The notes under the pieces are model-generated. The model ran no database searches and had not been told where the DNA came from. It saw only the letters and a program-made list of their open reading frames with translations. Positions 1 to 64,000 of a stretch of DNA of 64,000 nucleotides are shown here, one piece after another. A program made the translations under genes and the position numbers. Location of the stretch: positions 124,001 through 188,000 of the forward strand of contig NZ_AP023181.1 of assembly GCF_013426915.1 (NCBI RefSeq), read 5' to 3'. Source of the DNA: Paraburkholderia sp. PGU19. Its GTDB lineage: Bacteria; Pseudomonadota; Gammaproteobacteria; Burkholderiales; Burkholderiaceae. The number at the start of each line of letters is the position of its first letter. The stretch's first letter is position 1.

Positions 1-1
1 C

Positions 2-814
2 CGCCAGCTCGAAGAGGAACTCGGCTGCCAGCTATTCGAGCGCGAAGGCCGGCGCGTGACGATGACGGAAGCGGGCGAACTGTTTCTGGAGCGCGTGCGC
101 AATGCGCTGCGCGAAGTCGACGAAGGCGTGTCCACCGTGCGCTTCGCAGCCGAGGAAATGACGGGCGTCGTGCGCATCGGCGCGACGCACACGTTCAACC
201 TGCACATCATTCCGCGCTGCGTGTCGCTGTTTCTTGACCGGCATCCGTCCGTGCGCGTCGACGTGCTCGAAATGACGGGCGACGGCATCGCGCAGGCGCT
301 GCTGCGCGGCGACCTCGATATCGGCGTGACGTACAAGCCTAACGACGCGCTGCCGCTGCGTTTCGAGCCGCTCTACACCGAGGAGATGATGCTTGCCGTC
401 GGGCTGCGGCATCCGTTCGCGAAGCGGCGTTTCGTGCGCGTGTCGGAGCTTCACTTGCAGCGCATGGTGCTGTTGCCACGCAGCTTTTCCACGCGCGTGC
501 TGCTCGACGAATCGTTCCGGATGGCGAATGCGGCGCCCGTCGTCGTCGCGGAAATGAACGCCATTGCGCCGATGATCGAACTGGTCAGAGAGACCGACAT
601 CGCGACGATCGTGTCGACGCATGCGCTGCGGCGCGAGGACGTGAAACTCATCCCGCTCGAAAGTCCGACGCCCGTGCGTTCGCCCGGTTTGCTGTGGCGC
701 CGGGACGAGGCGCGCACGCCCGCGGCGCGCTCGTTTGCGTCGATCGTGCGCAGCGTGAGTGACAGCGAGAGCCGCGACACGCGGCGCAATACCGTGCATG
801 CCGCGCGCCGGTAA
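2..814 (+). CDS. LysR-family transcriptional regulator, 5' end outside the window
   Basis: The reading frame is open from the window edge, so the true start lies upstream. The first visible residues are the end of a LysR winged-helix HTH (RQLEEELGCQLFER, then the wing). An effector-binding domain of the periplasmic-binding fold follows, with the usual RIGATHTFNL strand at its beginning. The family binds DNA as a tetramer and responds to a small metabolite. It ends about 175 bp before kdgT on the same strand, so it may control the acid-sugar operon, although that operon has its own DeoR gene. The effector cannot be inferred. Confidence 0.9.
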   Translation, partial: RQLEEELGCQLFEREGRRVTMTEAGELFLERVRNALREVDEGVSTVRFAAEEMTGVVRIGATHTFNLHIIPRCVSLFLDRHPSVRVDVLEMTGDGIAQALLRGDLDIGVTYKPNDALPLRFEPLYTEEMMLAVGLRHPFAKRRFVRVSELHLQRMVLLPRSFSTRVLLDESFRMANAAPVVVAEMNAIAPMIELVRETDIATIVSTHALRREDVKLIPLESPTPVRSPGLLWRRDEARTPAARSFASIVRSVSDSESRDTRRNTVHAARR

Positions 815-853
815 TGGGCGTGGGCATTGAGCGCGTCGTCCACGAAATGATCG

Positions 854-886
854 TTTTGCGCAAAAACATGATCAATTTGCGCAATT
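854..886. promoter_or_regulatory. Two GCGC-centred palindromes upstream of kdgT
   Basis: The first is a perfect 12-bp palindrome, TTTTGCGCAAAA, at 854-865. The second, TTGCGCAA, lies at 877-884 inside AATTTGCGCAATT. Their centres are 21 bp apart, two helical turns, so two dimers could bind the same DNA face. They sit about 105-135 bp before the kdgT start in an otherwise AT-leaning gap rich in GATC words. A regulator of the acid-sugar operon (the DeoR or LysR protein nearby) is the likely ligand; this is inference from position and symmetry. Confidence 0.5.
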
Positions 887-990
887 CGATCAAACGATCT
901 ACACTGCGAACTGATCGATTCGATCGAATGATGACTGTTTCAATCAAAATCGCGGACAGACGCGGCGCCCAATAAAGCCAGGAGACTCGC

Positions 991-1989
991 ATGGTTCAGA
1001 TTCCCATCAAACGCTCGATCGAGCGCATCCCCGGCGGCATGATGATCGTGCCGCTGCTCATCGGCTCGCTGGTGGCGACGTTCCTGCCCGGCATGCCCAA
1101 GTTCTTCGGTTCGTTCACGAATGCGCTGTTCACGGGCGCGCTGCCTATCCTTGCTGTGTTCTACGTCTGCATGGGCGCGAGCATCGACGTGAAGGCCACA
1201 CCGTATCTGATGAAGAAGGGCGGCGCGCTGCTCGTGACGAAGGTGGGCGCGGCGGTGATCGTCGGTGTGATTCTCGGCCATGTGCTTGGCGAGCACCCTG
1301 TGTCGTCGGGCCTGTTCGCGGGCATCTCGACGCTCGCCGTGGTCGCCGCGATGAACGACACCAACGGCGGCCTCTACATGGCGCTGATGGGCCAGTATGG
1401 CCGCTCGGAAGACGTCGGCGCGTACACGCTGATGTCGCTCGAATCGGGTCCGTTCCTGACCATGGTGACGCTGGGCGTCGCGGGTCTGTCGGCGTTTCCG
1501 TGGCAGACGCTGGTCGGCAGCATCCTGCCGCTCGCGCTCGGCATGCTGCTCGGCAATCTGGACCGCGAAATGCGCGACTTTCTCGCGAAGGCGGTGCCCG
1601 TGATGATTCCGTTCTTCGCGCTGGCGCTCGGCGCGGGCCTCGATCTGCACAAGGTCTGGCAAGCGGGGCTGCTCGGCATCGGCCTTGGCATCGCGGTGGT
1701 GATCGTGACGGGCATTCCGCTGTACTTCGCCGATCGCCTGACGGGCGGCACGGGCGTGGCGGGTGTGGCGGCAGCCAATACGGCGGGCAACGCAGCGGCC
1801 GTCCCCGCGCTCGTCGCGGCGGCGAACCCGGTGTACAACGAAGCGGCGCAGAGCGCGACGCTGCTGGTCGCCGCATGCGTCGTGATCACGGCGATCCTGT
1901 CGCCGATCCTGACCGCGCAGGTGGCCAAACGTTATCAGCAGCGCCAGGAAGGCGCGCGCACGAAGCATCGCGAAGGGCTGGCACGATGA
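991..1989 (+). CDS. kdgT: 2-keto-3-deoxygluconate permease (KdgT family)
   Basis: A 332-residue, strongly hydrophobic inner-membrane protein of normal KdgT length. It begins with the conserved [18 protein letters not shown] segment and has about ten membrane helices. Residues near 120-135 ([14 protein letters not shown]) and near 245-270 ([21 protein letters not shown]) match the family. KdgT imports sugar acids by proton symport. The spacing of gagactcgc before the ATG is acceptable. The stop overlaps the start of the DUF1537 kinase (ATGA), so the two are translationally coupled. Because the next two genes handle four-carbon acids, the true substrate may be D-threonate or D-erythronate rather than 2-keto-3-deoxygluconate. 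Confidence 0.92.
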
Positions 1990-3245
1990 AGATTCTGATT
2001 CTCGCGGACGACCTGTCGGGCGCGGCGGACTGCGCGATCGGTTTTGCCAGCGCGGGCCATCGCACGGTCGTCACGCTGGAAGCGACGCGCACGTCCGCGC
2101 ATGACGGCGCGGACACGATTGCCGTCGATACCGACACGCGCCGTCTCACGCCTCACGACGCGGCCGCGCGCACGTCGGCGGCCTATGCCGAGATGAGCGC
2201 ACGCGACCAGCGGCTCTACAAGAAAATCGATTCGACGCTGCGGGGCAACTGGGCAGCGGAAGTGGCGGGCCTGCAGGCGCTGGCTGGCATGGCGATCGTC
2301 GCGCCCGCGTTTCCGGCAACGGGGCGCACGGTGCGCGATGGCCGTGTGTTCGTGCACGGCGAGCCGCTCGAACACACGGCGACATGGAAGCTTGAGCATG
2401 CGGGTGTTCCCGCCGGCATCGCAGCGCAACTCGAAGCAGCCGGTCTGACAACGGACCGGCTCGACGCCGAAGCGCTCGCCGACGAACCCGAAGCGCTGGC
2501 CGTGTGCATCGGCGCGATGGCGGCGAACGGCGTGCAGGCGCTGATCATCGATACGCAAAGCGAGAAGGCATTGCGCGCGCTCGCCCGCGCCACGCTGCAA
2601 AGCGATGCGGCGTTCTTCTGGGTCGGTTCGGGCGGGCTTGCGCGCGAGATCGCGGCGCTCAATCCGCGCGGCGACGCGGGTGAGCGCAAGTCCGGCAGCG
2701 ATGCGTTTCCCGGCGGCCCGATCCTGATTCTGGTCGGCAGCCTGTCGGCCGTGAGCGAACGTCAATGCGCGATGCTGCGCGAGCGTGGCGGCGTCGAAGA
2801 ACTGATCGTGCCGCCCGTCGTGTTACGCGAAGGCGTGAGCCATCGTGACTGGCGCGGGTGGCAGGACCAGGTTGGCGTGTCGCTGAAGGCGGGTGTCGAT
2901 CTGTTGCTGCGCATCGGTCGCGATGACGCGTTCGATCCCGCTGAAGGCGCGCAACTGTCGGCGGCGCTCGCGGCAATGGTCGAGCCGCACTTCACGAAAA
3001 CGGGCGGCCTGATCGCGACGGGCGGCGAGACCGCGCGCGCGATGCTGGCGGCCGCACGCATCGGCAATCTGCAATTGCTGGCCGAAGTCGAAGCGGGTGT
3101 CGCGGTCGCAAGGCCGCTCGACGCGACCCGCACGCATTGCCCCGGCGTCGTGACCAAGGCGGGCGCATTCGGCACCGATCACGCGCTGTACGCCGCATGG
3201 CTGACCCTGCGCAATGAAACCGAACGCGACGTCGTTTCCCACTGA
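1986..3245 (+). CDS. dtnK: DUF1537 four-carbon acid-sugar kinase
   Basis: A 419-residue protein of the DUF1537 kinase family, which phosphorylates four-carbon sugar acids (D-threonate, D-erythronate or 3-oxo-tetronates) with ATP. The N-terminal sugar-acid-binding domain opens with [17 protein letters not shown]. The middle contains the family segment [16 protein letters not shown]. The C-terminal nucleotide-binding domain has [15 protein letters not shown] and ends with the typical [13 protein letters not shown]. The start is the ATG that overlaps the kdgT stop. A DUF1537 kinase followed directly by a PdxA homologue is the arrangement known for D-threonate use (DtnK plus PdxA2), so that activity is favoured over the OtnK type, which pairs with OtnC/OtnI genes not seen here. 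Confidence 0.85.
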
Positions 3246-3284
3246 CGTCCGAGAATGAATAGCAAGTACCCACGAGATCACATC

Positions 3285-4283
3285 ATGAGCAACTACCTTC
3301 CCGTAATCGGCATCACGATGGGCGATGCAGCAGGCGTCGGCGCAGAAGTCGTCGTCAAGAGCCTCGCGCATGCGTCGGTCTACGCGCAATGCCGTCCGCT
3401 CGTGATTGGCGATGCGAAGCGCCTCGAACGCGCGAACCAGATCGTCGGCGGGACGATGAAGATCCGCCGCATCGAAGACGCATCCGACGCGCGCTACGAG
3501 CAAGGCACGATCGACTGCATCGACCTCGGCCTGATTCCCGATGACCTGCCGTTCGGCCAGCTGTCGGCACTGGCGGGCGACGCCGCGTATCAGTACATCA
3601 AGCGCGCCGTCGAACTCGCGCAGGCAGGCAAGATCGACGCGATCTGCACGGCGCCGCTCAACAAGGAAGCGTTGCATGCGGGCGGTCACAAGTATCCGGG
3701 CCACACGGAAATGCTCGCGCATCTGACGGGTGTCGACGAAGTGTCGATGATGCTCGTCGCGCCGCAACTGCGCGTGATTCACGTGACTACGCACATCGGC
3801 ATCATCGACGCGATCCGCAAGATCGAGCCGGGCCTCGTGCAGCGGACCATCGAACGCGGCAACGCGACGCTCGTGAAGGCGGGCATCGAGCATCCGCGCA
3901 TCGGCGTGTGCGGGATCAATCCGCACGCGGGCGAAAACGGCCTGTTCGGTTATGGCGAAGAAGAAGAGAAGATCATCCCTGCCGTGAAGCTGCTGCAGGA
4001 GCGTGGCCTCGACGTCACGGGCCCGCTGCCCGCCGACACGCTGTTTTTCCGCGCCGGCCGCGGCGACTTCGATCTGGTGGTCGCGATGTATCACGACCAG
4101 GGCCACGGCCCGGTGAAGGTGCTCGGCCTCGAAGCGGGCGTGAACGTGACGGTGGGGCTCGAAGTGATCCGCACGTCGGTCGATCACGGCACCGCGTTCG
4201 ATATCGCGGGCAAGGGTGTGGTCGACGAAGGCAGCCTGCTCGAAGCGCTGCGCCAGGGCGCGGAACTGGCGACGCGCCGCTGA
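3285..4283 (+). CDS. pdxA2: PdxA-family 4-phosphate dehydrogenase (PdxA2-like)
   Basis: A 332-residue member of the PdxA family, starting GITMGDAAGVGAEV and carrying the metal-binding MYHDQGHGPVKVLG segment near residue 268. Classical PdxA oxidises 4-phosphohydroxy-L-threonine in vitamin B6 synthesis. PdxA2-type proteins next to a DUF1537 kinase oxidise and decarboxylate D-threonate 4-phosphate to dihydroxyacetone phosphate. The operon context (kdgT, kinase, DeoR) supports the catabolic role. An in-frame ATG at 3255 would add ten residues; the ATG at 3285 is preferred because conserved sequence begins just after it. The gene follows the kinase by about 40 bp. Confidence 0.85.
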   Translation: MSNYLPVIGITMGDAAGVGAEVVVKSLAHASVYAQCRPLVIGDAKRLERANQIVGGTMKIRRIEDASDARYEQGTIDCIDLGLIPDDLPFGQLSALAGDAAYQYIKRAVELAQAGKIDAICTAPLNKEALHAGGHKYPGHTEMLAHLTGVDEVSMMLVAPQLRVIHVTTHIGIIDAIRKIEPGLVQRTIERGNATLVKAGIEHPRIGVCGINPHAGENGLFGYGEEEEKIIPAVKLLQERGLDVTGPLPADTLFFRAGRGDFDLVVAMYHDQGHGPVKVLGLEAGVNVTVGLEVIRTSVDHGTAFDIAGKGVVDEGSLLEALRQGAELATRR

Positions 4284-4392
4284 GCGCGGACGACGGCGAG
4301 GCGGCGCAGCGCCAGCACGGCTCGCGCCCGCCGTCGAATGGGCGCAAAGGCGCTGGTGTAAGATCGAGCCCCATTCCCGGATTCACGCAGAC

Positions 4393-5160
4393 GTGAAAAA
4401 AACGACCGACCGTCATCAGGCGATTCTCGAACTCGTGCGCACGCGCGACGCCAACGTCGAGGCGTTGTGCGCCGCGCTGGGCGTGTCGGAAGCGACGATT
4501 CGCCGTGATCTGACGGCGCTCGCCAAGCAGAAGCGTCTGGTGCGCACTTACGGCGGCGCGACCGCGCTGGTCGGCGTACACGAGCCGGAAGCGTCGCTCG
4601 AAGAACGCAAGTCGGCGCAGCGCGAGCAAAAAGAACTCATCGCGCAGGCGGCCGCCTTGCACGTGCGCGACGGCGACACGGTGTTGCTCGACGGCGGCAC
4701 GACCTGCGCGCAACTCGCGTGGCATCTGTCGACGCGCGAAGACCTGCATGTCGTCACCAACAATCTGCTCGCGGTCACGGCGCTCGCCAATGCGCCCGGC
4801 GTGCGGCTCACGCTGATCGGCGGCGAGCTGCGCGGCTCCAGCATGAGCACGCTCGGGCCGCTCGCGGAACTCATTCTCAGCCGTTTGACCGTCGACCGCG
4901 CGTTTCTCGGCGCGGACGGCGTAGTCGCCGGGTTCGGCCTGTGCGAAGCATCGGCACAGCAGGCGTATCTGAAGGAGTGCATCGTGTCGCGCGCCGCCGA
5001 GATCATCGTGCTCGCCGATTCCGACAAGCTCGGCCGCGCGCGCCAGCAACACTGGACGCCGCTGCAGCGCGACTGGCGGCTCATCACCTCGGCGCTGGCC
5101 GACGAAGCGCTGCTCGCGCCGTTTCGCGCGCTCGATGAAGTGATCGTCGAACTGGCCTGA
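4393..5160 (+). CDS. DeoR/GlpR-family transcriptional repressor
   Basis: With a GTG start this is a 255-residue protein, the normal DeoR size. The HTH (RHQAILELVRTRDANVEALCAALGVSEATIRRDL) lies near residues 6-40, followed by the DeoR signature with YGGA. The C-terminal sugar-phosphate-sensing DeoRC domain contains LLDGGTTCAQLAWHL and FLGADGV. DeoR proteins usually repress sugar or sugar-acid operons and release DNA on binding a phosphorylated intermediate, here perhaps the tetronate phosphate. No strong ribosome-binding site precedes the GTG, and no ATG gives a sensible N-terminus. It sits 109 bp after the PdxA gene in the same direction. Confidence 0.88.
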   Translation: MKKTTDRHQAILELVRTRDANVEALCAALGVSEATIRRDLTALAKQKRLVRTYGGATALVGVHEPEASLEERKSAQREQKELIAQAAALHVRDGDTVLLDGGTTCAQLAWHLSTREDLHVVTNNLLAVTALANAPGVRLTLIGGELRGSSMSTLGPLAELILSRLTVDRAFLGADGVVAGFGLCEASAQQAYLKECIVSRAAEIIVLADSDKLGRARQQHWTPLQRDWRLITSALADEALLAPFRALDEVIVELA

Positions 5161-5256
5161 ACGGCATCTGCCTGTGTCAGTCGCGCGCCGCGCAACGTGA
5201 CCAATAAGCCCCCGAACAGCCTGTCGGGGCACTATCATGCATTCAGTTACCTGACG

Positions 5257-5275
5257 CCAGCGCGGTCCGCGCTGG
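5257..5275 (+). terminator. GC-rich hairpin downstream of the DeoR gene
   Basis: CCAGCGCG and CGCGCTGG form a perfect 8-bp stem with a 3-base loop. A weaker hairpin (CCCCGAACA with TGTCGGGG) lies at about 5210-5229. No run of T follows either one, so this is not a textbook intrinsic terminator. Position after the last gene of the acid-sugar operon suggests a 3' end or mRNA stability element. Confidence 0.35.
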
Positions 5276-5295
5276 TGGTCGTCTCCCTGACCGAC

Positions 5296-8200
5296 ATGAC
5301 AAGCATCCGCCATCGCTAAATCAGACTGTGCCGGGTTTTATGCGTGATGCTTGCGTTGGCATCGGTCGACGCCACCGCGCAGGCGCAATCTCACTCGCAC
5401 AAGCCTGCAAGCCTCACAGTGGGCGTCCCCGAAGGCGGCTGGCCGCCGCTTCTGATCGTCAACAACGGTCAGCTGTCCGGCGCCGCGTTCGATATCCTCA
5501 AATCCGTTCTTGACCCTCCGCGCAACTGCGGGTCCGGGTGTTCCCTGACTACGCGTCGTTGAGCGCGGCAGCCTGCGCCGGCTCCGTCGACATCGTGCTC
5601 GCCGTGCAGAAGCCGATCGAGGCGAGGCGCTGCCTGATACTGTCCGAGCCGTACTACGATGCCGATTTCGTCGTGGTCGGGCGGGCGTCGGATGCCGCAC
5701 ACGACGGGGAGCCGCCACGCCTCGCGGGCAAGCGCATTGCCGCAGAGGCAGGCTCGTACATCGAGCAGGTATCGCACGAGCGCTACCCCGACTCGGTCTT
5801 CGTGCGTGCACACAGTCTGCAGGAGGGCTTGCGCGATGTGCTGCACAAGGAGGCGGACGTCTACATCACGTTGCTGCCCGTCGGCGACTACATCTTGTCG
5901 CAACCGGAGTTCGCCGGGCTGGCGGAACTGAATCGCTACCGCGAAACGGAAAGCGGCGTGCGCTTCGGCTTTCGGCGCACGCAACAGGCGTTGCGCGACG
6001 GTGTCGACGAACGGCTGAACGCACTGCCCGAGTATGCCCGGCAGCGCATCCTGAGCAACTGGATGACTATCGGGCCGATTCAACCGAGTCGTCCGCGCCG
6101 TTTCATCTGAGCGACGAGGAGCGCGCCTGGCTGCGCTCGCTGCCGCCGCTGCGCGTGGGCGTGGACAGCGGGCTGCCGCCGTACAGCTATGTCGACGACA
6201 GCGGGCAGACGCATGGCATGGCGCAGGACTATCTGCGCTATCTGGCGAACCGGCTGGGAATCAGTTTCGTACGCCAGCCCGAGCCGGGCTTCGCCGCTAC
6301 CGTGGATGCCCTGCAAGCGGGGACGCTCGATCTGGTCGCCGTCGCCACACTTTATGACCCCGCGTTGCGCGGCACGCCCGTATCGCGCCCATACGCGACC
6401 TTTCCGGTTGTCGCCGTCGGCCGTAACGATGCGCCTGCGCTTGGCCAGTTGCGCGATCTGAACGGCAGGCGCGTCGCCGTCACCGACGGCGGCGGTCTGC
6501 GCTGGCTGGTGACGGGCGCGGCACCGCAGGCAAGCATCGTCGTCGTGCCGGATGTCGGGGCGGGCATGAACGCGGTCGCCGATGGCAAGGCCGATGTCTA
6601 CGTGGACGATCTGGCCACGGTTCACTACATGCTGCAGCGCATGCATGGCGACACGCTGCGCATCATCGGCTCCGCGGGCCGTTCGCTGCAGACGGGCTTT
6701 GCCATATCGCCGAAGCTGGCCGTCCGGCTGATGCCGCTCATCGACCGCGCGCTTGCGGCGTTGCCCGACTCCGAGCGGCTCTCGATCCAGAACCGCTACT
6801 TCGGCGCGAACTACGAACTGGGGCCGTCGTGGAAAGACATCGCGCTGAGGTTCGCGCCTGTGGCGCTCGCGCTGCTGGCCGTGATCGCGGTGCTATGGCG
6901 CTCGCGCCGCGTGCTGCACAAGGAGGCGCGCGAACGGCGGGAAGCGGAGCTGCGGCTGATCGACGTGACCAGCAAGTTGCCGGCGACTGCGTTTCAGTAT
7001 CGACAGGCTAGAGATGGCGACTCCCGGGTCATCTGGCTGAGCGGCAATACCGTCGAAATGTTCGGCAAGACCAGCGCCGAACTGCAAGCCATTCCCGGAG
7101 CGGTGCTCGCAGCCGTTCATCCCGAGGACCGCGCCGAGCTTCTGACTGAGGCGTACAAGGCCGAGCAGACGCTGGCGCCCGTGAGCCGCGAACTTCGCGT
7201 GCAGCGCCGCGGCGCCTTCCGGTGGACCCGGCTGCACGCCGTGCCGCATCGGGTCGAGCACGGCGATCTCCTCTGGACCGGCAACTGGAGCGACGCCGAA
7301 GAACAGCATCAGCATGCAGTCGCACTCGCCGAGGCGCGGGATGCGGCGCAGCAGGCGTCGCGCGCCAAGAGCGAGTTTCTTGCTGCGATGAGCCATGAAA
7401 TACGCACGCCGATGAGCGCCGTGATAGGACTGATCGAACTGCTCGCTCACAGCAACCTGCGCCCGGACCAGGCGGTCAAGGTGAAGCTGATCTCGCAGGC
7501 AGCCGAGTCGCTGCTGCAGATCCTCAACGACATTCTGGACTACTCGAAGATCGAAGCGGGCAAGATCGCGCTGGAGCGGGCCCCCGTCGATATCCGCGAT
7601 CTGTGCGCGAGCACGTTCTCGCTGTTTTTCTGGCGTGCGCAGGAGGAGCGACGGCGTGCGGCTACGGCAAATTCTCTTCAACCTGCTCAGCAACGCGATC
7701 AAGTTCACCTCAGAAGGCAGCATCCGGCTCGACGTCGAACTCGCGGGTGAAGAGGATGGCAAGCAAACCATTGTCTGGCGCGTGAGCGACACGGGAATCG
7801 GCATCAGCCCGGATCAGCGGGCGCGCCTCTTCCAGCCGTTCGTGCAGGCTGAAGCCTCGACGACACGCCGCTATGGCGGTACAGGTCTCGGCTTGACGAT
7901 CTCGCGGCGGCTCGTCGCGATGCTGGGCGGCACGATCGGCATGGAAGGCGAAGTGGGGCGCGGCACCCAGGTCGAGTTCCGCCTGCCGCTGGAAGTGAAC
8001 GAGCGTGGGTTTCAAAGCTATCCGCTGGCGGGCGTCACCGTCGGTCTTTGCGTTCGCGATGCGTCTGTGCTGTGCAGCCTGACGCAGGCGTTGCGCACGT
8101 TCGGCGGCACGGTGGCGATTCTCGATCCGAATGCAACGCTTTCCCCGGATGGCTTGCCAGCGGAGTGCCGGCTGATCATCGACGACCAGCTGACAGCGGA

Positions 8201-9305
8201 AAGTCCGTCAGCGGACCCGCCGCTTACGCAAGCCCAGCAGAAGCCCGCGTTGCAACCGCAGGTGGGGGACGTCCCCGTCGTTCCCACGACCGCAACGATC
8301 ACGACGGGCGGATATGTCCGCATGGGGGACATCTGCTATCTGTGCGTCTATCCCGTCACGCTGGAGGGCGTGGCTGCCGTCTGCAATGCCGTCTTGCACG
8401 GAGACGCCGAACTGGGGATGGAATCCGCGGCATCGGCGCTCACGCCTGCTCCGCCGCGCAGCCGCGCCGATGCGCTGCGCGATCACGCGCTGATCCTGAT
8501 CGCCGAAGACAACGGGATCAACCGCCATCTGCTGCGACAGCAGCTGGAACTGCTCGGCTGCACCTGCGACACCGTCGAAGACGGCGTGCAGGCGCTGAAG
8601 GCGATGGCGTCGGCGGACCATGCGCTGCTGATCACCGACTGTCACATGCCCGAGATGGACGGCTACACGCTGGCAACCCGCGTGCGCGAACGGACGGATG
8701 ACGCGCGGCGCATGTCTATCGTCGGACTGACGGCGAGCGTGGGACGGGAAGAGCGCGACGAGTGTCTGGCCGCCGGGATGGATGAGTGCCTGTACAAGCC
8801 GGCCAAGCTCAGCGATCTGCTTGCGTGCGTCACCCGCTTCGCGCCGCAGTGCCTGCAAGGGCACAGTGCGCCCGCGAGCGACGCACGGCCCGCGCCGCAG
8901 GTGGACGCGCCGCGCGCCACGCCTCAGGTGGCTGGACCGGCCGCCGTACCTGCCGCAGCGACGGAACCAGGTGAACTGCCCGATCTCGACTGGGACGCAA
9001 TCAATCAGAATTTCGGCAGCACCGGGCGCGACGAGAAGCTGATCGAAATCATCGTCCAGACCATGACGACCGATGCCGACGAACTTGAAGGCATGCTCGG
9101 CGAGGCCGAGCCGGCTGTCCTGCGGCAGTGGATTCATCGCGTCGACGGCGCGGCTTCCGTGCTCAGGTACGAACCGCTGAAGCATGCACTGCAGACGTTC
9201 CGTGCGAGCGTGCTGACAGGCGAGCGCGCGCTCTACGTTGCATCGGGCGAACAGATGCTGCACAAGCTGCGGCAGATCACCGATCACGTCGCGCGTCAGG
9301 TATAG
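5296..9305 (+). pseudogene. Broken BvgS-type hybrid sensor histidine kinase
   Basis: The parts, read in three frames, rebuild one BvgS-like membrane kinase. They are a signal peptide (5296-5390), two periplasmic Venus-flytrap domains (about 5410-6060 and 6140-6820), one membrane helix (about 6845-6900), a PAS domain (6950-7290), HisKA with SHEIRTPM (His codon 7394-7396), HATPase with NAIKFT, DTGIGI and GGTGLGL (7650-7990), a receiver with ITDCHMPEMDGY (8480-8850) and an HPt domain (His codon 9135-9137). Lesions are a TAA at 5317-5319 inside the signal peptide, frame changes near 5512-5525 and 6056-6070, and a frame change near 7640-7650 where roughly 20 residues between HisKA and HATPase are also missing. 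The HPt motif reads HRVDGAAS, with Asp where Lys is usual. No partner response-regulator gene lies beside it. The protein is probably not made as one active chain. Sequencing error is less likely because several lesions, including a short deletion, fall in one gene. Confidence 0.85.
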
Positions 9306-9414
9306 CGGCGATCGCAGCCCGCCTGGTGTGTCGATCGCGTTGTCAGGCGCGGCGCCTATCCTTCGACATGTGGCAGCCGCATTTGCTGCCGGTCATCTGA
9401 AACGAGGGGCGGAC

Positions 9415-10620
9415 ATGAGCGTACGCAAAGGATTCATCGGCTGCATCGGCGACACGCCGCTCATCAGGCTCGCGGCGCTCAGCGCCGAAACCGGCTGCGA
9501 GATACTCGGCAAGGCGGAGTTCATGAATCCGGGCGGCTCGGTGAAAGACCGCGCCGCGCTCTACATCGTCCAGGACGCCGAACGGCGCGGCGCGCTCAAG
9601 CCGGGCGGAACGGTGGTCGAAGGCACGGCGGGCAATACGGGGATCGGACTCGCGCATATCTGCGCGGCGCGCGGCTACCGCTGCGTGATCGTGATTCCCG
9701 ACACGCAGTCGCCCGCGAAAATGGAACTGCTGCGCGTGCTTGGCGCGGAAGTGCGGCCCGTGCCCGCCGCGCCGTACAAGGACCCGAACAACTACCAGAA
9801 GATCGCGGGCCGTCTCGCGCAGGAACTGGACAACGCGATCTGGGCCAATCAGTTCGACAACGTCGTCAACCGGCAGGCGCACTACGAGACCACCGGCCCC
9901 GAAATCTGGCGCGACACGGCGGGTACGGTCGACGCGTTCGTCTGCGCGACGGGCACGGGCGGCACCCTCGCGGGCGTCAGCCGCTTCCTGAAGGAAAAGA
10001 ATCCGAACGTGCGGATCGTGCTCGCCGATCCGCATGGCAGCGGCCTTTTCAGCTACGTCAAAACGGGCGAGATCAAGGTCGAAGGCAGCTCGATCACCGA
10101 GGGCATCGGCTCCAGCCGGGTGACGGCCAACCTCGAAGGCACGGCGATCGACGACGCGTTCAGCATCGACGATCAGACATGCGTGTCGATGGTGTATCGT
10201 CTGCTGCGCGAAGAGGGACTGTACGTTGGCGGATCGACGGGAATCAACGTGGCCGCGGCTGTCGCGCTCGCGAAGCAGATGGGACCGCGCCACACGATCG
10301 TCACGCCTTTGTGCGATCGCGGCGAACTGTATCGCGCGCGCCTGTTCAATCCGGAGTGGCTCAAGGACAAGGGCTGGTGGCGGCGTGAAAGACGCCATGC
10401 CGGCCACGGTCGATCAGACGCGTTACCGGATCAATTCTCGAAGCGGTTGCCTGCGTCGCGCAGACGCCGTATGCCGCTGTCGAGGTGTGCTCGCGCGCTT
10501 TCCTTGTCGCCCAGCCGCATCTGCTCATACGCGCGCTGCGCGATGTCGTGCGGCACGGACTTGAGCGGCCGGTTGCTCTGCATCGCCTTGAGTTGCACTT
10601 CGGCGGCGCGCTCCAGGTAG
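9415..10620 (+). CDS. Cysteine synthase A-like PLP enzyme with an abnormal C-terminus
   Basis: Residues 1-322 are a complete fold-type II PLP enzyme of the cysteine synthase family. The PLP lysine is in MNPGGSVKDRAA (Lys44), substrate binding is by TAGNTGIG, and the phosphate loop is GTGGTLAG. The family makes cysteine from O-acetylserine and sulfide. The ATG at 9415 has a good ribosome-binding site (cgagggg). After WLKDKG the frame runs about 75 further arginine-rich residues, antisense to the downstream aldolase gene, which is not natural for the family. Shifting one frame at the GGG run 10371-10373 gives the short ending LVAA and a stop at 10386-10388. The intact gene therefore probably ended at 10388, and one base is missing in DNA or assembly. 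Confidence 0.82.
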   Translation: MSVRKGFIGCIGDTPLIRLAALSAETGCEILGKAEFMNPGGSVKDRAALYIVQDAERRGALKPGGTVVEGTAGNTGIGLAHICAARGYRCVIVIPDTQSPAKMELLRVLGAEVRPVPAAPYKDPNNYQKIAGRLAQELDNAIWANQFDNVVNRQAHYETTGPEIWRDTAGTVDAFVCATGTGGTLAGVSRFLKEKNPNVRIVLADPHGSGLFSYVKTGEIKVEGSSITEGIGSSRVTANLEGTAIDDAFSIDDQTCVSMVYRLLREEGLYVGGSTGINVAAAVALAKQMGPRHTIVTPLCDRGELYRARLFNPEWLKDKGWWRRERRHAGHGRSDALPDQFSKRLPASRRRRMPLSRCARALSLSPSRICSYARCAMSCGTDLSGRLLCIALSCTSAARSR

Positions 10621-11216
10621 TACAGATCGTCCCAGGCTTCGGCGATGCTCGCGCCCGCCACCATCACGCCGTGGTTCTTCAGGAACAGGATGTCCGCGTC
10701 GCCCATTGCATCCGCGATGCGGTCGCCTTCGGATGTATCGAGCGCGAGGCCGTTGTAGTGCTCGTCGACGGCTGTGCGGCCGTAGAACTTCAGCGCGGTT
10801 TGCCCGAGCCACAACAGCGGCGGTCCTTCGATGAGGCACAGCGCGGTCGCGTTCGGCATATGCGTGTGAAACGCGGCCTTCACGCGCGGCATGGCCCGAT
10901 GCAACTGCGCATGAATGTAGAACGCGGTCGCTTCCGGGCTGCCTTCACCCTCGATCACGTTGCCGTCGAAATCGCAGATCAGCAGGCGCGATGCCGTGAT
11001 TTCCGAAAACGCGTAGCCATACGGATTGACGAAGAACAGATCGTCATGTCCCGGCACGACGGCGGAAAAGTGATTGCACACGCCTTCTTCGAGGCCATGC
11101 TGCGCGGCAAGCTGAAAGCACGCAGCCAGTTTGATGCGGGCCGCGTGCACCGCGTCGGAATCGAGCGCAGCGCGGCGCGAGACAGCGGAGGTGTTGACGT
11201 TGAGCGTATGAGCCAT
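10431..11216 (-). CDS. Class II aldolase/adducin-family protein
   Basis: A 261-residue class II aldolase-like protein. Zinc-binding histidines are visible in FHTHMPNAT (His117, His119) and in KNHGVMV (His182), and the upstream NHFSAVVPG segment fits the fold. The family cleaves or epimerises phosphorylated sugars such as fuculose or ribulose phosphates, and some members decarboxylate. It lies 19 bp downstream of the HAD gene in a two-gene operon, which suggests an aldolase plus phosphatase or dehalogenase acting on one substrate. The substrate cannot be told from sequence. Its 3' end is overlapped only by the abnormal tail of the cysteine-synthase-like gene. Confidence 0.88.
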   Translation of the reverse strand: MAHTLNVNTSAVSRRAALDSDAVHAARIKLAACFQLAAQHGLEEGVCNHFSAVVPGHDDLFFVNPYGYAFSEITASRLLICDFDGNVIEGEGSPEATAFYIHAQLHRAMPRVKAAFHTHMPNATALCLIEGPPLLWLGQTALKFYGRTAVDEHYNGLALDTSEGDRIADAMGDADILFLKNHGVMVAGASIAEAWDDLYYLERAAEVQLKAMQSNRPLKSVPHDIAQRAYEQMRLGDKESARAHLDSGIRRLRDAGNRFEN

Positions 11217-11235
11217 GACAGGTCCTTTGCGCGTT

Positions 11236-11940
11236 TCACCAGCCGAGCGACGCGAACAATGGTGGCACCTTGTCGAGCGTCGCGAGCGTGGCGTCGGGCG
11301 TGTAGTCGGGCAGGCGCTGGCGGCCGGTGCCGCGGTCGATCCACACGCAGCGAAAGCCGATATCGCGCGCCGCTGCGTGATCCAGATGCGGACTCGCGCA
11401 GATATGCACCACGTCGTCGTGCGATACGCCTAGCTGTTCGTGAGCATAGTCGAAAAGGCGCCGGTTGGGTTTGTACGCGCCGGCCTGCTGCGCGGTGATC
11501 ACGCGGTCGATATAACCGCCAAGCTGCACGACGTTGCCGGCGATCACGTCGTCGTCGGTATTCGACACGATGCACATCCGGTAGCCCGCTTCCTTCAGCG
11601 CGCGCAGCGTGCCCGTCACTTCGGGGAAGGGCGGCATCGCGGAGATGCGGCTGGTCAGCAGACGGATGTCGTTGTCGTCAGCGTGCAGGTCGAACTCTTC
11701 GAGCGCGATGCGCAGCGCGTGGCCCGCGACTTCGCGGAAGGAGCGGTGCGGTGGCGTCTGTTCCAGCGCGTGCTCGTGCCTGTCGTAGACCGCGATGAAC
11801 TCGCGCGGATCGATGGCGGCGCCATGCTTGCCGGCGAGGATCGCGGTGACGGCGCCCAGCAGCCCTTCGTCCCATTGAATCAGCGTGCCGTAGCAATCGA
11901 AGGTCAGCCACGACGGGCGCAGTGTGTTTTCAAGTGACAT
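11236..11940 (-). CDS. HAD hydrolase, haloacid dehalogenase type II-like
   Basis: A 234-residue HAD-superfamily enzyme. The nucleophile motif is LTFDCYGTLI (Asp15), motif II is IVSNTD, the motif III lysine is in AGAYKPNRRLF, and an acidic/Asn motif occurs at HICASPHLDHAAA. The layout is that of type II haloacid dehalogenases and related phosphatases. The start at 11940 is chosen because AAAGGAG lies 8-13 bases upstream; a longer frame to 11976 lacks such a site. It is the first gene of an operon with the class II aldolase and is divergent from a LysR gene at 12057, its likely regulator. Confidence 0.85.
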   Translation of the reverse strand: MSLENTLRPSWLTFDCYGTLIQWDEGLLGAVTAILAGKHGAAIDPREFIAVYDRHEHALEQTPPHRSFREVAGHALRIALEEFDLHADDNDIRLLTSRISAMPPFPEVTGTLRALKEAGYRMCIVSNTDDDVIAGNVVQLGGYIDRVITAQQAGAYKPNRRLFDYAHEQLGVSHDDVVHICASPHLDHAAARDIGFRCVWIDRGTGRQRLPDYTPDATLATLDKVPPLFASLGW

Positions 11941-12056
11941 GAGAGGCTCCTTTCCGGTGACGTCGGTATGGAACACAGACTATGCCTCGCGCCGCATATT
12001 GGGAAATTAAATTAAAATGGCATCCTCAGTGGAAACGTAAATATGAGGCCTTCGCT

Positions 12057-12905
12057 ATGCTCGATCTCGAACTTCTGAAGACGTTGGTGTGCGTCGTCGA
12101 CGAAGGCAGCTTCACACGGGCCGGCGATCGCGTACACCGCACGCAGTCGACGGTCAGCCAGCAGGTGCGGCGCCTCGAAGAACTGGTCGGCCGTACGCTG
12201 TTGATGCGTGACCGCACAGGCAACCAGGTGACGGCGACAGAGCACGGCGAACTGCTCACGCAATACGCCCGCCGCCTGATCGCGCTGTCGCAGGAGGCAC
12301 AGGACGCGCTCGCGAGCGACGTCTGGCGCACGCCGATCCGCATCGGCGTGCCCGAAGACTTCGACGCGAAGCGCATGGCGTCGATCCTGTCGGGTTTCGT
12401 CAAGGCGCGGCCCGAAGCGCGGCTCGAAACGGTCGCGGGCATGAGTGCCGATCTGCATCGCAAGCTGTCGGGCGGCGAGATCGAGATTGCGCTCGTCAAA
12501 CGCGAGCCGGGCGGCGGGCCGAGTCTCGCGTCGTGGCCCGAATCGCTCGTGTGGGTGCGCGGGCGCATGATCGAAGTGCCGCCCGAAGATGGCGAGCCGA
12601 TTCCGCTGGCGCTGTTTCCGCAAGGCTGTGTGTACCGCAAGCGCGCGATCCGCAGTCTCGATCATACGCAGCGAAGCTGGCGCGTCGCGTTCGGCAGCCA
12701 TAGCCTGACGGGCATTCAGGCAGCCGTCGCTTCCGGCCTTGGCATCACGGTGCTGCCGACCACGGCCGTGCTGCCCGAGCATAGCGTGTGCTTCGACTTG
12801 CCCAGGCTGCCGCCCACCGAACTCGCGCTCATCGGCGCGGGTGGCTCGATGAACGCGATGCAATCGGCGCTGGTGGATTTTCTGCGCGAAGCGGTATCGG
12901 TCTAG
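12057..12905 (+). CDS. LysR-family transcriptional regulator
   Basis: A 282-residue LysR protein starting MLDLELLKTLVCVVDEGSFTRAGDRV. The HTH covers residues 1-60 (TQSTVSQQVRRLEE) and the effector domain the rest. The longer open frame to 11982 runs through AT-rich promoter DNA (aattaaattaaaatgg) and has no family similarity. It is divergent from the HAD-aldolase operon across 116 bp, the usual layout for a LysR protein and its target, so it probably controls those two genes and itself. It converges with the LLM monooxygenase gene, only 4 bp separating the ends. Confidence 0.9.
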   Translation: MLDLELLKTLVCVVDEGSFTRAGDRVHRTQSTVSQQVRRLEELVGRTLLMRDRTGNQVTATEHGELLTQYARRLIALSQEAQDALASDVWRTPIRIGVPEDFDAKRMASILSGFVKARPEARLETVAGMSADLHRKLSGGEIEIALVKREPGGGPSLASWPESLVWVRGRMIEVPPEDGEPIPLALFPQGCVYRKRAIRSLDHTQRSWRVAFGSHSLTGIQAAVASGLGITVLPTTAVLPEHSVCFDLPRLPPTELALIGAGGSMNAMQSALVDFLREAVSV

Positions 12906-12909
12906 CTCG

Positions 12910-14250
12910 CTAGCTCGCCCCGCGCCGCGCGAAGAAACGATTCTCCGGGCGCGGCAGGCCGAGATGGTCGCGCAGCGTCGTGCCTTCGTACGCGCGGCGG
13001 AAAATGCCGCGCCGTTGCAGTTCGGGCACGACTTTATCGGCGAAATCGTCGAGACCGCCGGGCAGATACGGGAACATCACGTTGAATCCATCCGAGCCGC
13101 GCTCGACTAGCCATTGCTCCATCTGGTCGGCGATGGTCGCGGGCGTACCGACCATTTCCAGCCCCGAGTAACCGCCGATCCGCTGCGCAAGCTGGCGGAT
13201 GGTCAACTGGTCCCGACGCGCCCAATCGACGACACGTTGCCGCGAACTCTTGCTGGCATTGCTCTCGGGAATCTCGGGGAGCAACGAATCCGGGTCGAGT
13301 TGCGACACGTCATGGCCGAGCGCGATCGACAGCGACGCGATACCGCTGTCGTAATGCACGAAGGTATCGAGCAACGCGCGCTTTTCGCGTGCTTCATCGG
13401 CGGTATCGCCGACCACCACAAAAGCGCCCGGCAGTATCTTCAGATGCTCCGGGTCGCGGCCGGCGCGCTCGACACGGCTTTTCACATCGGCGTAGAAGCG
13501 CTGGCCTTCGGCGAGCGAGGGCGGCGCGGTGAACACGGCGTCGGCCGTTTCGGCGGCGATCTGGCGTCCTGCTTCCGACGATCCCGCCTGCACGACGACG
13601 GGCCAGCCCTGGACCGGCCGCGCGATGTTCAGCGGCCCGCGCACCGACAGATGCTCGCCCTTGTGGCCGAGCATATGCATCCGCTCAGTGTCCACAAACA
13701 CGCCGCTTTCGACGTCGCGGACAAACGCGTCGTCGGCCCAGCTATCCCACAGGCCCGTGACGACGTCGTAAAACTCGCGCGCGCGGTGATAGCGCTCGCC
13801 ATGCTCGACATGGGCTTCGAGGCCGAAGTTCAGCGCCGCATCGGGATTGGATGTGGTCACGAGATTCCACCCGGCGCGGCCGCCGCTCAGATGATCGAGC
13901 GAAGCGAAGCGGCGCGCGACGTGGTACGGCTCGTCGAAAGTCGTCGACGAGGTGGCGATCAGCCCGATGCGCTCCGTCACCGACGACAGCGCGGCGAGCA
14001 GCGTCAACGGCTCGAACGATGTGACGGTGTGGCTGCGCCGAAGCGCGGCGGGCGGCATGTTGAGCACCGCGAGATGATCGGCCATGAAGAACGCGTCGAA
14101 GCACGCGCGTTCGAGCGTCTGCACGAAGCGCTTCAGATGCGCGATGTTGAAGTTTGCGTCGGGAAAAGCGCCGGGATAGCGCCACGCGCCCGTATGCAGG
14201 CTGACGGGACGCATGAAAGCGCCGAGATGCAACTGACGGGATCGGGTCAT
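12910..14250 (-). CDS. FMN-dependent LLM-class monooxygenase (NtaA/SnaA/DszA family)
   Basis: A 446-residue flavin-dependent monooxygenase of the bacterial luciferase-like superfamily, NtaA/SnaA/DszA branch. It starts LHLGAFMRPVSLHTGAWRYP and contains the family segments DHLSGGRAGWNLVTTSNPDAALNFG (split here across residues about 135-160) and VQAGSSEAGRQIAAETADAVF. Such enzymes use FMNH2 from a separate reductase to oxidise nitrilotriacetate, sulfonates, sulfones or similar compounds. The ATG at 14250 fits the conserved N-terminus; the frame stays open for another kilobase but only as antisense to the tauA-like gene. It is divergent from that transporter, which suggests a sulfur compound as substrate. 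Confidence 0.88.
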   Translation of the reverse strand: MTRSRQLHLGAFMRPVSLHTGAWRYPGAFPDANFNIAHLKRFVQTLERACFDAFFMADHLAVLNMPPAALRRSHTVTSFEPLTLLAALSSVTERIGLIATSSTTFDEPYHVARRFASLDHLSGGRAGWNLVTTSNPDAALNFGLEAHVEHGERYHRAREFYDVVTGLWDSWADDAFVRDVESGVFVDTERMHMLGHKGEHLSVRGPLNIARPVQGWPVVVQAGSSEAGRQIAAETADAVFTAPPSLAEGQRFYADVKSRVERAGRDPEHLKILPGAFVVVGDTADEAREKRALLDTFVHYDSGIASLSIALGHDVSQLDPDSLLPEIPESNASKSSRQRVVDWARRDQLTIRQLAQRIGGYSGLEMVGTPATIADQMEQWLVERGSDGFNVMFPYLPGGLDDFADKVVPELQRRGIFRRAYEGTTLRDHLGLPRPENRFFARRGAS

Positions 14251-14505
14251 GATGGAAGCCCTTGCCGAAAAGGTAAGCGGATTGCGACGCTTGCGCGAAA
14301 TACGATACGACAAGCGCGCAAATCCGGCTGGCCGACTGCACAAACCGGTCTTTGCAGCGATATCAGCGGCACTTGCTGTTTCCGCATGAAAAGCAAAGCT
14401 GCAACGGCGTGATTTGCTACGCACGAAACATTCGAACGACGGCGGCAAGAAGTGCCTATAGTCGGAAGCCTCATGCAGTTTCCATAACCAGCACGCAACC
14501 TTCCG

Positions 14506-15537
14506 ATGAACCACACTCTCTCCATCCTCGGCCGCGCGTTGCGCGCCGCCGCGTTCGTCGTGGCGTCGGCCGCGATTGTCTCGCCCGCCCACGCCGACAC
14601 CCGCGAAGTCGTGATCGGCTATCAGGACATGGTCGTGCCGTGGCGCTACGCGCAGGTCACGGGCGCCGTCGAAAAAGCCACCGGCTACAAGGTCACGTAC
14701 AGCAAGCTCGGCAGCGGCGCGGACGTGATCCGCGCGCTCGCGTCCGGCTCGATCCAGCTCGGCGAAGCGGGCTCCAGCCCGATCGCGGCGGGGCTGTCGC
14801 AAGGCGTGGACCTGTCGCTGTTCTGGATTCTCGACAACATCAACGACGCCGAAGCGCTCGTCGCGCGCGACGGCTCGGGCGTGACGAAGCTCACTGACCT
14901 GAAGGGCAAGACCATCGGCCTGCCGTTCGTGTCGACGTCGCACTTCCATGCGCTCGTCGCGTTGCAGCAGGCGGGCGTCGATCCGTCGACGGTTAAGATC
15001 CTCAACCTGCGTCCGCCCGAGGTCGCGGCTGCATGGCAGCGCGGCAACATCGACGCGACGTACATCTGGGACCCGGTGCTCGCGAAGGTCAAGCAGAACG
15101 GCAAGGTGCTGATCACGTCGGGTGAAGTCGCGAAGCAATCGGGCAAGGCGACGTTCGACGGCTTCGTCGCCGCGCGGCAGTTCGAGCGCGACAACGCCGC
15201 GTTCATGACGGGTCTTGTCAAGGTGCTCGCAGAAACGGATGCGCAGTATCGCGATCACAAGGCGGCGTGGACGCCCGCTTCGAAGGAAGTGCAGGCCGTC
15301 GCGCAAGAGTTGGGCGCAACGCCCGCCGACGTGCCCGCAAGCCTCGCGCTGTACGCGTTCCCGACGCCGGCGGAACAGGCGTCAGCGGCGTGGCTCGGCG
15401 GCGGCAAGCAGTCGGGCGCGGCGGCATCGCTGGCGGCGACGGCGGCGTTCCTGAAGACGCAGGGCACGATCCAGAACGTGCTGCCCGACTACTCGGGCGC
15501 CGTGAACCCACGCTTCGCGCAACAGGCAGCGCGATGA
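14506..15537 (+). CDS. tauA: Taurine/sulfonate ABC transporter substrate-binding protein
   Basis: A 343-residue periplasmic binding protein. The signal peptide covers residues 1-30 and ends SPAHA. The mature part follows the TauA pattern closely: [70 protein letters not shown]. TauA proteins deliver taurine or other aliphatic sulfonates to an inner-membrane ABC importer. The stop overlaps the ATPase start (ATGA). It is divergent from the LLM monooxygenase over 255 bp that must hold both promoters. No TauD dioxygenase is nearby, so the ligand may be a sulfonate other than taurine. Confidence 0.9.
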
Positions 15538-16313
15538 GCGCGCTGGAAATCCGCGGCGTCGGTGTGACCTATGACGGTGCGGACGCGCCCGCGCTCGCGG
15601 GCGTCGATCTGCGCATCGACAGCGGCGAATTCGTCGTTGCATTGGGCGCGTCGGGTTGCGGCAAAACCACGCTGCTCAATTGCATTGCGGGTTTCGTCGA
15701 TCCCACGGAAGGCGAGGTGCGCCTGAATGATGCGCCCATCGAAGGACCAGGCGCGGAGCGCGGCGTCGTATTTCAGAAGCATGCGCTGATGCCGTGGCTG
15801 AACGTGCTCGACAACGTCGCGCTCGGACTTCGCTTTCGCGGCGTCGCGCGCGACGAGCGGCACGAGATCGCGCGGCGCACGCTCGCGCTCGTCGGGCTGG
15901 AGCGGCATGCGAACGCGAAGGTGTACGCGCTGTCGGGCGGCATGCAGCAGCGCGTGGGCATCGCCCGCGCATTGGCGAGCGACCCGCAAGTGTTGTTGAT
16001 GGACGAGCCGATGGGCGCGCTCGATGCGCTCACGCGCGAAACGGTTCAGGAACTCGTGCTCGACGTGTGGTCGCGCACGCGCAAGACGGTTTTCTTCATC
16101 ACGCACAGCGTCGAAGAGGCATTGTTCCTCGCGACGCGTCTCGTGCTGATGACGCCTGGCCCGGGGCGCGTCGCGGAAGTGCATGAACTGCCGTTTGCGC
16201 GCGAATACCTGGCGTCACGCGATGCGCGCGCGGTGAAGTCGTCGGCGGCCTTTATCGCGTGGCGCGAGCGTTTGACGCGCCGCTTGCATGAGACGGTGCG
16301 GGAGGCCGCCTGA
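15534..16313 (+). CDS. tauB: Taurine/sulfonate ABC transporter ATP-binding protein
   Basis: A 259-residue ABC ATPase of the nitrate/sulfonate/taurine family. Walker A is GASGCGKTT (residues 38-46), the signature is [15 protein letters not shown], Walker B is [12 protein letters not shown], and the H-loop is [13 protein letters not shown]. It couples ATP hydrolysis to sulfonate import together with the flanking permease and binding protein. The start overlaps the tauA stop by four bases and the stop shares one base with the permease ATG, so the three genes are one tightly coupled operon. Confidence 0.93.
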
Positions 16314-17197
16314 TGAATTCGATCGATTCTTCGCGACACGGCCCAACGGGCCGCCTGCGAGCGGCGCAGCGCGGCGATCGCGACGCGACGCCTACACGTA
16401 AGCGCAAGACTAATCGCGGCATACCCGGCGAAGGCCCGACCGCCACGCTCAGCACGCTGTGCGTCGCGGCCTTGTTGCTGCTGTGGTGGGCCTCGTCGCA
16501 CTTCGGCTGGGTGCCGCCGCTGTTTCTGCCGTCGCCGGACGCCGTCTGGCGCGCATTCACCGATGCATGGAACGGCCGCATTCAGGGCGGGCTGCCGTTA
16601 TCGGAACACCTGATGTGGAGCGCGATCCGCGTGTTCGGCGCGTTTGGGCTCGCGTGCGTGACGGCCGTGCCGATCGGCGTGTTGATGGGCGTGAGCCGCG
16701 TCGCGCGCGGTCTGCTCGATCCGCCTATCGAGTTTTACCGGCCGCTGCCGCCGCTCGCGTATCTGCCGCTCGTGGTGATCTGGTTCGGCATCGATGAAAC
16801 GGCGAAGCTGATCGTCATCTGGCTCGCGTGCTTTGCGCCCATTGCGATGGCAGCGCGTGCGGGCGTGCGCAGCGCGACCGTCGAGCAGATCAACGCCGCG
16901 TGGTCGCTCGGCGCGAACTTCAGGCAGGTCGTGCTGCACGTCGTGTTGCCCGCTGCGTTGCCGGAGATTCTCACAGGGCTGCGCATTGCGATCGGCTTCG
17001 GCTGGACGACGCTCGTCGCTGCCGAGATGGTCGCGGCAACGGCGGGGTTGGGACAGATGGTGCTCAATGCGTCGAGCTTTCTGCGCACCGATGTCGTGGT
17101 GATGGGCATCGTGCTGATCGGCGCGATTGCGTGGCTGTTCGATCTGGGTATGCGCGCGCTGGAACGCAAGCTCGTGCCGTGGAAGGGCAAGCAGTAG
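16313..17197 (+). CDS. tauC: Taurine/sulfonate ABC transporter permease
   Basis: A 294-residue inner-membrane permease with about six helices. The BPD-type EAA loop is EQINAAWSLGANFRQVVLHVVLPAALPEILTGLRIAIG, read in pieces around residues 185-225. The family segments FYRPLPPLAYLPLVVIWFGI and LNASSFLRTDVV are present. The first 40 residues are polar and basic (a long cytoplasmic N-terminus), somewhat longer than usual. A later start is possible, but the ATG at 16313 overlaps the ATPase stop. It is the last gene of the operon and converges with the ureohydrolase gene 15 bp away. Confidence 0.9.
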   Translation: MNSIDSSRHGPTGRLRAAQRGDRDATPTRKRKTNRGIPGEGPTATLSTLCVAALLLLWWASSHFGWVPPLFLPSPDAVWRAFTDAWNGRIQGGLPLSEHLMWSAIRVFGAFGLACVTAVPIGVLMGVSRVARGLLDPPIEFYRPLPPLAYLPLVVIWFGIDETAKLIVIWLACFAPIAMAARAGVRSATVEQINAAWSLGANFRQVVLHVVLPAALPEILTGLRIAIGFGWTTLVAAEMVAATAGLGQMVLNASSFLRTDVVVMGIVLIGAIAWLFDLGMRALERKLVPWKGKQ

Positions 17198-17212
17198 CGC
17201 GCGGGCAGCGTG

Positions 17213-18163
17213 TTACCGGTTTCCGTCGCTCACGCGCTTTGCGAGCAGGCACAGTATTTCGTACATCAGCGTCGCGGCGACGAGCGCGGTGTTGCCGCTC
17301 GGATCGTAAGGCGGCGAGACTTCGACCACGTCGCCGCCCACCCAGTTGAGCCCGTCGAGACCGCGCAGCAGCGCCTGCGTCTCGCGGGTCGTGAGGCCGC
17401 CCACTTCCGGCGTGCCCGTGCCCGGCGTGAAGACAGGGTCGAGCCCGTCGACATCGAGCGAAAGGTAAACGGGCGCATCGCCGACAATGCGCCGCGCTTC
17501 GGCTGCGACAGCGGCCGGCCCGAGCGCGTCGAACTCTTCGATGAACACGACGCGCATACCGTGATCGAGCGAATAGCGCCAGCCTTCGTCCGAATTCTGC
17601 GCACCGCGAATGCCGATCTGAATGGTTCGCTTCGGGTCGAGCAGACCGGCTTCGACCGCGCGGCGAAACGGCGCGCCATGCGTGAACTTCGAGCCTTTGA
17701 ACGTATCCCAGGTGTCCGTGTGCGCGTCGATATGCACCAGCGCGATCGGCTCGCGCGGCGCCAGCGCCTGGAAGATCGGGTAGGTGATCGAGTGATCGCC
17801 GCCCGCTGTCAGCGCGAGCTTGCCGGCGCGGAACACGGGTTCGAAGAAACGACGGATGTCCTCGTGCGCGCGTTCGAGATGATAGAGGTCGGTGAAGGGC
17901 ACGTCGCCGATATCGGCGACGCGGCAGGCGTCGAACGGATTGAAGCGCGTCACGTGATGGATGCCGCGCATCATCGTGGACATGTTGCGGATTTCGCGCG
18001 GACCGAAGCGCGCACCCGGGCGCGCCGTGACGCCGCCGTCGAAGGGTACACCCGCAAGGGCGATATCGAAGGTGCTCGGGTCTGTGCTGAACGGCACACG
18101 CATGAAAGTCGGGATGCCCGCGAAGCGCGGCTGCTGCATCTGGGTCAGATCGGTTCCCGTCAC
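17213..18163 (-). CDS. Ureohydrolase of the agmatinase/guanidino-acid hydrolase family
   Basis: A 316-residue manganese ureohydrolase. The binuclear metal motifs are GGDHS (residues 121-125, Asp123 and His124), DAHTD (146-150) and SLDVDGLDP (Asp237, Asp239). The family splits a guanidino group into urea and an amine; members act on agmatine, guanidinobutyrate, guanidinopropionate or guanidine. The start is taken as GTG at 18163 because AGGAG lies six bases upstream; a GTG at 18181 would contain that site. It is the last gene of an eight-gene operon with an amino-acid-type ABC transporter and a DUF1989 protein. That context favours an imported guanidino acid over agmatine from arginine decarboxylation. 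Confidence 0.9.
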   Translation of the reverse strand: MTGTDLTQMQQPRFAGIPTFMRVPFSTDPSTFDIALAGVPFDGGVTARPGARFGPREIRNMSTMMRGIHHVTRFNPFDACRVADIGDVPFTDLYHLERAHEDIRRFFEPVFRAGKLALTAGGDHSITYPIFQALAPREPIALVHIDAHTDTWDTFKGSKFTHGAPFRRAVEAGLLDPKRTIQIGIRGAQNSDEGWRYSLDHGMRVVFIEEFDALGPAAVAAEARRIVGDAPVYLSLDVDGLDPVFTPGTGTPEVGGLTTRETQALLRGLDGLNWVGGDVVEVSPPYDPSGNTALVAATLMYEILCLLAKRVSDGNR

Positions 18164-18206
18164 ATTGAACTCCTGTTTCACTTTCGTTCAGCGCCAACTG
18201 CACGCT

Positions 18207-18911
18207 TTAGAAGGTCGGTGGCGTATTGATCCACAGCACGCGGGTGATGCAATTGCCGGGATTACGGTAGCTGTGCGGCTCGGTGCTCGGAAAGTAGAAG
18301 GAATCGCCCGCCCGCAGCCGGTAGCATTCGCTGCCGAGCGTGAGTTCGAGTTCGCCTTCGAGCACGTAGCCCAGTTCTTCGCCCGCATGGCTGATCTGCT
18401 CGTCGCTGCGCGCGAGCGGTTCAAGTACATGAATATCGCCTTGCAGCAGTTGCCCGGGGCCTGCCACCACGAGCCGTTCCAGCATGATGGAGCCGCCTGC
18501 GCGGCCATGTCGACCTGTGGTTTGTTGCACGCCCGGAAAGCGCACGGAAGGACGTTCGCTGGCGCGCTGCACGGGCGTGACGTTCGCAACGGGACCGGAC
18601 ACCAATGCAGCGATGTTCGTGTCCAGCGCGAGCGCGATCCGGTGCAAGGTTGCAAGCGAGGGCGTCGCGTGGCCGCCCTCGACTTTCGACAACAGACTCT
18701 CCGAGCAGCCTGCCTGCTCCGCTAGCGCCTTCAGCGTGAGCTGCTGCACCATGCGTGCGTGCCGCAGCCGCGTGCCAAGACCTTCGGCTGCCGCGCCTTG
18801 TGCAGAATGAGTGGCGGCTGCGCGTGGCGTTTTCGCGGCGCGCCGCGGCGCGAGTGAGGACGGCCTGCGGGAAGCGCCATTGCTGGACGTGGGGGTTTTT
18901 CTGGTGGCCAC
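18207..18911 (-). CDS. XRE-family regulator with C-terminal cupin (PuuR-like)
   Basis: A 234-residue two-domain regulator. The N-terminal 45 residues are basic and low in complexity. An XRE HTH follows (LRHARMVQQLTLKALAEQAGCSESLLSKVEGG, residues about 49-80), then a cupin_2 ligand-sensing domain from about 150 to the end (SHAGEELGYVLEGELELTL, YFPSTEPHSYRNP). PuuR-type proteins repress polyamine or amino-acid catabolic operons and are released by the substrate. It lies inside the ureohydrolase operon between the DUF1989 and ureohydrolase genes, so it probably autoregulates the operon, perhaps through the palindrome at 24071-24087. Confidence 0.9.
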   Translation of the reverse strand: MATRKTPTSSNGASRRPSSLAPRRAAKTPRAAATHSAQGAAAEGLGTRLRHARMVQQLTLKALAEQAGCSESLLSKVEGGHATPSLATLHRIALALDTNIAALVSGPVANVTPVQRASERPSVRFPGVQQTTGRHGRAGGSIMLERLVVAGPGQLLQGDIHVLEPLARSDEQISHAGEELGYVLEGELELTLGSECYRLRAGDSFYFPSTEPHSYRNPGNCITRVLWINTPPTF

Positions 18912-18956
18912 CGTATGCGTTCTGTCGATCAGCGTAAAAAAACGGCGTGGCGAGTA

Positions 18957-19673
18957 TCAGGCGAGAACCGTGAACTCGACTTCGACCGGGTTGAGTGCGT
19001 TGATGGGAATGATATCCTGCGGACACGCCGACATCACGACGATGCAATCCATCGCGGCCTTGATGTCCACATGGTCGCCCGCTTTCGACACGGGAGGCAG
19101 CCAGTCGATCGTGTAATCCGGCTTGACGGGGATGTTCATCCACAGGTTGAACGGCTGCGGCACTTCCCGCGTGCGCAGGCCGATCGCCTTCAGCGCCAGC
19201 CGCAGATTGTCCGCGCAGTTGTCGTGATAGCTCTCCACTCCCAGATTCTTGTAGCGATACAGGTCGCAGGCCGCGATCAGCGTGTCGTGCACGCCCGGCG
19301 ATGTATCGGCGACCAGTTCGGCGATCGGACGGCGATGATTCGTCATGAGCGGGTCGCCCGGCTGCGGAATGATCTTGTCGATAAACGCGCGCGTGTGTTC
19401 GAACGAGAGGAATTCGTTCAGGTGCGTGGCATTGAAGATCCACGTATCGCAGACCTGGGTGCCGTGCGGGTTCGAGATACGGATGGTTTGCCCCGCCTTG
19501 ACACGCACGGCGCGGCCGCTGCGCGCGGGCACCGTATAGGTCTTACCGGGCTCGGGCGTGCCGTCGGCGGAAATCGGTTCGTGCAAGGTGGCGTTCTGGC
19601 CGAGTTCCGTGCCGTTGTCGTCACTCGGGTGGGCATGCGTGTGCGTATGCGTGTGGGTGGCGGTCGTGCTCAT
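18957..19673 (-). CDS. DUF1989 (urea carboxylase-associated) family protein
   Basis: A 238-residue DUF1989 protein. Family features are the core YTVPARSGRAVRVKAGQTIRI, the THLNEFLSFEHTRAF segment, and cysteines in VESYHDNCADNL and VVMSACPQDI. Family members sit beside urea carboxylase, and two of them (CgdA and CgdB) form a carboxyguanidine deiminase. Here only one copy occurs and no urea carboxylase is in view, so it may act on a different guanidino or carbamoyl intermediate. The first 15 residues contain a repeated His-Thr run (HTHTHTHAH), an unusual possible metal-binding tail. It sits 12 bp after the M20 hydrolase gene in the operon. Confidence 0.87.
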   Translation of the reverse strand: MSTTATHTHTHTHAHPSDDNGTELGQNATLHEPISADGTPEPGKTYTVPARSGRAVRVKAGQTIRISNPHGTQVCDTWIFNATHLNEFLSFEHTRAFIDKIIPQPGDPLMTNHRRPIAELVADTSPGVHDTLIAACDLYRYKNLGVESYHDNCADNLRLALKAIGLRTREVPQPFNLWMNIPVKPDYTIDWLPPVSKAGDHVDIKAAMDCIVVMSACPQDIIPINALNPVEVEFTVLA

Positions 19674-19685
19674 CTGGGTTCCTTG

Positions 19686-20951
19686 TCAGTCGTTGCAAAG
19701 CGTGGTGAGGGTGTGCGCGAGCGCGCGTGCGCCCAGCACGAGGTGTCGGGCTTCCGTGGCTTCAGCCGGGTTGTGGCTGATGCCGCCCCGGCTCGGCACG
19801 AACAGCATCGCCGTTGGGCAGTGCTGCGCGAGATACATCGCGTCGTGAAAGGCGCCCGACGTGAGGCGCAGCGCAGGCGCGTCGAGCGCGTGGCAGGCAG
19901 CGTCGAGCCGCGCGAGTACCGACGCGTCGAAACGCACTGGCGCGTGAGTGAAAAGCGGCGCGATGCGCGCGCCGTGGCGTCTGGCGCAAGCCGATACCTG
20001 CTCGTCGAACGCATCCAGCACGTGGGCGTCGGGGTGACGGAAATCGACGGAGAAGGTCACGTCGGATGGAATCGTGTTGATCGAATTCGGCGTTACGCTC
20101 CAGCGGCCGAACGTGATGCGCGTGTGCTCGCCGCCCAATGACGTGGCTATTTCTTCGAGCGAAGCGCGCAGCGCGACGGCGAGCGTCATCGCGTCGCGGC
20201 GCATCGGCATTGGCGTGGTGCCGGCGTGCGCAGCCACACCTTCGCAGTGAAATTCATACCAGCGCACGCCCTGAATGCCCGTGACGACGCCGAGCGGCAC
20301 GTCGGCACTCTCCAGTTGCGGACCTTGCTCGATATGCAACTCGACGAACGCATACGCAGGCGGCGCGTCGCCGCGTGACGGCAGGTCGGGTAAGGCGCGC
20401 CGATAGCTCTCCAGCGCGGCGCGCAATGTGACGCCGTCGGCGTCGGCGGCGTCCAGGTAGGCGGGCATGCGCGACGGCTCGACGAATGCGCTCGATCCCA
20501 TTGCGCCGGGCGCGAAGCGCGTGCCTTCTTCGTTGGTCCAGATCGCGACTTCGAGTGGCCGGCGCGTACGGATGCCCGCATCGTTGAGCGCGGCGATGCA
20601 TTCGAGCCCGGCGAGCAGGCCGTAGCAGCCGTCGAGCTTGCCGCCCGACGGTTGCGTGTCGATGTGGCTGCCCGTCATCACGGGCGACGCAGCGTCGATG
20701 CCGGGCCGGCGGATGAACAGGTTCGCGCATGCGTCGGTGGAGACGGTGCAGCCCAACGCGTGCGCACGTGCGACTAGATGACGGCGCGCGTCCAGATCCG
20801 TTGCGCCAAGGGCGGGGCGGTTCACGCCGCCATCGGACGGTGCCCCGAATGCCGCGAGTGCTTCGATCGATGCAAGCAGGCGTGTCTCGTCGACACTTTG
20901 CGCGGCACGCCGTGCAGCGTCATCGTGTGCAGGTTGACCGGCCCTCATCAT
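19686..20951 (-). CDS. M20-family Zn-dependent amidohydrolase (hydantoinase/carbamoylase type)
   Basis: A 421-residue M20 enzyme of the N-carbamoyl-L-amino-acid hydrolase and allantoate amidohydrolase branch. Metal ligands are visible in TGSHIDTQPSGGKLDG (His96, Asp107), TNEEGTRF (Glu141/142), VELHIEQGP and SGAFHDAMYLA. Such enzymes remove a carbamoyl group from an N-carbamoyl or ureido acid, releasing ammonia and carbon dioxide. Its start (MM at 20951 or 20948) overlaps the ABC ATPase stop. Occurrence with a ureohydrolase and DUF1989 protein suggests that the operon dismantles a compound with guanidino or ureido groups. Confidence 0.88.
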   Translation of the reverse strand: MMRAGQPAHDDAARRAAQSVDETRLLASIEALAAFGAPSDGGVNRPALGATDLDARRHLVARAHALGCTVSTDACANLFIRRPGIDAASPVMTGSHIDTQPSGGKLDGCYGLLAGLECIAALNDAGIRTRRPLEVAIWTNEEGTRFAPGAMGSSAFVEPSRMPAYLDAADADGVTLRAALESYRRALPDLPSRGDAPPAYAFVELHIEQGPQLESADVPLGVVTGIQGVRWYEFHCEGVAAHAGTTPMPMRRDAMTLAVALRASLEEIATSLGGEHTRITFGRWSVTPNSINTIPSDVTFSVDFRHPDAHVLDAFDEQVSACARRHGARIAPLFTHAPVRFDASVLARLDAACHALDAPALRLTSGAFHDAMYLAQHCPTAMLFVPSRGGISHNPAEATEARHLVLGARALAHTLTTLCND

Positions 20952-21790
20952 GACGACGCTCCCGATGTTTGCACCACGCTGTCAGCCCTTCCTGCCGATG
21001 CGCTAAAGCTCAGGCTGCGATCGAACCACGGCTTGAGAAACTGCTGAAGACGCGGCGTGCGCGAGTTGCCGAAGAGCTGTACAGGCGGCCCCGACTCGAC
21101 GATCTGACCGGCTTCCATGAACATGACCTTGTCGGAAATCTTCGCGGCGAAACTCATTTCGTGTGTGACCATGACCATCGTCATGCCGTCCTGTGCGAGT
21201 GAACGGATCACGTTCAGCACTTCTTCGACGAGTTCGGGATCGAGCGCCGAAGTCGGTTCGTCGAGCAACATCACTTCCGGCTCGATGGCAAGCGCACGCG
21301 CGATGCCGACGCGCTGCTGTTGTCCGCCGCTCAACCGCGCGGGATAGACGTCCGCCTTGTGCTGCAGGCCGACGCGAGCGAGCGCCGCTTGCGCCTTGGC
21401 GCGCGCGTCCGCGCGGCGCATCTTTTTGGACAGCACGAGCGGCGCGGCGACGTTGTCGAGTACGCTCATGTGCGGCCACAGATTGAACTGCTGAAACACC
21501 ATCGACACCGGGCGCCGCACCTCCGCGACGCTCGCCTCGCTGTCGCGATCGCGCGGCGTGCGGCCAGCGGAGCGATAGCCGAGCAGTTGCCCTTTGATCC
21601 AGACTTCGCCTTCGTCGTAGGGTTCGAGGAAGTTCATGCAGCGCAGCGCCGTCGTCTTGCCCGAGCCGGACGGCCCGATCAGCGTGACGATCTCGCCGCG
21701 CATCACGTCGAGGTCGATGCCCTTGAGCACGCGGGTTGCGCCGTACGACTTGCCGACGGCGCGCAGCTTGAGTATGGGTTGAGCGCTCAT
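20948..21790 (-). CDS. Polar amino-acid ABC transporter ATP-binding protein
   Basis: A 280-residue ABC ATPase of the GlnQ/HisP group. Walker A is GPSGSGKTT near residue 40, the Q-loop VFQQFNLWPHMSV, the signature [15 protein letters not shown], Walker [17 protein letters not shown], and the switch histidine MVTHEMSFA. The C-terminus is about 30 residues longer than usual. It powers import of the ligand bound by the product at 23161-24018. Start and stop both overlap neighbouring genes by four bases. Confidence 0.93.
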   Translation of the reverse strand: MSAQPILKLRAVGKSYGATRVLKGIDLDVMRGEIVTLIGPSGSGKTTALRCMNFLEPYDEGEVWIKGQLLGYRSAGRTPRDRDSEASVAEVRRPVSMVFQQFNLWPHMSVLDNVAAPLVLSKKMRRADARAKAQAALARVGLQHKADVYPARLSGGQQQRVGIARALAIEPEVMLLDEPTSALDPELVEEVLNVIRSLAQDGMTMVMVTHEMSFAAKISDKVMFMEAGQIVESGPPVQLFGNSRTPRLQQFLKPWFDRSLSFSASAGRADSVVQTSGASS

Positions 21791-22464
21791 GTGGCTTTAT
21801 GTGTGGCTTGATTTGCGGCGTTGCGCAGAAAAGAGTTCATCGCCGTCGCGCGCTGCGCGAGCAGCGACACGGCCTGCGTGAGCAGCCAGTAGCTCACGAT
21901 CAACAGCGCATACGGACCGATGTACGTGTAAGTGGAGGCGACGATGTCGCTGGCCGTCATCGTCAGTTCGGGCACCGTGATGATGGATGCCACGGCGCTC
22001 TCCTTGATCACGAGAATGATCTGGTTCGCGAGCAGCGGCACCGCGAACTCGAGCGCCTGCGGCAGTTCGATCGCGCGGAACGCGGCCCAGCGGTTCACGC
22101 CGAACGCCTGCGCGGCCTCGATCTGACCACGCGGCACGCTGGCCCATGCAGCGCGAAAAATCTCCGCGAAATACGCGCTCGCATAGATCGCGAGCGACAC
22201 GACCGTTGCTTGCACGGCCGTCATCGTGATACCGAAAACGGGCAGCCCGAAGTAGACGATCATCAGTTGCGACAGATACGGCATGCCGCGAATCAGCCAG
22301 ACGAACAGGCCGTAGGGCGCGGCAAGCACGCGGACGTAACGCAGGCGCAACGCGTTGAGCGTGAAACCGCCGGCCATGCCGAGCATAGCCGCGATCAGGC
22401 TGACTTCGAGCGTGACGAGCATCGCGTCGGCGAAGCGTGGAACGAGAGCGAGCAGGTTATCCAT
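21787..22464 (-). CDS. Polar amino-acid ABC transporter permease (first of two)
   Basis: A 225-residue permease of the HisM/GlnP family with about five helices. The EAA loop is GQIEAAQAFGVNRWAAFRAIELPQAL near residues 130-155, and the N-terminal segment LIRGMPYLSQLMIVYFGLP is typical. It forms a heterodimer with the permease at 22480-23142 and is driven by the ATPase whose gene it overlaps. Confidence 0.92.
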   Translation of the reverse strand: MDNLLALVPRFADAMLVTLEVSLIAAMLGMAGGFTLNALRLRYVRVLAAPYGLFVWLIRGMPYLSQLMIVYFGLPVFGITMTAVQATVVSLAIYASAYFAEIFRAAWASVPRGQIEAAQAFGVNRWAAFRAIELPQALEFAVPLLANQIILVIKESAVASIITVPELTMTASDIVASTYTYIGPYALLIVSYWLLTQAVSLLAQRATAMNSFLRNAANQATHKAT

Positions 22465-22479
22465 GCGAGTGATCCCCGG

Positions 22480-23142
22480 TCATGCGCGCGACGCCGCGCG
22501 GCGCTCGTAGCAATGCGCGGCGAAGGACAGCAGCGTGGTGATGGCCAGATAGAAGAGCGCGGCGCACGTGTACACCTCCAGCGGCCGGTACGTCGATGAC
22601 GACAGTTGCTGGCCGACGCGCATCAGGTCCGTGACGGATATCACCGACACCACCGCCGACGCCTTGACGATATCGATCATCTCCGACACGAGCGCAGGCA
22701 GTGTCACCCGCACCACCTGCGGCACTTCGATGTGCCACAGCACCTGACGGCGCGTCAGATTGAACGTGACGGCCGCTTCGATCTGCCCGCGTGCGATCGA
22801 GCGAAAGCCCGCGCCGAGAATCTGCGACTGATACGCGGCCGTGTTCATCGACAGCCCGATGGCCGCCGCGACGATGCCGGGCACCGCGAGCCCGAGCGCC
22901 GACGGCAGGTAATACATCACGAGCAGTTGCGCGAGCACGGGCGTGCCGCGAAACACGCTGACATAGACCCGCGCGGCGCCCGCGAGCAGCCGGCTCTCGC
23001 TTGCCGACATCGTGTAGATGAAGATGCCGGCAAAGAAGCCGCAGAACACGGCAGCCGCCGACAGCCACAGCGTCGTCAATGCGCCGTCCAGCAGTTGCGG
23101 CAGATAGCCGGCGCAGCGTGCGAGCAGATCGGGAGCGTTCAT
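22480..23142 (-). CDS. Polar amino-acid ABC transporter permease (second of two)
   Basis: A 220-residue permease of the HisQ/HisM family. The family segments are SVFRGTPVLAQLLVMYYLP and the EAA loop GQIEAAVTFNLTRRQVLWHIEVPQ. It is 15 bp upstream of the first permease and 18 bp downstream of the binding-protein gene. A longer minus-strand frame over the same DNA (22457-23218) is a shadow. Confidence 0.92.
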   Translation of the reverse strand: MNAPDLLARCAGYLPQLLDGALTTLWLSAAAVFCGFFAGIFIYTMSASESRLLAGAARVYVSVFRGTPVLAQLLVMYYLPSALGLAVPGIVAAAIGLSMNTAAYQSQILGAGFRSIARGQIEAAVTFNLTRRQVLWHIEVPQVVRVTLPALVSEMIDIVKASAVVSVISVTDLMRVGQQLSSSTYRPLEVYTCAALFYLAITTLLSFAAHCYERRAASRA

Positions 23143-23160
23143 CTATCGGATCGCGGCAAG

Positions 23161-24018
23161 TCAGATGGAGGGCGCGGGGACGGCGTCGACGGGGACGTCC
23201 ATCGTCGAGCCGAACCACTTCTCCTGCAGCTTCTTCATCGTGCCGTCGCGGTTCGCACGTGCGATGCCGTCGCTAAAGAGCTTGACGAGCGCAGCGCTGT
23301 CGCTGTCCTTGCGCGCGACCCACGCGAAGTAGCTCTTCGGCCCGATCGTCTGCGGCAGCAGCGTGAACACACCGGGACGCGATTTCATCAACGGCCCCAG
23401 GTTTGCGACCGATTGCGCGACGGCATCGAGCCGTCCCACGGCGAGATCGGCATAGGCTTCGTCGAACGCAACGTACTGCTTGATCTGCTTGATGCCGGGG
23501 CCGCCAGCGTCTTTCAGTTTCTTGTCGAGCGCCTGCAATGCCTGTAGCTGCGCCGAGCCCGTCTGCGAGCCGACGATCTTGCCGTTCAGGTCGTCGGGAG
23601 ACTTGATGCTCGTGTCGCCGTTGCGCAGCAGCACGCCCGTCGTCGCGTCGGCGATGGGCAGGGTGAACGCGAAGTGGCTGACGCGGTCCTTGTTGACGGT
23701 AACGGCCGTGACGACGATATCGAAGCGCTTGGCGTCGAGTCCCGGCAGCAGTCCCTGAAACGGCAGGTCGAGTTGCTTGACCTTCACATCGGGTATCGAC
23801 TTCAGCACGTAGGCCATCAGATCCGCGTCATAACCGACGATCTTGCCGTTATCGACGTACTCGAAGGGCGCGTAACGGGCCTCCGTCGCGATGGTGATTT
23901 CCTTGTTCGTCTTGATGCGCGTCAGTAGATCGTCGGACTGCGACCAGCCCGGCGTGGCGGTGACGAGTGCGAGCGCACCGAGCAGCGAGAAGACCAGACT
24001 GCGAAGAGGCTTGTTCAT
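23161..24018 (-). CDS. Periplasmic amino-acid-type substrate-binding protein
   Basis: A 285-residue SBP_bac_3 protein. The signal peptide covers about residues 1-26 (ends TPGWSQS). The fold begins with ITIATEARYAPFEYVDNGKIVGYDADLM, and the hinge region LNGKIVGSQTGSAQLQAL is typical. It binds a small cationic or zwitterionic ligand for import. It is the first gene of the eight-gene operon, and the sensor palindrome at 24071-24087 lies about 55-70 bp before its start. The catabolic genes downstream suggest a guanidino or ureido acid as ligand. Confidence 0.92.
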   Translation of the reverse strand: MNKPLRSLVFSLLGALALVTATPGWSQSDDLLTRIKTNKEITIATEARYAPFEYVDNGKIVGYDADLMAYVLKSIPDVKVKQLDLPFQGLLPGLDAKRFDIVVTAVTVNKDRVSHFAFTLPIADATTGVLLRNGDTSIKSPDDLNGKIVGSQTGSAQLQALQALDKKLKDAGGPGIKQIKQYVAFDEAYADLAVGRLDAVAQSVANLGPLMKSRPGVFTLLPQTIGPKSYFAWVARKDSDSAALVKLFSDGIARANRDGTMKKLQEKWFGSTMDVPVDAVPAPSI

Positions 24019-24070
24019 GACGCTTCCTTGTGAAAGGCCCGTGGCCGAGTATGAAAGTGAAAAGAATGAA

Positions 24071-24087
24071 ATTCAAGTTACTTGAAT
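24071..24087. promoter_or_regulatory. Palindromic operator candidate upstream of the ureohydrolase operon
   Basis: ATTCAAGT and ACTTGAAT flank one central T, a perfect 8+1+8 palindrome. It sits 53-69 bp upstream of the first gene of the minus-strand operon, where a promoter is expected. The operon encodes an XRE-cupin regulator of the kind that binds such short symmetric sites, so this is the best operator candidate. Binding is inferred. Confidence 0.55.
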
Positions 24088-24408
24088 GAGGTTCAATAAG
24101 CATGAGGCGTGCCATGCGAGACGGCCTTGTCGCGCAGGGAAGCCGGCGCGCGAGATGCACCGGCGCGGGGAGTTTTTGGCGCCGCCGAGGTCGCGCGCGG
24201 CGCACGATGCACCGCGCTGGGGATGCCGTGCCACGCGCCGATGTCGCAATTCGTCACATCGATGTCGCGCTGGCATCACAGAAGCCATGCGGCGCCGCCG
24301 TTAGTCCTGTAGACGGCCTGCGATCGCATGGCCAGTTCCGATTCCGTTCTGACTACTGGAGAAACGCTGCGCGCGCCGCACTTTCGGCGCGCACGCTGCT
24401 TTGCGCTC
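24088..24408. other. Intergenic stretch between the ureohydrolase operon and the chemoreceptor
   Basis: About 320 bp with no supported gene. The palindrome and the probable minus-strand promoter lie at its left edge. The remainder is GC-rich and offers only shadow frames. An upstream in-frame ATG for the chemoreceptor lies at 24328. I see no RNA gene or repeat here. Confidence 0.5.
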
Positions 24409-25977
24409 ATGTTCAGAAACACCACGATTCGCGGCGGGCTCGCCGCCACCATCTCGGGTTGCACGCTGCTGTTGATGCTGGTCATCGCGGCGGCTGTGTT
24501 TGCGCTCTTCAAGAGCAACGCCGCGCTCGATGCGATGTATCGGGACGACACGGCTTCCGTCGTGCATCTGAAGACCAGCTCCGAGCGGTTGCTGGTGTTC
24601 CGCACGGGGCTCGCCGACGTCGAGCAACTGATCAGTGCGGGCAAGCCGGCTGCCGCCGAGATCAAACAGCTGCATGTGCTGCTCGCCGAGAGCAACCGCG
24701 AGCTCGATGCGTACCGTGCGCTGCACGCGCCCGAGGAGCAGGAAACGACGCTGCTCTCTGCGATGACGGACAAACGCGACCGTCTGTTGACGCAGGCCTT
24801 TTCGAAGGCCCTCAAGCAGCTCGACGAAGAAAATCTGGTCGACTTCCTGAGCACACAGCGCGAGATGCCCGTCGCGCTGTTCGACGAATACCAGAAGGCG
24901 CTCATCGCGCTGGAGGATTTTCAGGTGCAGCGCCAGCGTATGCGCTTCGATCACGCGAACGAGCGCTTTCAGATGACACTCTGGGGTTTCGGCGCGGCTG
25001 GATTGAGCGCGCTGATCGTCGGCATGCTCGCGCATCGGGGGCTGACGCGGGCGATCGTCACGCCCGTCAACGCCGCCGTCGAATACTTCGCGAGGATCGC
25101 AGCAGGCGACCTCACGGCTGTCGTCAAAACGGAGCGCCGCAATGAAATGGGTTATCTGCTCGACGCGCTGAACGACATGCAGCAAGGTCTCGTCGCCGTC
25201 GTGCGCAAGGTCAGGGCGGGGACGGACGCGATCATGCACGATGCGCGAGCAATTGCCAGCGGCAACCGCGATCTGTCGATGCGCGCCGGCGATCAGGCCG
25301 CCTCGCTCCAGCAGGCGGCCGCAAGCATGGAACAACTGACGGCCACGGTGCGGCAGAACGCCGACAATGCGCACGACGCGAGCGCGCTCGCCACCCGTGC
25401 ATCCGACATTGCGACACGCGGCGGCGAAGTGGTGCGTCAGGTCGTCGATACGATGGATGCGATTTCGGATAGCTCGGCGCGCATTGTCGGCATTGTCGGC
25501 GTGATCGAGAGCATTGCGTTCCAGACCAATATTCTTGCGCTGAACGCAGCCGTCGAAGCGGCGCGAGCGGGAGATCAGGGGCGCGGCTTCGCGGTGGTGG
25601 CCAGCGAGGTGCGGCATCTGGCGCAGCGCAGCGCGACCGCTGCAAAGGAAATCAAGGAACTGATCGGCAATTCGACGCTGAGCGTGCGTGCGGGAAGCGA
25701 ACTGGTCTTGCGCGCGGGCTCGACGATGGACGACATCCTCAAGGCCGTGCAGAGCGTGAACGCGATCATGGCGGATATCAGTCTTGCGTCGCGCGAGCAG
25801 ACGGCGGGTATCGAACTGGTCAACGCGACCGTCGTGCAGATGGAAGCGATGACGCAGAGCAACGCAACGCTGGTCGAGTCGGCGTCGACCACGGCGGCTT
25901 CGCTGGAAGCGCAAAGCGAGCATCTGCACGGCGCCGTGGCGATATTCCGTGTGAGCGGGGACGAGCGGCCCGGGTGA
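24409..25977 (+). CDS. Methyl-accepting chemotaxis protein
   Basis: A 522-residue chemoreceptor. Helix TM1 is [26 protein letters not shown] (near residues 9-33), followed by a helical periplasmic domain of about 160 residues and TM2 ([17 protein letters not shown]). A HAMP domain ([18 protein letters not shown]) and the cytoplasmic signalling domain follow; its conserved tip is [22 protein letters not shown]. It controls CheA activity in response to a periplasmic ligand. The MFRNTTIRG start matches the family; an upstream in-frame ATG at 24328 would add 27 unlikely residues. No C-terminal CheR-binding pentapeptide is visible. Its neighbour suggests, but does not prove, that it senses the substrate of the adjacent transporter. 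Confidence 0.92.
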
Positions 25978-26372
25978 CAGCACATGGCGCCGATGGATCT
26001 GTTGGGTTGTCTCAGGCAGGCGATCAGCGAAAGTTGGCCGCAACCCGCCATTGCGGCCGTTCCGTCGGGCCGCGTCAACGCCCACCATCGGCCGCGGAGC
26101 CTTGACTGGCGGGCCTTCAGAGGTTCGTCCACGACCTTGCAAGCACGATTGGCATAGCCCATGCGGTTGTCGCTGCGGGCGCAACGACGATCGTTGTCGC
26201 GCGATGCGTGGCGTTCTGCCGCGCGGATCGAGTCCGCGAAACCGTGTTGATCGTTTGAGCCTTCCATTGCGCGCGCAGGCGGGACCTCGCGCGCTCCATC
26301 GGATTGCACCAGGCGCGTCGCAACACATGGCTCGCGTGCATTCGATTGCTCAACGAACTCAAGGGAGTCCAC
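25978..26372. other. Intergenic stretch after the chemoreceptor
   Basis: About 395 bp in which I see no supported gene, repeat or RNA. Several frames are open on both strands, but they lack ribosome-binding sites and any recognisable protein pattern. The promoter of the small secreted protein is presumably near the right end. Confidence 0.45.
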
Positions 26373-26642
26373 ATGAATGCGAAACTGATCGGCGCGCTGT
26401 TGCTGGCGTGCGTGACATCGTTTGCCCTGCCAGCCTTCGCGGGCGATGACGGGCCCGCTTCCAGTCCTCGAACAGGCGGCGTCGTGAAAGCGTCGCACGC
26501 TGGGCACAGCGATCAAATGACTGTGCCGGACAAGGCCACGCCTGGCAATCACAGCGGCGTCGGCGGCGTTGAACCGGGGAAATCGCAGTCCGGCAAACAT
26601 GAGCAGCCCGACAGCATCGATCCGATGTATCGCGGCGGTTGA
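26373..26642 (+). CDS. Small secreted protein of unknown function
   Basis: An 89-residue protein with a clear signal peptide (MNAKLIGALLLACVTSFALPAFA, cleavage after about residue 23). The short hydrophilic mature part is rich in Gly, Pro, Ser and His and has no cysteine. AAGGGAG lies six to ten bases before the ATG. It is too small and compositionally simple to assign to a family. The longer frame from 26304 is rejected because the signal peptide would then be internal. Confidence 0.7.
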   Translation: MNAKLIGALLLACVTSFALPAFAGDDGPASSPRTGGVVKASHAGHSDQMTVPDKATPGNHSGVGGVEPGKSQSGKHEQPDSIDPMYRGG

Positions 26643-26848
26643 TTGTCCTGTACGGCCTCGCCACCTATGTCGAACCAGAGGCCGGCTTCAGGTTCGCGTC
26701 AAAATTGCCCGTCGATAAGCGTTATCGTCGCGCTATTTCACGCCAGCCGCATCCAACTGTTCGCTAAATCCGGCTAATTACAGTGTTTGCTTGTTTTTGC
26801 CCGTCCGCGCGCTTTATCCTTATCGTTTGGTAGCCGAAAGGGGACAGC

Positions 26849-27826
26849 GTGGACCGCATTCAGGCAATGGAAGTATTCACTCGTGTGGTCGATGCGAACA
26901 GCTTCACGCGCGCCGCCGAGCAGATGGGCATGCCGCGCGCGACGGTAACGACGACCATCCAGAATCTCGAAGCCGTGCTCGGCGTGCGTCTGATGAACCG
27001 GACCACGCGGCGCCTGTCGCTCACGCCGGAAGGCGCGGCGTATTACGAGCACAGCATTCGCATCATCACGGACATCGCGGAAACGGACGCGAGTTTTCAG
27101 GCGGGCAATCGCAAGCCGAGCGGGGCGCTGCGCGTGCACATGCCGAATTCGCTCGGACGTTATCTGGTGATACCCGCGTTGCGCAGCTTTCACGAGCGCT
27201 ATCCGGACATCTCGCTCGATCTGGGCCTCTCGGACCGACCCGTCGATCCCGTCGAGGAGGGGATCGACTGCATGGTGCGGGCGGGCCCGCTCGAAGACTC
27301 GTCGATGGTTGCGCGGCGCGTCGGCACGCTCAAGCGCGTGACGTGCGCGTCGCCTGATTATCTTCAGCGCTACGGGTCGCCGAAGAGCATCGACGATCTG
27401 GCCATGCATCAGGCCGTGAATTTCCGTGTCGCGCACAACACGCGGCCGATGCCGTGGATCGTTATCGTCGACGGCAAGCCAACGGAAGTGCGGATGAACG
27501 GTGTCGTCACGGTCAACGACTCGGAAGCATACGTCAAGTGCGGACTGGAAGGTTTCGGCCTGATCCAGCCTATGCTCTTCATGGTCGCGCCGAAACTGCG
27601 CGACGGATCGCTGCTCGAAGTGCTGCCCGACTTCAAGCCGAAGCCCAAGCCGGTGTCGATCGTGTATCCGAACAACCGCCATCTGTCCGCGAAGGTGCGC
27701 GTGTTCGCGGACTGGATTGCGGAGTTGTTCGAATCGACGCCCGCGCTGGCGGACGGCGACACACGGCGCGTGGTCGTGCCGAAACGCGAGCCGCAGCAGG
27801 CGGATCATGGGCCGATTGCGGCGTGA
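26849..27826 (+). CDS. LysR-family transcriptional regulator
   Basis: A 325-residue LysR protein with a GTG start preceded by aaagggga. The HTH segment is MEVFTRVVDANSFTRAAEQMGMPRATVTTTIQNLE, and the wing contains LMNRTTRRLSLTPEG. This is the pattern of the large AaeR/DsdC-like group with RTTR wings. It converges with the SDR gene (9 bp between ends) and stands alone, so its target is unclear; the SDR operon or a distant locus are both possible. Confidence 0.9.
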   Translation: MDRIQAMEVFTRVVDANSFTRAAEQMGMPRATVTTTIQNLEAVLGVRLMNRTTRRLSLTPEGAAYYEHSIRIITDIAETDASFQAGNRKPSGALRVHMPNSLGRYLVIPALRSFHERYPDISLDLGLSDRPVDPVEEGIDCMVRAGPLEDSSMVARRVGTLKRVTCASPDYLQRYGSPKSIDDLAMHQAVNFRVAHNTRPMPWIVIVDGKPTEVRMNGVVTVNDSEAYVKCGLEGFGLIQPMLFMVAPKLRDGSLLEVLPDFKPKPKPVSIVYPNNRHLSAKVRVFADWIAELFESTPALADGDTRRVVVPKREPQQADHGPIAA

Positions 27827-27835
27827 CGTTGGTCG

Positions 27836-28519
27836 TCACAGCATGTCTTCGTGACGGCAATTGATGAGCAGTTCCGCCATGCTCGCCGTGTTCGGCAGTT
27901 CTAGCGTATTGACGACAATCGACGCGATGTCGCCCGGTTGCGTCATCGCGTCGGGCGGCAGATCGGCGAGTCCGGCCGCCATGTCGGTGTTGACGAAGCC
28001 GGGACAGACGGCCGTTGCGCGCACGCCGTCGTCCCAGCCCGCACGCCGCACTGCGTGGGTCAACGCGATCACTGCGTGCTTCGACATCTGATAGCCGACG
28101 TTCAGATTCTTCACCCGCTTGCCCGACAGCGACGCGAGTTGCACGAAGCGTCCGTTGCCCGCGCGCCTCAGATGCGGCAACGCGGCCTGCGCGAGCCGGA
28201 AGGGCGCCTTCACGTTGATGTCGAGCGTTTCATCGAGCAGTTCGCTCGCGTCGTCGTCGAACGTGACCATCTTGCAGATGCCGGCGTTGCTGACCAGCAC
28301 GTCCAGACGGCCGAAACGATCGACGGTCGCATTGACCCACTGGCGGGCGGCATGCCCGTCGCGCGCTTCGTAGGCGAACAGAAATGCGTCGAGGTCGTTA
28401 TCGAACGATGACGGATCGCGCATGCCGAGCGACAGCCGATACCCGCGCCGATGCAACTCCAGCGCGATCTCCCGGCCGATCCCGCGATTCGCGCCTGACA
28501 CCATCGCTACCTTGTCCAT
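27836..28519 (-). CDS. Short-chain dehydrogenase/reductase (SDR)
   Basis: A 227-residue classical SDR. Cofactor binding is by SGANRGIG (residues 8-15) and the NAG motif (LVSNAGI), with catalytic Ser in QLASLSGK and Tyr/Lys in GYQMSKHA. It oxidises or reduces an alcohol or carbonyl group with NAD(P). It is the last gene of the operon reaching up to 33786 and may handle the keto product released by the FAD oxidases. It lies 33 bp after the FAD oxidase gene. The substrate is not predictable. Confidence 0.88.
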   Translation of the reverse strand: MDKVAMVSGANRGIGREIALELHRRGYRLSLGMRDPSSFDNDLDAFLFAYEARDGHAARQWVNATVDRFGRLDVLVSNAGICKMVTFDDDASELLDETLDINVKAPFRLAQAALPHLRRAGNGRFVQLASLSGKRVKNLNVGYQMSKHAVIALTHAVRRAGWDDGVRATAVCPGFVNTDMAAGLADLPPDAMTQPGDIASIVVNTLELPNTASMAELLINCRHEDML

Positions 28520-28552
28520 GTGATATTCCGCTGTCGATGTGATGTGCGGCGC

Positions 28553-29890
28553 TCAGAAGCCTGCGTCGATGGTGATTTTCGTGCCGTCGCTGAATCGTTC
28601 GAGGCGAAACGCGTGCGGATCGACGAGCGGCGTGTCGTTATTGACGAGGTCGGCCATCAGCTTGCCTGCTGCGGGTCCAATGCCGAACCCGTGGCCCGAG
28701 AACCCCGTGCCGATGAACAGCCCCGGCACACGCGCGGCGCTGGAGATGACGGGAATCGCATCGGGCGTCACGTCGATATAGCCCGCCCAGCGCTGCGCAA
28801 TCTTCGCGCAGGCGAGATGCGGAAACGCCTTCACGAACTCGCGGAGCCCGTTATCGACATACGGCACGACGGGATCGGGATCGAGTGTGCGGATGGCTTC
28901 GAAGAGGGTGGGACGGTCGAGCGCCCAGCGACGCGGCCGCTTCAGCTCATCGAGAAAACGCTTGCCGACGCGGATCTGCAACGCGCCCATCTGGCTCTTC
29001 AGCGCCTCGATGTACTTGAAGAAGAGGCGGAACGCATCGGGCGTGAGGTCCGCGTGCGTGCGCAGACCATAGGCGACCGTGTAGCCGCCGTCGGCGCGCT
29101 TGCGAAATGCGAACTCCTCGTTGTTCGCGCTGCACGTCGGGCCGCCTTCGATCGGCTCGGTACGCAGCACCGAGGCGCGCGTCAGCAGTTGCGGCAGTTC
29201 GACGCCGAGATTGCCGCAGAAATAGCGCGTCCACGCGCCTCCCGCGACGACGACGGCATCGCAGCGGATCGTGCCGTGCTCGGTGACGACGGCGCTCACG
29301 TGTCCGCCGCTCGTTTCGATGCCACGTACGGCGCAAGGCGTGAGGATCTTGAGGCCTCGCTGGCGCAGCGCATTCGCGATGGCAGGCGCGGCTTTTTGCG
29401 GTTCCGCGCGCGCGTCGCCCGGCGTGTAGATGCCGCCCTTGAAACTGCGGGTCGAGCCGGGCAGCAGTCCGGCAATCGCCTGGGTATCGACTTCGCGCGT
29501 GTCGAATGCGTCGCCGGCAATCTGCCTCGCGCGCGCAAGCCAGTCGCGATGCCTCGCCAACGTCGCGTCGTCGTTCGATACATACAGAATGCCGCACTGA
29601 TTGAAGCCCGTGTCGATGCCCAGCGTACGGTCGAGCGTGCGCCACAGCTTCAGGCTTTCGATGCTGAGCAGTAGCTCGCGCGGGTCGCGGCGCGTGACGC
29701 GCACCCAGCCCCAGTTGCGGCTCGATTGCTCGCCGGCGATGTGTCCTTTCTCGCACAGCGCGACCTGCAAGCCTTTGTCGCTCAGATACAGCGCAGTGGA
29801 AACACCGATGATCCCGCCGCCGATCACGACCACATCGGCGCGCTCGGGTAGCTGGATATCGTCAGCAACGGTGTCGACTTTCGGTCCCAT
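28553..29890 (-). CDS. FAD-dependent amino-acid/amine oxidoreductase (DAO family)
   Basis: A 445-residue DAO-fold flavoenzyme. The FAD motif is VVVIGGGIIGVSTALYLSDKG (residues about 20-40), followed by EQSSRNWGWVRV, a segment shared with opine oxidase and hydrogen-cyanide synthase subunit relatives. The C-terminal glycine-rich FAD loop is GLFIGTGFSGHGFGIGPAAGKL. It probably oxidises a secondary amine or D-amino acid to an imine. It lies in one operon with a transporter and a second FAD oxidase. Confidence 0.88.
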   Translation of the reverse strand: MGPKVDTVADDIQLPERADVVVIGGGIIGVSTALYLSDKGLQVALCEKGHIAGEQSSRNWGWVRVTRRDPRELLLSIESLKLWRTLDRTLGIDTGFNQCGILYVSNDDATLARHRDWLARARQIAGDAFDTREVDTQAIAGLLPGSTRSFKGGIYTPGDARAEPQKAAPAIANALRQRGLKILTPCAVRGIETSGGHVSAVVTEHGTIRCDAVVVAGGAWTRYFCGNLGVELPQLLTRASVLRTEPIEGGPTCSANNEEFAFRKRADGGYTVAYGLRTHADLTPDAFRLFFKYIEALKSQMGALQIRVGKRFLDELKRPRRWALDRPTLFEAIRTLDPDPVVPYVDNGLREFVKAFPHLACAKIAQRWAGYIDVTPDAIPVISSAARVPGLFIGTGFSGHGFGIGPAAGKLMADLVNNDTPLVDPHAFRLERFSDGTKITIDAGF

Positions 29891-29914
29891 GTTCGTGTAT
29901 TGATCTGGATGGGT

Positions 29915-30733
29915 TCAAGGGCGGCGATCGGCGATGCCGGCTGCGGCGGCCTGCGTGTTTGCATGAGATTGCAGCGCTTCTTCTCGCCGCACGGCGCGCA
30001 GGCTGCGCGACGCCCGTTTGCCACCGCGCGCGCCGGGGTTCGAGAAACGGTTGGTCCAGCGGTCGATGTGATTGATCGCGTGCGTGAGCGGCACGGTGAT
30101 CAGCAGATACACGACGCCGGCCGCGACGAGCGGCGACAGGTTCGCCGTATTGACAGCCGTGTTCTGCCCGATCGTGAAGAGATCGCGTTGCGACGTGAGC
30201 AGCCCGAGAAAGTAGACGAGGCTCGAATCCTTGACGATCGAAATGAACTGGTTGGCAAGCGCGGGCAGAATGCGCCGCACGCCCTGCGGCACGATGACAT
30301 GCCGCATGCCGCTCCAGTACGTCATGCCGAGTGCCTGGCACGCATACATCTGGCCGCGCCCCACGCTCTGGATACCCGAGCGGAAAATCTCGGCGATATA
30401 CGCGGACGAGATCAACGCGAGCGCGACGATCGCAAGGGGATAGGGGTTCGGCCCGAAGATCGACAGCCCGATGGGCGCCAGCCCCTGGCCAACCACGAGA
30501 ATCACGAGCGCGGCGGGCAGGCCGCGAAACACGTCGATGAACACCTGCGCGGGAAACATCAGCCAGCGCGTGTTGGACACGGCCATCAGCGCCAGCACCA
30601 TGCCCGCGACGATGCCCAGCACCGTCGAGAACAGCGACAGCACCAACGTGTTCACCAGGCCCGTGCCCAGCAGCGCCGGCAACGAATCGACCAGAAGCGG
30701 CCAGTCGAGGAAGTTCTGCAAAAAGGCGTCCAT
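29915..30733 (-). CDS. Amino-acid ABC transporter permease
   Basis: A 272-residue HisM/GlnP-type permease. Family segments are IDVFRGLPAALVILVVGQG and an EAA loop GRGQMYACQALGMTYWSGMRHVIVPQGVRR. The usual fold ends near residue 220; the last 50 residues are polar, basic and not typical. Only one permease gene is present in this operon, whereas related importers normally have two, so the active complex may contain a homodimer or a partner encoded elsewhere. It is about 65 bp downstream of the binding-protein gene. Confidence 0.9.
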   Translation of the reverse strand: MDAFLQNFLDWPLLVDSLPALLGTGLVNTLVLSLFSTVLGIVAGMVLALMAVSNTRWLMFPAQVFIDVFRGLPAALVILVVGQGLAPIGLSIFGPNPYPLAIVALALISSAYIAEIFRSGIQSVGRGQMYACQALGMTYWSGMRHVIVPQGVRRILPALANQFISIVKDSSLVYFLGLLTSQRDLFTIGQNTAVNTANLSPLVAAGVVYLLITVPLTHAINHIDRWTNRFSNPGARGGKRASRSLRAVRREEALQSHANTQAAAAGIADRRP

Positions 30734-30797
30734 GTGCGCTCTCCGGGAGACGAAACGTGGTCGATGAAGTGCAACTGGCGTGCGGTGGCCACGCGGC

Positions 30798-31616
30798 TCA
30801 GGTGCCCGACTTCATTGCGTACGGCGGCAGGTCGGCAGGCTTCGGATAGCCGGGATGGAACTGCAGATAGAGCTTCATCCACGTGCCGTCGGCCACCAGT
30901 TCGCCGAGCGTCTTGTTGAGCGCGGTTTCGAGCTTGACGTTGCCCTTGTGAACGGGAAAGCCCGCCGGCAGATTGACCGCGGATATGTCGAGCTTGTCCG
31001 CAATGTTCATCTGCGGGTACTTGCCTTGCAGGCCTTCCACCAGTGTCTTGTCGACGAAGTAGCCGTCAATGTACTTGTTGCGCAGCGCGAGGAACCCCGC
31101 GTTCAGATTCGGAAAGCGCACGATCTGCGCACCGGGCAGATAGCTGTCCGAATACGTGTCTTCAATCGTGCCTTGCACGACGCCGATCCGCTTGCCCTTG
31201 ACGGACGCAACGTCGTTCGAAATCGTGCTGTCCGGCAGGGTCGCGACGCTCAACAGGCCCGTCAGGTAGCCCTCGGAAAAGTCGACCATCTTGAGCCGTT
31301 CTTTCGTGATCGAAATGGAGCCGGCGGCGAGATCGATCTGCTGGTTCGCGACGCTCGGCAACAGGCCGGCGAAGTCCTGCGCGCGAAAGTCAGCGGACAG
31401 GCCGAGCTTGGCGGCAATTGCGCGAATCAGCTCGACATCGAAGCCTGTCATCTTGCCGTTATCGATGTACGAATAGGGCTTGTTGTTCGCGTCGACGCCG
31501 GCGACGATCTTGCCCGGCGTGAGCGTGCCCACGTCTTCCGCATGAGCGGCCGGTACGGCTGCGACGCATAGCGAAGCAGCCAGCGCGAGACTGCGTGCAA
31601 ACTGAAGAAAACGCAT
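30798..31616 (-). CDS. Periplasmic amino-acid-type substrate-binding protein
   Basis: A 272-residue SBP_bac_3 protein. The signal peptide is about residues 1-25 (ends AVPAAHA). Ligand-binding fold segments are KPYSYIDNGKMTGFDVELIRAIAAKLG and VKGKRIGVVQGTIEDTY. The second of two adjacent ATGs (31616) is six bases from GAGGAG and is preferred; 31619 is three bases away. It feeds the importer formed with the genes at 29915 and 31687. Confidence 0.9.
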   Translation of the reverse strand: MRFLQFARSLALAASLCVAAVPAAHAEDVGTLTPGKIVAGVDANNKPYSYIDNGKMTGFDVELIRAIAAKLGLSADFRAQDFAGLLPSVANQQIDLAAGSISITKERLKMVDFSEGYLTGLLSVATLPDSTISNDVASVKGKRIGVVQGTIEDTYSDSYLPGAQIVRFPNLNAGFLALRNKYIDGYFVDKTLVEGLQGKYPQMNIADKLDISAVNLPAGFPVHKGNVKLETALNKTLGELVADGTWMKLYLQFHPGYPKPADLPPYAMKSGT

Positions 31617-31686
31617 CATGAGCTCCTCTCGAAAGGAACGGCGGTGAACGGAAAGGGAACAGCAGGGCGAACGCGGCGTGTGCCGC

Positions 31687-32412
31687 TCAATGCAGAATGC
31701 GCGACAGAAACTCGCGCGCACGCTCGGAGCGAGGGCGCGCGAAGAACCGTTCCTTCGTGTCGTCCTCGACGATGGTGCCGCGATCCATGAACAGGATGCG
31801 GTCGGCGACGCGCCTGGCGAAGCCCATTTCGTGGGTCACGCACAACATCGTCATGCCGTCGTGAGCGAGCGCGCTCATCACGTCGAGCACTTCGTTGACC
31901 ATCTCCGGGTCCAGCGCGGAGGTCGGCTCGTCGAACAGCATCGCGACGGGGTCCATCGACAGCGCGCGGGCAATCGCCACACGCTGCTGCTGGCCGCCCG
32001 ACAACTGCGTCGGGTACTTGTCTTCGTAATCGCGCAAGCCCACGCGCCGCAACAGCGAGCGTGCCTTGTCGGCTGCTTCGTCGCGGCTGCGTCCGAGCAC
32101 CGTCATCTGCGCGAGCATCAGGTTGCGCCGCACGCTCAGATGCGGAAACAGCTCGAAATGCTGGAAAACCATCCCGACCTTCGCGCGCAACCGCGCAAGG
32201 TTTGCCGTATTCGCCGTCACGTCCACGCCGTCGACGACGATGCGGCCATCCTGCACAGGCTCGAGCCCATTGACCGACTTGATCAGCGTCGATTTGCCGG
32301 AGCCCGAAGGTCCGCAGATCACGACGACTTCGCCGCGTTCGATCGTCGCGGAGCAGCCGGCCAGCACGCGGTGCTCGCCAAACCATTTCGAAACATTATG
32401 CAGGTGGATCAT
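31687..32412 (-). CDS. Amino-acid ABC transporter ATP-binding protein
   Basis: A 241-residue GlnQ-type ATPase of standard length. Walker A is GPSGSGKST, the Q-loop [13 protein letters not shown], the signature [15 protein letters not shown], Walker [17 protein letters not shown], and the H-loop CVTHEMGFA. It lies between the first FAD oxidase gene (33 bp upstream) and the binding-protein gene. It is a clear paralogue of the ATPase at 20948-21790. Confidence 0.93.
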
Positions 32413-32445
32413 CGGGGCTCCTCGTATCCAGTGACGCGATGAAGG

Positions 32446-33786
32446 TCAGGACAGTGCGACGCGCACGCGTCCGCGCCACAGGTCGTCGAGTTGATAGAGC
32501 GCGGTGCCGAGCGGTACGGCGATCTGACTGGCGATGCCCGCGCCGCTCAACGGAAATTCGCCTTCGCTGAAGGCGCCTGCGTCGCGATCCACGCGGAGCA
32601 TATGCCGCGCGACGCGATGGCCCAGGTAGCTCATCAGCGCGACGCCATTGCCGTTGCAGCCGAGCGCGTAATGAATGCCGTCGTGCACGCCGATATGCGC
32701 GAGCTTGTCGCGCGTCATCGCGACGTAGCCTTTCCATGCGTGCGAGATGCGCACGTCGCGCAACGCTGGCCACAGTTGCAGCATCTTTCCGTACAGAAGG
32801 CGGGCCGCTTCGCGTTCGCTCAGTTCGCGGATCGCCGGGCGTGAGCCAAACAGCATCCGCGTACCGTCTGGAGACGGGCGCGTGTAGAACAGATTGCGCT
32901 TCGAATCGCTGATCATTCGCGCGCCGGGGTTGAGCGCGTGCATCAATCCGTCGGGCAGCGGTTCCGTCGCGATCTGATAGCTCGCGACGGGCAGCACGCG
33001 ACGCGCGAAGAACGGCAGCAACGGGCCCGTGTAGCCGTTGGTCGCGACGAGGACATGGCGCGCGTCGAGCGAGCCTCGCGCCGTGTGTACGCGAAAGCGC
33101 ACGCCGTCGGGTGCGTTGCTCGCGATCCGCTCGATACGTTCCGCTTGTGCGTGCGAATGGAGCGTCACGCCGCGCCGCCTTGCAAGCTCGCGCAGCGCGC
33201 GGTGATACTTGGCCGTATGCAGCCCGCCGTATTCATCGACGAGGATGCCGCCGTAGTAGTAATCCGAGCCGATCATCGCGCGCTGCGCGTCGCGCTCGAT
33301 CACATGCACGGTGACGCCCGTTTTGTCCCGCAGCAACTCGCCCTGGCGACGCAACTGATCGAAATGACCGGGCGTGTAGGCGCCGAAAAAGCGGCCGGTG
33401 ATCTTCAGATCCGCATCGAGCGATTCGTCGGCGACGAGGCGTTTCAGGTAATCGAAGCTTGCCATCGATTCGCGCATCAGCCGCACGAGCCGCTCGGCGG
33501 AGACGCCCGCGATCGCGTTCGTCAACGCCAGCTTCTGGCCGCTCGACACCATGCCGCCGCTGCGCGTGCTGCCGCCCGCGCCGATCTCACCCGCATCGAG
33601 GACGGCCACACGCGCGCCGTGGCTCGCCGCTTCCGCGGCCGCCGACAGCCCGCAATACCCGCTGCCGATAATCGCAATGTCCACCTGGCCGGGCAGCGGC
33701 GTCCGCGCGGTTTCGGGCGGCGCAGCGTCCCACCAGTATGGGTCGCATCGAAAGGCTTCATGGAACAGCAGGGAATCAGGGCGCAT
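32446..33786 (-). CDS. FAD-dependent oxidoreductase (PuuB/OrdL-like DAO family)
   Basis: A 446-residue DAO-fold flavoprotein. It begins with a short WWDAAPPETA-type N-terminus, then the FAD motif IAIIGSGYCGLSAAAEAASHGARVAVLDA (near residues 38-65, split here) and the GGSTRSGGMVSSG segment that covers the flavin. PuuB/OrdL relatives oxidise gamma-glutamylputrescine or related N-substituted amines. The start is the ATG at 33786; the longer frame to 33855 crosses the divergent promoter. It is the first gene of the operon and is divergent from the LysR gene at 33926. Confidence 0.88.
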   Translation of the reverse strand: MRPDSLLFHEAFRCDPYWWDAAPPETARTPLPGQVDIAIIGSGYCGLSAAAEAASHGARVAVLDAGEIGAGGSTRSGGMVSSGQKLALTNAIAGVSAERLVRLMRESMASFDYLKRLVADESLDADLKITGRFFGAYTPGHFDQLRRQGELLRDKTGVTVHVIERDAQRAMIGSDYYYGGILVDEYGGLHTAKYHRALRELARRRGVTLHSHAQAERIERIASNAPDGVRFRVHTARGSLDARHVLVATNGYTGPLLPFFARRVLPVASYQIATEPLPDGLMHALNPGARMISDSKRNLFYTRPSPDGTRMLFGSRPAIRELSEREAARLLYGKMLQLWPALRDVRISHAWKGYVAMTRDKLAHIGVHDGIHYALGCNGNGVALMSYLGHRVARHMLRVDRDAGAFSEGEFPLSGAGIASQIAVPLGTALYQLDDLWRGRVRVALS

Positions 33787-33844
33787 GAGCGTGACAGTTT
33801 CTGCGTAGTGAGGCCAGTCTAGGTTCGTGCGGCTTATCCGGTCA

Positions 33845-33869
33845 AATAGCGACAAAAAGGGCTTCTATT
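33845..33869. promoter_or_regulatory. Dyad in the divergent promoter between the FAD oxidase operon and its LysR gene
   Basis: AATAG and CTATT are separated by 15 bases in the 139-bp divergent region. LysR proteins bind interrupted dyads of this size between their own gene and the target operon, so this is the best site candidate here. The half-sites are short and the call rests on position. Confidence 0.35.
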
Positions 33870-33925
33870 CATTTCTGATATGGCAAGCTAAGGTCTCTGT
33901 TCACGGCGAGCGGGCGGGAGAGGCG

Positions 33926-34903
33926 ATGAATCAGAGGCAAATCGAGGCATTCCGGCTGGTCATGCTGCGCGGCTCGATGACGGCGGCAGCCGAAGAGCTT
34001 GGCACGTCGCAACCGAGTATCAGCCGGCTGATTGCGGAGCTGGAGACGGCGACGGGGCTCACGCTATTCGTGCGCAACGGCGGGCGTATCCACGCGACGG
34101 ATGCGGGGAGCGCGTTCTATCGCGAAGTCGAGCGCAGTTTCGTTGGGCTGGAAAAGCTGGAGAACTCGGCACGCGAAATTCGCCAGTTGGGCAGTGGACG
34201 TCTGCGGATCGTTGCCGCGCCCGTGCTGGCGCTGTCCTTTCTGCCTGCCGTGATCGAGCAGTTTCTGGCAGCTTACCCGCGGGTGATTGTCTCGCTGGAG
34301 ATGAGAAGCGAAGGGACGATCCAGCGGTGGGTGTCGTCGGCGTACTGTGACGTCGGCTTTGCGACGGCTACACCGGACGCGTTCGGCGTGACGAGTGCCG
34401 AGTTGTATCGTCTACCGGCGCAATGTGCGCTGCCCGCGCGGCATCCGTTGACTGCGCGAGACCGCATCGAAGCGGGCGATCTGCGCGGCGAGCGGCTGAT
34501 CCTGCCATCGTATGCCGACGATACGCGCAGTCCGCTCGATCGCGTTTTGCGGGCCGCTGGCGCCGGCCAGGTGCCAGCGATCGAAACACCGTATGGCGCC
34601 ACGATATGCGCGCTCGTTTCGCGCGGGCTTGGGATTGGGATTGTGAATCCGCTTGCAGCAATCGATAGCAATCCGAAGCGCATCGTGTTTCGGCCTTTTG
34701 TGCCCCAGATCATGTTTCGCGGGTTCACGCTGTGTCCGCAGTTGCAGCAGCCGAATCCTGTGGTTCAGATTTTTCTTGATCTGGTTCGCACGATGATGGC
34801 GGATGAGATCGATGCGTCAGGCGGCGATGGGCATATGAGCCGTCCTGCATCGCGCGCGAGGAAAGCATCGCCGTTATCGAGTATCGAGACGAAGACACGA
34901 TGA
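33926..34903 (+). CDS. LysR-family regulator resembling OccR/NocR
   Basis: A 325-residue LysR protein starting MNQRQIEAFRLVMLRGSMTAAAEELGTSQPSISRLI, the HTH wording of the OccR/NocR opine regulators and ArgP relatives. The effector domain runs from about residue 90. GGGAGAGG lies six bases before the ATG; the frame upstream to 33827 is promoter DNA. It is divergent from the FAD oxidase/ABC operon and is its likely activator. The last 35 residues are polar and unusual. Local base composition is less GC-rich than in the operons around it. Confidence 0.9.
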   Translation: MNQRQIEAFRLVMLRGSMTAAAEELGTSQPSISRLIAELETATGLTLFVRNGGRIHATDAGSAFYREVERSFVGLEKLENSAREIRQLGSGRLRIVAAPVLALSFLPAVIEQFLAAYPRVIVSLEMRSEGTIQRWVSSAYCDVGFATATPDAFGVTSAELYRLPAQCALPARHPLTARDRIEAGDLRGERLILPSYADDTRSPLDRVLRAAGAGQVPAIETPYGATICALVSRGLGIGIVNPLAAIDSNPKRIVFRPFVPQIMFRGFTLCPQLQQPNPVVQIFLDLVRTMMADEIDASGGDGHMSRPASRARKASPLSSIETKTR

Positions 34904-35023
34904 GCGAGCGGGTCTGATTTATGCGTCATGTTATGACATAAGAACATTCACTGATATAACCATTGGAACCTCTCGCAGTACGAACTGTCGGTTAACCATA
35001 TCGCCCTTTTCAGGAGGTGCGAA

Positions 35024-36394
35024 ATGACTACGGAATCCTCAGGAGCCACGCTCCTTTCCGACAGCGACGCCCGCCAGCAATTGCGCCGGGCCGTCATCGC
35101 CAGCACGATCGGCACGACGATCGAATGGTATGACTTCTTCCTCTATAGCACCGTCACTGGCCTCGTTTTCGCGAAGCTCTACTTTCCGCAATCCGATCCG
35201 CTCGTCGGCACGTTGCAGGCGTTTCTGATCTACGCAGTGGGTTTCATTGCGAGGCCGGTCGGCGCGGCCATCTTCGGGCATTACGGCGACCGTATCGGGC
35301 GCAAGGCGACATTGATCGTTACGCTGCTATTGATGGGGCTTGCCACCTTCGCGGTGGCGTTTGTTCCGACGTATGCGACGATCGGCATCTGGGGCGCGGT
35401 GTTGCTGACGGTGCTGCGTTTCATCCAGGGCGTGGGCGTGGGCGGCGAGTGGGGCGGTTCGGTGCTGATGTCGATGGAATGGGCGCGTACCAATGCGCAT
35501 CGCGGCTTCGTCGCATCGTGGCCGCAGTTCGGCGTGCCTGCGGGTTTGTTCATCGCGAACCTTGCGGTGCTGGCGATGAGCCAGATATCGGGCAGTGCCT
35601 TTCTGACGTGGGGATGGCGTGTGCCGTTCTTTCTTAGCATCGTGCTGGTCGCGATCGGCTTGTATATCCGGCTGAATATTCTGGAGACGCCGATATTCGC
35701 GCGGCTTCTGGCCGAGCGGAAGATCGAGAAGGCGCCGACGCTCGAGGTGATACGCCGCCAACCGAAGGACATTCTTCTTTCCGCGTTCGCGCGTATGGCA
35801 GAGCAGGCGCCGTTTTATATCTTCACTGCTTTCGTCTTTACATATGGTGTCACGACGTTGGGCGTTTCTCGCGACCTGTTGCTGATGGCCGTGCTTGCCG
35901 CTTCCGTACTGGAGTTCGTGACGATTCCGCTATTCGGGCACGTGTCCGATGTGATCGGGCGAAAGCGGATGTATATGATCGGCGCGGCTATCGTCGGTGT
36001 GTTCGGGTTTCTCTACTTTGCGATGGTTGATACGAGGAATCCTAATTGGGTGTTTGCGGCGATTGTTTTGTCGCTGGTGCCGCATTCGATGATGTATGGG
36101 CCGCAGGCTGCGATGATCGCTGAGTCGTTCACCGGAAGGTTGCGGTATAGCGGGGCGTCGCTGGGTTATCAACTCGCTTCGTTGATTGCGGGCGGGCCCG
36201 CGCCTTTGATTGCGACTGCGCTTGTTGCGTACTATCGCTCGGGTTATGCGATTGCGGTGTATGTGTTCGTGTGTGCGGTGGTCAGTCTGGTTGCGACTTC
36301 ACGTCTGGGCGACTATACGAATAAGGATATTTCGCGTGAATATGATGATGCGAGGGGAATGGGGGATCATGGGCATCCGACGCCGGCTGGATGA
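35024..36394 (+). CDS. MFS metabolite:H+ symporter (MHS family)
   Basis: A 456-residue, twelve-helix inner-membrane transporter of the metabolite:proton symporter family (ShiA/KgtP relatives). Signatures are GTTIEWYDFFLYSTVTG after TM1, GHYGDRIGRKATL between TM2 and TM3, and GGEWGGSVLMSMEW in TM4. The substrate is probably a carboxylic acid. A strong ribosome-binding site (caggaggtgcgaa) precedes the ATG. It follows the LysR gene by 120 bp and stands otherwise alone. The last third and the flanking DNA are noticeably less GC-rich than most of the window. Confidence 0.92.
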   Translation: MTTESSGATLLSDSDARQQLRRAVIASTIGTTIEWYDFFLYSTVTGLVFAKLYFPQSDPLVGTLQAFLIYAVGFIARPVGAAIFGHYGDRIGRKATLIVTLLLMGLATFAVAFVPTYATIGIWGAVLLTVLRFIQGVGVGGEWGGSVLMSMEWARTNAHRGFVASWPQFGVPAGLFIANLAVLAMSQISGSAFLTWGWRVPFFLSIVLVAIGLYIRLNILETPIFARLLAERKIEKAPTLEVIRRQPKDILLSAFARMAEQAPFYIFTAFVFTYGVTTLGVSRDLLLMAVLAASVLEFVTIPLFGHVSDVIGRKRMYMIGAAIVGVFGFLYFAMVDTRNPNWVFAAIVLSLVPHSMMYGPQAAMIAESFTGRLRYSGASLGYQLASLIAGGPAPLIATALVAYYRSGYAIAVYVFVCAVVSLVATSRLGDYTNKDISREYDDARGMGDHGHPTPAG

Positions 36395-36507
36395 TGTTTG
36401 GTGTGGTTGAGTTTGGGTTGGCGTGTGTGGTTCGGTGGTTTTGACTTTGCGCTGGCATCCGCGTTTTGTTAGCGTGCTTCACGCGTCGCCCCTGTGCGGG
36501 GCGGCAC

Positions 36508-36539
36508 CTACTTTTCTTTGCCGCCGCAAAGAAAAGTAG
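36508..36539. repeat. Perfect 14-bp hairpin in the left arm
   Basis: CTACTTTTCTTTGC and GCAAAGAAAAGTAG form a perfect 14-bp stem with the loop CGCC. Directly before it, at 36487-36503, CGCCCC and GGGGCG form a second hairpin. Both lie shortly after the MHS gene and may act as a bidirectional transcription stop. Confidence 0.7.
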
Positions 36540-37019
36540 GCAAAAGAACGCGGCTAACACCGCCAGCTCGTGTTTTTGCCTGAGGGCCCCCACAGGGTCT
36601 TACGCTTCAAACGGCAGCATTTCTGTTCGCGTTCGTTGCCAACGTTTCGAATGACCGCCTCACCCGCTTCAAACACCCGAACAAGAGCTAGCGGGAGCGA
36701 ATGATTTGCGCCGCCTAGGTGGCAAACTGTGTGTAGGTTGTCGCGGCGTACACGTTATCGCTCTTACACGGAGGCATGCGCGTGCTATCGGGTCCGGAGT
36801 GAAGCGTGTGTGTCGCTACGGCCTGCACACAGTTTGCCGCCTGGGCGGCCGGGGAATATCTGGCATGGCGTGCCGTAACGCGGGTGACTGAAGCGGGTGA
36901 GGCGCAGCGCAAGAGCGCTGGCAACGAACGTGGGTCACGTGATTGCCGTGTGAAGCGTAAGACCCTTTGGGGGCCCTCAAGCAGGGAGAAATGTTGGCGG
37001 TGTTAGCCGCTTTCTTTGC

Positions 37020-37051
37020 CTACTTTTCTTTGCGGCGGCAAAGAAAAGTAG
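37020..37051. repeat. Perfect 14-bp hairpin in the right arm
   Basis: This is the mirror copy of the left-arm hairpin: the same 14-bp stem with loop GGCG, and the CGCCCC/GGGGCG hairpin at 37056-37072. It lies about 100 bp beyond the end of the minus-strand GH35 gene. Confidence 0.7.
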
Positions 37052-37154
37052 GTGCCGCCCCGCACAGGGGCGACGCGTGAAGCACGCTAACGAATCGCGG
37101 ATGCCAGCGCAAAGGCCAAAACAACCAAACCGGACACCAGCAAAAGAACCAGAA

Positions 37155-39586
37155 TCACCCGCTTACGGGTGGAGATAAGACCACTTCATACTCCGGCACC
37201 CAACTCACGCCAAGAATCTCAGCAACCTGATCGCAGATAGCAGGCCGGAGATCATGCCGCGCATCAAGATAAACAGGCGCATCTGCCCGCATGGGCAGCA
37301 CAGTCAACATCAACGGTTGCCGCGAATCGATCGTCATATTCCGCACACCAATCTGCCACGGCAACCCGTTATAAAAATGATCATCGATCAGATCGGCACC
37401 CGAGAACAGCCGCCCGACATCGCCCGCATATCGGATGGACAGATAGGCATTACTCAAACCGGGCGCGTTCAACGCCTCTTCGGGAACATCGATACGCCAC
37501 GCGGCGGCTTTGCCAAAGCTCTCTGGCACAGGTTCAACGGCAGCCCGCGCTGCGCCACCTGAAGCAACAGACGACACCGTCTGCGCGAATCGCAATGGCG
37601 TAACACCGACATCGAACGCGACTGGCGGCATGGATACCGCGAAGCGCTGAAAAACACCGTCTAGCGGCACTTCCACGAACGCGTGTGTCGAGCCAGGGGC
37701 GTGCTGCAAGGGCGGATATACATCGACATCAAAAGAATCGACACCCGTAGAACGCAACACGAGTTCACCATCGCGTTCGAACGCCAACGCATCGGTAAGA
37801 ATCAGACGGCGCTGTCCATCGAATGGGAGCACGCTGAGCCGTTCGATATCCTCGCTAGCAAGCGTGATGATCGTGATACGCGTGTCGTCACTACAAGTCG
37901 CGACGAACACCGAGCCGGGCGTAGGGCGCACCACCAGCCCATCATCCACCTCATGCGTAGTCACGGTTGAATGAGAACTGGCGGATTCGAAATACGTCAC
38001 GCAACCTGACTCGAACACAAACTCAGCCGCGATCCCATCCGTTGCGGAGAATACGTACGTTTCGCCCTCAGGCGTCGAAAGCCGCGTAACGGGCTGCGCT
38101 GTCGCATACCGCAAACGCGCGCTACCGAGCGCAAGTCCAATAGGCCACACGAACCACATTCCCGGCGCAATATCGATCGGCGCCGCAGGCAGCATGATCG
38201 TGCGGGTCGCAAGCTTGACCTCAAACTGCACGCCTTGCCGCGCAGGCATCCGATGCTGCCGCACATGATTGTTGAAAAACAGAAAGCCACGATCGCCGTC
38301 CGCACGCACAGAAAATCGCGGCGTTTCAAGATCGTCCGCACCGCGCGGCACAAGCTCCGGCGCATACACATCGCATGTCGCCAGTTTGCTGCCCCATTGC
38401 TGAAGAAACAGATGCAACGGCCGCAGTTTGCCAAGCACGCGATGCGCTTCGCCATTCGCGCCGAACGGCGCCTGAAAATCGTAATTGACGACAGGCAGAT
38501 CGTTATAGCCGCCCGTCGCCGTCGACTCCTGTCCATCCACATCGCCAGGCGGATTGCGGCCACCATGTAGCATGTAATAGCCGTACAGGTTCACACCTGA
38601 ACCAAGCTGAACGGGTAGCATCGCTGCAATGTCGTCAGGATCGAGCACGGGACGGCGACGATACATGGTCGGCACACCCCCGCCGAATTCCGCGCCTAGA
38701 AAAGGGGTCTCGCCCGCTACGGCATCCGCATCGCCAGGCTCGCTGTTATGCGTCTGCGCACCAAGATCGCCGCCGACGCGGCTCGTAAAGCGAAACCCAT
38801 ACACCTCGCCCGGCGCCGACATCGCCGTCGATGTCCCCCAAGGCAAGTCCGCGTAGCCGCCAAAAACAGGCGCGACTTCGTGTCGCGGAAACACGGCGTT
38901 GTCCCAGCCCGTCACTGTGTACAACGGCGTGTCCAGTCCCGCTTCGCGCGCGAGACGCTTGAGTGTCGCGATGTGCGCGGGCCCTTGCTGCGGCCCCGTC
39001 AGGTTGTATTCGTTTTCGAGTTGGATGCCAATAACGGGGCCGCCATCTTTCCAAAGCAAGCCCTTCAACTGCGCGGCGATTTCAGCAAAGAACCGCTGAA
39101 CATGCTGCAGATACAGCGGATCGTCACTACGCGTCGGCACCTGATCGACGACCCACGCAGGGACGCCGCCATAGCGGACCTCCGCATGCACCCACGGTCC
39201 GATGCGAACGAAAGCGTACAACCCGCGTTTCGCGCAGGCTTCAACGAACCGGCGCAGATCGAGCCGCGCATTCCAGTCGAACTGCCCGGAGCGCGGTTCG
39301 TGATAACGCCAGATCACATACGACGACACGATGTCGACGCCTGCCCCTTGACCTTCGCCAGCGCGTCGTCCCACTGCGCCTCGGGTACGCGCGCGTAATG
39401 CAGCTCGCCCATGACGGGCAGCCACGGTTCGCCGTCGCGCGTCAGATAGCGGCTGTTGATGCCAATCGTCTTCCCATCCGGCGATGTATTCGCGCCCATC
39501 CGCAACGTATCCGCGAGCGGCGTAGTGGCAGGGCGGCTTGCATCGACGGTCAGCGTCGGTGTCGGCATATCGCGCGGGCGATTCAT
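37155..39586 (-). pseudogene. GH35 beta-galactosidase gene with one frameshift
   Basis: Joining two frames gives a GH35 enzyme of about 810 residues. The N-terminal frame starts at 39586 (overlapping the GH42 stop) and reads through GELHYARVPEAQWDDALAKVKG. The remaining frame continues with GVDIVSSYVIWRYHEP and contains the acid/base motif GPVIGIQLENEYN and the nucleophile motif PFLGAEFGGG. The break is at a run of four C on the plus strand (39344-39347, G on the coding strand). One extra G would restore KVKGAGVDIV, matching the family. GH35 enzymes remove beta-galactose from oligosaccharides. As written, the full protein is not made. A real mutation and a homopolymer sequencing error are about equally likely because the remainder is perfectly conserved. 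Confidence 0.82.
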
Positions 39587-41559
39587 CACGCGGAGATCCA
39601 CGCGCAGACATCGGCGGTGCCGAGCGTGCGCTGACCCAGCACGAAATGCGCGTTGTCAGGTGCGGGCGCTTCGGCAGCACTAGCGCCGAAGTTGAACGCG
39701 AAGGTGATCTCGCCGCGACGCCGCACACGCAAGCCTTGCGGAAGATGCGTCACTGCAAGGCCCGCATCGCGCGCCGCGCCTTCGAGCAACGCGCGATGCA
39801 ATGCCGCATCGAACCACGCGCTCGCATAGCGCACATGGCCGCGCGCGACGATAGCGGGCCAGTTGTCATCGAAACGCGCGAGCACGTCGAGACCGTCGCG
39901 CGTTTCGATATGCTCGCGCCAGTGCAAGGCGATGCCCGTTACACCGTTGAGTGTCGTCGTCGGCTGCAGCGTCGGGCGCAACGAATCGACTTCGAGCACC
40001 TTGAACGGCAGGACCGTTTGCAGCGCGCCCGGCGGCAACTGTGCGGGAATCGCGAAGTCGGCCGTCTTCGAGCCGGTGCGCGGGCCGATCACCCATTGCG
40101 CCGAAGACTGTTCGACGCTCTTCGCAAAGCCCGCAGGCAGCGCCGCGAGACCCGGCACGACGATCAGCTTGTAATCCGACAGATCGGCGTGCGCCGACAC
40201 GATATCGACATCGAGCGCCATTTCGCGCAGCGTCCGGTAATACTCGAACGCGAGCGTCTGATAATCGAAACCCTTTGCATGCCGCTGGATCTCGAACATC
40301 CATTGCGTCTCATAGTCGAACACGAGCGCGACGTCGGCGCGTGGCGCGGGGCCGCTTTGCGCGAGCTTCGTGAGCGCGTCGGACTGCGCGATCTCCTGCG
40401 CGGCGCGCGCCACTTCGCGCCCACCCGGCGAGAGCGTGTTGTCGGGCAGATTCAAACCCGAATGCATCTGCTCCTGTGCAAACGGCGCCTGACGCCAGCG
40501 GAAGTAAGACACCAGTTCCGCACCATGCGCGAAGGCCTCGTAGGCCCATAGACGCACCATGCCGGGCGCGGGCACCGGGTTCCATGGCGCCCAGTTCACA
40601 GGGCCCGCTTCCTGTTCCATCACCCAGAATCGGCCCTGGCCGATCGCGCGATAGCGGTCGTGATCGAATGCCGATACATCGGGGTGCCCCGTGCGTGCAT
40701 AGCGCGCCTTGTCCTCTTCGCTCAACGCGATCACTTCCGTGCGCGCGATCGGATAGCTGTCCCACGTCGCAACATCGATGCCCTTGTTCGCGGCGAAGCG
40801 ATAGTGATCGAAAGTCGTGAAGAAGCCCATGAAGTTGTGCAGCATGTCCGCGTTCGGCGCGTAGCGTCGCAGCACATCGACCTGTTCGCGGTGGAAGCTC
40901 GTCACTTCGTCGGACATGAAGCGGCGGAAGTCGAGCAGATGAATCGGGTTCGCGTCGGTCGGCGTCAGGTTCGGCAACTCGATTGCATCGAACGATGCGT
41001 ATTCCATGCTCCAGAACACCGTGCCCCAGCGCTGGTTCAGGTTGTCGACGGTTTCGTAGCGGCGTGCGAGCCACGCCTGAAAGCGCGTGCGGGCCGCCTT
41101 CGAATAGCTCGGCACGGTTTCGTGACAGCCGAGTTCGTTATCCGTTTGCCACGCGATGACAGCGGGATGCGAACCATACCGTTGCGCCATTACCTCGACG
41201 ATACGCAGGCATTCGCGTCGATATGGCTCGCTGCAAATATCGTAATGACGGCGCGAACCGGAATTCCATGTCGTGCCGTCGGCGCGCACGGGCAGCATCT
41301 CCGGCAGCGAATCGACGAGCCACTTCGGCGGCGATGCGGTGGGCGTGCCAAGCACGATTTTCAGGCCGGCGTCGGCCAGCGTGGTTACGGCGCGGTCCAG
41401 CCATGTCCATTCATAGACGCCCGCGCGCGGCTCCATGCGGCTCCACGCGAATTCGGCGATCCGCACATGCGTGATGCCGAGTTCGACCATCCGGCGCGCG
41501 TCGTCGGCCCACATCGTTTCCGGCCATTGTTCGGGGTAGTAGCAAACACCCAGTTGCAT
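39586..41559 (-). CDS. GH42 beta-galactosidase
   Basis: A 657-residue glycoside hydrolase of family 42. It starts MQLGVCYYPEQWPETMWADDARRM, the typical opening of the catalytic barrel. The acid/base glutamate is in AWQTDNELGCHET (near residue 145) and the nucleophile glutamate in FWVMEQEAGPVNWAPWN (near residue 314). The trimerisation and C-terminal beta domains follow. It hydrolyses beta-galactosidic bonds of short oligosaccharides in the cytoplasm and has no signal peptide. It is coupled to the GH35 gene by a four-base overlap and follows the ABC permease gene by 45 bp, so it acts on sugars imported by that transporter. Confidence 0.93.
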   Translation of the reverse strand: MQLGVCYYPEQWPETMWADDARRMVELGITHVRIAEFAWSRMEPRAGVYEWTWLDRAVTTLADAGLKIVLGTPTASPPKWLVDSLPEMLPVRADGTTWNSGSRRHYDICSEPYRRECLRIVEVMAQRYGSHPAVIAWQTDNELGCHETVPSYSKAARTRFQAWLARRYETVDNLNQRWGTVFWSMEYASFDAIELPNLTPTDANPIHLLDFRRFMSDEVTSFHREQVDVLRRYAPNADMLHNFMGFFTTFDHYRFAANKGIDVATWDSYPIARTEVIALSEEDKARYARTGHPDVSAFDHDRYRAIGQGRFWVMEQEAGPVNWAPWNPVPAPGMVRLWAYEAFAHGAELVSYFRWRQAPFAQEQMHSGLNLPDNTLSPGGREVARAAQEIAQSDALTKLAQSGPAPRADVALVFDYETQWMFEIQRHAKGFDYQTLAFEYYRTLREMALDVDIVSAHADLSDYKLIVVPGLAALPAGFAKSVEQSSAQWVIGPRTGSKTADFAIPAQLPPGALQTVLPFKVLEVDSLRPTLQPTTTLNGVTGIALHWREHIETRDGLDVLARFDDNWPAIVARGHVRYASAWFDAALHRALLEGAARDAGLAVTHLPQGLRVRRRGEITFAFNFGASAAEAPAPDNAHFVLGQRTLGTADVCAWISA

Positions 41560-41604
41560 TGTCGAATTCTCCAGAGATCAGTAGTGTGCGGTCGGCCTTG
41601 CGCG

Positions 41605-42456
41605 TCAGCCTTTGCTTGCGCCGAATGTCAGTCCCGCCACGAAGTGCTTTTGCATCAGGAAGAACATCAGCACGGAAGGCAGCGCGGCCAGCACCGAACC
41701 GGCCGCGACGAGATTCCACGCGGTCGTCCATTGCCCCTTGAGCGCGGCGACGCCGACCGTAATAGGCGCGGCGTCGTCGCCTTGCGTGAGGCACAGTGCC
41801 CAGAAATAGTCGTTCCAGACGAACGTGAAGACGAGAATGCCCAGCGCCGCGAGTGCCGGGCGGATCAGCGGCAGAACGATGCGCGCGTAGATCGTCCATT
41901 CGCTCGCGCCTTCGACACGCGCCGCCTCGATCAACTCGAAAGGCAACTGCTTGATGAAGTTGCGCAGAAAGAGCGTGCAGAAACCCGTCTGAAACGCGAT
42001 ATGAAAAATGATCAGCGCCCATACGGTATTGAACAGCCCGACTTTCAACGCCATGTCGCGCACCGGGATCATCAGGATCTGCACGGGCACGAAATTGCCC
42101 GCGACGAACGTGAATAGCACGACGATGTTGCCGCGAAAGCGATACGTCGCGAGCGCAAAGCCCGCCATCGACGCCAGCAGGATCGCACCAAGCACGGACG
42201 GCACCGTAATCAGCACGCTATTGGCGAAGTAATGGAGCATCGGCGTTTGCGTGAGCGCGGCGCCGTAGTTGTCGAGTAACGCGAAGTGCTTGGGAAAGGT
42301 CCAGTAATCGCCTTGCGAAAGCTCATCAGATGAGCGGATCGACGTGACGAGTACAGCGAGCATCGGCAGCAGCCACACGAGCAGCGCGAGCGGCAGCGAC
42401 GCCTTGTAGATCGCGCGGTTCCAGGGTTTCCAGCGTTCGACGGGAAGCGGATACAT
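41605..42456 (-). CDS. Carbohydrate ABC transporter permease, MalG type
   Basis: A 283-residue inner-membrane permease with six helices. The EAA motif is EAARVEGASEWTIYARIVLPLIRPA, and the C-terminus ends HFVAGLTFGASKG, typical of MalG/LacG proteins. It forms the pore with the MalF-type permease upstream (27 bp apart) for beta-galactoside uptake. Confidence 0.93.
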   Translation of the reverse strand: MYPLPVERWKPWNRAIYKASLPLALLVWLLPMLAVLVTSIRSSDELSQGDYWTFPKHFALLDNYGAALTQTPMLHYFANSVLITVPSVLGAILLASMAGFALATYRFRGNIVVLFTFVAGNFVPVQILMIPVRDMALKVGLFNTVWALIIFHIAFQTGFCTLFLRNFIKQLPFELIEAARVEGASEWTIYARIVLPLIRPALAALGILVFTFVWNDYFWALCLTQGDDAAPITVGVAALKGQWTTAWNLVAAGSVLAALPSVLMFFLMQKHFVAGLTFGASKG

Positions 42457-42483
42457 GAGAGTTCTCCTTGCGCGATACGTAAA

Positions 42484-43386
42484 TCAGCGTTCTTCGCGCA
42501 GCATCCGGCGCAGATGGAACACGATGTAGACGAGCATGATCGCGAACAGCACGACGGCAATCGCCGCCGAATAGCCTTCGCGGTAGTACTTGATGGCCTG
42601 GTCGTACATGTAATAGGCAAGCACGGTGGAGCTGTCGAACGGACCGCCGCCGCTCATCACCGCGATCAGGTCGAAGCTGCGCAATGCGCCGATCACCGTC
42701 AGCACGACAGCCATGAAGGTGGCGGGGCGCAGTTGCGGCAGGATCACGTGCCACAACAGATGCCAGCCCTTCGCGCCTTCCATGCGCGCAGCTTCCACCA
42801 CTTCCGGGTTGATCGACGTGAGACCCGTCAGATACAACACCATGCAATAGGGCGTTTGCGGCCAGAGCGCGGCGAACACGATGCCGAACGTCACCGTGTG
42901 TGCATCGCCGAGCACGGGAATGCCGTGACCGACAATCACCTTGAGCAGACCGAACGTCGGGTCATAGAACCAGCTGAACACGAGGCCGACGACCACACCC
43001 GACAACACAAACGGCGCAAAGAACAGCGACTTCACGACGCGCATGCCCTTCACCTGCTGGTTCAGATACAGCGCAAACAGCAGACCCAACGGCGGCGCAA
43101 GCAGGAAGAACACGAGCCAGATCAGGTTGTTCTTCAGCGCGACGTAGAACGTGTCCGCCTGGAACAGTTCTGCGTAGTTCGCAAGGCCGATGAAGGTCTT
43201 TTCCGTCATGCCATCCCAGTTGTAGAAACTGAGCGTGATGCTGCTGAAGATCGGATAGATCACGCACAGAGCAAACAGCGCGCAGCCCGGCAGCAGAAAG
43301 AAGAACGCCGCGCGGTTACGTGCGCGCCCGGACCTGGACGTGCGGCGGCTGCGCGCCGAAGGCAGGCGAGCGATAGACGTGGACAT
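42484..43386 (-). CDS. Carbohydrate ABC transporter permease, MalF type
   Basis: A 300-residue permease. A basic cytoplasmic N-terminus of about 28 residues precedes the first helix (FFFLLPGCALFALCVIYPIF). The EAA loop is EAARMEGAKGWHLLWHVILPQLRPA. Together with the MalG-type protein it forms the sugar-conducting pore. A 118-bp gap with three stable hairpins separates it from the binding-protein gene. Confidence 0.93.
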   Translation of the reverse strand: MSTSIARLPSARSRRTSRSGRARNRAAFFFLLPGCALFALCVIYPIFSSITLSFYNWDGMTEKTFIGLANYAELFQADTFYVALKNNLIWLVFFLLAPPLGLLFALYLNQQVKGMRVVKSLFFAPFVLSGVVVGLVFSWFYDPTFGLLKVIVGHGIPVLGDAHTVTFGIVFAALWPQTPYCMVLYLTGLTSINPEVVEAARMEGAKGWHLLWHVILPQLRPATFMAVVLTVIGALRSFDLIAVMSGGGPFDSSTVLAYYMYDQAIKYYREGYSAAIAVVLFAIMLVYIVFHLRRMLREER

Positions 43387-43408
43387 GACGAAAACCTCGT
43401 TCGATGCG

Positions 43409-43491
43409 GCTCGCCCGTTGCGGCGAGCGGCAGGTGATTCGTGGGCGCATCGGTTGCGATGCGCCCGGCAGGCAGCCGCGTTCGGCGCGGC
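43409..43491 (-). other. Three tandem hairpins between the binding-protein and permease genes
   Basis: Stem-loops are GCTCGCC/GGCGAGC (43409-43428), GGGCGCATCG/CGATGCGCCC with loop GTTG (43443-43466, a perfect 10-bp stem) and GCCGCG/CGCGGC (43475-43491). They lie directly after the stop of the highly expressed binding-protein gene. Such structures usually shield the upstream message from decay and limit read-through into the permease genes, as in the malE-malF gap. No T run follows, so full termination is unlikely. Confidence 0.6.
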
Positions 43492-43504
43492 CGCCTTCAG
43501 GACA

Positions 43505-44788
43505 TCACTTGTGATAGATGCGTTTGCGCGTCGCTTCGAGACGGGCGAGCAGCGAGTCGATCTGCGACGGATCGTTATAGAACTGCTGCATGGCCTTCAT
43601 GCCTTCGTCGGCCATTTCCTTCGTCATATCGCGGTCGTAGAACTGCGCAATGCCGCCCGTCGTGCTCGCGAGCGTCTGGAAGCCGACCTTCGAAATGGGA
43701 TCTTCCGGTTCCGCCGCCTTGCTGTTCGACGGCAACTGGCCCCAGCCGCGCGCGAGATCCGCGTTGATTTCAGGCGTTTCCATGAACGAGAGCAGACGCC
43801 GCGCGTCGGTCTTGTTCTTCGCCTTGGCGGGGATCAGCAGCACGTTGACGGGACCGTCCTCGGCCATCGGCACCTTCGGATCGATGACCGGGAAACGCAT
43901 GAAGCCGATCTGATCCTTGACGCTCGACGGAATGCCCGCCGAGAAGAACGTGCCCATCAGCATCATCGCGGCCTTGCCGTTCGCGAGGAACGGGCCGATC
44001 GAGTCGAGATCGTAGGACAGCGCGTTGTCGATGTAGTAATGATCGTCCATCAAGGTCTTCCACGTCGTGTAGACCTTCTTCACACGCGGATCGGTGTACG
44101 GCACTTCGCCCGCCATCAGCTTCTGGTGAAACGCGTTGCCGTTGATGCGCAGGTCGAGATAATCGAACCACGCGGCAAGCGTCCAGCTGTCGCGCGCGGC
44201 GACGGCAATCGGCGCGACACCGCTTGCCTTGAGCTTCTTGCAGGCGTCGAGGAATTCTTCCCACGTCTTCGGCTCGCTCTTGATCCCTGCCTTCTCGAAC
44301 AGATCCTTGCGATAGAAGAAGCCGTATGCGTCATAGCCGAGGGGCGCCGCATACTGCTTGCCGTTATACGTCGATGCTTCCTTCACCGATGCGTACTGCT
44401 GGCTCCAGCCGTTCTTCGACCAGTCGCCGGACAGGTCTTCGAGCAGGCCGCGCTTCGCGTAGTAAGCCATGCGTTCGCCGTCGTGCCACGACACGACATC
44501 GGGCGGATCGGTCGCGAGCCAGCCGCCCATCTGCACCTTGTACGCCTCTTCGGTGATGTAGGTGATCTTCAGATCGACATCGGGATTGGCCTTCTTGAAC
44601 TTGTCGAACGCGTCCTGCCATGTCGAGCGCTGGTTGCCGCGCGCCGACACGTTGACGTTCAGCTGACCAGCGTCGGCATCCGCTACAAAGCCCGACAGCA
44701 GCGCTGCCGAGACGGCGAACGCAGCCGTCACGGAGCGCGTGTTGAAAAAGGCGAGCCCCGCAAGGCGGCTCAGGTGCTTGTTGATCAT
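43505..44788 (-). CDS. Sugar ABC transporter extracellular binding protein
   Basis: A 427-residue family 1 solute-binding protein. The signal peptide ends near residue 40 (FVADADAGQ). The fold continues with NVSARGNQRSTWQDAFDKFKKANPDVDLK, and the family segment AAPLGYDAYGFFYRKDLFEKAGI is present. The start at 44788 has AGGAG eight bases upstream; the frame beyond it to 44854 is rejected. It captures the galactoside in the periplasm for the MalF/MalG-type importer. Confidence 0.92.
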   Translation of the reverse strand: MINKHLSRLAGLAFFNTRSVTAAFAVSAALLSGFVADADAGQLNVNVSARGNQRSTWQDAFDKFKKANPDVDLKITYITEEAYKVQMGGWLATDPPDVVSWHDGERMAYYAKRGLLEDLSGDWSKNGWSQQYASVKEASTYNGKQYAAPLGYDAYGFFYRKDLFEKAGIKSEPKTWEEFLDACKKLKASGVAPIAVAARDSWTLAAWFDYLDLRINGNAFHQKLMAGEVPYTDPRVKKVYTTWKTLMDDHYYIDNALSYDLDSIGPFLANGKAAMMLMGTFFSAGIPSSVKDQIGFMRFPVIDPKVPMAEDGPVNVLLIPAKAKNKTDARRLLSFMETPEINADLARGWGQLPSNSKAAEPEDPISKVGFQTLASTTGGIAQFYDRDMTKEMADEGMKAMQQFYNDPSQIDSLLARLEATRKRIYHK

Positions 44789-44928
44789 CGTGGTGTCTCC
44801 TTGAACTGCGTTGTTGGCCGGCCGCTCGACGCGGACAGCGGTCTTCGTGCCCACCGCGCCGGCTCTATGGCCGGCTGTTGAGATCGGCGAACCCGGCAGG
44901 CGCGGTTCGCGTCGTCGCCAGGCTGCTT

Positions 44929-46080
44929 TTACGACATGTGCAGCGCGACCGCTTGCGCTTCTGTCTCGACGTTGCGCGTCAGCGCGATGCCTTCTTCATC
45001 GAACAGATGGCATGCGTCGGCAGGCACACGCAAAGCCAGAGGCTCGCCGTTGCGAATCGACACATCGCCGGACGCTTTCGCGATCAGCGTGCCGTCCGCA
45101 CATTCGACATGCACATAGCTGTGCTCGCCAAGCTGTTCGGTGATCAGCGATTTAACGGTGAGCGTTTGCGCGTCGCCGTCGAGACGGATGTGCTCGGGAC
45201 GAATGCCGAGCGTGACAGGCTGGCCACGCGTGAGACGCGCGCCGTCGACCTGCACGCGCAGCGTCGTGCCGCTGCGGTTGAGCCTGACGTGCACGCCATC
45301 GTACGCAGCCGCTTCGACTTCGCCATCGAGGAAATTCATGCGCGGCGAGCCGATGAAACCCGCGACGAACCGCGAACGCGGCCGGTGATAAAGCTCCAGC
45401 GGCGCGCCGATCTGCGCGATGCTGCCGATGCGCTGCGTATCCGCACCCGCGTGCAGCAATACGATCTTGTCGGCTAGCGTCATCGCTTCGATCTGGTCGT
45501 GCGTCACGTAGACGACGCTCGCCTGCGCGAAGCGCTGATGCAACCGCGCGATTTCGATGCGCGTCTGGCCACGCAGCGCGGCATCGAGATTGGACAGCGG
45601 CTCGTCGAACAGAAACACGCCCGGCTCGCGCACGATCGCGCGGCCAATCGCGACGCGCTGACGCTGACCGCCTGACAGTTCGCGCGGTTTGCGTTCGAGC
45701 AGCGTATCGAGTTGCAGCACGCGCGCTGCTTCGCGCACTTTGCGGTCGACTTCGGCCTTCGGCGTTTTTGCGAGCTTCAGGCCGAACGCCATGTTTTCGT
45801 AGACCGACATGTGCGGGAAGAGGGCGTAGCTCTGGAACACCATCGCGACACCGCGCTCGGCGGCGGGGACGCCGTTCATCGATCGGCCGTCGATCGTCAC
45901 GTCGCCGTCGGTCTGGTCTTCGAGGCCGGCGACGATGCGCAACAACGTGGACTTGCCGCAACCGGACGGTCCGAGGAACACACAAAACTCGTGCGCGCCG
46001 ATTTCAAGGTTGAGATTGCGAATGACGGGCGCATTGGCGCCGAACGTCTTCTGAATGTTGGTCAGGGAGATCGCGGACAT
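44929..46080 (-). CDS. Carbohydrate ABC transporter ATP-binding protein (UgpC/MsmK type)
   Basis: A 383-residue CUT1-family ATPase. Walker A is GPSGCGKST near residue 37, the Q-loop VFQSYALFPHMSV, the signature LSGGQRQRVAIGRAI, Walker B VFLFDEPLSNLDA, and the H-loop YVTHDQIEAMT. The C-terminal TOBE regulatory domain contains LGIRPEHIRLDG. It energises sugar import. As first gene of the operon it lies just downstream of two operator palindromes and is divergent from the LacI gene. Confidence 0.93.
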   Translation of the reverse strand: MSAISLTNIQKTFGANAPVIRNLNLEIGAHEFCVFLGPSGCGKSTLLRIVAGLEDQTDGDVTIDGRSMNGVPAAERGVAMVFQSYALFPHMSVYENMAFGLKLAKTPKAEVDRKVREAARVLQLDTLLERKPRELSGGQRQRVAIGRAIVREPGVFLFDEPLSNLDAALRGQTRIEIARLHQRFAQASVVYVTHDQIEAMTLADKIVLLHAGADTQRIGSIAQIGAPLELYHRPRSRFVAGFIGSPRMNFLDGEVEAAAYDGVHVRLNRSGTTLRVQVDGARLTRGQPVTLGIRPEHIRLDGDAQTLTVKSLITEQLGEHSYVHVECADGTLIAKASGDVSIRNGEPLALRVPADACHLFDEEGIALTRNVETEAQAVALHMS

Positions 46081-46094
46081 GGTGTTTTCCCTGG

Positions 46095-46110
46095 ATTTAA
46101 ACGCTTAAAT
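46095..46110. promoter_or_regulatory. LacI-type operator, site 1
   Basis: ATTTAAACGCTTAAAT is a near-perfect palindrome around a central CG, the hallmark of LacI-family operators. It lies 15-30 bp upstream of the ATPase start, where it would block transcription of the galactoside operon. It matches site 2 at 46151-46166 except for swapped central bases. Confidence 0.75.
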
Positions 46111-46150
46111 CTGCGTGGAAAAAAATCGCGCAGAGGCTTGCGCGGCGTGG

Positions 46151-46166
46151 ATTTAAGCGTTTAAAT
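46151..46166. promoter_or_regulatory. LacI-type operator, site 2
   Basis: ATTTAAGCGTTTAAAT shares the TTTAA-CG-TTAAA architecture of site 1. The two centres are 56 bp apart, so a repressor could bridge them by looping or the sites could control the two divergent promoters separately. It is about 130 bp from the LacI gene start. Confidence 0.75.
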
Positions 46167-46297
46167 TCGGGTGTGCTCGAAGGCGCCATCATGTTTGTCT
46201 CCTGCCTGCTTTCGAGAAAAGTTATCAAAGCCTGCGGTAGATGCGCAACATCTGATTCGCAGTCTCTAAATATGGGATCTTTCCTAATCTTTCTGGC

Positions 46298-47302
46298 ATG
46301 GCGACATTAACCGACGTCGCGCGACGCGCGAAGGTCACGGCGGCAACCGTTTCGAACGTGTTGCGCAACCCGGACAAGGTGCGGCCCGAAACGGCTGAGC
46401 GCGTGAAGCGGGCTATCCGCGAGCTTGGCTACCGGCCTAACCTGAACGCGCGCGCGTTGGCAGAAGGGCGCTCGCCCACGCTGGCGCTGATGCTGTCGAG
46501 CATCGCGAATCCGTTTTATCCCGAGTTCGTGCTCGCCGCCGAACGCGCGGCGCGGCGCGCCGGCTACTTCCTGATGGTCTGCAACACGGACGACGACGCG
46601 GAAATCGGCCGTGCGTACCTCACGCAGATTGCGGGCACGCTGGCCGAAGGCGTGCTGGTGCTCAACACGGATATCGCGATCAATGAACTGTGCGAGTCCG
46701 CAGCCGTCGGCGCGCCGATCGTGTTGAGCCTGTGGGAGCATCCCGAGCAGTTGCCTGCGCTGCCGTGCGTGGCCGTCGACTTCGCGCATGCGGGCGCGCT
46801 CGCGGCGCGGCATTTGCTGGAACTGGGGCATCGCGATATCGGCATGCTGGTTGGCGACGGTTGCGGCGGCTTGCAGGATGCGCGTGCGACGGGCTTTCGC
46901 GAGATGATGCGCGAAGCCGGTCTCGAACCGGACGATGCCGCCGTGCTGCAGATTCCCGATACGATCGACTCGGGCTTTGCCGCGTGTGTGGAATTGATGG
47001 AGCGCGAGCCGCATCTGAGCGCGCTGTTTGCGACCAATGATCTGCTGGCGATCGGCGCGTTGCAGGCGCTGGCGACGCTAGGCCGTAAAGTACCCGACGA
47101 TGTGTCCGTGATCGGCATCACGGACATTCAGCTTGCGCATCAGGTGCGGCCGTCGCTGACGACGGTGGCGATCAATACGGAAGCGATTGCGCAGGCGTCG
47201 ATTGAATTGCTGATACGGTTGATTCACGAGCCGCGTGGTGACACGCAGCCGCCCGCAGTGATTGCGCCTTTGCCGACGTTGGTGAGAAGGCAGTCCACGT
47301 AG
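46298..47302 (+). CDS. LacI-family transcriptional repressor of the galactoside operon
   Basis: A 334-residue LacI/GalR protein. The HTH is ATLTDVARRAKVTAATVSNVLRNPDKV at the very N-terminus, followed by a hinge with NLNARALAEGRSPTLALM. The sugar-binding core contains FATNDLLAIGAL and VPDDVSVIGITDI. It is divergent from the transporter/GH42/GH35 operon and the two palindromes between them are its likely operators, released by a galactoside or galactose. It ends 9 bp before hmfR1. Confidence 0.93.
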   Translation: MATLTDVARRAKVTAATVSNVLRNPDKVRPETAERVKRAIRELGYRPNLNARALAEGRSPTLALMLSSIANPFYPEFVLAAERAARRAGYFLMVCNTDDDAEIGRAYLTQIAGTLAEGVLVLNTDIAINELCESAAVGAPIVLSLWEHPEQLPALPCVAVDFAHAGALAARHLLELGHRDIGMLVGDGCGGLQDARATGFREMMREAGLEPDDAAVLQIPDTIDSGFAACVELMEREPHLSALFATNDLLAIGALQALATLGRKVPDDVSVIGITDIQLAHQVRPSLTTVAINTEAIAQASIELLIRLIHEPRGDTQPPAVIAPLPTLVRRQST

Positions 47303-47311
47303 AATGGCCGC

Positions 47312-48223
47312 ATGGACCTCAAACAAATCCAGTACTTCATCGCACTCTTCGAAGACGGCTCGGTGACGCGCGCGGCGAAGCGCCTGAACATCGTCCAGCC
47401 GGCGCTCAGCATGCAGATTTCGAAGCTCGAAGCGGAACTGGGACAGGCGCTATTCGAACGCGGTCCGCACGGCATGACGCCCACCGACGCCGCGCGCCAG
47501 ATGTATCGCCTGTACACGCCGATCATGCGCGACATCGAGCACGCGCGCGTGCAGTTGAGCCGTCAGGATGTGATCGTCACGGGCCGCGTGTCGCTTGGCA
47601 TGGTCGCATCGGAAACGGAAAGCGTGCTTGCCGAATCACTGGCGAAGTTCAATGCGCTGTTTCCTCAGGTCGAGGTATCGGTGGCCGATGGGTTCAGCGC
47701 GCAGTTGATCGACGGCGTCGAAGCAGGGCGCCTCGATGCCGCGATCATCAACAAGCCGCGCGGCCGTCTCTCGCTCGACATGCAGCCGCTGCTGGTCGAA
47801 GAGATGGTGTACGTGACGGGCATGGAGTGCGTTGCCACGTTGCCGGACACCATCGATCTTTCACAACCGCCCGCCGTCGAACTGGTGCTGCCGACCCGCC
47901 GCAACGGCTTGCGCGGCGCACTCGATGCCGCGCTGATGGCCGCCAATATCGTCATCAAGCCCACCTTCGAAATCGATCTGCTGAGCACCATCGTGCAGTT
48001 CGTCGAACAGAGCAGCGTCGCCACGATCCTGCCGCGTGTGGTCGTGCAGCGCAAAGTGGACGAAGGCACGCTGCGCGCGCACCGCATTACGACGCCGTCG
48101 ATCTTGCGGCACATCGTTCAGGTCTCGCATCCGAAGCGCCCGATCGGGCCCGCCGCGCAAGCCCTCATCGACATCATTGCGGAGGAAATCCGCCGCGTCA
48201 CGAAGAGCGCGGCGGACGAGTGA
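47312..48223 (+). CDS. hmfR1: LysR-family regulator HmfR1 of the furan cluster
   Basis: A 303-residue LysR protein starting MDLKQIQYFIALFEDGSVTRAAKRLNIVQPALSMQI, almost word for word the same N-terminus as the regulator at 60758-61699. More than half of all residues agree by eye along the whole length. In furan degraders the hmf genes are bracketed by two such LysR genes, so this one probably controls the hmf operon in response to a furan acid or its CoA ester. It converges with hmfT1 (6 bp apart). It lacks a divergent promoter and sits immediately behind the LacI gene, so it may share that gene's transcript. Confidence 0.82.
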   Translation: MDLKQIQYFIALFEDGSVTRAAKRLNIVQPALSMQISKLEAELGQALFERGPHGMTPTDAARQMYRLYTPIMRDIEHARVQLSRQDVIVTGRVSLGMVASETESVLAESLAKFNALFPQVEVSVADGFSAQLIDGVEAGRLDAAIINKPRGRLSLDMQPLLVEEMVYVTGMECVATLPDTIDLSQPPAVELVLPTRRNGLRGALDAALMAANIVIKPTFEIDLLSTIVQFVEQSSVATILPRVVVQRKVDEGTLRAHRITTPSILRHIVQVSHPKRPIGPAAQALIDIIAEEIRRVTKSAADE

Positions 48224-48229
48224 GACCGT

Positions 48230-49609
48230 TCAGCCCGCGTTGCGCGAAGCGGGCTGATCGAGCCGGCCACGGGTCTCCGGCACGATGAACGCGCCAATCA
48301 GGAAGATCACGCTGATCGCGCCGACGAAGATCGCGAGCATGACGGGCAACTGGCTCGTTTCCTTCGCGACCAGCGAGACGAAGGTCGGCATCATGCCGCC
48401 GATCGCAAAGCCGATGTTCCATGACAGACCCGTACCCGTCGCGCGGATCGCCGTCGGGAAGCGCTCGTTGAGGAAGATCAGGATCGGCGCGTAACCGGCG
48501 CTGCCCAGCGCGCTCAACACGACTGCGTAGAGGCCGAGCGTCACGATGTCCGTGGCCGTGGGCAGCAGCAGAAAGATGCCCGGCAGCGCGACGAGGCGAA
48601 TCAGCCCGATCCAGATGAACGCCGTCTTGCGGCCGATGAACGTGCTCAGGTGTCCCGCCGCCACCGACGCGACCACGACGGCGACGCTGCAGATCATCAG
48701 GATCGCGGCGGCGGCACCGTTAGGCGCGTGGCTCACGACCTTCAGGAACGTCGGCAGATAACCCGAGGTCAGGTAGTAGCCGCTGCCGCCGCCGATGGTC
48801 AGCAGCAGATTGACGAACAGGATCGACCGATAGTCGCGCGAGAACAGCGTTTTCAGCGGCGAGCGCACGATCTCGACGGCGGCATCGCGCTTTTGCGCCG
48901 CGGCTTTCGCGGCCTTTTCCGCGGCCAGCTTGCGCCACAGCGGCGATTCTTCGAGGCTGTTGAAGACGAAGAGGCCGAGCACGGAACTGATGATCCCCGT
49001 GAAGAACATGCAGCGCCAGCCCCACACGTCGAACAGTTCGCCCGGAAAGAGCGACGACATCAGCAGGAACGTTAGCGATGCGAGCAGCGCGCCCATGCCC
49101 GCGCCACCGCCGCCGATCAGTCCCGACACGGCGCCGCGATATTTCGGCGCGACGGATTCGGTGCCGATGGTATGCGTCGACGCCACCACGCCGCCGACGA
49201 ACACGCCCTGCACAAGCCGCAGAGTCAGAAACAGCACGGGCGCGACCAGTCCGACCGTATGCACGGTTGGCAGCAGGCCGAAAGCCGCCGTCGATATGCC
49301 GACGCCGACCACGGCAACGATCATCGCGCCCTTGCGGCCGTGACGGTCGGCGTACGAGCCGAACAGCGCGGAGCCGAGCGGGCGCATCAGCAGCGTGACC
49401 GCGAACGACGCATAGACGCCTGCGAGCGACAGCATCGCGTGATCGGACGGGAAGAACAGACGCCCGACGACGGGCGCCACGTACAACAGCACGAACAGGT
49501 CGAACAGATCGAGAGCCCAGCCCAGACATGAAGCGAATACTGCACCCATGACCTGCCGCTGGTCGATAGCCGGCACGGCGGCGCCGTTTTGCGCTGCTAC
49601 GGACATCAT
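48230..49609 (-). CDS. hmfT1: MFS transporter of the furan cluster (HmfT1-like)
   Basis: A 459-residue, twelve-helix MFS protein of the aromatic acid:H+ symporter type. The TM1 region is GWALDLFDLFVLLYVAPVVG, the loop 2-3 motif GSYADRHGRKGAM, and LNERFPTAIRATGTGLSWNIG occurs near the C-terminal half. It is placed at the end of the hmf operon and probably imports 2-furoate or 2,5-furandicarboxylate. AGGAG precedes two adjacent ATGs (49609 and 49606). A 107-bp gap separates it from hmfH. Confidence 0.85.
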   Translation of the reverse strand: MMSVAAQNGAAVPAIDQRQVMGAVFASCLGWALDLFDLFVLLYVAPVVGRLFFPSDHAMLSLAGVYASFAVTLLMRPLGSALFGSYADRHGRKGAMIVAVVGVGISTAAFGLLPTVHTVGLVAPVLFLTLRLVQGVFVGGVVASTHTIGTESVAPKYRGAVSGLIGGGGAGMGALLASLTFLLMSSLFPGELFDVWGWRCMFFTGIISSVLGLFVFNSLEESPLWRKLAAEKAAKAAAQKRDAAVEIVRSPLKTLFSRDYRSILFVNLLLTIGGGSGYYLTSGYLPTFLKVVSHAPNGAAAAILMICSVAVVVASVAAGHLSTFIGRKTAFIWIGLIRLVALPGIFLLLPTATDIVTLGLYAVVLSALGSAGYAPILIFLNERFPTAIRATGTGLSWNIGFAIGGMMPTFVSLVAKETSQLPVMLAIFVGAISVIFLIGAFIVPETRGRLDQPASRNAG

Positions 49610-49716
49610 TCATCTCCTTGAATGGTCACCGTCCTGTCTCTGTATCAGTCCGGTGAAAGTGGCACCTGTCGATTGCGTGCTCTGATTGGCGTTAATGAAA
49701 CCGTCGATTGAATTCG

Positions 49717-51447
49717 CTATGGCGTTGAAACGAGTGGCGCTGCGTGCGTCGCGCCCGTTGCATGTCGATGCTTGACCATGGCATCCGCGATCTTCTCGGC
49801 GATCATGATGGTCGGGATATTCGTGTTGGCCGATGGCAGTCGCGGCATCAGCGATGCGTCGACCACGCGCAACCCTTGTGCGCCATGCACGCGGCCTTGT
49901 GTATCGGTCACGCTGTCCGGACTTCGCGTGTCGCCCATCCGGCATGTGCCGCTCGCATGCCACACGCCGAACACATTCGCTCGGATGAAGTCCGCAAGCG
50001 CGTGTTCGTCGGCGAGTAAAGCGGACATGCGCTGGCCGCGTGTGAAGAAACGTTCGATCAACGCGCGCCGTAAGGGCGCAGGCGTATCGAGCAGCGTGCC
50101 GAGTAGCGAAGTCAGCAGCGCATTGCCTCGCCCGACTCGGCTCAGTGCTTTCACGCGCGGAGAAAACGCGGCAGGAAAGAAGTCGCGCGTATCGTGACCG
50201 AGGCCGGAAGCATCGACCACGCGCGCGAGCATTCGCACGCCGGCAGCGAGCCGTTCGAGGTCGCGCGCGTCATCGAGCAGATTGAGTTCGACGCGAGGCG
50301 CATCGGATGTATCAGGAGAGATCAATTGCACACGGCCCCGCGAATAGGGCCGGTTGCACCACAGAAAGAACAGGCCGAGCCGGTTGCCGAGTGCATGCCA
50401 TGCGGCGCGCGTCGCGCTCGACAGATAAAGATCGGATGCTTCGCCGCCGTCCACGCCCGAGGTCAGGCGTGCCGCCATCATGCTGGCGCGCCGCCGCGAC
50501 AAAGGCATGCGAAAACCCGGCGCGAGAAAATGACAGAACGTCAGCGACGGATGATCCTGCAGATTGCGTCCCACGCCAGGCAGGTCGACGCGGCATGCAA
50601 TGCCGAGCGCGTCCAGTTCCTGCTGCGATCCAATACCTGCACGCAACAGCATCACAGGCGACTGCAACGCACCCGCGCACAGAATGACTTCGTTCGCGTC
50701 GAACTGCACGCGTTCACCGTTGCGTGCCACGGCAACGACGCCGCGCGCAACCGTGCCGTCCATCACGATGCGCTCGACGCGCAGTTCCGCGAAGACGCGC
50801 AGATTGCCGCGCTTGCGCGTCGCCTCGTCGAGATAGGCAACAGCCGTCGACACGCGCTTGTCGTCGAGGTTCGAAAACGCGCCGGGGAAAAAGCCGTCGT
50901 CGAACTCGGCGTTCTGATCGCGCAGCATCACGAGCCCCTGAGCGCGCAGTCCATTCGCAAACGCGTGACAGAACGGCGGCCAGTCTCCGGGCATGATGCG
51001 GCGAATCGGCACGGGGCCGTCGTGCCCGTGCATATCGCCGCCGGGAAAATTCACATCGCGTTCGAGCTTGCGAAAGTAGGGCAGCACGTCGCGCCAGGCC
51101 CAGCCCGTCGTGCCGTTCGCGGCCCACTCGTCGTAATCGCGCGGCAGCCCGCGATTGGCCGACTGCACGTTGATGCTCGATCCGCCGCCCATCACCTTGC
51201 CTTGTTCGTAGACGCGAGTGGCCGCGCCGCGCGTCGCCTGCGCCTTCAGTTCGGGCCAGATGTACCTGTCGCCGCAAAAGACGGGCATCGGATAGCTGTC
51301 GAGAATCTCGCCAGGCACGGCGCCCGGCGGTGTGTCCACACCCGCTTCGATCAACGCGACGCGCAGCGACGGCACGGCCGACAGCCGGTGCGCAAGCACG
51401 CACCCCGCCGACCCGCCACCGACGATCACGTAATCGAAGCGTTCCAT
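49717..51447 (-). CDS. hmfH: GMC-family furfuryl alcohol/HMF oxidoreductase HmfH
   Basis: A 576-residue GMC flavoprotein. The FAD motif is FDYVIVGGGSAGCVLAHRLS at the N-terminus, the second FAD segment VMGGGSSINVQSANRG, GMC signature 2 is AGALQSPVMLLRAGIG, and the catalytic His is in FGVWHASGTCRMGD with an Asn-containing SANTNIP nearby. HmfH oxidises hydroxymethyl and aldehyde groups of 5-hydroxymethylfurfural to give 2,5-furandicarboxylate, and can act on furfural. Placement directly after hmfE in the furan operon supports this over choline dehydrogenase. Confidence 0.85.
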   Translation of the reverse strand: MERFDYVIVGGGSAGCVLAHRLSAVPSLRVALIEAGVDTPPGAVPGEILDSYPMPVFCGDRYIWPELKAQATRGAATRVYEQGKVMGGGSSINVQSANRGLPRDYDEWAANGTTGWAWRDVLPYFRKLERDVNFPGGDMHGHDGPVPIRRIMPGDWPPFCHAFANGLRAQGLVMLRDQNAEFDDGFFPGAFSNLDDKRVSTAVAYLDEATRKRGNLRVFAELRVERIVMDGTVARGVVAVARNGERVQFDANEVILCAGALQSPVMLLRAGIGSQQELDALGIACRVDLPGVGRNLQDHPSLTFCHFLAPGFRMPLSRRRASMMAARLTSGVDGGEASDLYLSSATRAAWHALGNRLGLFFLWCNRPYSRGRVQLISPDTSDAPRVELNLLDDARDLERLAAGVRMLARVVDASGLGHDTRDFFPAAFSPRVKALSRVGRGNALLTSLLGTLLDTPAPLRRALIERFFTRGQRMSALLADEHALADFIRANVFGVWHASGTCRMGDTRSPDSVTDTQGRVHGAQGLRVVDASLMPRLPSANTNIPTIMIAEKIADAMVKHRHATGATHAAPLVSTP

Positions 51448-51497
51448 GAACGTTCCTCCAAACCTTTGTCGTGCGCTTGTTACCGCGCGCTTATGGT

Positions 51498-52304
51498 TTA
51501 TTGCCCGCGAAACACAGGCTTGCGTTTCGCGTGAAATGCCTCGACGCCTTCGCGGAAATCGTCGGACGAACGCAGGCGGCTATAGCAGTGGCCTTCCAGT
51601 TCGATCGCAATCGACAGCGGCGCATCTTCCGTATCGTTGAGCAGTTTCTTTGCGGTACGTTGTGCGAGCGGCGAGAACGCACGCAACTCATCGACGAGCG
51701 CATCCGTGGCGGCTTCGAGTTCGGCATCGGCGACACATTCGACGGCGATACCCCAGTCATAAGCCTGCTTGCCGGGAATACGGCGCGAGCGCATCACGAT
51801 ATCTTTCGTGCGGCCGATACCGACCATCTGCTGCAAGCGTGCGGAACCGCCCGAGCCCGGAATCTGGCCGAGCTTCTGTTCGGGCAGCGCGTAGAAGGTC
51901 GTGTCCGTGGCGATGCGGAAATCGCACGCGAGCGACAGTTCGAAGCCCACACCGAAGCAGAAGCCGCGATTCGCCGCGATCACCGGCTTCGAGCAGCGTG
52001 TGGGCGCCGCGATATTCCATGCAAGCTTCGACACGCGTTCCGGCGATGCTTCGAGAAAGCCCTTGATGTCGCCGCCGCTGGAAAAATGCTCGCCCTTCGC
52101 GCGCACGACGATCACACGCACGCGGTCGTCTTCGTCGAGGGCTTCGAAGGCCACGCGCAACTGGTCGCGCGCATGCATCGAAATCACGTTGAACGGCGGG
52201 CGGTTCAGAATGATGTCGGCGCGTTCGCGTTGGGCGTCGATTTCGACGTCAAAGCCGTCGAGGTCCTGAAGCAGCGTCTGGCCGCGGTGGGTCAGGTCGG
52301 TCAT
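51498..52304 (-). CDS. hmfE: Enoyl-CoA hydratase/hydrolase family protein HmfE
   Basis: A 268-residue crotonase-fold enzyme. The oxyanion-hole segment is GEHFSSGGDIKGFLEA, and the second loop reads FCFGVGFELSLACDFRIA. In the furoate pathway HmfE acts after ring hydroxylation, opening the lactone or hydrolysing the CoA ester so that 2-oxoglutarate is released. The start at 52304 has AGGAG eight bases before the ATG; a GTG at 52313 overlaps that site. It is tightly coupled to hmfD. Confidence 0.83.
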   Translation of the reverse strand: MTDLTHRGQTLLQDLDGFDVEIDAQRERADIILNRPPFNVISMHARDQLRVAFEALDEDDRVRVIVVRAKGEHFSSGGDIKGFLEASPERVSKLAWNIAAPTRCSKPVIAANRGFCFGVGFELSLACDFRIATDTTFYALPEQKLGQIPGSGGSARLQQMVGIGRTKDIVMRSRRIPGKQAYDWGIAVECVADAELEAATDALVDELRAFSPLAQRTAKKLLNDTEDAPLSIAIELEGHCYSRLRSSDDFREGVEAFHAKRKPVFRGQ

Positions 52305-52309
52305 GAGTG

Positions 52310-53911
52310 TCACTCCTTCGTGATTTCAATGTGTTGATGCAAGGCGTCAACCGATGCGGCCGGGCCGCGCTCGTCGCGCAGGTATTCGCCGGCCTGGAGC
52401 TTGCGGCGCAGTATTTTGCCGACCGGGGACTTAGGGATGTCGTCGACGAACACGTAGTCGCGCGGTCGCTTGAAGTTGACGAGATCGGACGCGCGGCACC
52501 ATGCGTCGAGTGTGTCGCCGTCGACGTAATCGCTTCGCTTGACGAAGGCGACGACGCGCTGTCCCCAGCGTTCGTCCTTCACGCCCGCCACGGCCACTTC
52601 GTCGACGCACGGATGCAGCGACAGCACCGATTCGATATCGACAGGCGAAATGTTCTCGCCGCCGCTGATGATCATGTCGTCGACACGGCCGGAGACGTAG
52701 AGATCGCCGTCTTCGTCGAAGAAGCCGGTGTCGCCCGTGAAGTACCAGCCGTTGCGCAGCGACTTCGCGTTCGCATCGGGCCGGTTCCAGTAGCCTTCGA
52801 AAGCTTCGTCACCGAGCAGGTCCGCGATGATCTGGCCTTCTTCTCGCACGGCGGCGACGTCGTCCGGCGACTGCGCGTCGAGCTTCACGACGCGCAAGCG
52901 GGTGTTGATGCCTGCGCGTCCGGCGCTGCCGGGCTTGAGCGTCGCGTGCTGGTCGATGCTTACTGTGTAGACCTCGGACGACCCGTAGTGGTTGACGAAC
53001 AGTTCCGGTTCGAAGGCAGCTGACAGACGCTTGAGCAAGCCATCGCTCATCGGCGCGCCTGCAAAACCGAGCTTCGTGACGGATGACGTATCGATATCGC
53101 CGAACGCGCGATCCGCGAGCAGATCGTGATAGAGCGTCGGCACGAGATAGAGACACGAGAGCTTGTATTGCGCGATCGAATCGAGCGCGAGGCGCGCATT
53201 CCAGCGGCGCACGCAGACGAACAGGCCATCGACGAGCGCCATCGAAAGCAGCGAGCGCACGCCCATCGTGTGATAGAGCGGCATCACGCCGAGCGTGCGC
53301 TCACCATGCCGATAGAGGTTCTGCGCCACGTGTGCGAGTGCTGCAGAGCGCTCATGCCGGTGTCGGCGCGGCACACCTTTGGCCTTGCCCGTCGTGCCGG
53401 ACGTGTAGAGGATCAGCGAGTAGTCGTCGGCAGAGGCGTGCGTCGTCGTCGATTCGGTGCTTTCGTCTACGTGAGCAGTTTGAACCGCGAGCAGCACGTC
53501 GATCGATGCGGTTCGTCCCGGCGCATCATCCAGCGCGATGCGCGCCACATTCTGCGCGGCGGGGCTTTGCATCACGGCTTCTGCGCTCACGGGCTCGTAG
53601 ACGATCGCCTTTACGCCCGCGTCGGTCACGCAATAGTCGAGTTCGTCAGGCTTTGCGCGCCAGTTGAGCGGCACGATGACGATGCCCGCGAACTGGCAGG
53701 CCCAATGCAGCGTCGCCATTTCCCAGCGGTTTTGCAGCACGACGAGCAGACGGTCGCCATGCGCGAGACCCAGCTCCCGCAGCCCGTGCGCCGCTTGCAG
53801 AATCAGCCGGTGCCATTGCGCGTAAGTGACGCGAAACTCGCCGTCGACGAGCGCCAGCGCATTCGGGCTGCGCTCCACGCTTTGCAGAAACGTGCGGCCG
53901 AGATCAAGCAT
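52310..53911 (-). CDS. hmfD: Furoyl-CoA synthetase HmfD (AMP-binding acyl-CoA ligase)
   Basis: A 533-residue ANL-superfamily ligase. The P-loop is LILYTSGTTGKAKGVPRRH (residues about 168-186), the A5 region YGSSEVYTV, A7 YFTGDTGFFDEDGDLYVSGR, and A10 KSPVGKILRRKL with the catalytic Lys. In the furan pathway it activates 2-furoate with ATP and CoA to furoyl-CoA. The start overlaps the end of hmfC by eight bases. The family also contains benzoate and fatty-acid ligases; the cluster decides the call. Confidence 0.87.
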   Translation of the reverse strand: MLDLGRTFLQSVERSPNALALVDGEFRVTYAQWHRLILQAAHGLRELGLAHGDRLLVVLQNRWEMATLHWACQFAGIVIVPLNWRAKPDELDYCVTDAGVKAIVYEPVSAEAVMQSPAAQNVARIALDDAPGRTASIDVLLAVQTAHVDESTESTTTHASADDYSLILYTSGTTGKAKGVPRRHRHERSAALAHVAQNLYRHGERTLGVMPLYHTMGVRSLLSMALVDGLFVCVRRWNARLALDSIAQYKLSCLYLVPTLYHDLLADRAFGDIDTSSVTKLGFAGAPMSDGLLKRLSAAFEPELFVNHYGSSEVYTVSIDQHATLKPGSAGRAGINTRLRVVKLDAQSPDDVAAVREEGQIIADLLGDEAFEGYWNRPDANAKSLRNGWYFTGDTGFFDEDGDLYVSGRVDDMIISGGENISPVDIESVLSLHPCVDEVAVAGVKDERWGQRVVAFVKRSDYVDGDTLDAWCRASDLVNFKRPRDYVFVDDIPKSPVGKILRRKLQAGEYLRDERGPAASVDALHQHIEITKE

Positions 53912-54440
53912 GTTCGGCCTCCGTGTCCGCGCACGGCGCCTTGCGCCGCGCCGCGCAGTGGAGCACGGCGGCGACGATCGGCGTATAGCCCGTACAGCGG
54001 CAGATGTGGCCCGACAGCATCTCGCGCACCTGTTCTTCTGTCGGATCGGGCACGCGCTGTAAAAAGTCCGCGCACGACATCAGGATGCCCGCCGTGCAGA
54101 AGCCGCACTGCAATGCATGATGACGCGAGAACGCCTGTTGCAGATCGCCGAGTGTCTGCGCGGGCGCGAGCCCTTCGACGGTATCGACGCGCCGGCCGTC
54201 GGCCTGCACTGCGAGCATCAGGCACGAGCGCGCCGCGACGCCATCGACATGCACGGTACACGCGCCGCACACGCCATGCTCGCAGCCGACGTGCGTACCC
54301 GTCGCGCCGAGTTCATGGCGCAGGAAATCGGACAACAGTTCGCGAGTTTCGCAATGGCCGCTGCGTTCGCGGCCATTGAGGGTCAGCGTGACGGCGTGCT
54401 GCTCGCCGTGCCGCATGACATACGGTGTGGACTTGCTCAC
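53904..54440 (-). CDS. hmfC: Furoyl-CoA dehydrogenase [2Fe-2S] subunit HmfC
   Basis: A 178-residue small subunit of a molybdenum hydroxylase. The plant-type cluster is bound by GCEHGVCGACTVHVDG, and the second cluster by LQCGFCTAGILMSC and GHICRCTGYTPI. It passes electrons from the molybdenum site to the FAD subunit. The GTG start at 54440 overlaps the hmfB stop (GTGA). The C-terminus (PCADTEAEHA) runs past the usual end by about ten residues. Confidence 0.88.
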   Translation of the reverse strand: MSKSTPYVMRHGEQHAVTLTLNGRERSGHCETRELLSDFLRHELGATGTHVGCEHGVCGACTVHVDGVAARSCLMLAVQADGRRVDTVEGLAPAQTLGDLQQAFSRHHALQCGFCTAGILMSCADFLQRVPDPTEEQVREMLSGHICRCTGYTPIVAAVLHCAARRKAPCADTEAEHA

Positions 54441-55258
54441 TTGGCCTCCTCGATCACGCGCCATCCGAGTTCACGTACCAGATGACGGCGGTACTTCGCG
54501 CTGATATGCGCATCGTCCTGCGCGCCCAGTTTCCAGCTCAAATCGTTCAATGCACCGCGCAGGTCGTCGCCCTGCAGACGTGGCCAGCACTCGACTTTCG
54601 GCCGGTCCGCGACGCCGCCCACGGCGATCCGTATCGCGTCGTCCGTGACGACGGCGGCGCATGCGACCATCGCGAAGTCGCCGTGACGTGCCGAGCATTC
54701 AGCGAACCCAAAGCGCTCGCCCGGCTGCTTCAACGGGAAGCGCACCGCTTCGACGAGTTCGTCCGGCTCGCGCGCGGTCATCAACATGCCCTGAAAGAAG
54801 TCGCTTGTCGACACGGTGCGTTGCTTCTTTTTCGAGCGCAGCAGCACGTCGCCGCCGAGCGCCGTCAGCACGAGCGGCAATTCCGCGCTCGGGTCCGCAT
54901 GCGCGATCGAGCCGCACACGGTGCCGCGATTGCGAATCTGAAAGTGCGAGATGTGGGGGAAGGCCATCGCCAGCAACGGGACTTCGTCGCGCAGCGTCGC
55001 GCGCCATTCGACGCTGCCTTGTGTCGCCGCTGCACTCACGACGAGACGGCGCGCATCGCGATCCACGCGCACGGCGTTCAGTTCGTCGGTGCGCGAGATG
55101 TCGACGAGCACGCGCGGCTGCGCAAGCCGCATGTTCAGCACGGCCATCAGCGATTGGCCGCCCGCCAGCACGCGCGCGTCTTCGCCGCTCTGAGCGAGCA
55201 TCTCAAGCGCTTCGTGCGTTGTCTTTGCGCGAACGTAGTCGAAGGCGGCGGGCTTCAT
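54437..55258 (-). CDS. hmfB: Furoyl-CoA dehydrogenase FAD-binding subunit HmfB
   Basis: A 273-residue medium subunit of the xanthine dehydrogenase/CoxM family. FAD-binding segments are VLAGGQSLMAVLNMRLAQP (near residue 33) and RNRGTVCGSIAHADPSAELP (near residue 105). It accepts electrons from the iron-sulfur subunit. The start has AGGAGG seven bases upstream and overlaps the hmfA stop (ATGA). The open frame extending to 55936 is antisense-like shadow. Confidence 0.88.
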   Translation of the reverse strand: MKPAAFDYVRAKTTHEALEMLAQSGEDARVLAGGQSLMAVLNMRLAQPRVLVDISRTDELNAVRVDRDARRLVVSAAATQGSVEWRATLRDEVPLLAMAFPHISHFQIRNRGTVCGSIAHADPSAELPLVLTALGGDVLLRSKKKQRTVSTSDFFQGMLMTAREPDELVEAVRFPLKQPGERFGFAECSARHGDFAMVACAAVVTDDAIRIAVGGVADRPKVECWPRLQGDDLRGALNDLSWKLGAQDDAHISAKYRRHLVRELGWRVIEEAK

Positions 55259-58200
55259 GCGTGCCTCCTGAAGCGTGCGAAGAGACGCCGGAACAACCGC
55301 GCGAGTGGCGAAGCGTCCGTTGCGAGTGGTTGGCCTGCAGCCTGCCGTCCGAGCGCTTCGAACAGTTGCCGCAGCACGACCTTCGCCGCGCCTTCGAGCA
55401 TGCGTCCGCCGACGGCGGCGACCTTGCCCGACACCTGGGCTTCGTAGTCGTATGTGAGGCGCGTGCCATTGGCCGTCGGCGTGAGTTCGACGAGCCCGTT
55501 GCCGCGTGCACTGCCGAGCGGCGAAATGCCCGCGCCCGCCAGCCGCAGCCGATGCGGCGCATCGATCTCCGATAAACCGATACGCGCCTCGAAACGCGCC
55601 TTGATCATGCCGACGCCAATCGTCACGTCCGCGCGATACTGGTTCGGTCCCGTCGCTTCGAGCGCGTGGCAGCCGGGAATGACTTTCGCAAGCGCAACGG
55701 GGTCGAGCAGCACCGCAAAAATCGCTTCGGGCGTGGCGGGCAGATCGACGCTGCCTTGCGCCGTGAGCGCGCGTCCGCCGCCGGGTGTTGCGGGCTTCGA
55801 CGTCGCTGCTTCGCGGAATTCGGGTCGCGAAGGTTCGGGATCGTCGATACCGATCAGTGCCATTACCTTCGAAGGCGTGAGCGGCAAGCGGATATCGTCG
55901 ATGCCGAGCGCGTCCGCCACCGCGTTGGCGATGCACACGGGCGTGGTCATGTTGTTGCCTTCGCCCAAACCTTTCGCGCCGAGCGGCGTGAACGGCGAGG
56001 GCGTTTCCAGATGCACGATCAGCGGATCGGGGACTTCGCAGGTGGTCGGCATCAGATAGTCGGCGAGCGTGCCCGACTGGAAGCTGCCGTCCGCGCCATA
56101 GCGGAATTCTTCGAGCAATGCCGCGCCGAGGCCTTGCGCGAACGCGCCGCGAATCTGGCCATCGGCGAGCGCGGGATTCAACAGCGTGCCTGCGTCATGT
56201 GCCGTGACATACCGGTCGATGCGGACGTGGCCCGTCGCGCGGTCGAGTTCGATGCCGCACATGTCGAATGCAAAGCCGTAGGCTGCCGACGTATTGATGC
56301 GGTCGTTCTCATCCGGTGCGTCCATATGCGGCGGCGACCAGAACACGGTCTCGCGCAAGCCCGGCTCTTCGCCTTCGGGCAGCAGCGCGGGCGCCCAGTG
56401 CGGCGCATTGCTCGCGGCGCGGCCGAACGGCAGTGCACGCTCTTCAGCATCCTTCGGATAGATGCGGGCGCCTTCGAAGCGCACGTCGCCGGGCACGCAG
56501 CCGAATTGTTTCGCAAGGATGCGCGCGAGCTTGTCGCGCACGCGCATCGCGGCGAGATGCACCGTGCCTGCTACCGCACCCGCAAAGCGGCTCGAATAGT
56601 TGCCCGATGCGACGGACCACGCGTCCTTGTGCGTATCGAACTCGACGTTGACGACGATGTCCTTCGGATCGAGGCCGAGCACGTCGGCCACGACCTGCGC
56701 GCAGACGGTCATATGCCCTTGGCCAGCGGGCGTCGATGCGATCGTCACGTTCACGCCGCCCAGCAGATCGACGCTCACGGTCGCGCTCGCGATCGCGCCG
56801 TTTTTCGGTCCGGCTTTTTTGCGCGCCTCGGCGGGCATCACGGTCGTGATGTAGCCCATATTCGACACGGAAGGCTCGACGATGGCCGCGAAGCCGATGC
56901 CATAGAGCCGGCCTTGCTTGCGCGCGGCATCGCGGCGCGCGACCAGTTCGACGTGGCCGCCATCCGACAGCGCGCGCCGCAGCGCTTCCTGATAGTTGCC
57001 TGAATCGAGCAGCGCGCCCGCTGCCGCGCGATACGGAAACGCATCCGCAGGCACGAAGTTGCGGCGATAGACGTCGAGCACGTCGAGCTTCAACTCGACG
57101 GCAATGCGCTGGATCAACCGTTCGAGCGCGAAATACACCTGCGGCCCGCCGAAGCCGCGCACGAGGCCCGTCGGCGTCTTGTTGGTCAGCACGACGCGGT
57201 TGCGCACGAGCAGATTCGGAATCGCGTAGGCGCCCGTCAGGCAACCGTGCATCCGGTAGAAGGTGGCGGGCTCGGGCGCGCGCACGTAGCCGCCGCAATC
57301 CTCGAGTTGATCGTAGGAGAGAGCGGTGATGCGTCCATCGTTTTCGACGGCGGCTTCGATCGTCGATAGCCGCGCCGTCGCGGAAGTGGCCGCGCTCAGA
57401 TGTTCGAGCCGGTCCTCGACCCATTTCACGGGTGCGCCCGCCTTGCGCGACGCGAGGCACATCAGCACGACATACGGAAACACCGCCTGCTTCACGCCGA
57501 AGCTGCCGCCCGAGTCGCGCGGGGCCTTGTGACGCAAGCGGTTTGCAGGCACGTTCAACGCCATCGCCATCACGGCATGCAGCGAGAACGGACCCATGAA
57601 ATTCGACGTGACGTCGTAGCCTTCGTCGCCTGACAGATACTCGGCGATCACGACGCCGCATTCGATCGGCGCGCACGAGTTGCGCGGATAGTGCGTAACG
57701 AGCTTCACGCGATGCGGCGCCTGCTCGAATGCCGCCTCCGGCTCGCCGTAGCGGAAGTGCCGGTCGCTGATCACGTTGGTGCCGACCCGCTCGTGCAGAA
57801 CGGGCGCGTCGTCGCGCATCGATTGCTCGATTGAGGTGACGGGATCGAGCGGCGTGTATTCGACCTTGATGAGGTCGAGCGCGTCTTCGGCGAGTGCGCG
57901 CGATTCCGCCATCACGACGGCCACCGGTTCGCCGACATAACGCACGCGATCCATCGCGAGCGCCCATTGCTCCATCGGCGATTTCACACCGACCACGAAA
58001 GGACGCGACCATGGGCGCAGATCGTCGCGCGTCAGCACGGCGCGCACGCCGGGCAGCTTTTCTGCGCCGCTCGCATCGATCGAAACGAGTTCTGCGTGCG
58101 CGTGCGGCGAGCGCAGCACGGCCGCGTGCAACGTGCCTGGCTTCACGCCGATGTCGTCGCCATAGCGGCCCCGGCCTGTCAGGATTGCCGGGTCTTCGAG

Positions 58201-58317
58201 CCGCTGCATCGGGCGGCCGACATGTTTCGCTGCGCGTGCCGGCGCGGCCTCGTGTGCGGGCGCGTCGCGCTCCGCGACGATAGGGGCTTCGGCAACATTC
58301 ATGTCGCGCTGGTTCAT
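55255..58317 (-). CDS. hmfA: Furoyl-CoA dehydrogenase molybdopterin subunit HmfA fused to a CoxG-like domain
   Basis: A 1020-residue protein. Residues 1-840 are a xanthine dehydrogenase-type molybdopterin subunit: the N-terminal domain has RPMQRLEDPAILTGRGRYGDD, molybdopterin contacts include GSFGVKQ, GFGGPQVYFALE and AGQGHMT, and the catalytic glutamate is in LGAKGLGEGNN. Residues about 850-995 are an SRPBCC domain of the CoxG type (PATPEAIFAVLLDPVALAKVIPGCHALE, YEAQVSGKVAAVGGRMLEGAAK), and the chain ends in a basic amphipathic tail (LARLFRRLFARFRRH). HmfABC hydroxylates furoyl-CoA at C5 with water. CoxG in carbon monoxide oxidisers recruits the dehydrogenase to the membrane, so the fused domain may link HmfA to the respiratory chain. 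Four-base overlaps couple it to hmfB and hmfG. Confidence 0.87.
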   Translation of the reverse strand: MNQRDMNVAEAPIVAERDAPAHEAAPARAAKHVGRPMQRLEDPAILTGRGRYGDDIGVKPGTLHAAVLRSPHAHAELVSIDASGAEKLPGVRAVLTRDDLRPWSRPFVVGVKSPMEQWALAMDRVRYVGEPVAVVMAESRALAEDALDLIKVEYTPLDPVTSIEQSMRDDAPVLHERVGTNVISDRHFRYGEPEAAFEQAPHRVKLVTHYPRNSCAPIECGVVIAEYLSGDEGYDVTSNFMGPFSLHAVMAMALNVPANRLRHKAPRDSGGSFGVKQAVFPYVVLMCLASRKAGAPVKWVEDRLEHLSAATSATARLSTIEAAVENDGRITALSYDQLEDCGGYVRAPEPATFYRMHGCLTGAYAIPNLLVRNRVVLTNKTPTGLVRGFGGPQVYFALERLIQRIAVELKLDVLDVYRRNFVPADAFPYRAAAGALLDSGNYQEALRRALSDGGHVELVARRDAARKQGRLYGIGFAAIVEPSVSNMGYITTVMPAEARKKAGPKNGAIASATVSVDLLGGVNVTIASTPAGQGHMTVCAQVVADVLGLDPKDIVVNVEFDTHKDAWSVASGNYSSRFAGAVAGTVHLAAMRVRDKLARILAKQFGCVPGDVRFEGARIYPKDAEERALPFGRAASNAPHWAPALLPEGEEPGLRETVFWSPPHMDAPDENDRINTSAAYGFAFDMCGIELDRATGHVRIDRYVTAHDAGTLLNPALADGQIRGAFAQGLGAALLEEFRYGADGSFQSGTLADYLMPTTCEVPDPLIVHLETPSPFTPLGAKGLGEGNNMTTPVCIANAVADALGIDDIRLPLTPSKVMALIGIDDPEPSRPEFREAATSKPATPGGGRALTAQGSVDLPATPEAIFAVLLDPVALAKVIPGCHALEATGPNQYRADVTIGVGMIKARFEARIGLSEIDAPHRLRLAGAGISPLGSARGNGLVELTPTANGTRLTYDYEAQVSGKVAAVGGRMLEGAAKVVLRQLFEALGRQAAGQPLATDASPLARLFRRLFARFRRHA

Positions 58318-58946
58318 CGGTCGGCTCCATCGTCGTCGCGGCGGCTCGCGAACTCATCGGCGAGACCGCTCCAACGCTTTGCGATCTCGCGATGCTCGAT
58401 TGCGAACAGATCCAGAATGCGGCCAACCGTGTGATCGACCACGTCTTCGATTGTCTTCGGATGCGCGTAGAAAGCGGGCACGGGCGGCATCACGATGGCG
58501 CCCATTTCGGTTGCCAGCGTCATGTTGCGCAGGTGCGCGAGGTTGAGCGGCGTTTCGCGCGCCACCAGCACGAGGCGCCGGCGCTCCTTGAGCATGACGT
58601 CGGCGGCGCGCGTCAACAGGTTGTCCGCGAAGCCATTCGCGACGCCCGCGAGCGTTTTCATCGAACAGGGTGCAATCACCATGCCTTCCGTGACGAACGA
58701 GCCGCTCGCGATGGTTGCGCCGATGTCGCGCACGTTGTGGGCGACATCGGCAAGCCCGTCGAGATCGCTGCGCGTGAGGCCCAGTTCCTGCGCTGCCGTG
58801 ATGGCGCCCGACGCCGACACGATCAGATGCGTTTCGTGTGTGCCGAGCCGGCGCAGCGCGGTAAGCAGGCGCACGCCGATCATCGCACCGCTTGCGCCCG
58901 ATATGCCGACGACGATGCGTGGCTTGCGGGTTGGGCGCTCAGTCAT
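58314..58946 (-). CDS. hmfG: UbiX-like flavin prenyltransferase HmfG
   Basis: A 210-residue flavin prenyltransferase. FMN-binding segments are VVGISGASGAMIGVRLL and the IVSASGAITAAQELG strand-turn; prenyl-phosphate-site segments are IAPCSMKTLAGVANG and VLVARETPLNLAHLRNM. It makes prenylated FMN, the cofactor of UbiD enzymes, and is coupled to hmfF by an eight-base overlap. Its cofactor serves HmfF. Confidence 0.9.
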   Translation of the reverse strand: MTERPTRKPRIVVGISGASGAMIGVRLLTALRRLGTHETHLIVSASGAITAAQELGLTRSDLDGLADVAHNVRDIGATIASGSFVTEGMVIAPCSMKTLAGVANGFADNLLTRAADVMLKERRRLVLVARETPLNLAHLRNMTLATEMGAIVMPPVPAFYAHPKTIEDVVDHTVGRILDLFAIEHREIAKRWSGLADEFASRRDDDGADR

Positions 58947-60444
58947 GACGGCGCGCCAGATAAGCGTCGAACGCGGTGTTATCCGCGGCGACGAGGGCGT
59001 CGAGATCGACCGTGTCTTCGCCCGGAATCCGTACGCGCGTGAACACATGCGCGGAATAGACCACGGGCCGCGTCGCGTCGAGTCCCATCTTCGCGCTGAC
59101 GCCTTGCAGATGCGGTGGCGCATCGTCGGGCTGGCCGACGGTCGTCGACGGATCGAGGGGCGAGCCTTGCGCGCCTTCGATCACGACGAGATCGCGATCG
59201 GCTTGAAAGCGTGTCGCGATGGCCCATTCGATTTCGGCGGGATCATGCACGTCCACATCCGTATCGACGACGACTACCTGCTTGATGTCGTAGTGCGCGC
59301 CGAACGCGCAGAGAATCACGTTCTTCGCTTCGCCTTCGCGCTTCTTGTCGAACTGGATCCACAGGTGATAGCGGCACACGCCGCCCACCGACAGATGCAC
59401 GTCCTTCACGCCCGGATGGCTGCGTTGCAGATGCGCGAGCAACGTCGCTTCACGCGGAATGCCGCCGAGCAGCAGATGCTCCATTTCAGCGGGGACGATC
59501 GTATGAAAGATCGGGTCGCGCCGATGCGTGACAGCCGTGACCTCGATGACTTCACGTGCTTCTTTCGCGCTGTAGTACTTCGGGAACTCGCCGAACGGGC
59601 CTTCGGGCTCGCGCACGTTCGGCAGAATGCGTCCTTCGATCACGATCTCCGCGAACGCGGGCACGTGCACGCCGTTCGTCACGCACTGCGCGACGGGCAG
59701 CGGTGCGCCTTGCAATGCGCCGGCGATTTCGAGCTCATCGTGATCGATGGGCGTGATCGCTTGCGAGGCGAGCATCGTTAGCGGATCGACGCCGATGGCA
59801 ATGGCGACGTCGAGTGCGTCGCCGTTTGCTTCGGCTGCTTTCTGGAAGGCATAAAGATGGCGCGGCAACAATAGGATCGCCATGCGGTCGCGGCCATGCA
59901 CCTGAATGCGGTTAATCGAGACGTTCTGCACGCCTGTACGGGGATTACGCGCGATCACGAGGCCTGCCGTGATGTAGGGGCCGTTATCGTGCTCGCTGTG
60001 TGTCGGGATGGGCAACAGCGCGTGCAGGTCGATTGCATCGGTATGAACGATCTGCTGGCAAGCCGCCTCGCCGCGCACGACCCGTTGCGACGCGATGGGC
60101 GCGCCGGCGGCATCGCGAAAGCGCGCGAGCAAGGCGTGTTCCTCGACGCCCATCGCTTCTGCGATCCACGCGCGCTTCGACATGAAGCCGCTCACCACCG
60201 GCACATCGAGTCCGCCTGGCTGCGTGAAGAACGCGGCCTGCGTGCCGTCGAGCCGCTTGGCGACAGCGGCCAGTTCGTGTTCGAGCGCGATGGGCCGGTC
60301 GATCGTCGCGAGACGTCCGGTGCGGGCGAGATGCGCAAGCCAGCCGCGCAGCGTGAGCGCGCCCGAAGGCTCGGCCCATGTGTGGGCCTGCGAAAACGAC
60401 CTGGCAGAAAAGGCGCCTTGGGTCGCGGCGTCGCGAGTATTCAT
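58939..60444 (-). CDS. hmfF: UbiD-family 2,5-furandicarboxylate decarboxylase HmfF
   Basis: A 501-residue UbiD enzyme. Prenyl-FMN and metal contacts appear in NVSINRIQVHGRD (near residue 180) and REPEGPFGEFPKYYSAKE (near residue 290); together these supply the Arg and Glu residues of the active site. HmfF removes one carboxylate from 2,5-furandicarboxylate to give 2-furoate, the substrate of HmfD. The start at 60444 has GGAG six bases upstream; an in-frame ATG at 60456 is the alternative. It is the first gene of a nine-gene minus-strand run down to hmfT1. Confidence 0.87.
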   Translation of the reverse strand: MNTRDAATQGAFSARSFSQAHTWAEPSGALTLRGWLAHLARTGRLATIDRPIALEHELAAVAKRLDGTQAAFFTQPGGLDVPVVSGFMSKRAWIAEAMGVEEHALLARFRDAAGAPIASQRVVRGEAACQQIVHTDAIDLHALLPIPTHSEHDNGPYITAGLVIARNPRTGVQNVSINRIQVHGRDRMAILLLPRHLYAFQKAAEANGDALDVAIAIGVDPLTMLASQAITPIDHDELEIAGALQGAPLPVAQCVTNGVHVPAFAEIVIEGRILPNVREPEGPFGEFPKYYSAKEAREVIEVTAVTHRRDPIFHTIVPAEMEHLLLGGIPREATLLAHLQRSHPGVKDVHLSVGGVCRYHLWIQFDKKREGEAKNVILCAFGAHYDIKQVVVVDTDVDVHDPAEIEWAIATRFQADRDLVVIEGAQGSPLDPSTTVGQPDDAPPHLQGVSAKMGLDATRPVVYSAHVFTRVRIPGEDTVDLDALVAADNTAFDAYLARRHD

Positions 60445-60530
60445 CTGCGTCTCCATCCATTGCCGCCTCTTCGATACGTCCGATGCGGATCGGATCGAGA
60501 GGACATGGAGCCAAGCGTAGCGACAAGGCG

Positions 60531-60546
60531 GTATAAGTTCTAATAC
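60531..60546. promoter_or_regulatory. Dyad in the divergent hmfF-hmfR2 promoter
   Basis: GTAT and ATAC flank eight bases in the 313-bp divergent gap (60445-60757). Interrupted dyads of this form are typical LysR binding sites, and both neighbours fit (hmfR2 on one side, the hmf operon on the other). The rest of the gap shows nothing else I can support. Confidence 0.4.
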
Positions 60547-60757
60547 TGATTTTTGATGCTTTGGATCATCGTTGCTGATATCCGTGTTAGCCCCGATGAC
60601 GTTCGCCTTACAGCGCGATATCAATACACACGCCCGTGTCGCCTTGTGCGACGGGGATTTGCCACGGCATGCCCAGCGAGGCTTTCGGCTGTAGCCTGAT
60701 GAAACGGATGGCCGCCATTAGTCATCGTGATAACCCGCTTCCGGGATCGTCCCAGTC

Positions 60758-61699
60758 ATGGACCTCAAGCAAATCCAGTATTTCATCGCGTTGTTCGAAG
60801 ACGGCTCGGTCACGCGCGCGGCCAAGCGGCTGAACATCGTGCAGCCCGCGCTCAGCATGCAGATCGCGAAGCTGGAGGAGGAACTGCACCAGGAACTTTT
60901 CGATCGCGGCGCGCATGGCATGGCGCCGACCGCCGCGGGGCGGCTGATGTACCGGCTCTTTCTGCCCATCATGCGCGACCTCGCGCACGCGCGGCAGCAA
61001 CTCGTACAACGCGATGAAGTGGTGACGGGGCATGTGGGGATCGGGCTCATTGCGTCGGTGACGGAGAGCGTGCTGGCGGATTCGCTGTCGCGTTTTCATG
61101 CGCGCTATCCGCATGTCGAAGTGACGGTGGCGGACGGCTACAGCGCAACTTTCATCGATTGGGTGGCGGGCGGTCAGCTCGATGCCGCGCTGATCAACAA
61201 GCCGCGTGCGCGTCTGTCGCTCGATTCGCAGCCGCTGCTCGACGAAGAGATGGTGCTCGCGACCAGCGTCGCGCATGGGCCGGAACTGCCGCATTCGATC
61301 GAACTCGCGCAATTGCCCGAACTGGAACTCGTGTTGCCCACCAAGCGTCACGGTCTGCGCGGCGTGCTCGATACGGCGGCGCAACATGAAGATGTGCTGC
61401 TCGCGCCGCGCTTCGAAATCGATGTGCTGTCAACCATCGTCGCGCTCGTCGAGAAGACGCGCTTTGCGACGATTCTGCCGCGCATCGTCGTTGGACGCGC
61501 GGTGCGGGAGGGGACGCTACGCGCGTATCCGATACTCGCGCCACGCATCGTGCGGCACATCGTGCGCGTGAGCCATCCGCGCCGGCCGCTCAGCGCGGCG
61601 GCGGAAGCGCTGATTTCGATCATCGCGGACGAATTGCGCCAGGTGTCGAGCGCGATGGATGTGGGTGTGCCCGTGGAGCAGAAGGAAGCGGCTGGCTGA
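60758..61699 (+). CDS. hmfR2: LysR-family regulator HmfR2 of the furan cluster
   Basis: A 313-residue LysR protein divergent from hmfF. Its first 36 residues are identical to those of HmfR1 (47312-48223), and both share the segments HGMxPT, ESVLAxSL and RLSLDxQPLLxEEMV, so the pair arose by duplication. The C-terminus is about ten residues longer (VPVEQKEAAG). Its position at the head of the operon suggests that it activates hmfF onward, probably when furandicarboxylate or furoate is present. It is followed by another LysR gene 88 bp later. Confidence 0.87.
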   Translation: MDLKQIQYFIALFEDGSVTRAAKRLNIVQPALSMQIAKLEEELHQELFDRGAHGMAPTAAGRLMYRLFLPIMRDLAHARQQLVQRDEVVTGHVGIGLIASVTESVLADSLSRFHARYPHVEVTVADGYSATFIDWVAGGQLDAALINKPRARLSLDSQPLLDEEMVLATSVAHGPELPHSIELAQLPELELVLPTKRHGLRGVLDTAAQHEDVLLAPRFEIDVLSTIVALVEKTRFATILPRIVVGRAVREGTLRAYPILAPRIVRHIVRVSHPRRPLSAAAEALISIIADELRQVSSAMDVGVPVEQKEAAG

Positions 61700-61787
61700 G
61701 CCCGAACGCGGGATGGTGTGGATCGTCGCGACCTGCGAAGCATGTCATCATGTCGACGCCCGACGATCCAACGCAACGACTCGACCG

Positions 61788-62690
61788 ATGAACCTCAGAG
61801 CGCTTCAATGTTTCGTGACGCTCGCTGAAGAGCTGAACTTCAGCCGCGCCGCAGAGCGTCTGCATATTGCGCAACCCGCGCTCAGCCAGCAGATCCGCGC
61901 ATTGGAAGAGCGGCTCGGCACGCAACTGATCGACCGCACGCGCCGGCCGCTGCGTCTCACGGAGGCCGGACAGTACCTGTGCACCGAGGCGAAACAGATA
62001 CTCGGCTCGCTCGAACAGGCGACGCTAGGCGCGGCCGAAATCGGCATGGGCCGGCGCGGCTGGCTGAGTGTCGGCTTTACGCGCTCGGCGATGTACAGCA
62101 TTCTGCCGCCTGCGCTGAAGGCTTTTCACCGCGAGTTTCCGCAAGTCGAGCTGAAGCTCTACGAAATGCTCACCGACGAACAGAGCGATGCGCTGCGCGA
62201 CATGCGCATCCACGTCGGCATCGGACGACAGCCACTTCCCATGTCGGGCTACACGTCTCGCGTGCTGTTGCGCGAGCAGCTCGTCGTCGTGATGGCGCTC
62301 GATCATCCGCTTGCAAAACGAAAGAAAGTGAAAGTCGCCGAACTGGCCGACACGCCGTTGATCCTCTATCCGAAGCACCAGAATGCCCAGTACAAGCGGT
62401 CGGTCCTGTCGCTGTATCGCGATGCGGGCGTGACGCCGTTCATCGCGCACCAGGCTTACGAAATACAGACTGCGATTGCGCTCGTCGCGGCGGGGCTGGG
62501 CGTGACGGTGGTTGGGGAGTCGGTGGCGCGTCATGGGCGTACCGATGTCGTGTACCGCCACCTGGAAGGCCCGGGTTCCGCGCAACGCTCGACCCTCGCC
62601 GCCACCTATCGCGACGACGACACGTCGCCGCATCTGCTCGCATTCTTACGCTGCCTTCCGCCGCCGCTCGACGACAGCGGCACACTATAA
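61788..62690 (+). CDS. LysR-family regulator (BenM/CatM-like)
   Basis: A 300-residue LysR protein starting MNLRALQCFVTLAEELNFSRAAERLHIAQPALSQQI, the wording of the BenM/CatR group that senses aromatic-ring products. The effector domain contains VGFTRSAMYSILPPALKAF and LYPKHQNAQYKRSVLSL. The open frame upstream to 61659 has no similarity. It precedes an MFS anion symporter gene in the same direction and may control that gene; a role in the furan cluster is also possible. Confidence 0.9.
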   Translation: MNLRALQCFVTLAEELNFSRAAERLHIAQPALSQQIRALEERLGTQLIDRTRRPLRLTEAGQYLCTEAKQILGSLEQATLGAAEIGMGRRGWLSVGFTRSAMYSILPPALKAFHREFPQVELKLYEMLTDEQSDALRDMRIHVGIGRQPLPMSGYTSRVLLREQLVVVMALDHPLAKRKKVKVAELADTPLILYPKHQNAQYKRSVLSLYRDAGVTPFIAHQAYEIQTAIALVAAGLGVTVVGESVARHGRTDVVYRHLEGPGSAQRSTLAATYRDDDTSPHLLAFLRCLPPPLDDSGTL

Positions 62691-62844
62691 GACGATCGTT
62701 ATACAAGCATAAGCATCTCGTCTTGGACTTCCTGGCCGCGCATTCCTACCATCGAACAGGTAGCTGACGCTATGGTTTGAACCCCATCGCTCAGTCCACA
62801 GGAATGAAGCGACCGCAGTGTCGCGCGCTCAGGAAGGAGACGGC

Positions 62845-64000
62845 ATGACCCGCATCGACGAAGCAGCAACCATGCGAAAAGTGTACGGGCGCTTGATGCC
62901 CTTGCTCTTCGCAATGATGTTCTTCAACTATCTCGACCGCATCAACATCGGCTTCGCAGCCCTCGATATGAACAACGACATGGGCTTCAGTCCTGCCGTG
63001 TTCGGCTTCGCGGGGAGTATTTTCTTCGTCGGCTATATGTTGCTCGAAGTGCCGAGCAATCTGCTGTTGCATCGTGTCGGCGCGCGCCGGTGGATTGCGC
63101 GCATTCTGCTCACGTGGGGCGCGGTCGCTGCCGCCACGGCATTCGTGTTCAACGACACCAGCTTCTACGTGCTGCGCTTTTCGCTGGGCGTGATGGAAGC
63201 GGGCTTCCTGCCCGGCGTTGCCGTTTATCTGACCAAGTGGTTTCCCGAACGCTACCGGGCGCGCGCTGTTGGCGGGTACATCATTGCGGGCTCGTTTTCG
63301 GCGGTGCTCGGCGGCCCGATCTCGACGACGCTGATGACCTACGCGAACGGCGTGCTCGGACTGCATGGCTGGCAATGGATGTTCATCCTCGAAGGCGTCC
63401 CGGCGATGCTGCTCGGCCTCCTGACGCTGCGCATCATGACCGAGCGTCCGGCCGACGCCGCATGGCTCAGCGATGACGAGAAGCGCTGGCTCGAATCGAC
63501 GCTCGCTGCGGAACGCGAAGCGCTCGGCGGCCATACGCATGTTTCGTTTCTGCGCGTGGCAGGCGATATCCGCGTGTGGAGCCTTGCATGTCTGTTCGGC
63601 TGTGCGCTCGTGGGCATTTATGGGCTCTTTCTGTGGCTGCCGCAGATCGTCAAGAGCCTCGGCCATCTGAGCAATATTGAAGTCGGTTTTCTTTCCGCAG
63701 CGCCGCCGCTGCTAGGCGTGCTCGGCACGTTCCTGATCAGCCGCAGTTCCGACCGTACCGGCGACCGCAAGAAGCACCTCGCATTCGTGTACGGCGCGAG
63801 CGCGATTGCCATCGCGGGCAGTGCCTATGCGCCGAATCCCGTGATCGCTTATGCGCTGCTGTGCGTAACGGGACTCTTTATTTACGCGGGCAATCCGCTG
63901 TTCTGGAGCCTCGCGTCGTCGTTCCGCACAGGCGCGGCGGGCGCCGCAACGATCGCGCTGATCAACACGATCGCGCAGTTCGGCGGACTGGTGGGGCCGT
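62845..64000 (+). CDS. MFS anion:cation symporter, 3' end outside the window
   Basis: The first 385 residues of an MFS protein of the anion:cation symporter (phthalate/glucarate permease-like) family. The N-terminus has LMPLLFAMMFFNYLDRINIGFAALDM, followed by VPSNLLLHRVGARRWIARI and SLGVMEAGFLPGVAVYLTKWFPERYRARA. These proteins import organic anions, often aromatic or sugar acids. AGGAAGGAG precedes the ATG. The gene is cut by the right window edge at about TM10. It follows a BenM-like LysR gene, its likely regulator. Confidence 0.92.
   Translation, partial: MTRIDEAATMRKVYGRLMPLLFAMMFFNYLDRINIGFAALDMNNDMGFSPAVFGFAGSIFFVGYMLLEVPSNLLLHRVGARRWIARILLTWGAVAAATAFVFNDTSFYVLRFSLGVMEAGFLPGVAVYLTKWFPERYRARAVGGYIIAGSFSAVLGGPISTTLMTYANGVLGLHGWQWMFILEGVPAMLLGLLTLRIMTERPADAAWLSDDEKRWLESTLAAEREALGGHTHVSFLRVAGDIRVWSLACLFGCALVGIYGLFLWLPQIVKSLGHLSNIEVGFLSAAPPLLGVLGTFLISRSSDRTGDRKKHLAFVYGASAIAIAGSAYAPNPVIAYALLCVTGLFIYAGNPLFWSLASSFRTGAAGAATIALINTIAQFGGLVGP

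What the first reader, a model, noticed from the sequence alone, without database searches (positions are those of the whole stretch)
18163..24018. Eight-gene operon coupling an amino-acid ABC importer to a ureohydrolase, a DUF1989 protein and an M20 carbamoylase
Seen directly: all eight genes lie on one strand with gaps of at most about 45 bp and several four-base overlaps, with an XRE-cupin regulator inside. Known: ureohydrolases release urea from guanidino compounds, M20 carbamoylases remove carbamoyl groups, and DUF1989 pairs form carboxyguanidine deiminase. Inferred: the operon imports and dismantles a guanidino or ureido acid by a route I cannot match to any described pathway, as it has a single DUF1989 gene and no urea carboxylase.
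Basis: partly seen in the sequence, partly recalled or inferred. Interest (0 to 1): 0.7.

Follow-up and report, generated by a model that had tools for sequence, protein, structure and literature searches.

The report
Operon for importing and degrading guanidino-acids
This soil bacterium carries an uncharacterised gene set that probably takes up a small guanidine-bearing acid and strips off its nitrogen by two alternative routes, one of them through a protein family whose role here is still unknown; it looks like a new combination of known kinds of enzyme.

Summary
The eight-gene operon is real: importer (4 genes), M20 carbamoylase, DUF1989, XRE-cupin regulator, ureohydrolase; the last ends at 17213, outside the stated interval. 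Of 80 loci found through DUF1989, 35 lack the ureohydrolase, 33 have all eight genes, and 2 have importer+DUF1989+ureohydrolase without M20. Anchored instead on the binding protein (22 copies in 299 genomes), three close relatives sit beside orthologues of 3-guanidinopropionase (GpuA) with no M20 or DUF1989 of this type. So one importer is served by a ureohydrolase, by DUF1989+M20, or by both. Best model: a short guanidino acid, most likely 3-guanidinopropionate, is cut directly to urea plus amino acid, or deiminated by DUF1989 to a ureido acid that M20 decarbamoylates. The binding protein has serine at the usual alpha-amino aspartate (75 of 75). A sigma-54-like box lies 27 bp from a 17-bp palindrome found at one place in the 11.2 Mb genome. 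DUF1989's reaction, the order of steps and the substrate are inferred, not shown. New variant of a known kind.

The parts
23161..24018 (-). Family-3 solute-binding protein of the ABC importer (285 aa)
   Evidence: Pfam SBP_bac_3 104.6 bits; R112 and S203 invariant in 75 of 75 aligned
22480..23142 (-). Importer permease 1 (220 aa)
   Evidence: Pfam BPD_transp_1; NCBIfam TIGR01726 over its cut-off
21787..22464 (-). Importer permease 2 (225 aa), overlaps the next gene by 4 bp
   Evidence: Pfam BPD_transp_1; TIGR01726 over its cut-off
20948..21790 (-). Importer ATPase (280 aa), overlaps the next gene by 4 bp
   Evidence: Pfam ABC_tran 118.8 bits
19686..20951 (-). M20 hydantoinase/carbamoylase-family hydrolase (421 aa)
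   Evidence: NCBIfam TIGR01879 359.3 bits against cut-off 204; H96, D107, E141, E142, H206, H393 and H242, N292, R305 invariant in 76 of 76 (roles recalled)
18957..19673 (-). Single DUF1989 protein (238 aa), proposed guanidino-acid deiminase
   Evidence: Pfam DUF1989 183.3 bits; C136, H150, C153, C217, D220 invariant in 79 of 79
18207..18911 (-). XRE-cupin regulator (234 aa)
   Evidence: Pfam HTH_31, HTH_3 and Cupin_2; cupin part matches PuuR below its cut-off
17213..18181 (-). Ureohydrolase (322 aa), GTG start; optional member of the operon
   Evidence: Pfam Arginase 308.9 bits; best solved relative GpuA 3nip, 366.9 bits; metal-ligand positions invariant in 40 of 40
24100..24114 (-). Sigma-54-like promoter box TGGCAC-N5-ATGC
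   Evidence: at most 1 mismatch in 68 of 75 upstream regions; shuffled mean 3.55, largest 10
24071..24087 (.). 17-bp palindrome ATTCAAGTnACTTGAAT, proposed operator of the XRE-cupin regulator
   Evidence: at most 2 mismatches in 62 of 75, shuffled 0 in 20 sets; 27 bp from the promoter box in 55 of 61 with both; sole match in the window at up to 3 mismatches, 0.08 expected; one place in the genome at up to 2 mismatches, the reversed control also one

Best explanation
The operon scavenges nitrogen (and probably carbon) from a short guanidino acid without an alpha-amino group, most likely 3-guanidinopropionate. The family-3 ABC importer takes it up. Inside, two alternative routes lead to the same amino acid. 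Direct: the ureohydrolase gives the amino acid (beta-alanine for this substrate) plus urea, which urease splits. Two-step: DUF1989 hydrolyses the guanidino group to a ureido group plus ammonia, and the M20 enzyme removes the carbamoyl group (for this substrate: N-carbamoyl-beta-alanine to beta-alanine, CO2 and NH3), with no free urea. The XRE-cupin protein represses at a palindrome that would lie over the transcription start of a sigma-54 promoter. Shown here: gene set, conservation, interchangeability of the enzymes beside one importer, residue patterns, promoter-like box and palindrome. Inferred: the substrate, the DUF1989 reaction, the order of steps, the regulator-operator contact.
For: One importer, exchangeable enzymes: of 80 loci, 35 are importer+M20+DUF1989+XRE, 33 all eight genes, 4 the same without XRE, 2 importer+DUF1989+ureohydrolase. 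Anchored on the binding protein instead, 22 copies at 70% or more in 299 genomes: 18 in genomes with the full set; 3 beside a GpuA orthologue with no M20 or DUF1989 of our type within the 20 kb read; these nest in the Burkholderiaceae operon clade (99% SH-aLRT). GpuA orthologues: 576, 558 and 440 bits to 3nip, against 367 for the window's enzyme. L102 has importer+DUF1989 with a ureohydrolase of the GpuA-like group. M20 and DUF1989 go together in 19 of 19 genomes, and 3 loci keep the pair without importer. S203 replaces the usual Asp in 75 of 75; Asp in 18 of 29 other family-3 binding proteins of the genome, out of 50 others found. DUF1989 keeps a full Cys3 site alone. Eleven of 35 ureohydrolase-less genomes have no match to the window's ureohydrolase at E 1e-40. 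Urease in 22 of 25 genomes with, 15 of 24 without the operon ureohydrolase (Fisher 0.051 two-sided).
Against: No activity of this DUF1989 subfamily was tested. Its best NCBIfam match is TMAO demethylase (107.9 bits, far below the cut-off 1100), and at two positions it resembles that enzyme (His150, Asp220) rather than the catalytic-looking subunit of the genome's CgdAB-type pair, which has Met and Leu there, so the deiminase analogy is not exact. Two loci (L102, L107) keep DUF1989+ureohydrolase without M20, where a ureido product would need a carbamoylase from elsewhere (not looked for genome-wide). The fourth non-operon binding-protein copy (L279) sits beside a distant DUF1989 and an amidase, not GpuA, though that genome has a GpuA-like enzyme on another contig. 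Asp is not universal in the control set (7 Gly, 2 Leu, 1 Glu, 1 Ser of 29). The window's ureohydrolase lies outside the GpuA-like group, so it may prefer another chain length. Sister M20+XRE modules pair with an amidase and a Liv-type importer, which the model does not explain. The urease difference is weak and not corrected for descent.
Confidence: 0.5

Rival explanations
1. Sequential rather than parallel: DUF1989 acts first on the imported compound by another chemistry (for example C-N cleavage like TMAO demethylase) and its product goes to M20 or to the ureohydrolase.
For: DUF1989 is the constant partner in the 74 importer loci of 80, and two of them have DUF1989+ureohydrolase without M20; His150 and Asp220 are as in TMAO demethylase.
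Against: DUF1989 is constant partly because the search was anchored on it; three importers with 70-79% identical binding proteins lie beside GpuA with no DUF1989 of this type, so the ureohydrolase needs no DUF1989 product there.
Confidence: 0.2
2. Substrate range rather than redundancy: the importer takes several related compounds; the ureohydrolase handles a guanidino acid, while DUF1989+M20 handle a different ureido, amide or N-substituted acid.
For: The window's ureohydrolase forms its own clade; sister M20+XRE modules go with an amidase and a Liv-type importer; M20 matches no substrate-specific NCBIfam model over its cut-off.
Against: 35 of 68 importer+M20+DUF1989+XRE loci dispense with the ureohydrolase while importer residues stay fixed (R112, S203 in 75 of 75), and GpuA-linked importers nest inside the same clade.
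Confidence: 0.2
3. Same two-route logic but the substrate is another guanidino acid (guanidinoacetate, 4-guanidinobutyrate, taurocyamine).
For: The loop after DAHTDTW differs from GpuA (FKGSKFTHG against YFGDNPYTHG), and a human member of this superfamily prefers some guanidino acids over others (PMC9772407, passages).
Against: The importer's ureohydrolase partners outside the operon are GpuA orthologues in three of the four copies, and L102 uses an enzyme of the GpuA-like group in the operon's slot.
Confidence: 0.3

Closest known systems
3-guanidinopropionase GpuA (PDB 3nip, Pseudomonas aeruginosa)
   Same: Closest solved relative of the window's ureohydrolase (366.9 bits); orthologues lie beside importers with 70-79% identical binding proteins.
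   Different: The window's enzyme is in a separate clade (99% SH-aLRT; 3nip itself was not in that tree, its close relatives were) with a different active-site loop; the P. aeruginosa locus uses a different transporter and a LysR regulator (recalled), with no DUF1989 or M20.
Carboxyguanidine deiminase CgdAB
   Same: DUF1989 family; proposed hydrolytic loss of ammonia from a guanidino nitrogen.
   Different: One gene instead of a pair, no guanidine carboxylase or allophanate hydrolase in the operon, below both UAAP cut-offs, and outside the branch of the genome's own pair (long branches there).
Agmatine deiminase + N-carbamoylputrescine amidohydrolase beside agmatinase (recalled)
   Same: Two alternative ways from a guanidino compound to the amine: direct urea release, or deiminase plus carbamoylase.
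   Different: Other protein families (DUF1989 and M20 in place of the AguA and AguB families) and an acid, not an amine, as predicted substrate.
M20 hydantoinase/carbamoylase family (N-carbamoyl-L-amino acid hydrolase, beta-ureidopropionase)
   Same: TIGR01879 over its cut-off; catalytic, metal and carboxylate-site residues kept (roles recalled).
   Different: SGAFHD in 76 of 76 where the four solved relatives aligned read SGAGHD; no substrate-specific model reached.

Membership tests
Carboxyguanidine deiminase (CgdAB) | Two adjacent DUF1989 genes | tested here: not met
   One DUF1989 in the operon; the genome's only adjacent pair among its four is at C2:1879349 and 1880107
Carboxyguanidine deiminase (CgdAB) | NCBIfam UAAP1/UAAP2 scores over the cut-offs | tested here: not met
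   UAAP2 106.5 against 284.7, UAAP1 73 against 205.95 bits
Carboxyguanidine deiminase (CgdAB) | Hydrolysis of the guanidino-derived substrate with ammonia release | not testable with these tools
   needs an assay
TMAO demethylase | DUF1989 domain fused to a GcvT-like domain | tested here: not met
   238 aa with only PF09347
3-Guanidinopropionase (GpuA) | Arginase-family metal ligands | tested here: met
   GGDHS, DAHTD and DVDGLDP positions invariant in 40 of 40
3-Guanidinopropionase (GpuA) | Groups with GpuA orthologues | tested here: not met
   Separate clade of 14 of the 15 operon rows, 99% SH-aLRT; only L102 falls among the GpuA-like rows
M20 hydantoinase/carbamoylase amidase | TIGR01879 over its cut-off | tested here: met
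   359.3 against 204 bits
M20 hydantoinase/carbamoylase amidase | Cleavage of an N-carbamoyl group | not testable with these tools
   needs an assay
Agmatinase | TIGR01230 over its cut-off | tested here: met
   197.3 against 174.3 bits; but a GpuA orthologue also passes (187.5), so this does not show agmatine as substrate
Amino-acid importer, alpha-amino-acid type | Asp at the alpha-ammonium site of the binding protein (role recalled from GlnBP/LAO) | tested here: not met
   Ser in 75 of 75 operon binding proteins; Asp in 18 of 29 others of the genome
Sigma-54 promoter | TGGCAC-N5-[AT]TGC upstream of the operon | tested here: met
   68 of 75 at up to one mismatch, shuffled mean 3.55; absent in the five Halomonadaceae loci

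The most novel reading that the evidence does not exclude
A single DUF1989 protein, acting without a partner subunit, is a guanidino-acid deiminase, an activity not assigned to this family in anything I found, and with a dedicated M20 carbamoylase it forms a urea-free catabolic pathway for 3-guanidinopropionate that is spread over many Pseudomonadota and also sits on plasmids, some conjugative.
Probability: 0.4. Interest if true: 0.65.

Novelty: new variant of a known kind. Interest (0 to 1): 0.5.

Why it matters
If true, it gives a reaction to a widespread branch of DUF1989, whose members are named 'urea carboxylase-associated' in many records (this one query finds 3,307 proteins at E 0.001; only part of them would share the function), and a substrate to a family of importers annotated as 'amino acid' importers. 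It would show that guanidino acids are scavenged by two interchangeable chemistries, and the loci with either route or both are a natural experiment.

Tried and rejected
Guanidine pathway: rejected for this operon, since it has one DUF1989, no carboxylase, and the genome appears to carry that pathway at C2:1872000-1889000 (the carboxylase and hydrolase there were named by eye from ORF size and start, not by a family search). Guanidine riboswitch: no Rfam match in 10000-32000. NtrC site: at most 2 mismatches in 21 of 75 against a shuffled mean of 1.95, but sites differ in place and sequence, so not claimed. Trp158 as a signature of the ureohydrolase: rejected, since other ureohydrolases, GpuA-like ones among them, have it too. 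Conserved extra partner gene: no cluster of other ORFs occurred in more than 19 of 80 loci, and that largest one has mixed strands and places and was not identified; six cluster representatives tested were LysR, SBP_bac_1, Sugar-bind, Amidase, Porin_4 and MCP genes. Order-level and phylum-level scans gave few further hits (3 of 300; 10 of 398; own genome included). Literature: ten searches of an open-licence library, read as listings, none listing a paper on this gene set; passages seen of six papers. The primary CgdAB paper is not held, so CgdAB facts come from passages of PMC12186494, PMC11410670 and PMC11271267.
Full report
OBSERVATION. The window lies at G000:C3:124001-188000 of an 11.2 Mb genome; its DUF1989 protein is 97% identical to one of Paraburkholderia hospita. 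Eight ORFs on the minus strand run from 24018 to 17213: binding protein, two permeases, ATPase, M20, DUF1989, XRE-cupin, ureohydrolase. Families were confirmed with Pfam and NCBIfam. The finding's interval stops at 18163 and so omits almost all of the ureohydrolase (17213-18181). Two junctions overlap by four bases; the largest gap is 45 bp.

CONSERVATION. A scan of named genomes with the DUF1989 protein kept 80 of 201 relatives, the best ones. Gene content around them: 35 importer+M20+DUF1989+XRE without ureohydrolase (mainly Pseudomonas, Stutzerimonas, Yersinia, Enterobacteriaceae and relatives, Acinetobacter; one Paraburkholderia MAG); 33 with all eight genes (Burkholderiaceae, Variovorax, Bordetella, Achromobacter); 4 with importer, M20, DUF1989 and ureohydrolase but no XRE (Halomonadaceae); 3 with M20+DUF1989 only; 2 with importer+DUF1989+ureohydrolase and no M20 (L102, L107); 3 with DUF1989 alone, two of them near a contig end. 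A tblastn check found all four importer genes, M20 and XRE in each of the 35 and the 33. This sample is conditional on DUF1989. Anchored searches over the same 299 family genomes avoid that: DUF1989 at 83% or more in 19, M20 at 64% or more in the same 19, ureohydrolase at 77% or more in 18 of those 19, binding-protein relatives at 70% or more in 21 genomes with 22 copies.

THE INFORMATIVE EXCEPTIONS. Of the 22 binding-protein copies, 18 are in genomes holding the full set. The other four: in G273, G075 and G265 (second copy) the importer lies beside a ureohydrolase that is a GpuA orthologue (3nip: 576, 558 and 440 bits), with no M20 or DUF1989 of our type in the 20 kb read. A LysR gene next to it is confirmed in G075; the other two have LysR-like ORFs by eye. 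In G037 the importer lies beside a distant DUF1989 (29%), an amidase and a short ureohydrolase ORF; that genome has a GpuA-like enzyme on another contig. In a tree of binding proteins these four fall inside the Burkholderiaceae operon clade (99% SH-aLRT), apart from the Pseudomonas and Yersinia operon copies. In a ureohydrolase tree 14 of 15 operon rows form a clade (99%), while the ureohydrolase of L102 lies with the one of G265 (99%) in the wider GpuA-like group (90%); 3nip itself was not in the tree. So the same importer has been paired with two groups of ureohydrolase, with DUF1989+M20, or with both, which is what one expects if all act on one guanidino acid.

DISPENSABILITY OF THE UREOHYDROLASE. 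In 35 genomes without it (32 of the 35 loci above and the 3 with only M20+DUF1989) the best match elsewhere is 57% identical, and 11 of 35 have no match at E 1e-40; the motifs of the 30 retrieved loci are those of other ureohydrolases. Urease alpha was found in 22 of 25 genomes with the operon ureohydrolase and 15 of 24 without, a weak difference (Fisher two-sided 0.051) not corrected for descent.

RESIDUES. Binding protein: Arg112, at the position that binds the ligand carboxylate in this family (recalled), is invariant, and position 203, usually the Asp that binds the alpha-ammonium group (recalled), is Ser in 75 of 75. In 29 other family-3 binding proteins of the same genome (of 50 others found) it is Asp in 18, Gly in 7, Leu in 2, Glu in 1, Ser in 1. 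The three GpuA-linked copies have Ser as well; L279 has Ala. DUF1989: Cys136, Cys153, Cys217, His150 and Asp220 are invariant in 79 of 79; by alignment with TMAO demethylase the Cys positions match the zinc ligands reported for it (PMC12560246, passages). In the genome's own DUF1989 pair, one subunit keeps the three Cys but has Met and Leu at 150 and 220, the other lacks the ligands in my alignment. M20: metal, catalytic and carboxylate-site positions (roles recalled) invariant in 76 of 76; SGAFHD in 76 of 76. Ureohydrolase: metal positions invariant in 40 of 40.

REGULATION. Upstream of the binding-protein gene a sigma-54-like box is present with at most one mismatch in 68 of 75 regions (shuffled mean 3.55, largest 10) and the palindrome ATTCAAGTnACTTGAAT with at most two in 62 of 75 (none in 20 shuffled sets); in 55 of 61 regions with both the palindrome begins 27 bp after the box begins. 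With the usual distance from a sigma-54 promoter to the start (recalled), the palindrome would begin at about +1. The six loci with importer but no XRE gene (L102, L107, L109-L112; five of them Halomonadaceae, so hardly independent) all lack the palindrome; of 69 with XRE (window included), 62 have it and the other 7 show variants or half-sites at the same place. It occurs at one place in the genome at up to two mismatches, there with none; the reversed, non-complemented control also found one place. This makes it the likely operator of the XRE-cupin protein. Sigma-54 promoters often serve nitrogen control (recalled), but an NtrC site is not consistently found.

MECHANISM. I commit to the two-route model with about 0.5 for the model as worded and less for the exact substrate. 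The analogy is agmatine (agmatinase against agmatine deiminase plus N-carbamoylputrescine amidohydrolase; recalled). Weak points: nothing tests the DUF1989 reaction; two loci lack M20; sister M20 enzymes (56-60% identical, 13 of the 32 genomes) stand, in the eight regions read, with an XRE gene in seven (46-56%) and, where tested, an amidase of the AtzE kind and a Liv-type binding protein, so the M20/XRE module has been used for at least one other setting.

PRIOR WORK. Ten literature searches listed no description of this gene set. PMC9772407 (passages) reports that human AGMAT hydrolyses guanidino acids such as guanidinobutyrate and taurocyamine rather than agmatine, a reminder that 'agmatinase' labels mislead. 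PMC11271267 (passages) names CgdAB as a case of an enzyme with an inactive cognate. PMC11410670 (passages) treats CgdA and CgdB as two clades within PF09347. PMC8319176 (passage) only lists a DUF1989 gene in a table.

SPREAD. Forty-nine plasmid records hold a relative of the DUF1989 protein at E 1e-40, 19 of them Klebsiella. The one Klebsiella region read carries the seven-gene form without ureohydrolase, with insertion-sequence genes on both sides, on a plasmid typed conjugative.

Noticed in passing
L172, L173, L174, L176, L177: A different cluster: family-3 binding protein, two DUF1989 genes, two permeases, ATPase and a third DUF1989 gene in one run; in the three loci checked (L172, L174, L177) one of the three DUF1989 proteins lacks several metal-site residues.
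   Followed up: partly
L149 (G000:C3:2005000-2021000): The window's genome has another DUF1989 gene near a family-3 binding protein and an ORF that matches the importer ATPase.
   Followed up: partly
L311-L318: Sister loci in other genera: M20 (SGAFHDA in the six read), XRE-cupin in seven of eight, an amidase (tested in L313, L314) and a Liv-type importer (binding protein tested in L313).
   Followed up: partly
L162: A distant genome of the phylum has importer genes, two ureohydrolase-family ORFs (31% and 36%) and DUF1989 together, with no M20 match.
   Followed up: partly
window 24328-25977: An ORF that looks like a chemotaxis receptor by eye diverges from the operon; in L034 a divergent ORF was confirmed as MCP with a TarH domain. 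Possibly chemotaxis linked to the binding protein.
   Followed up: no
window 12910-17197: By eye from translations: a flavin monooxygenase-like frame and a nitrate/sulfonate-type ABC importer set next to the operon's end; in L043 a luciferase-like monooxygenase gene precedes M20+DUF1989.
   Followed up: no
L319 (CP052387.1 104272-122931): The seven-gene form lies between insertion-sequence genes on a conjugative Klebsiella pneumoniae plasmid, near lac genes.
   Followed up: partly
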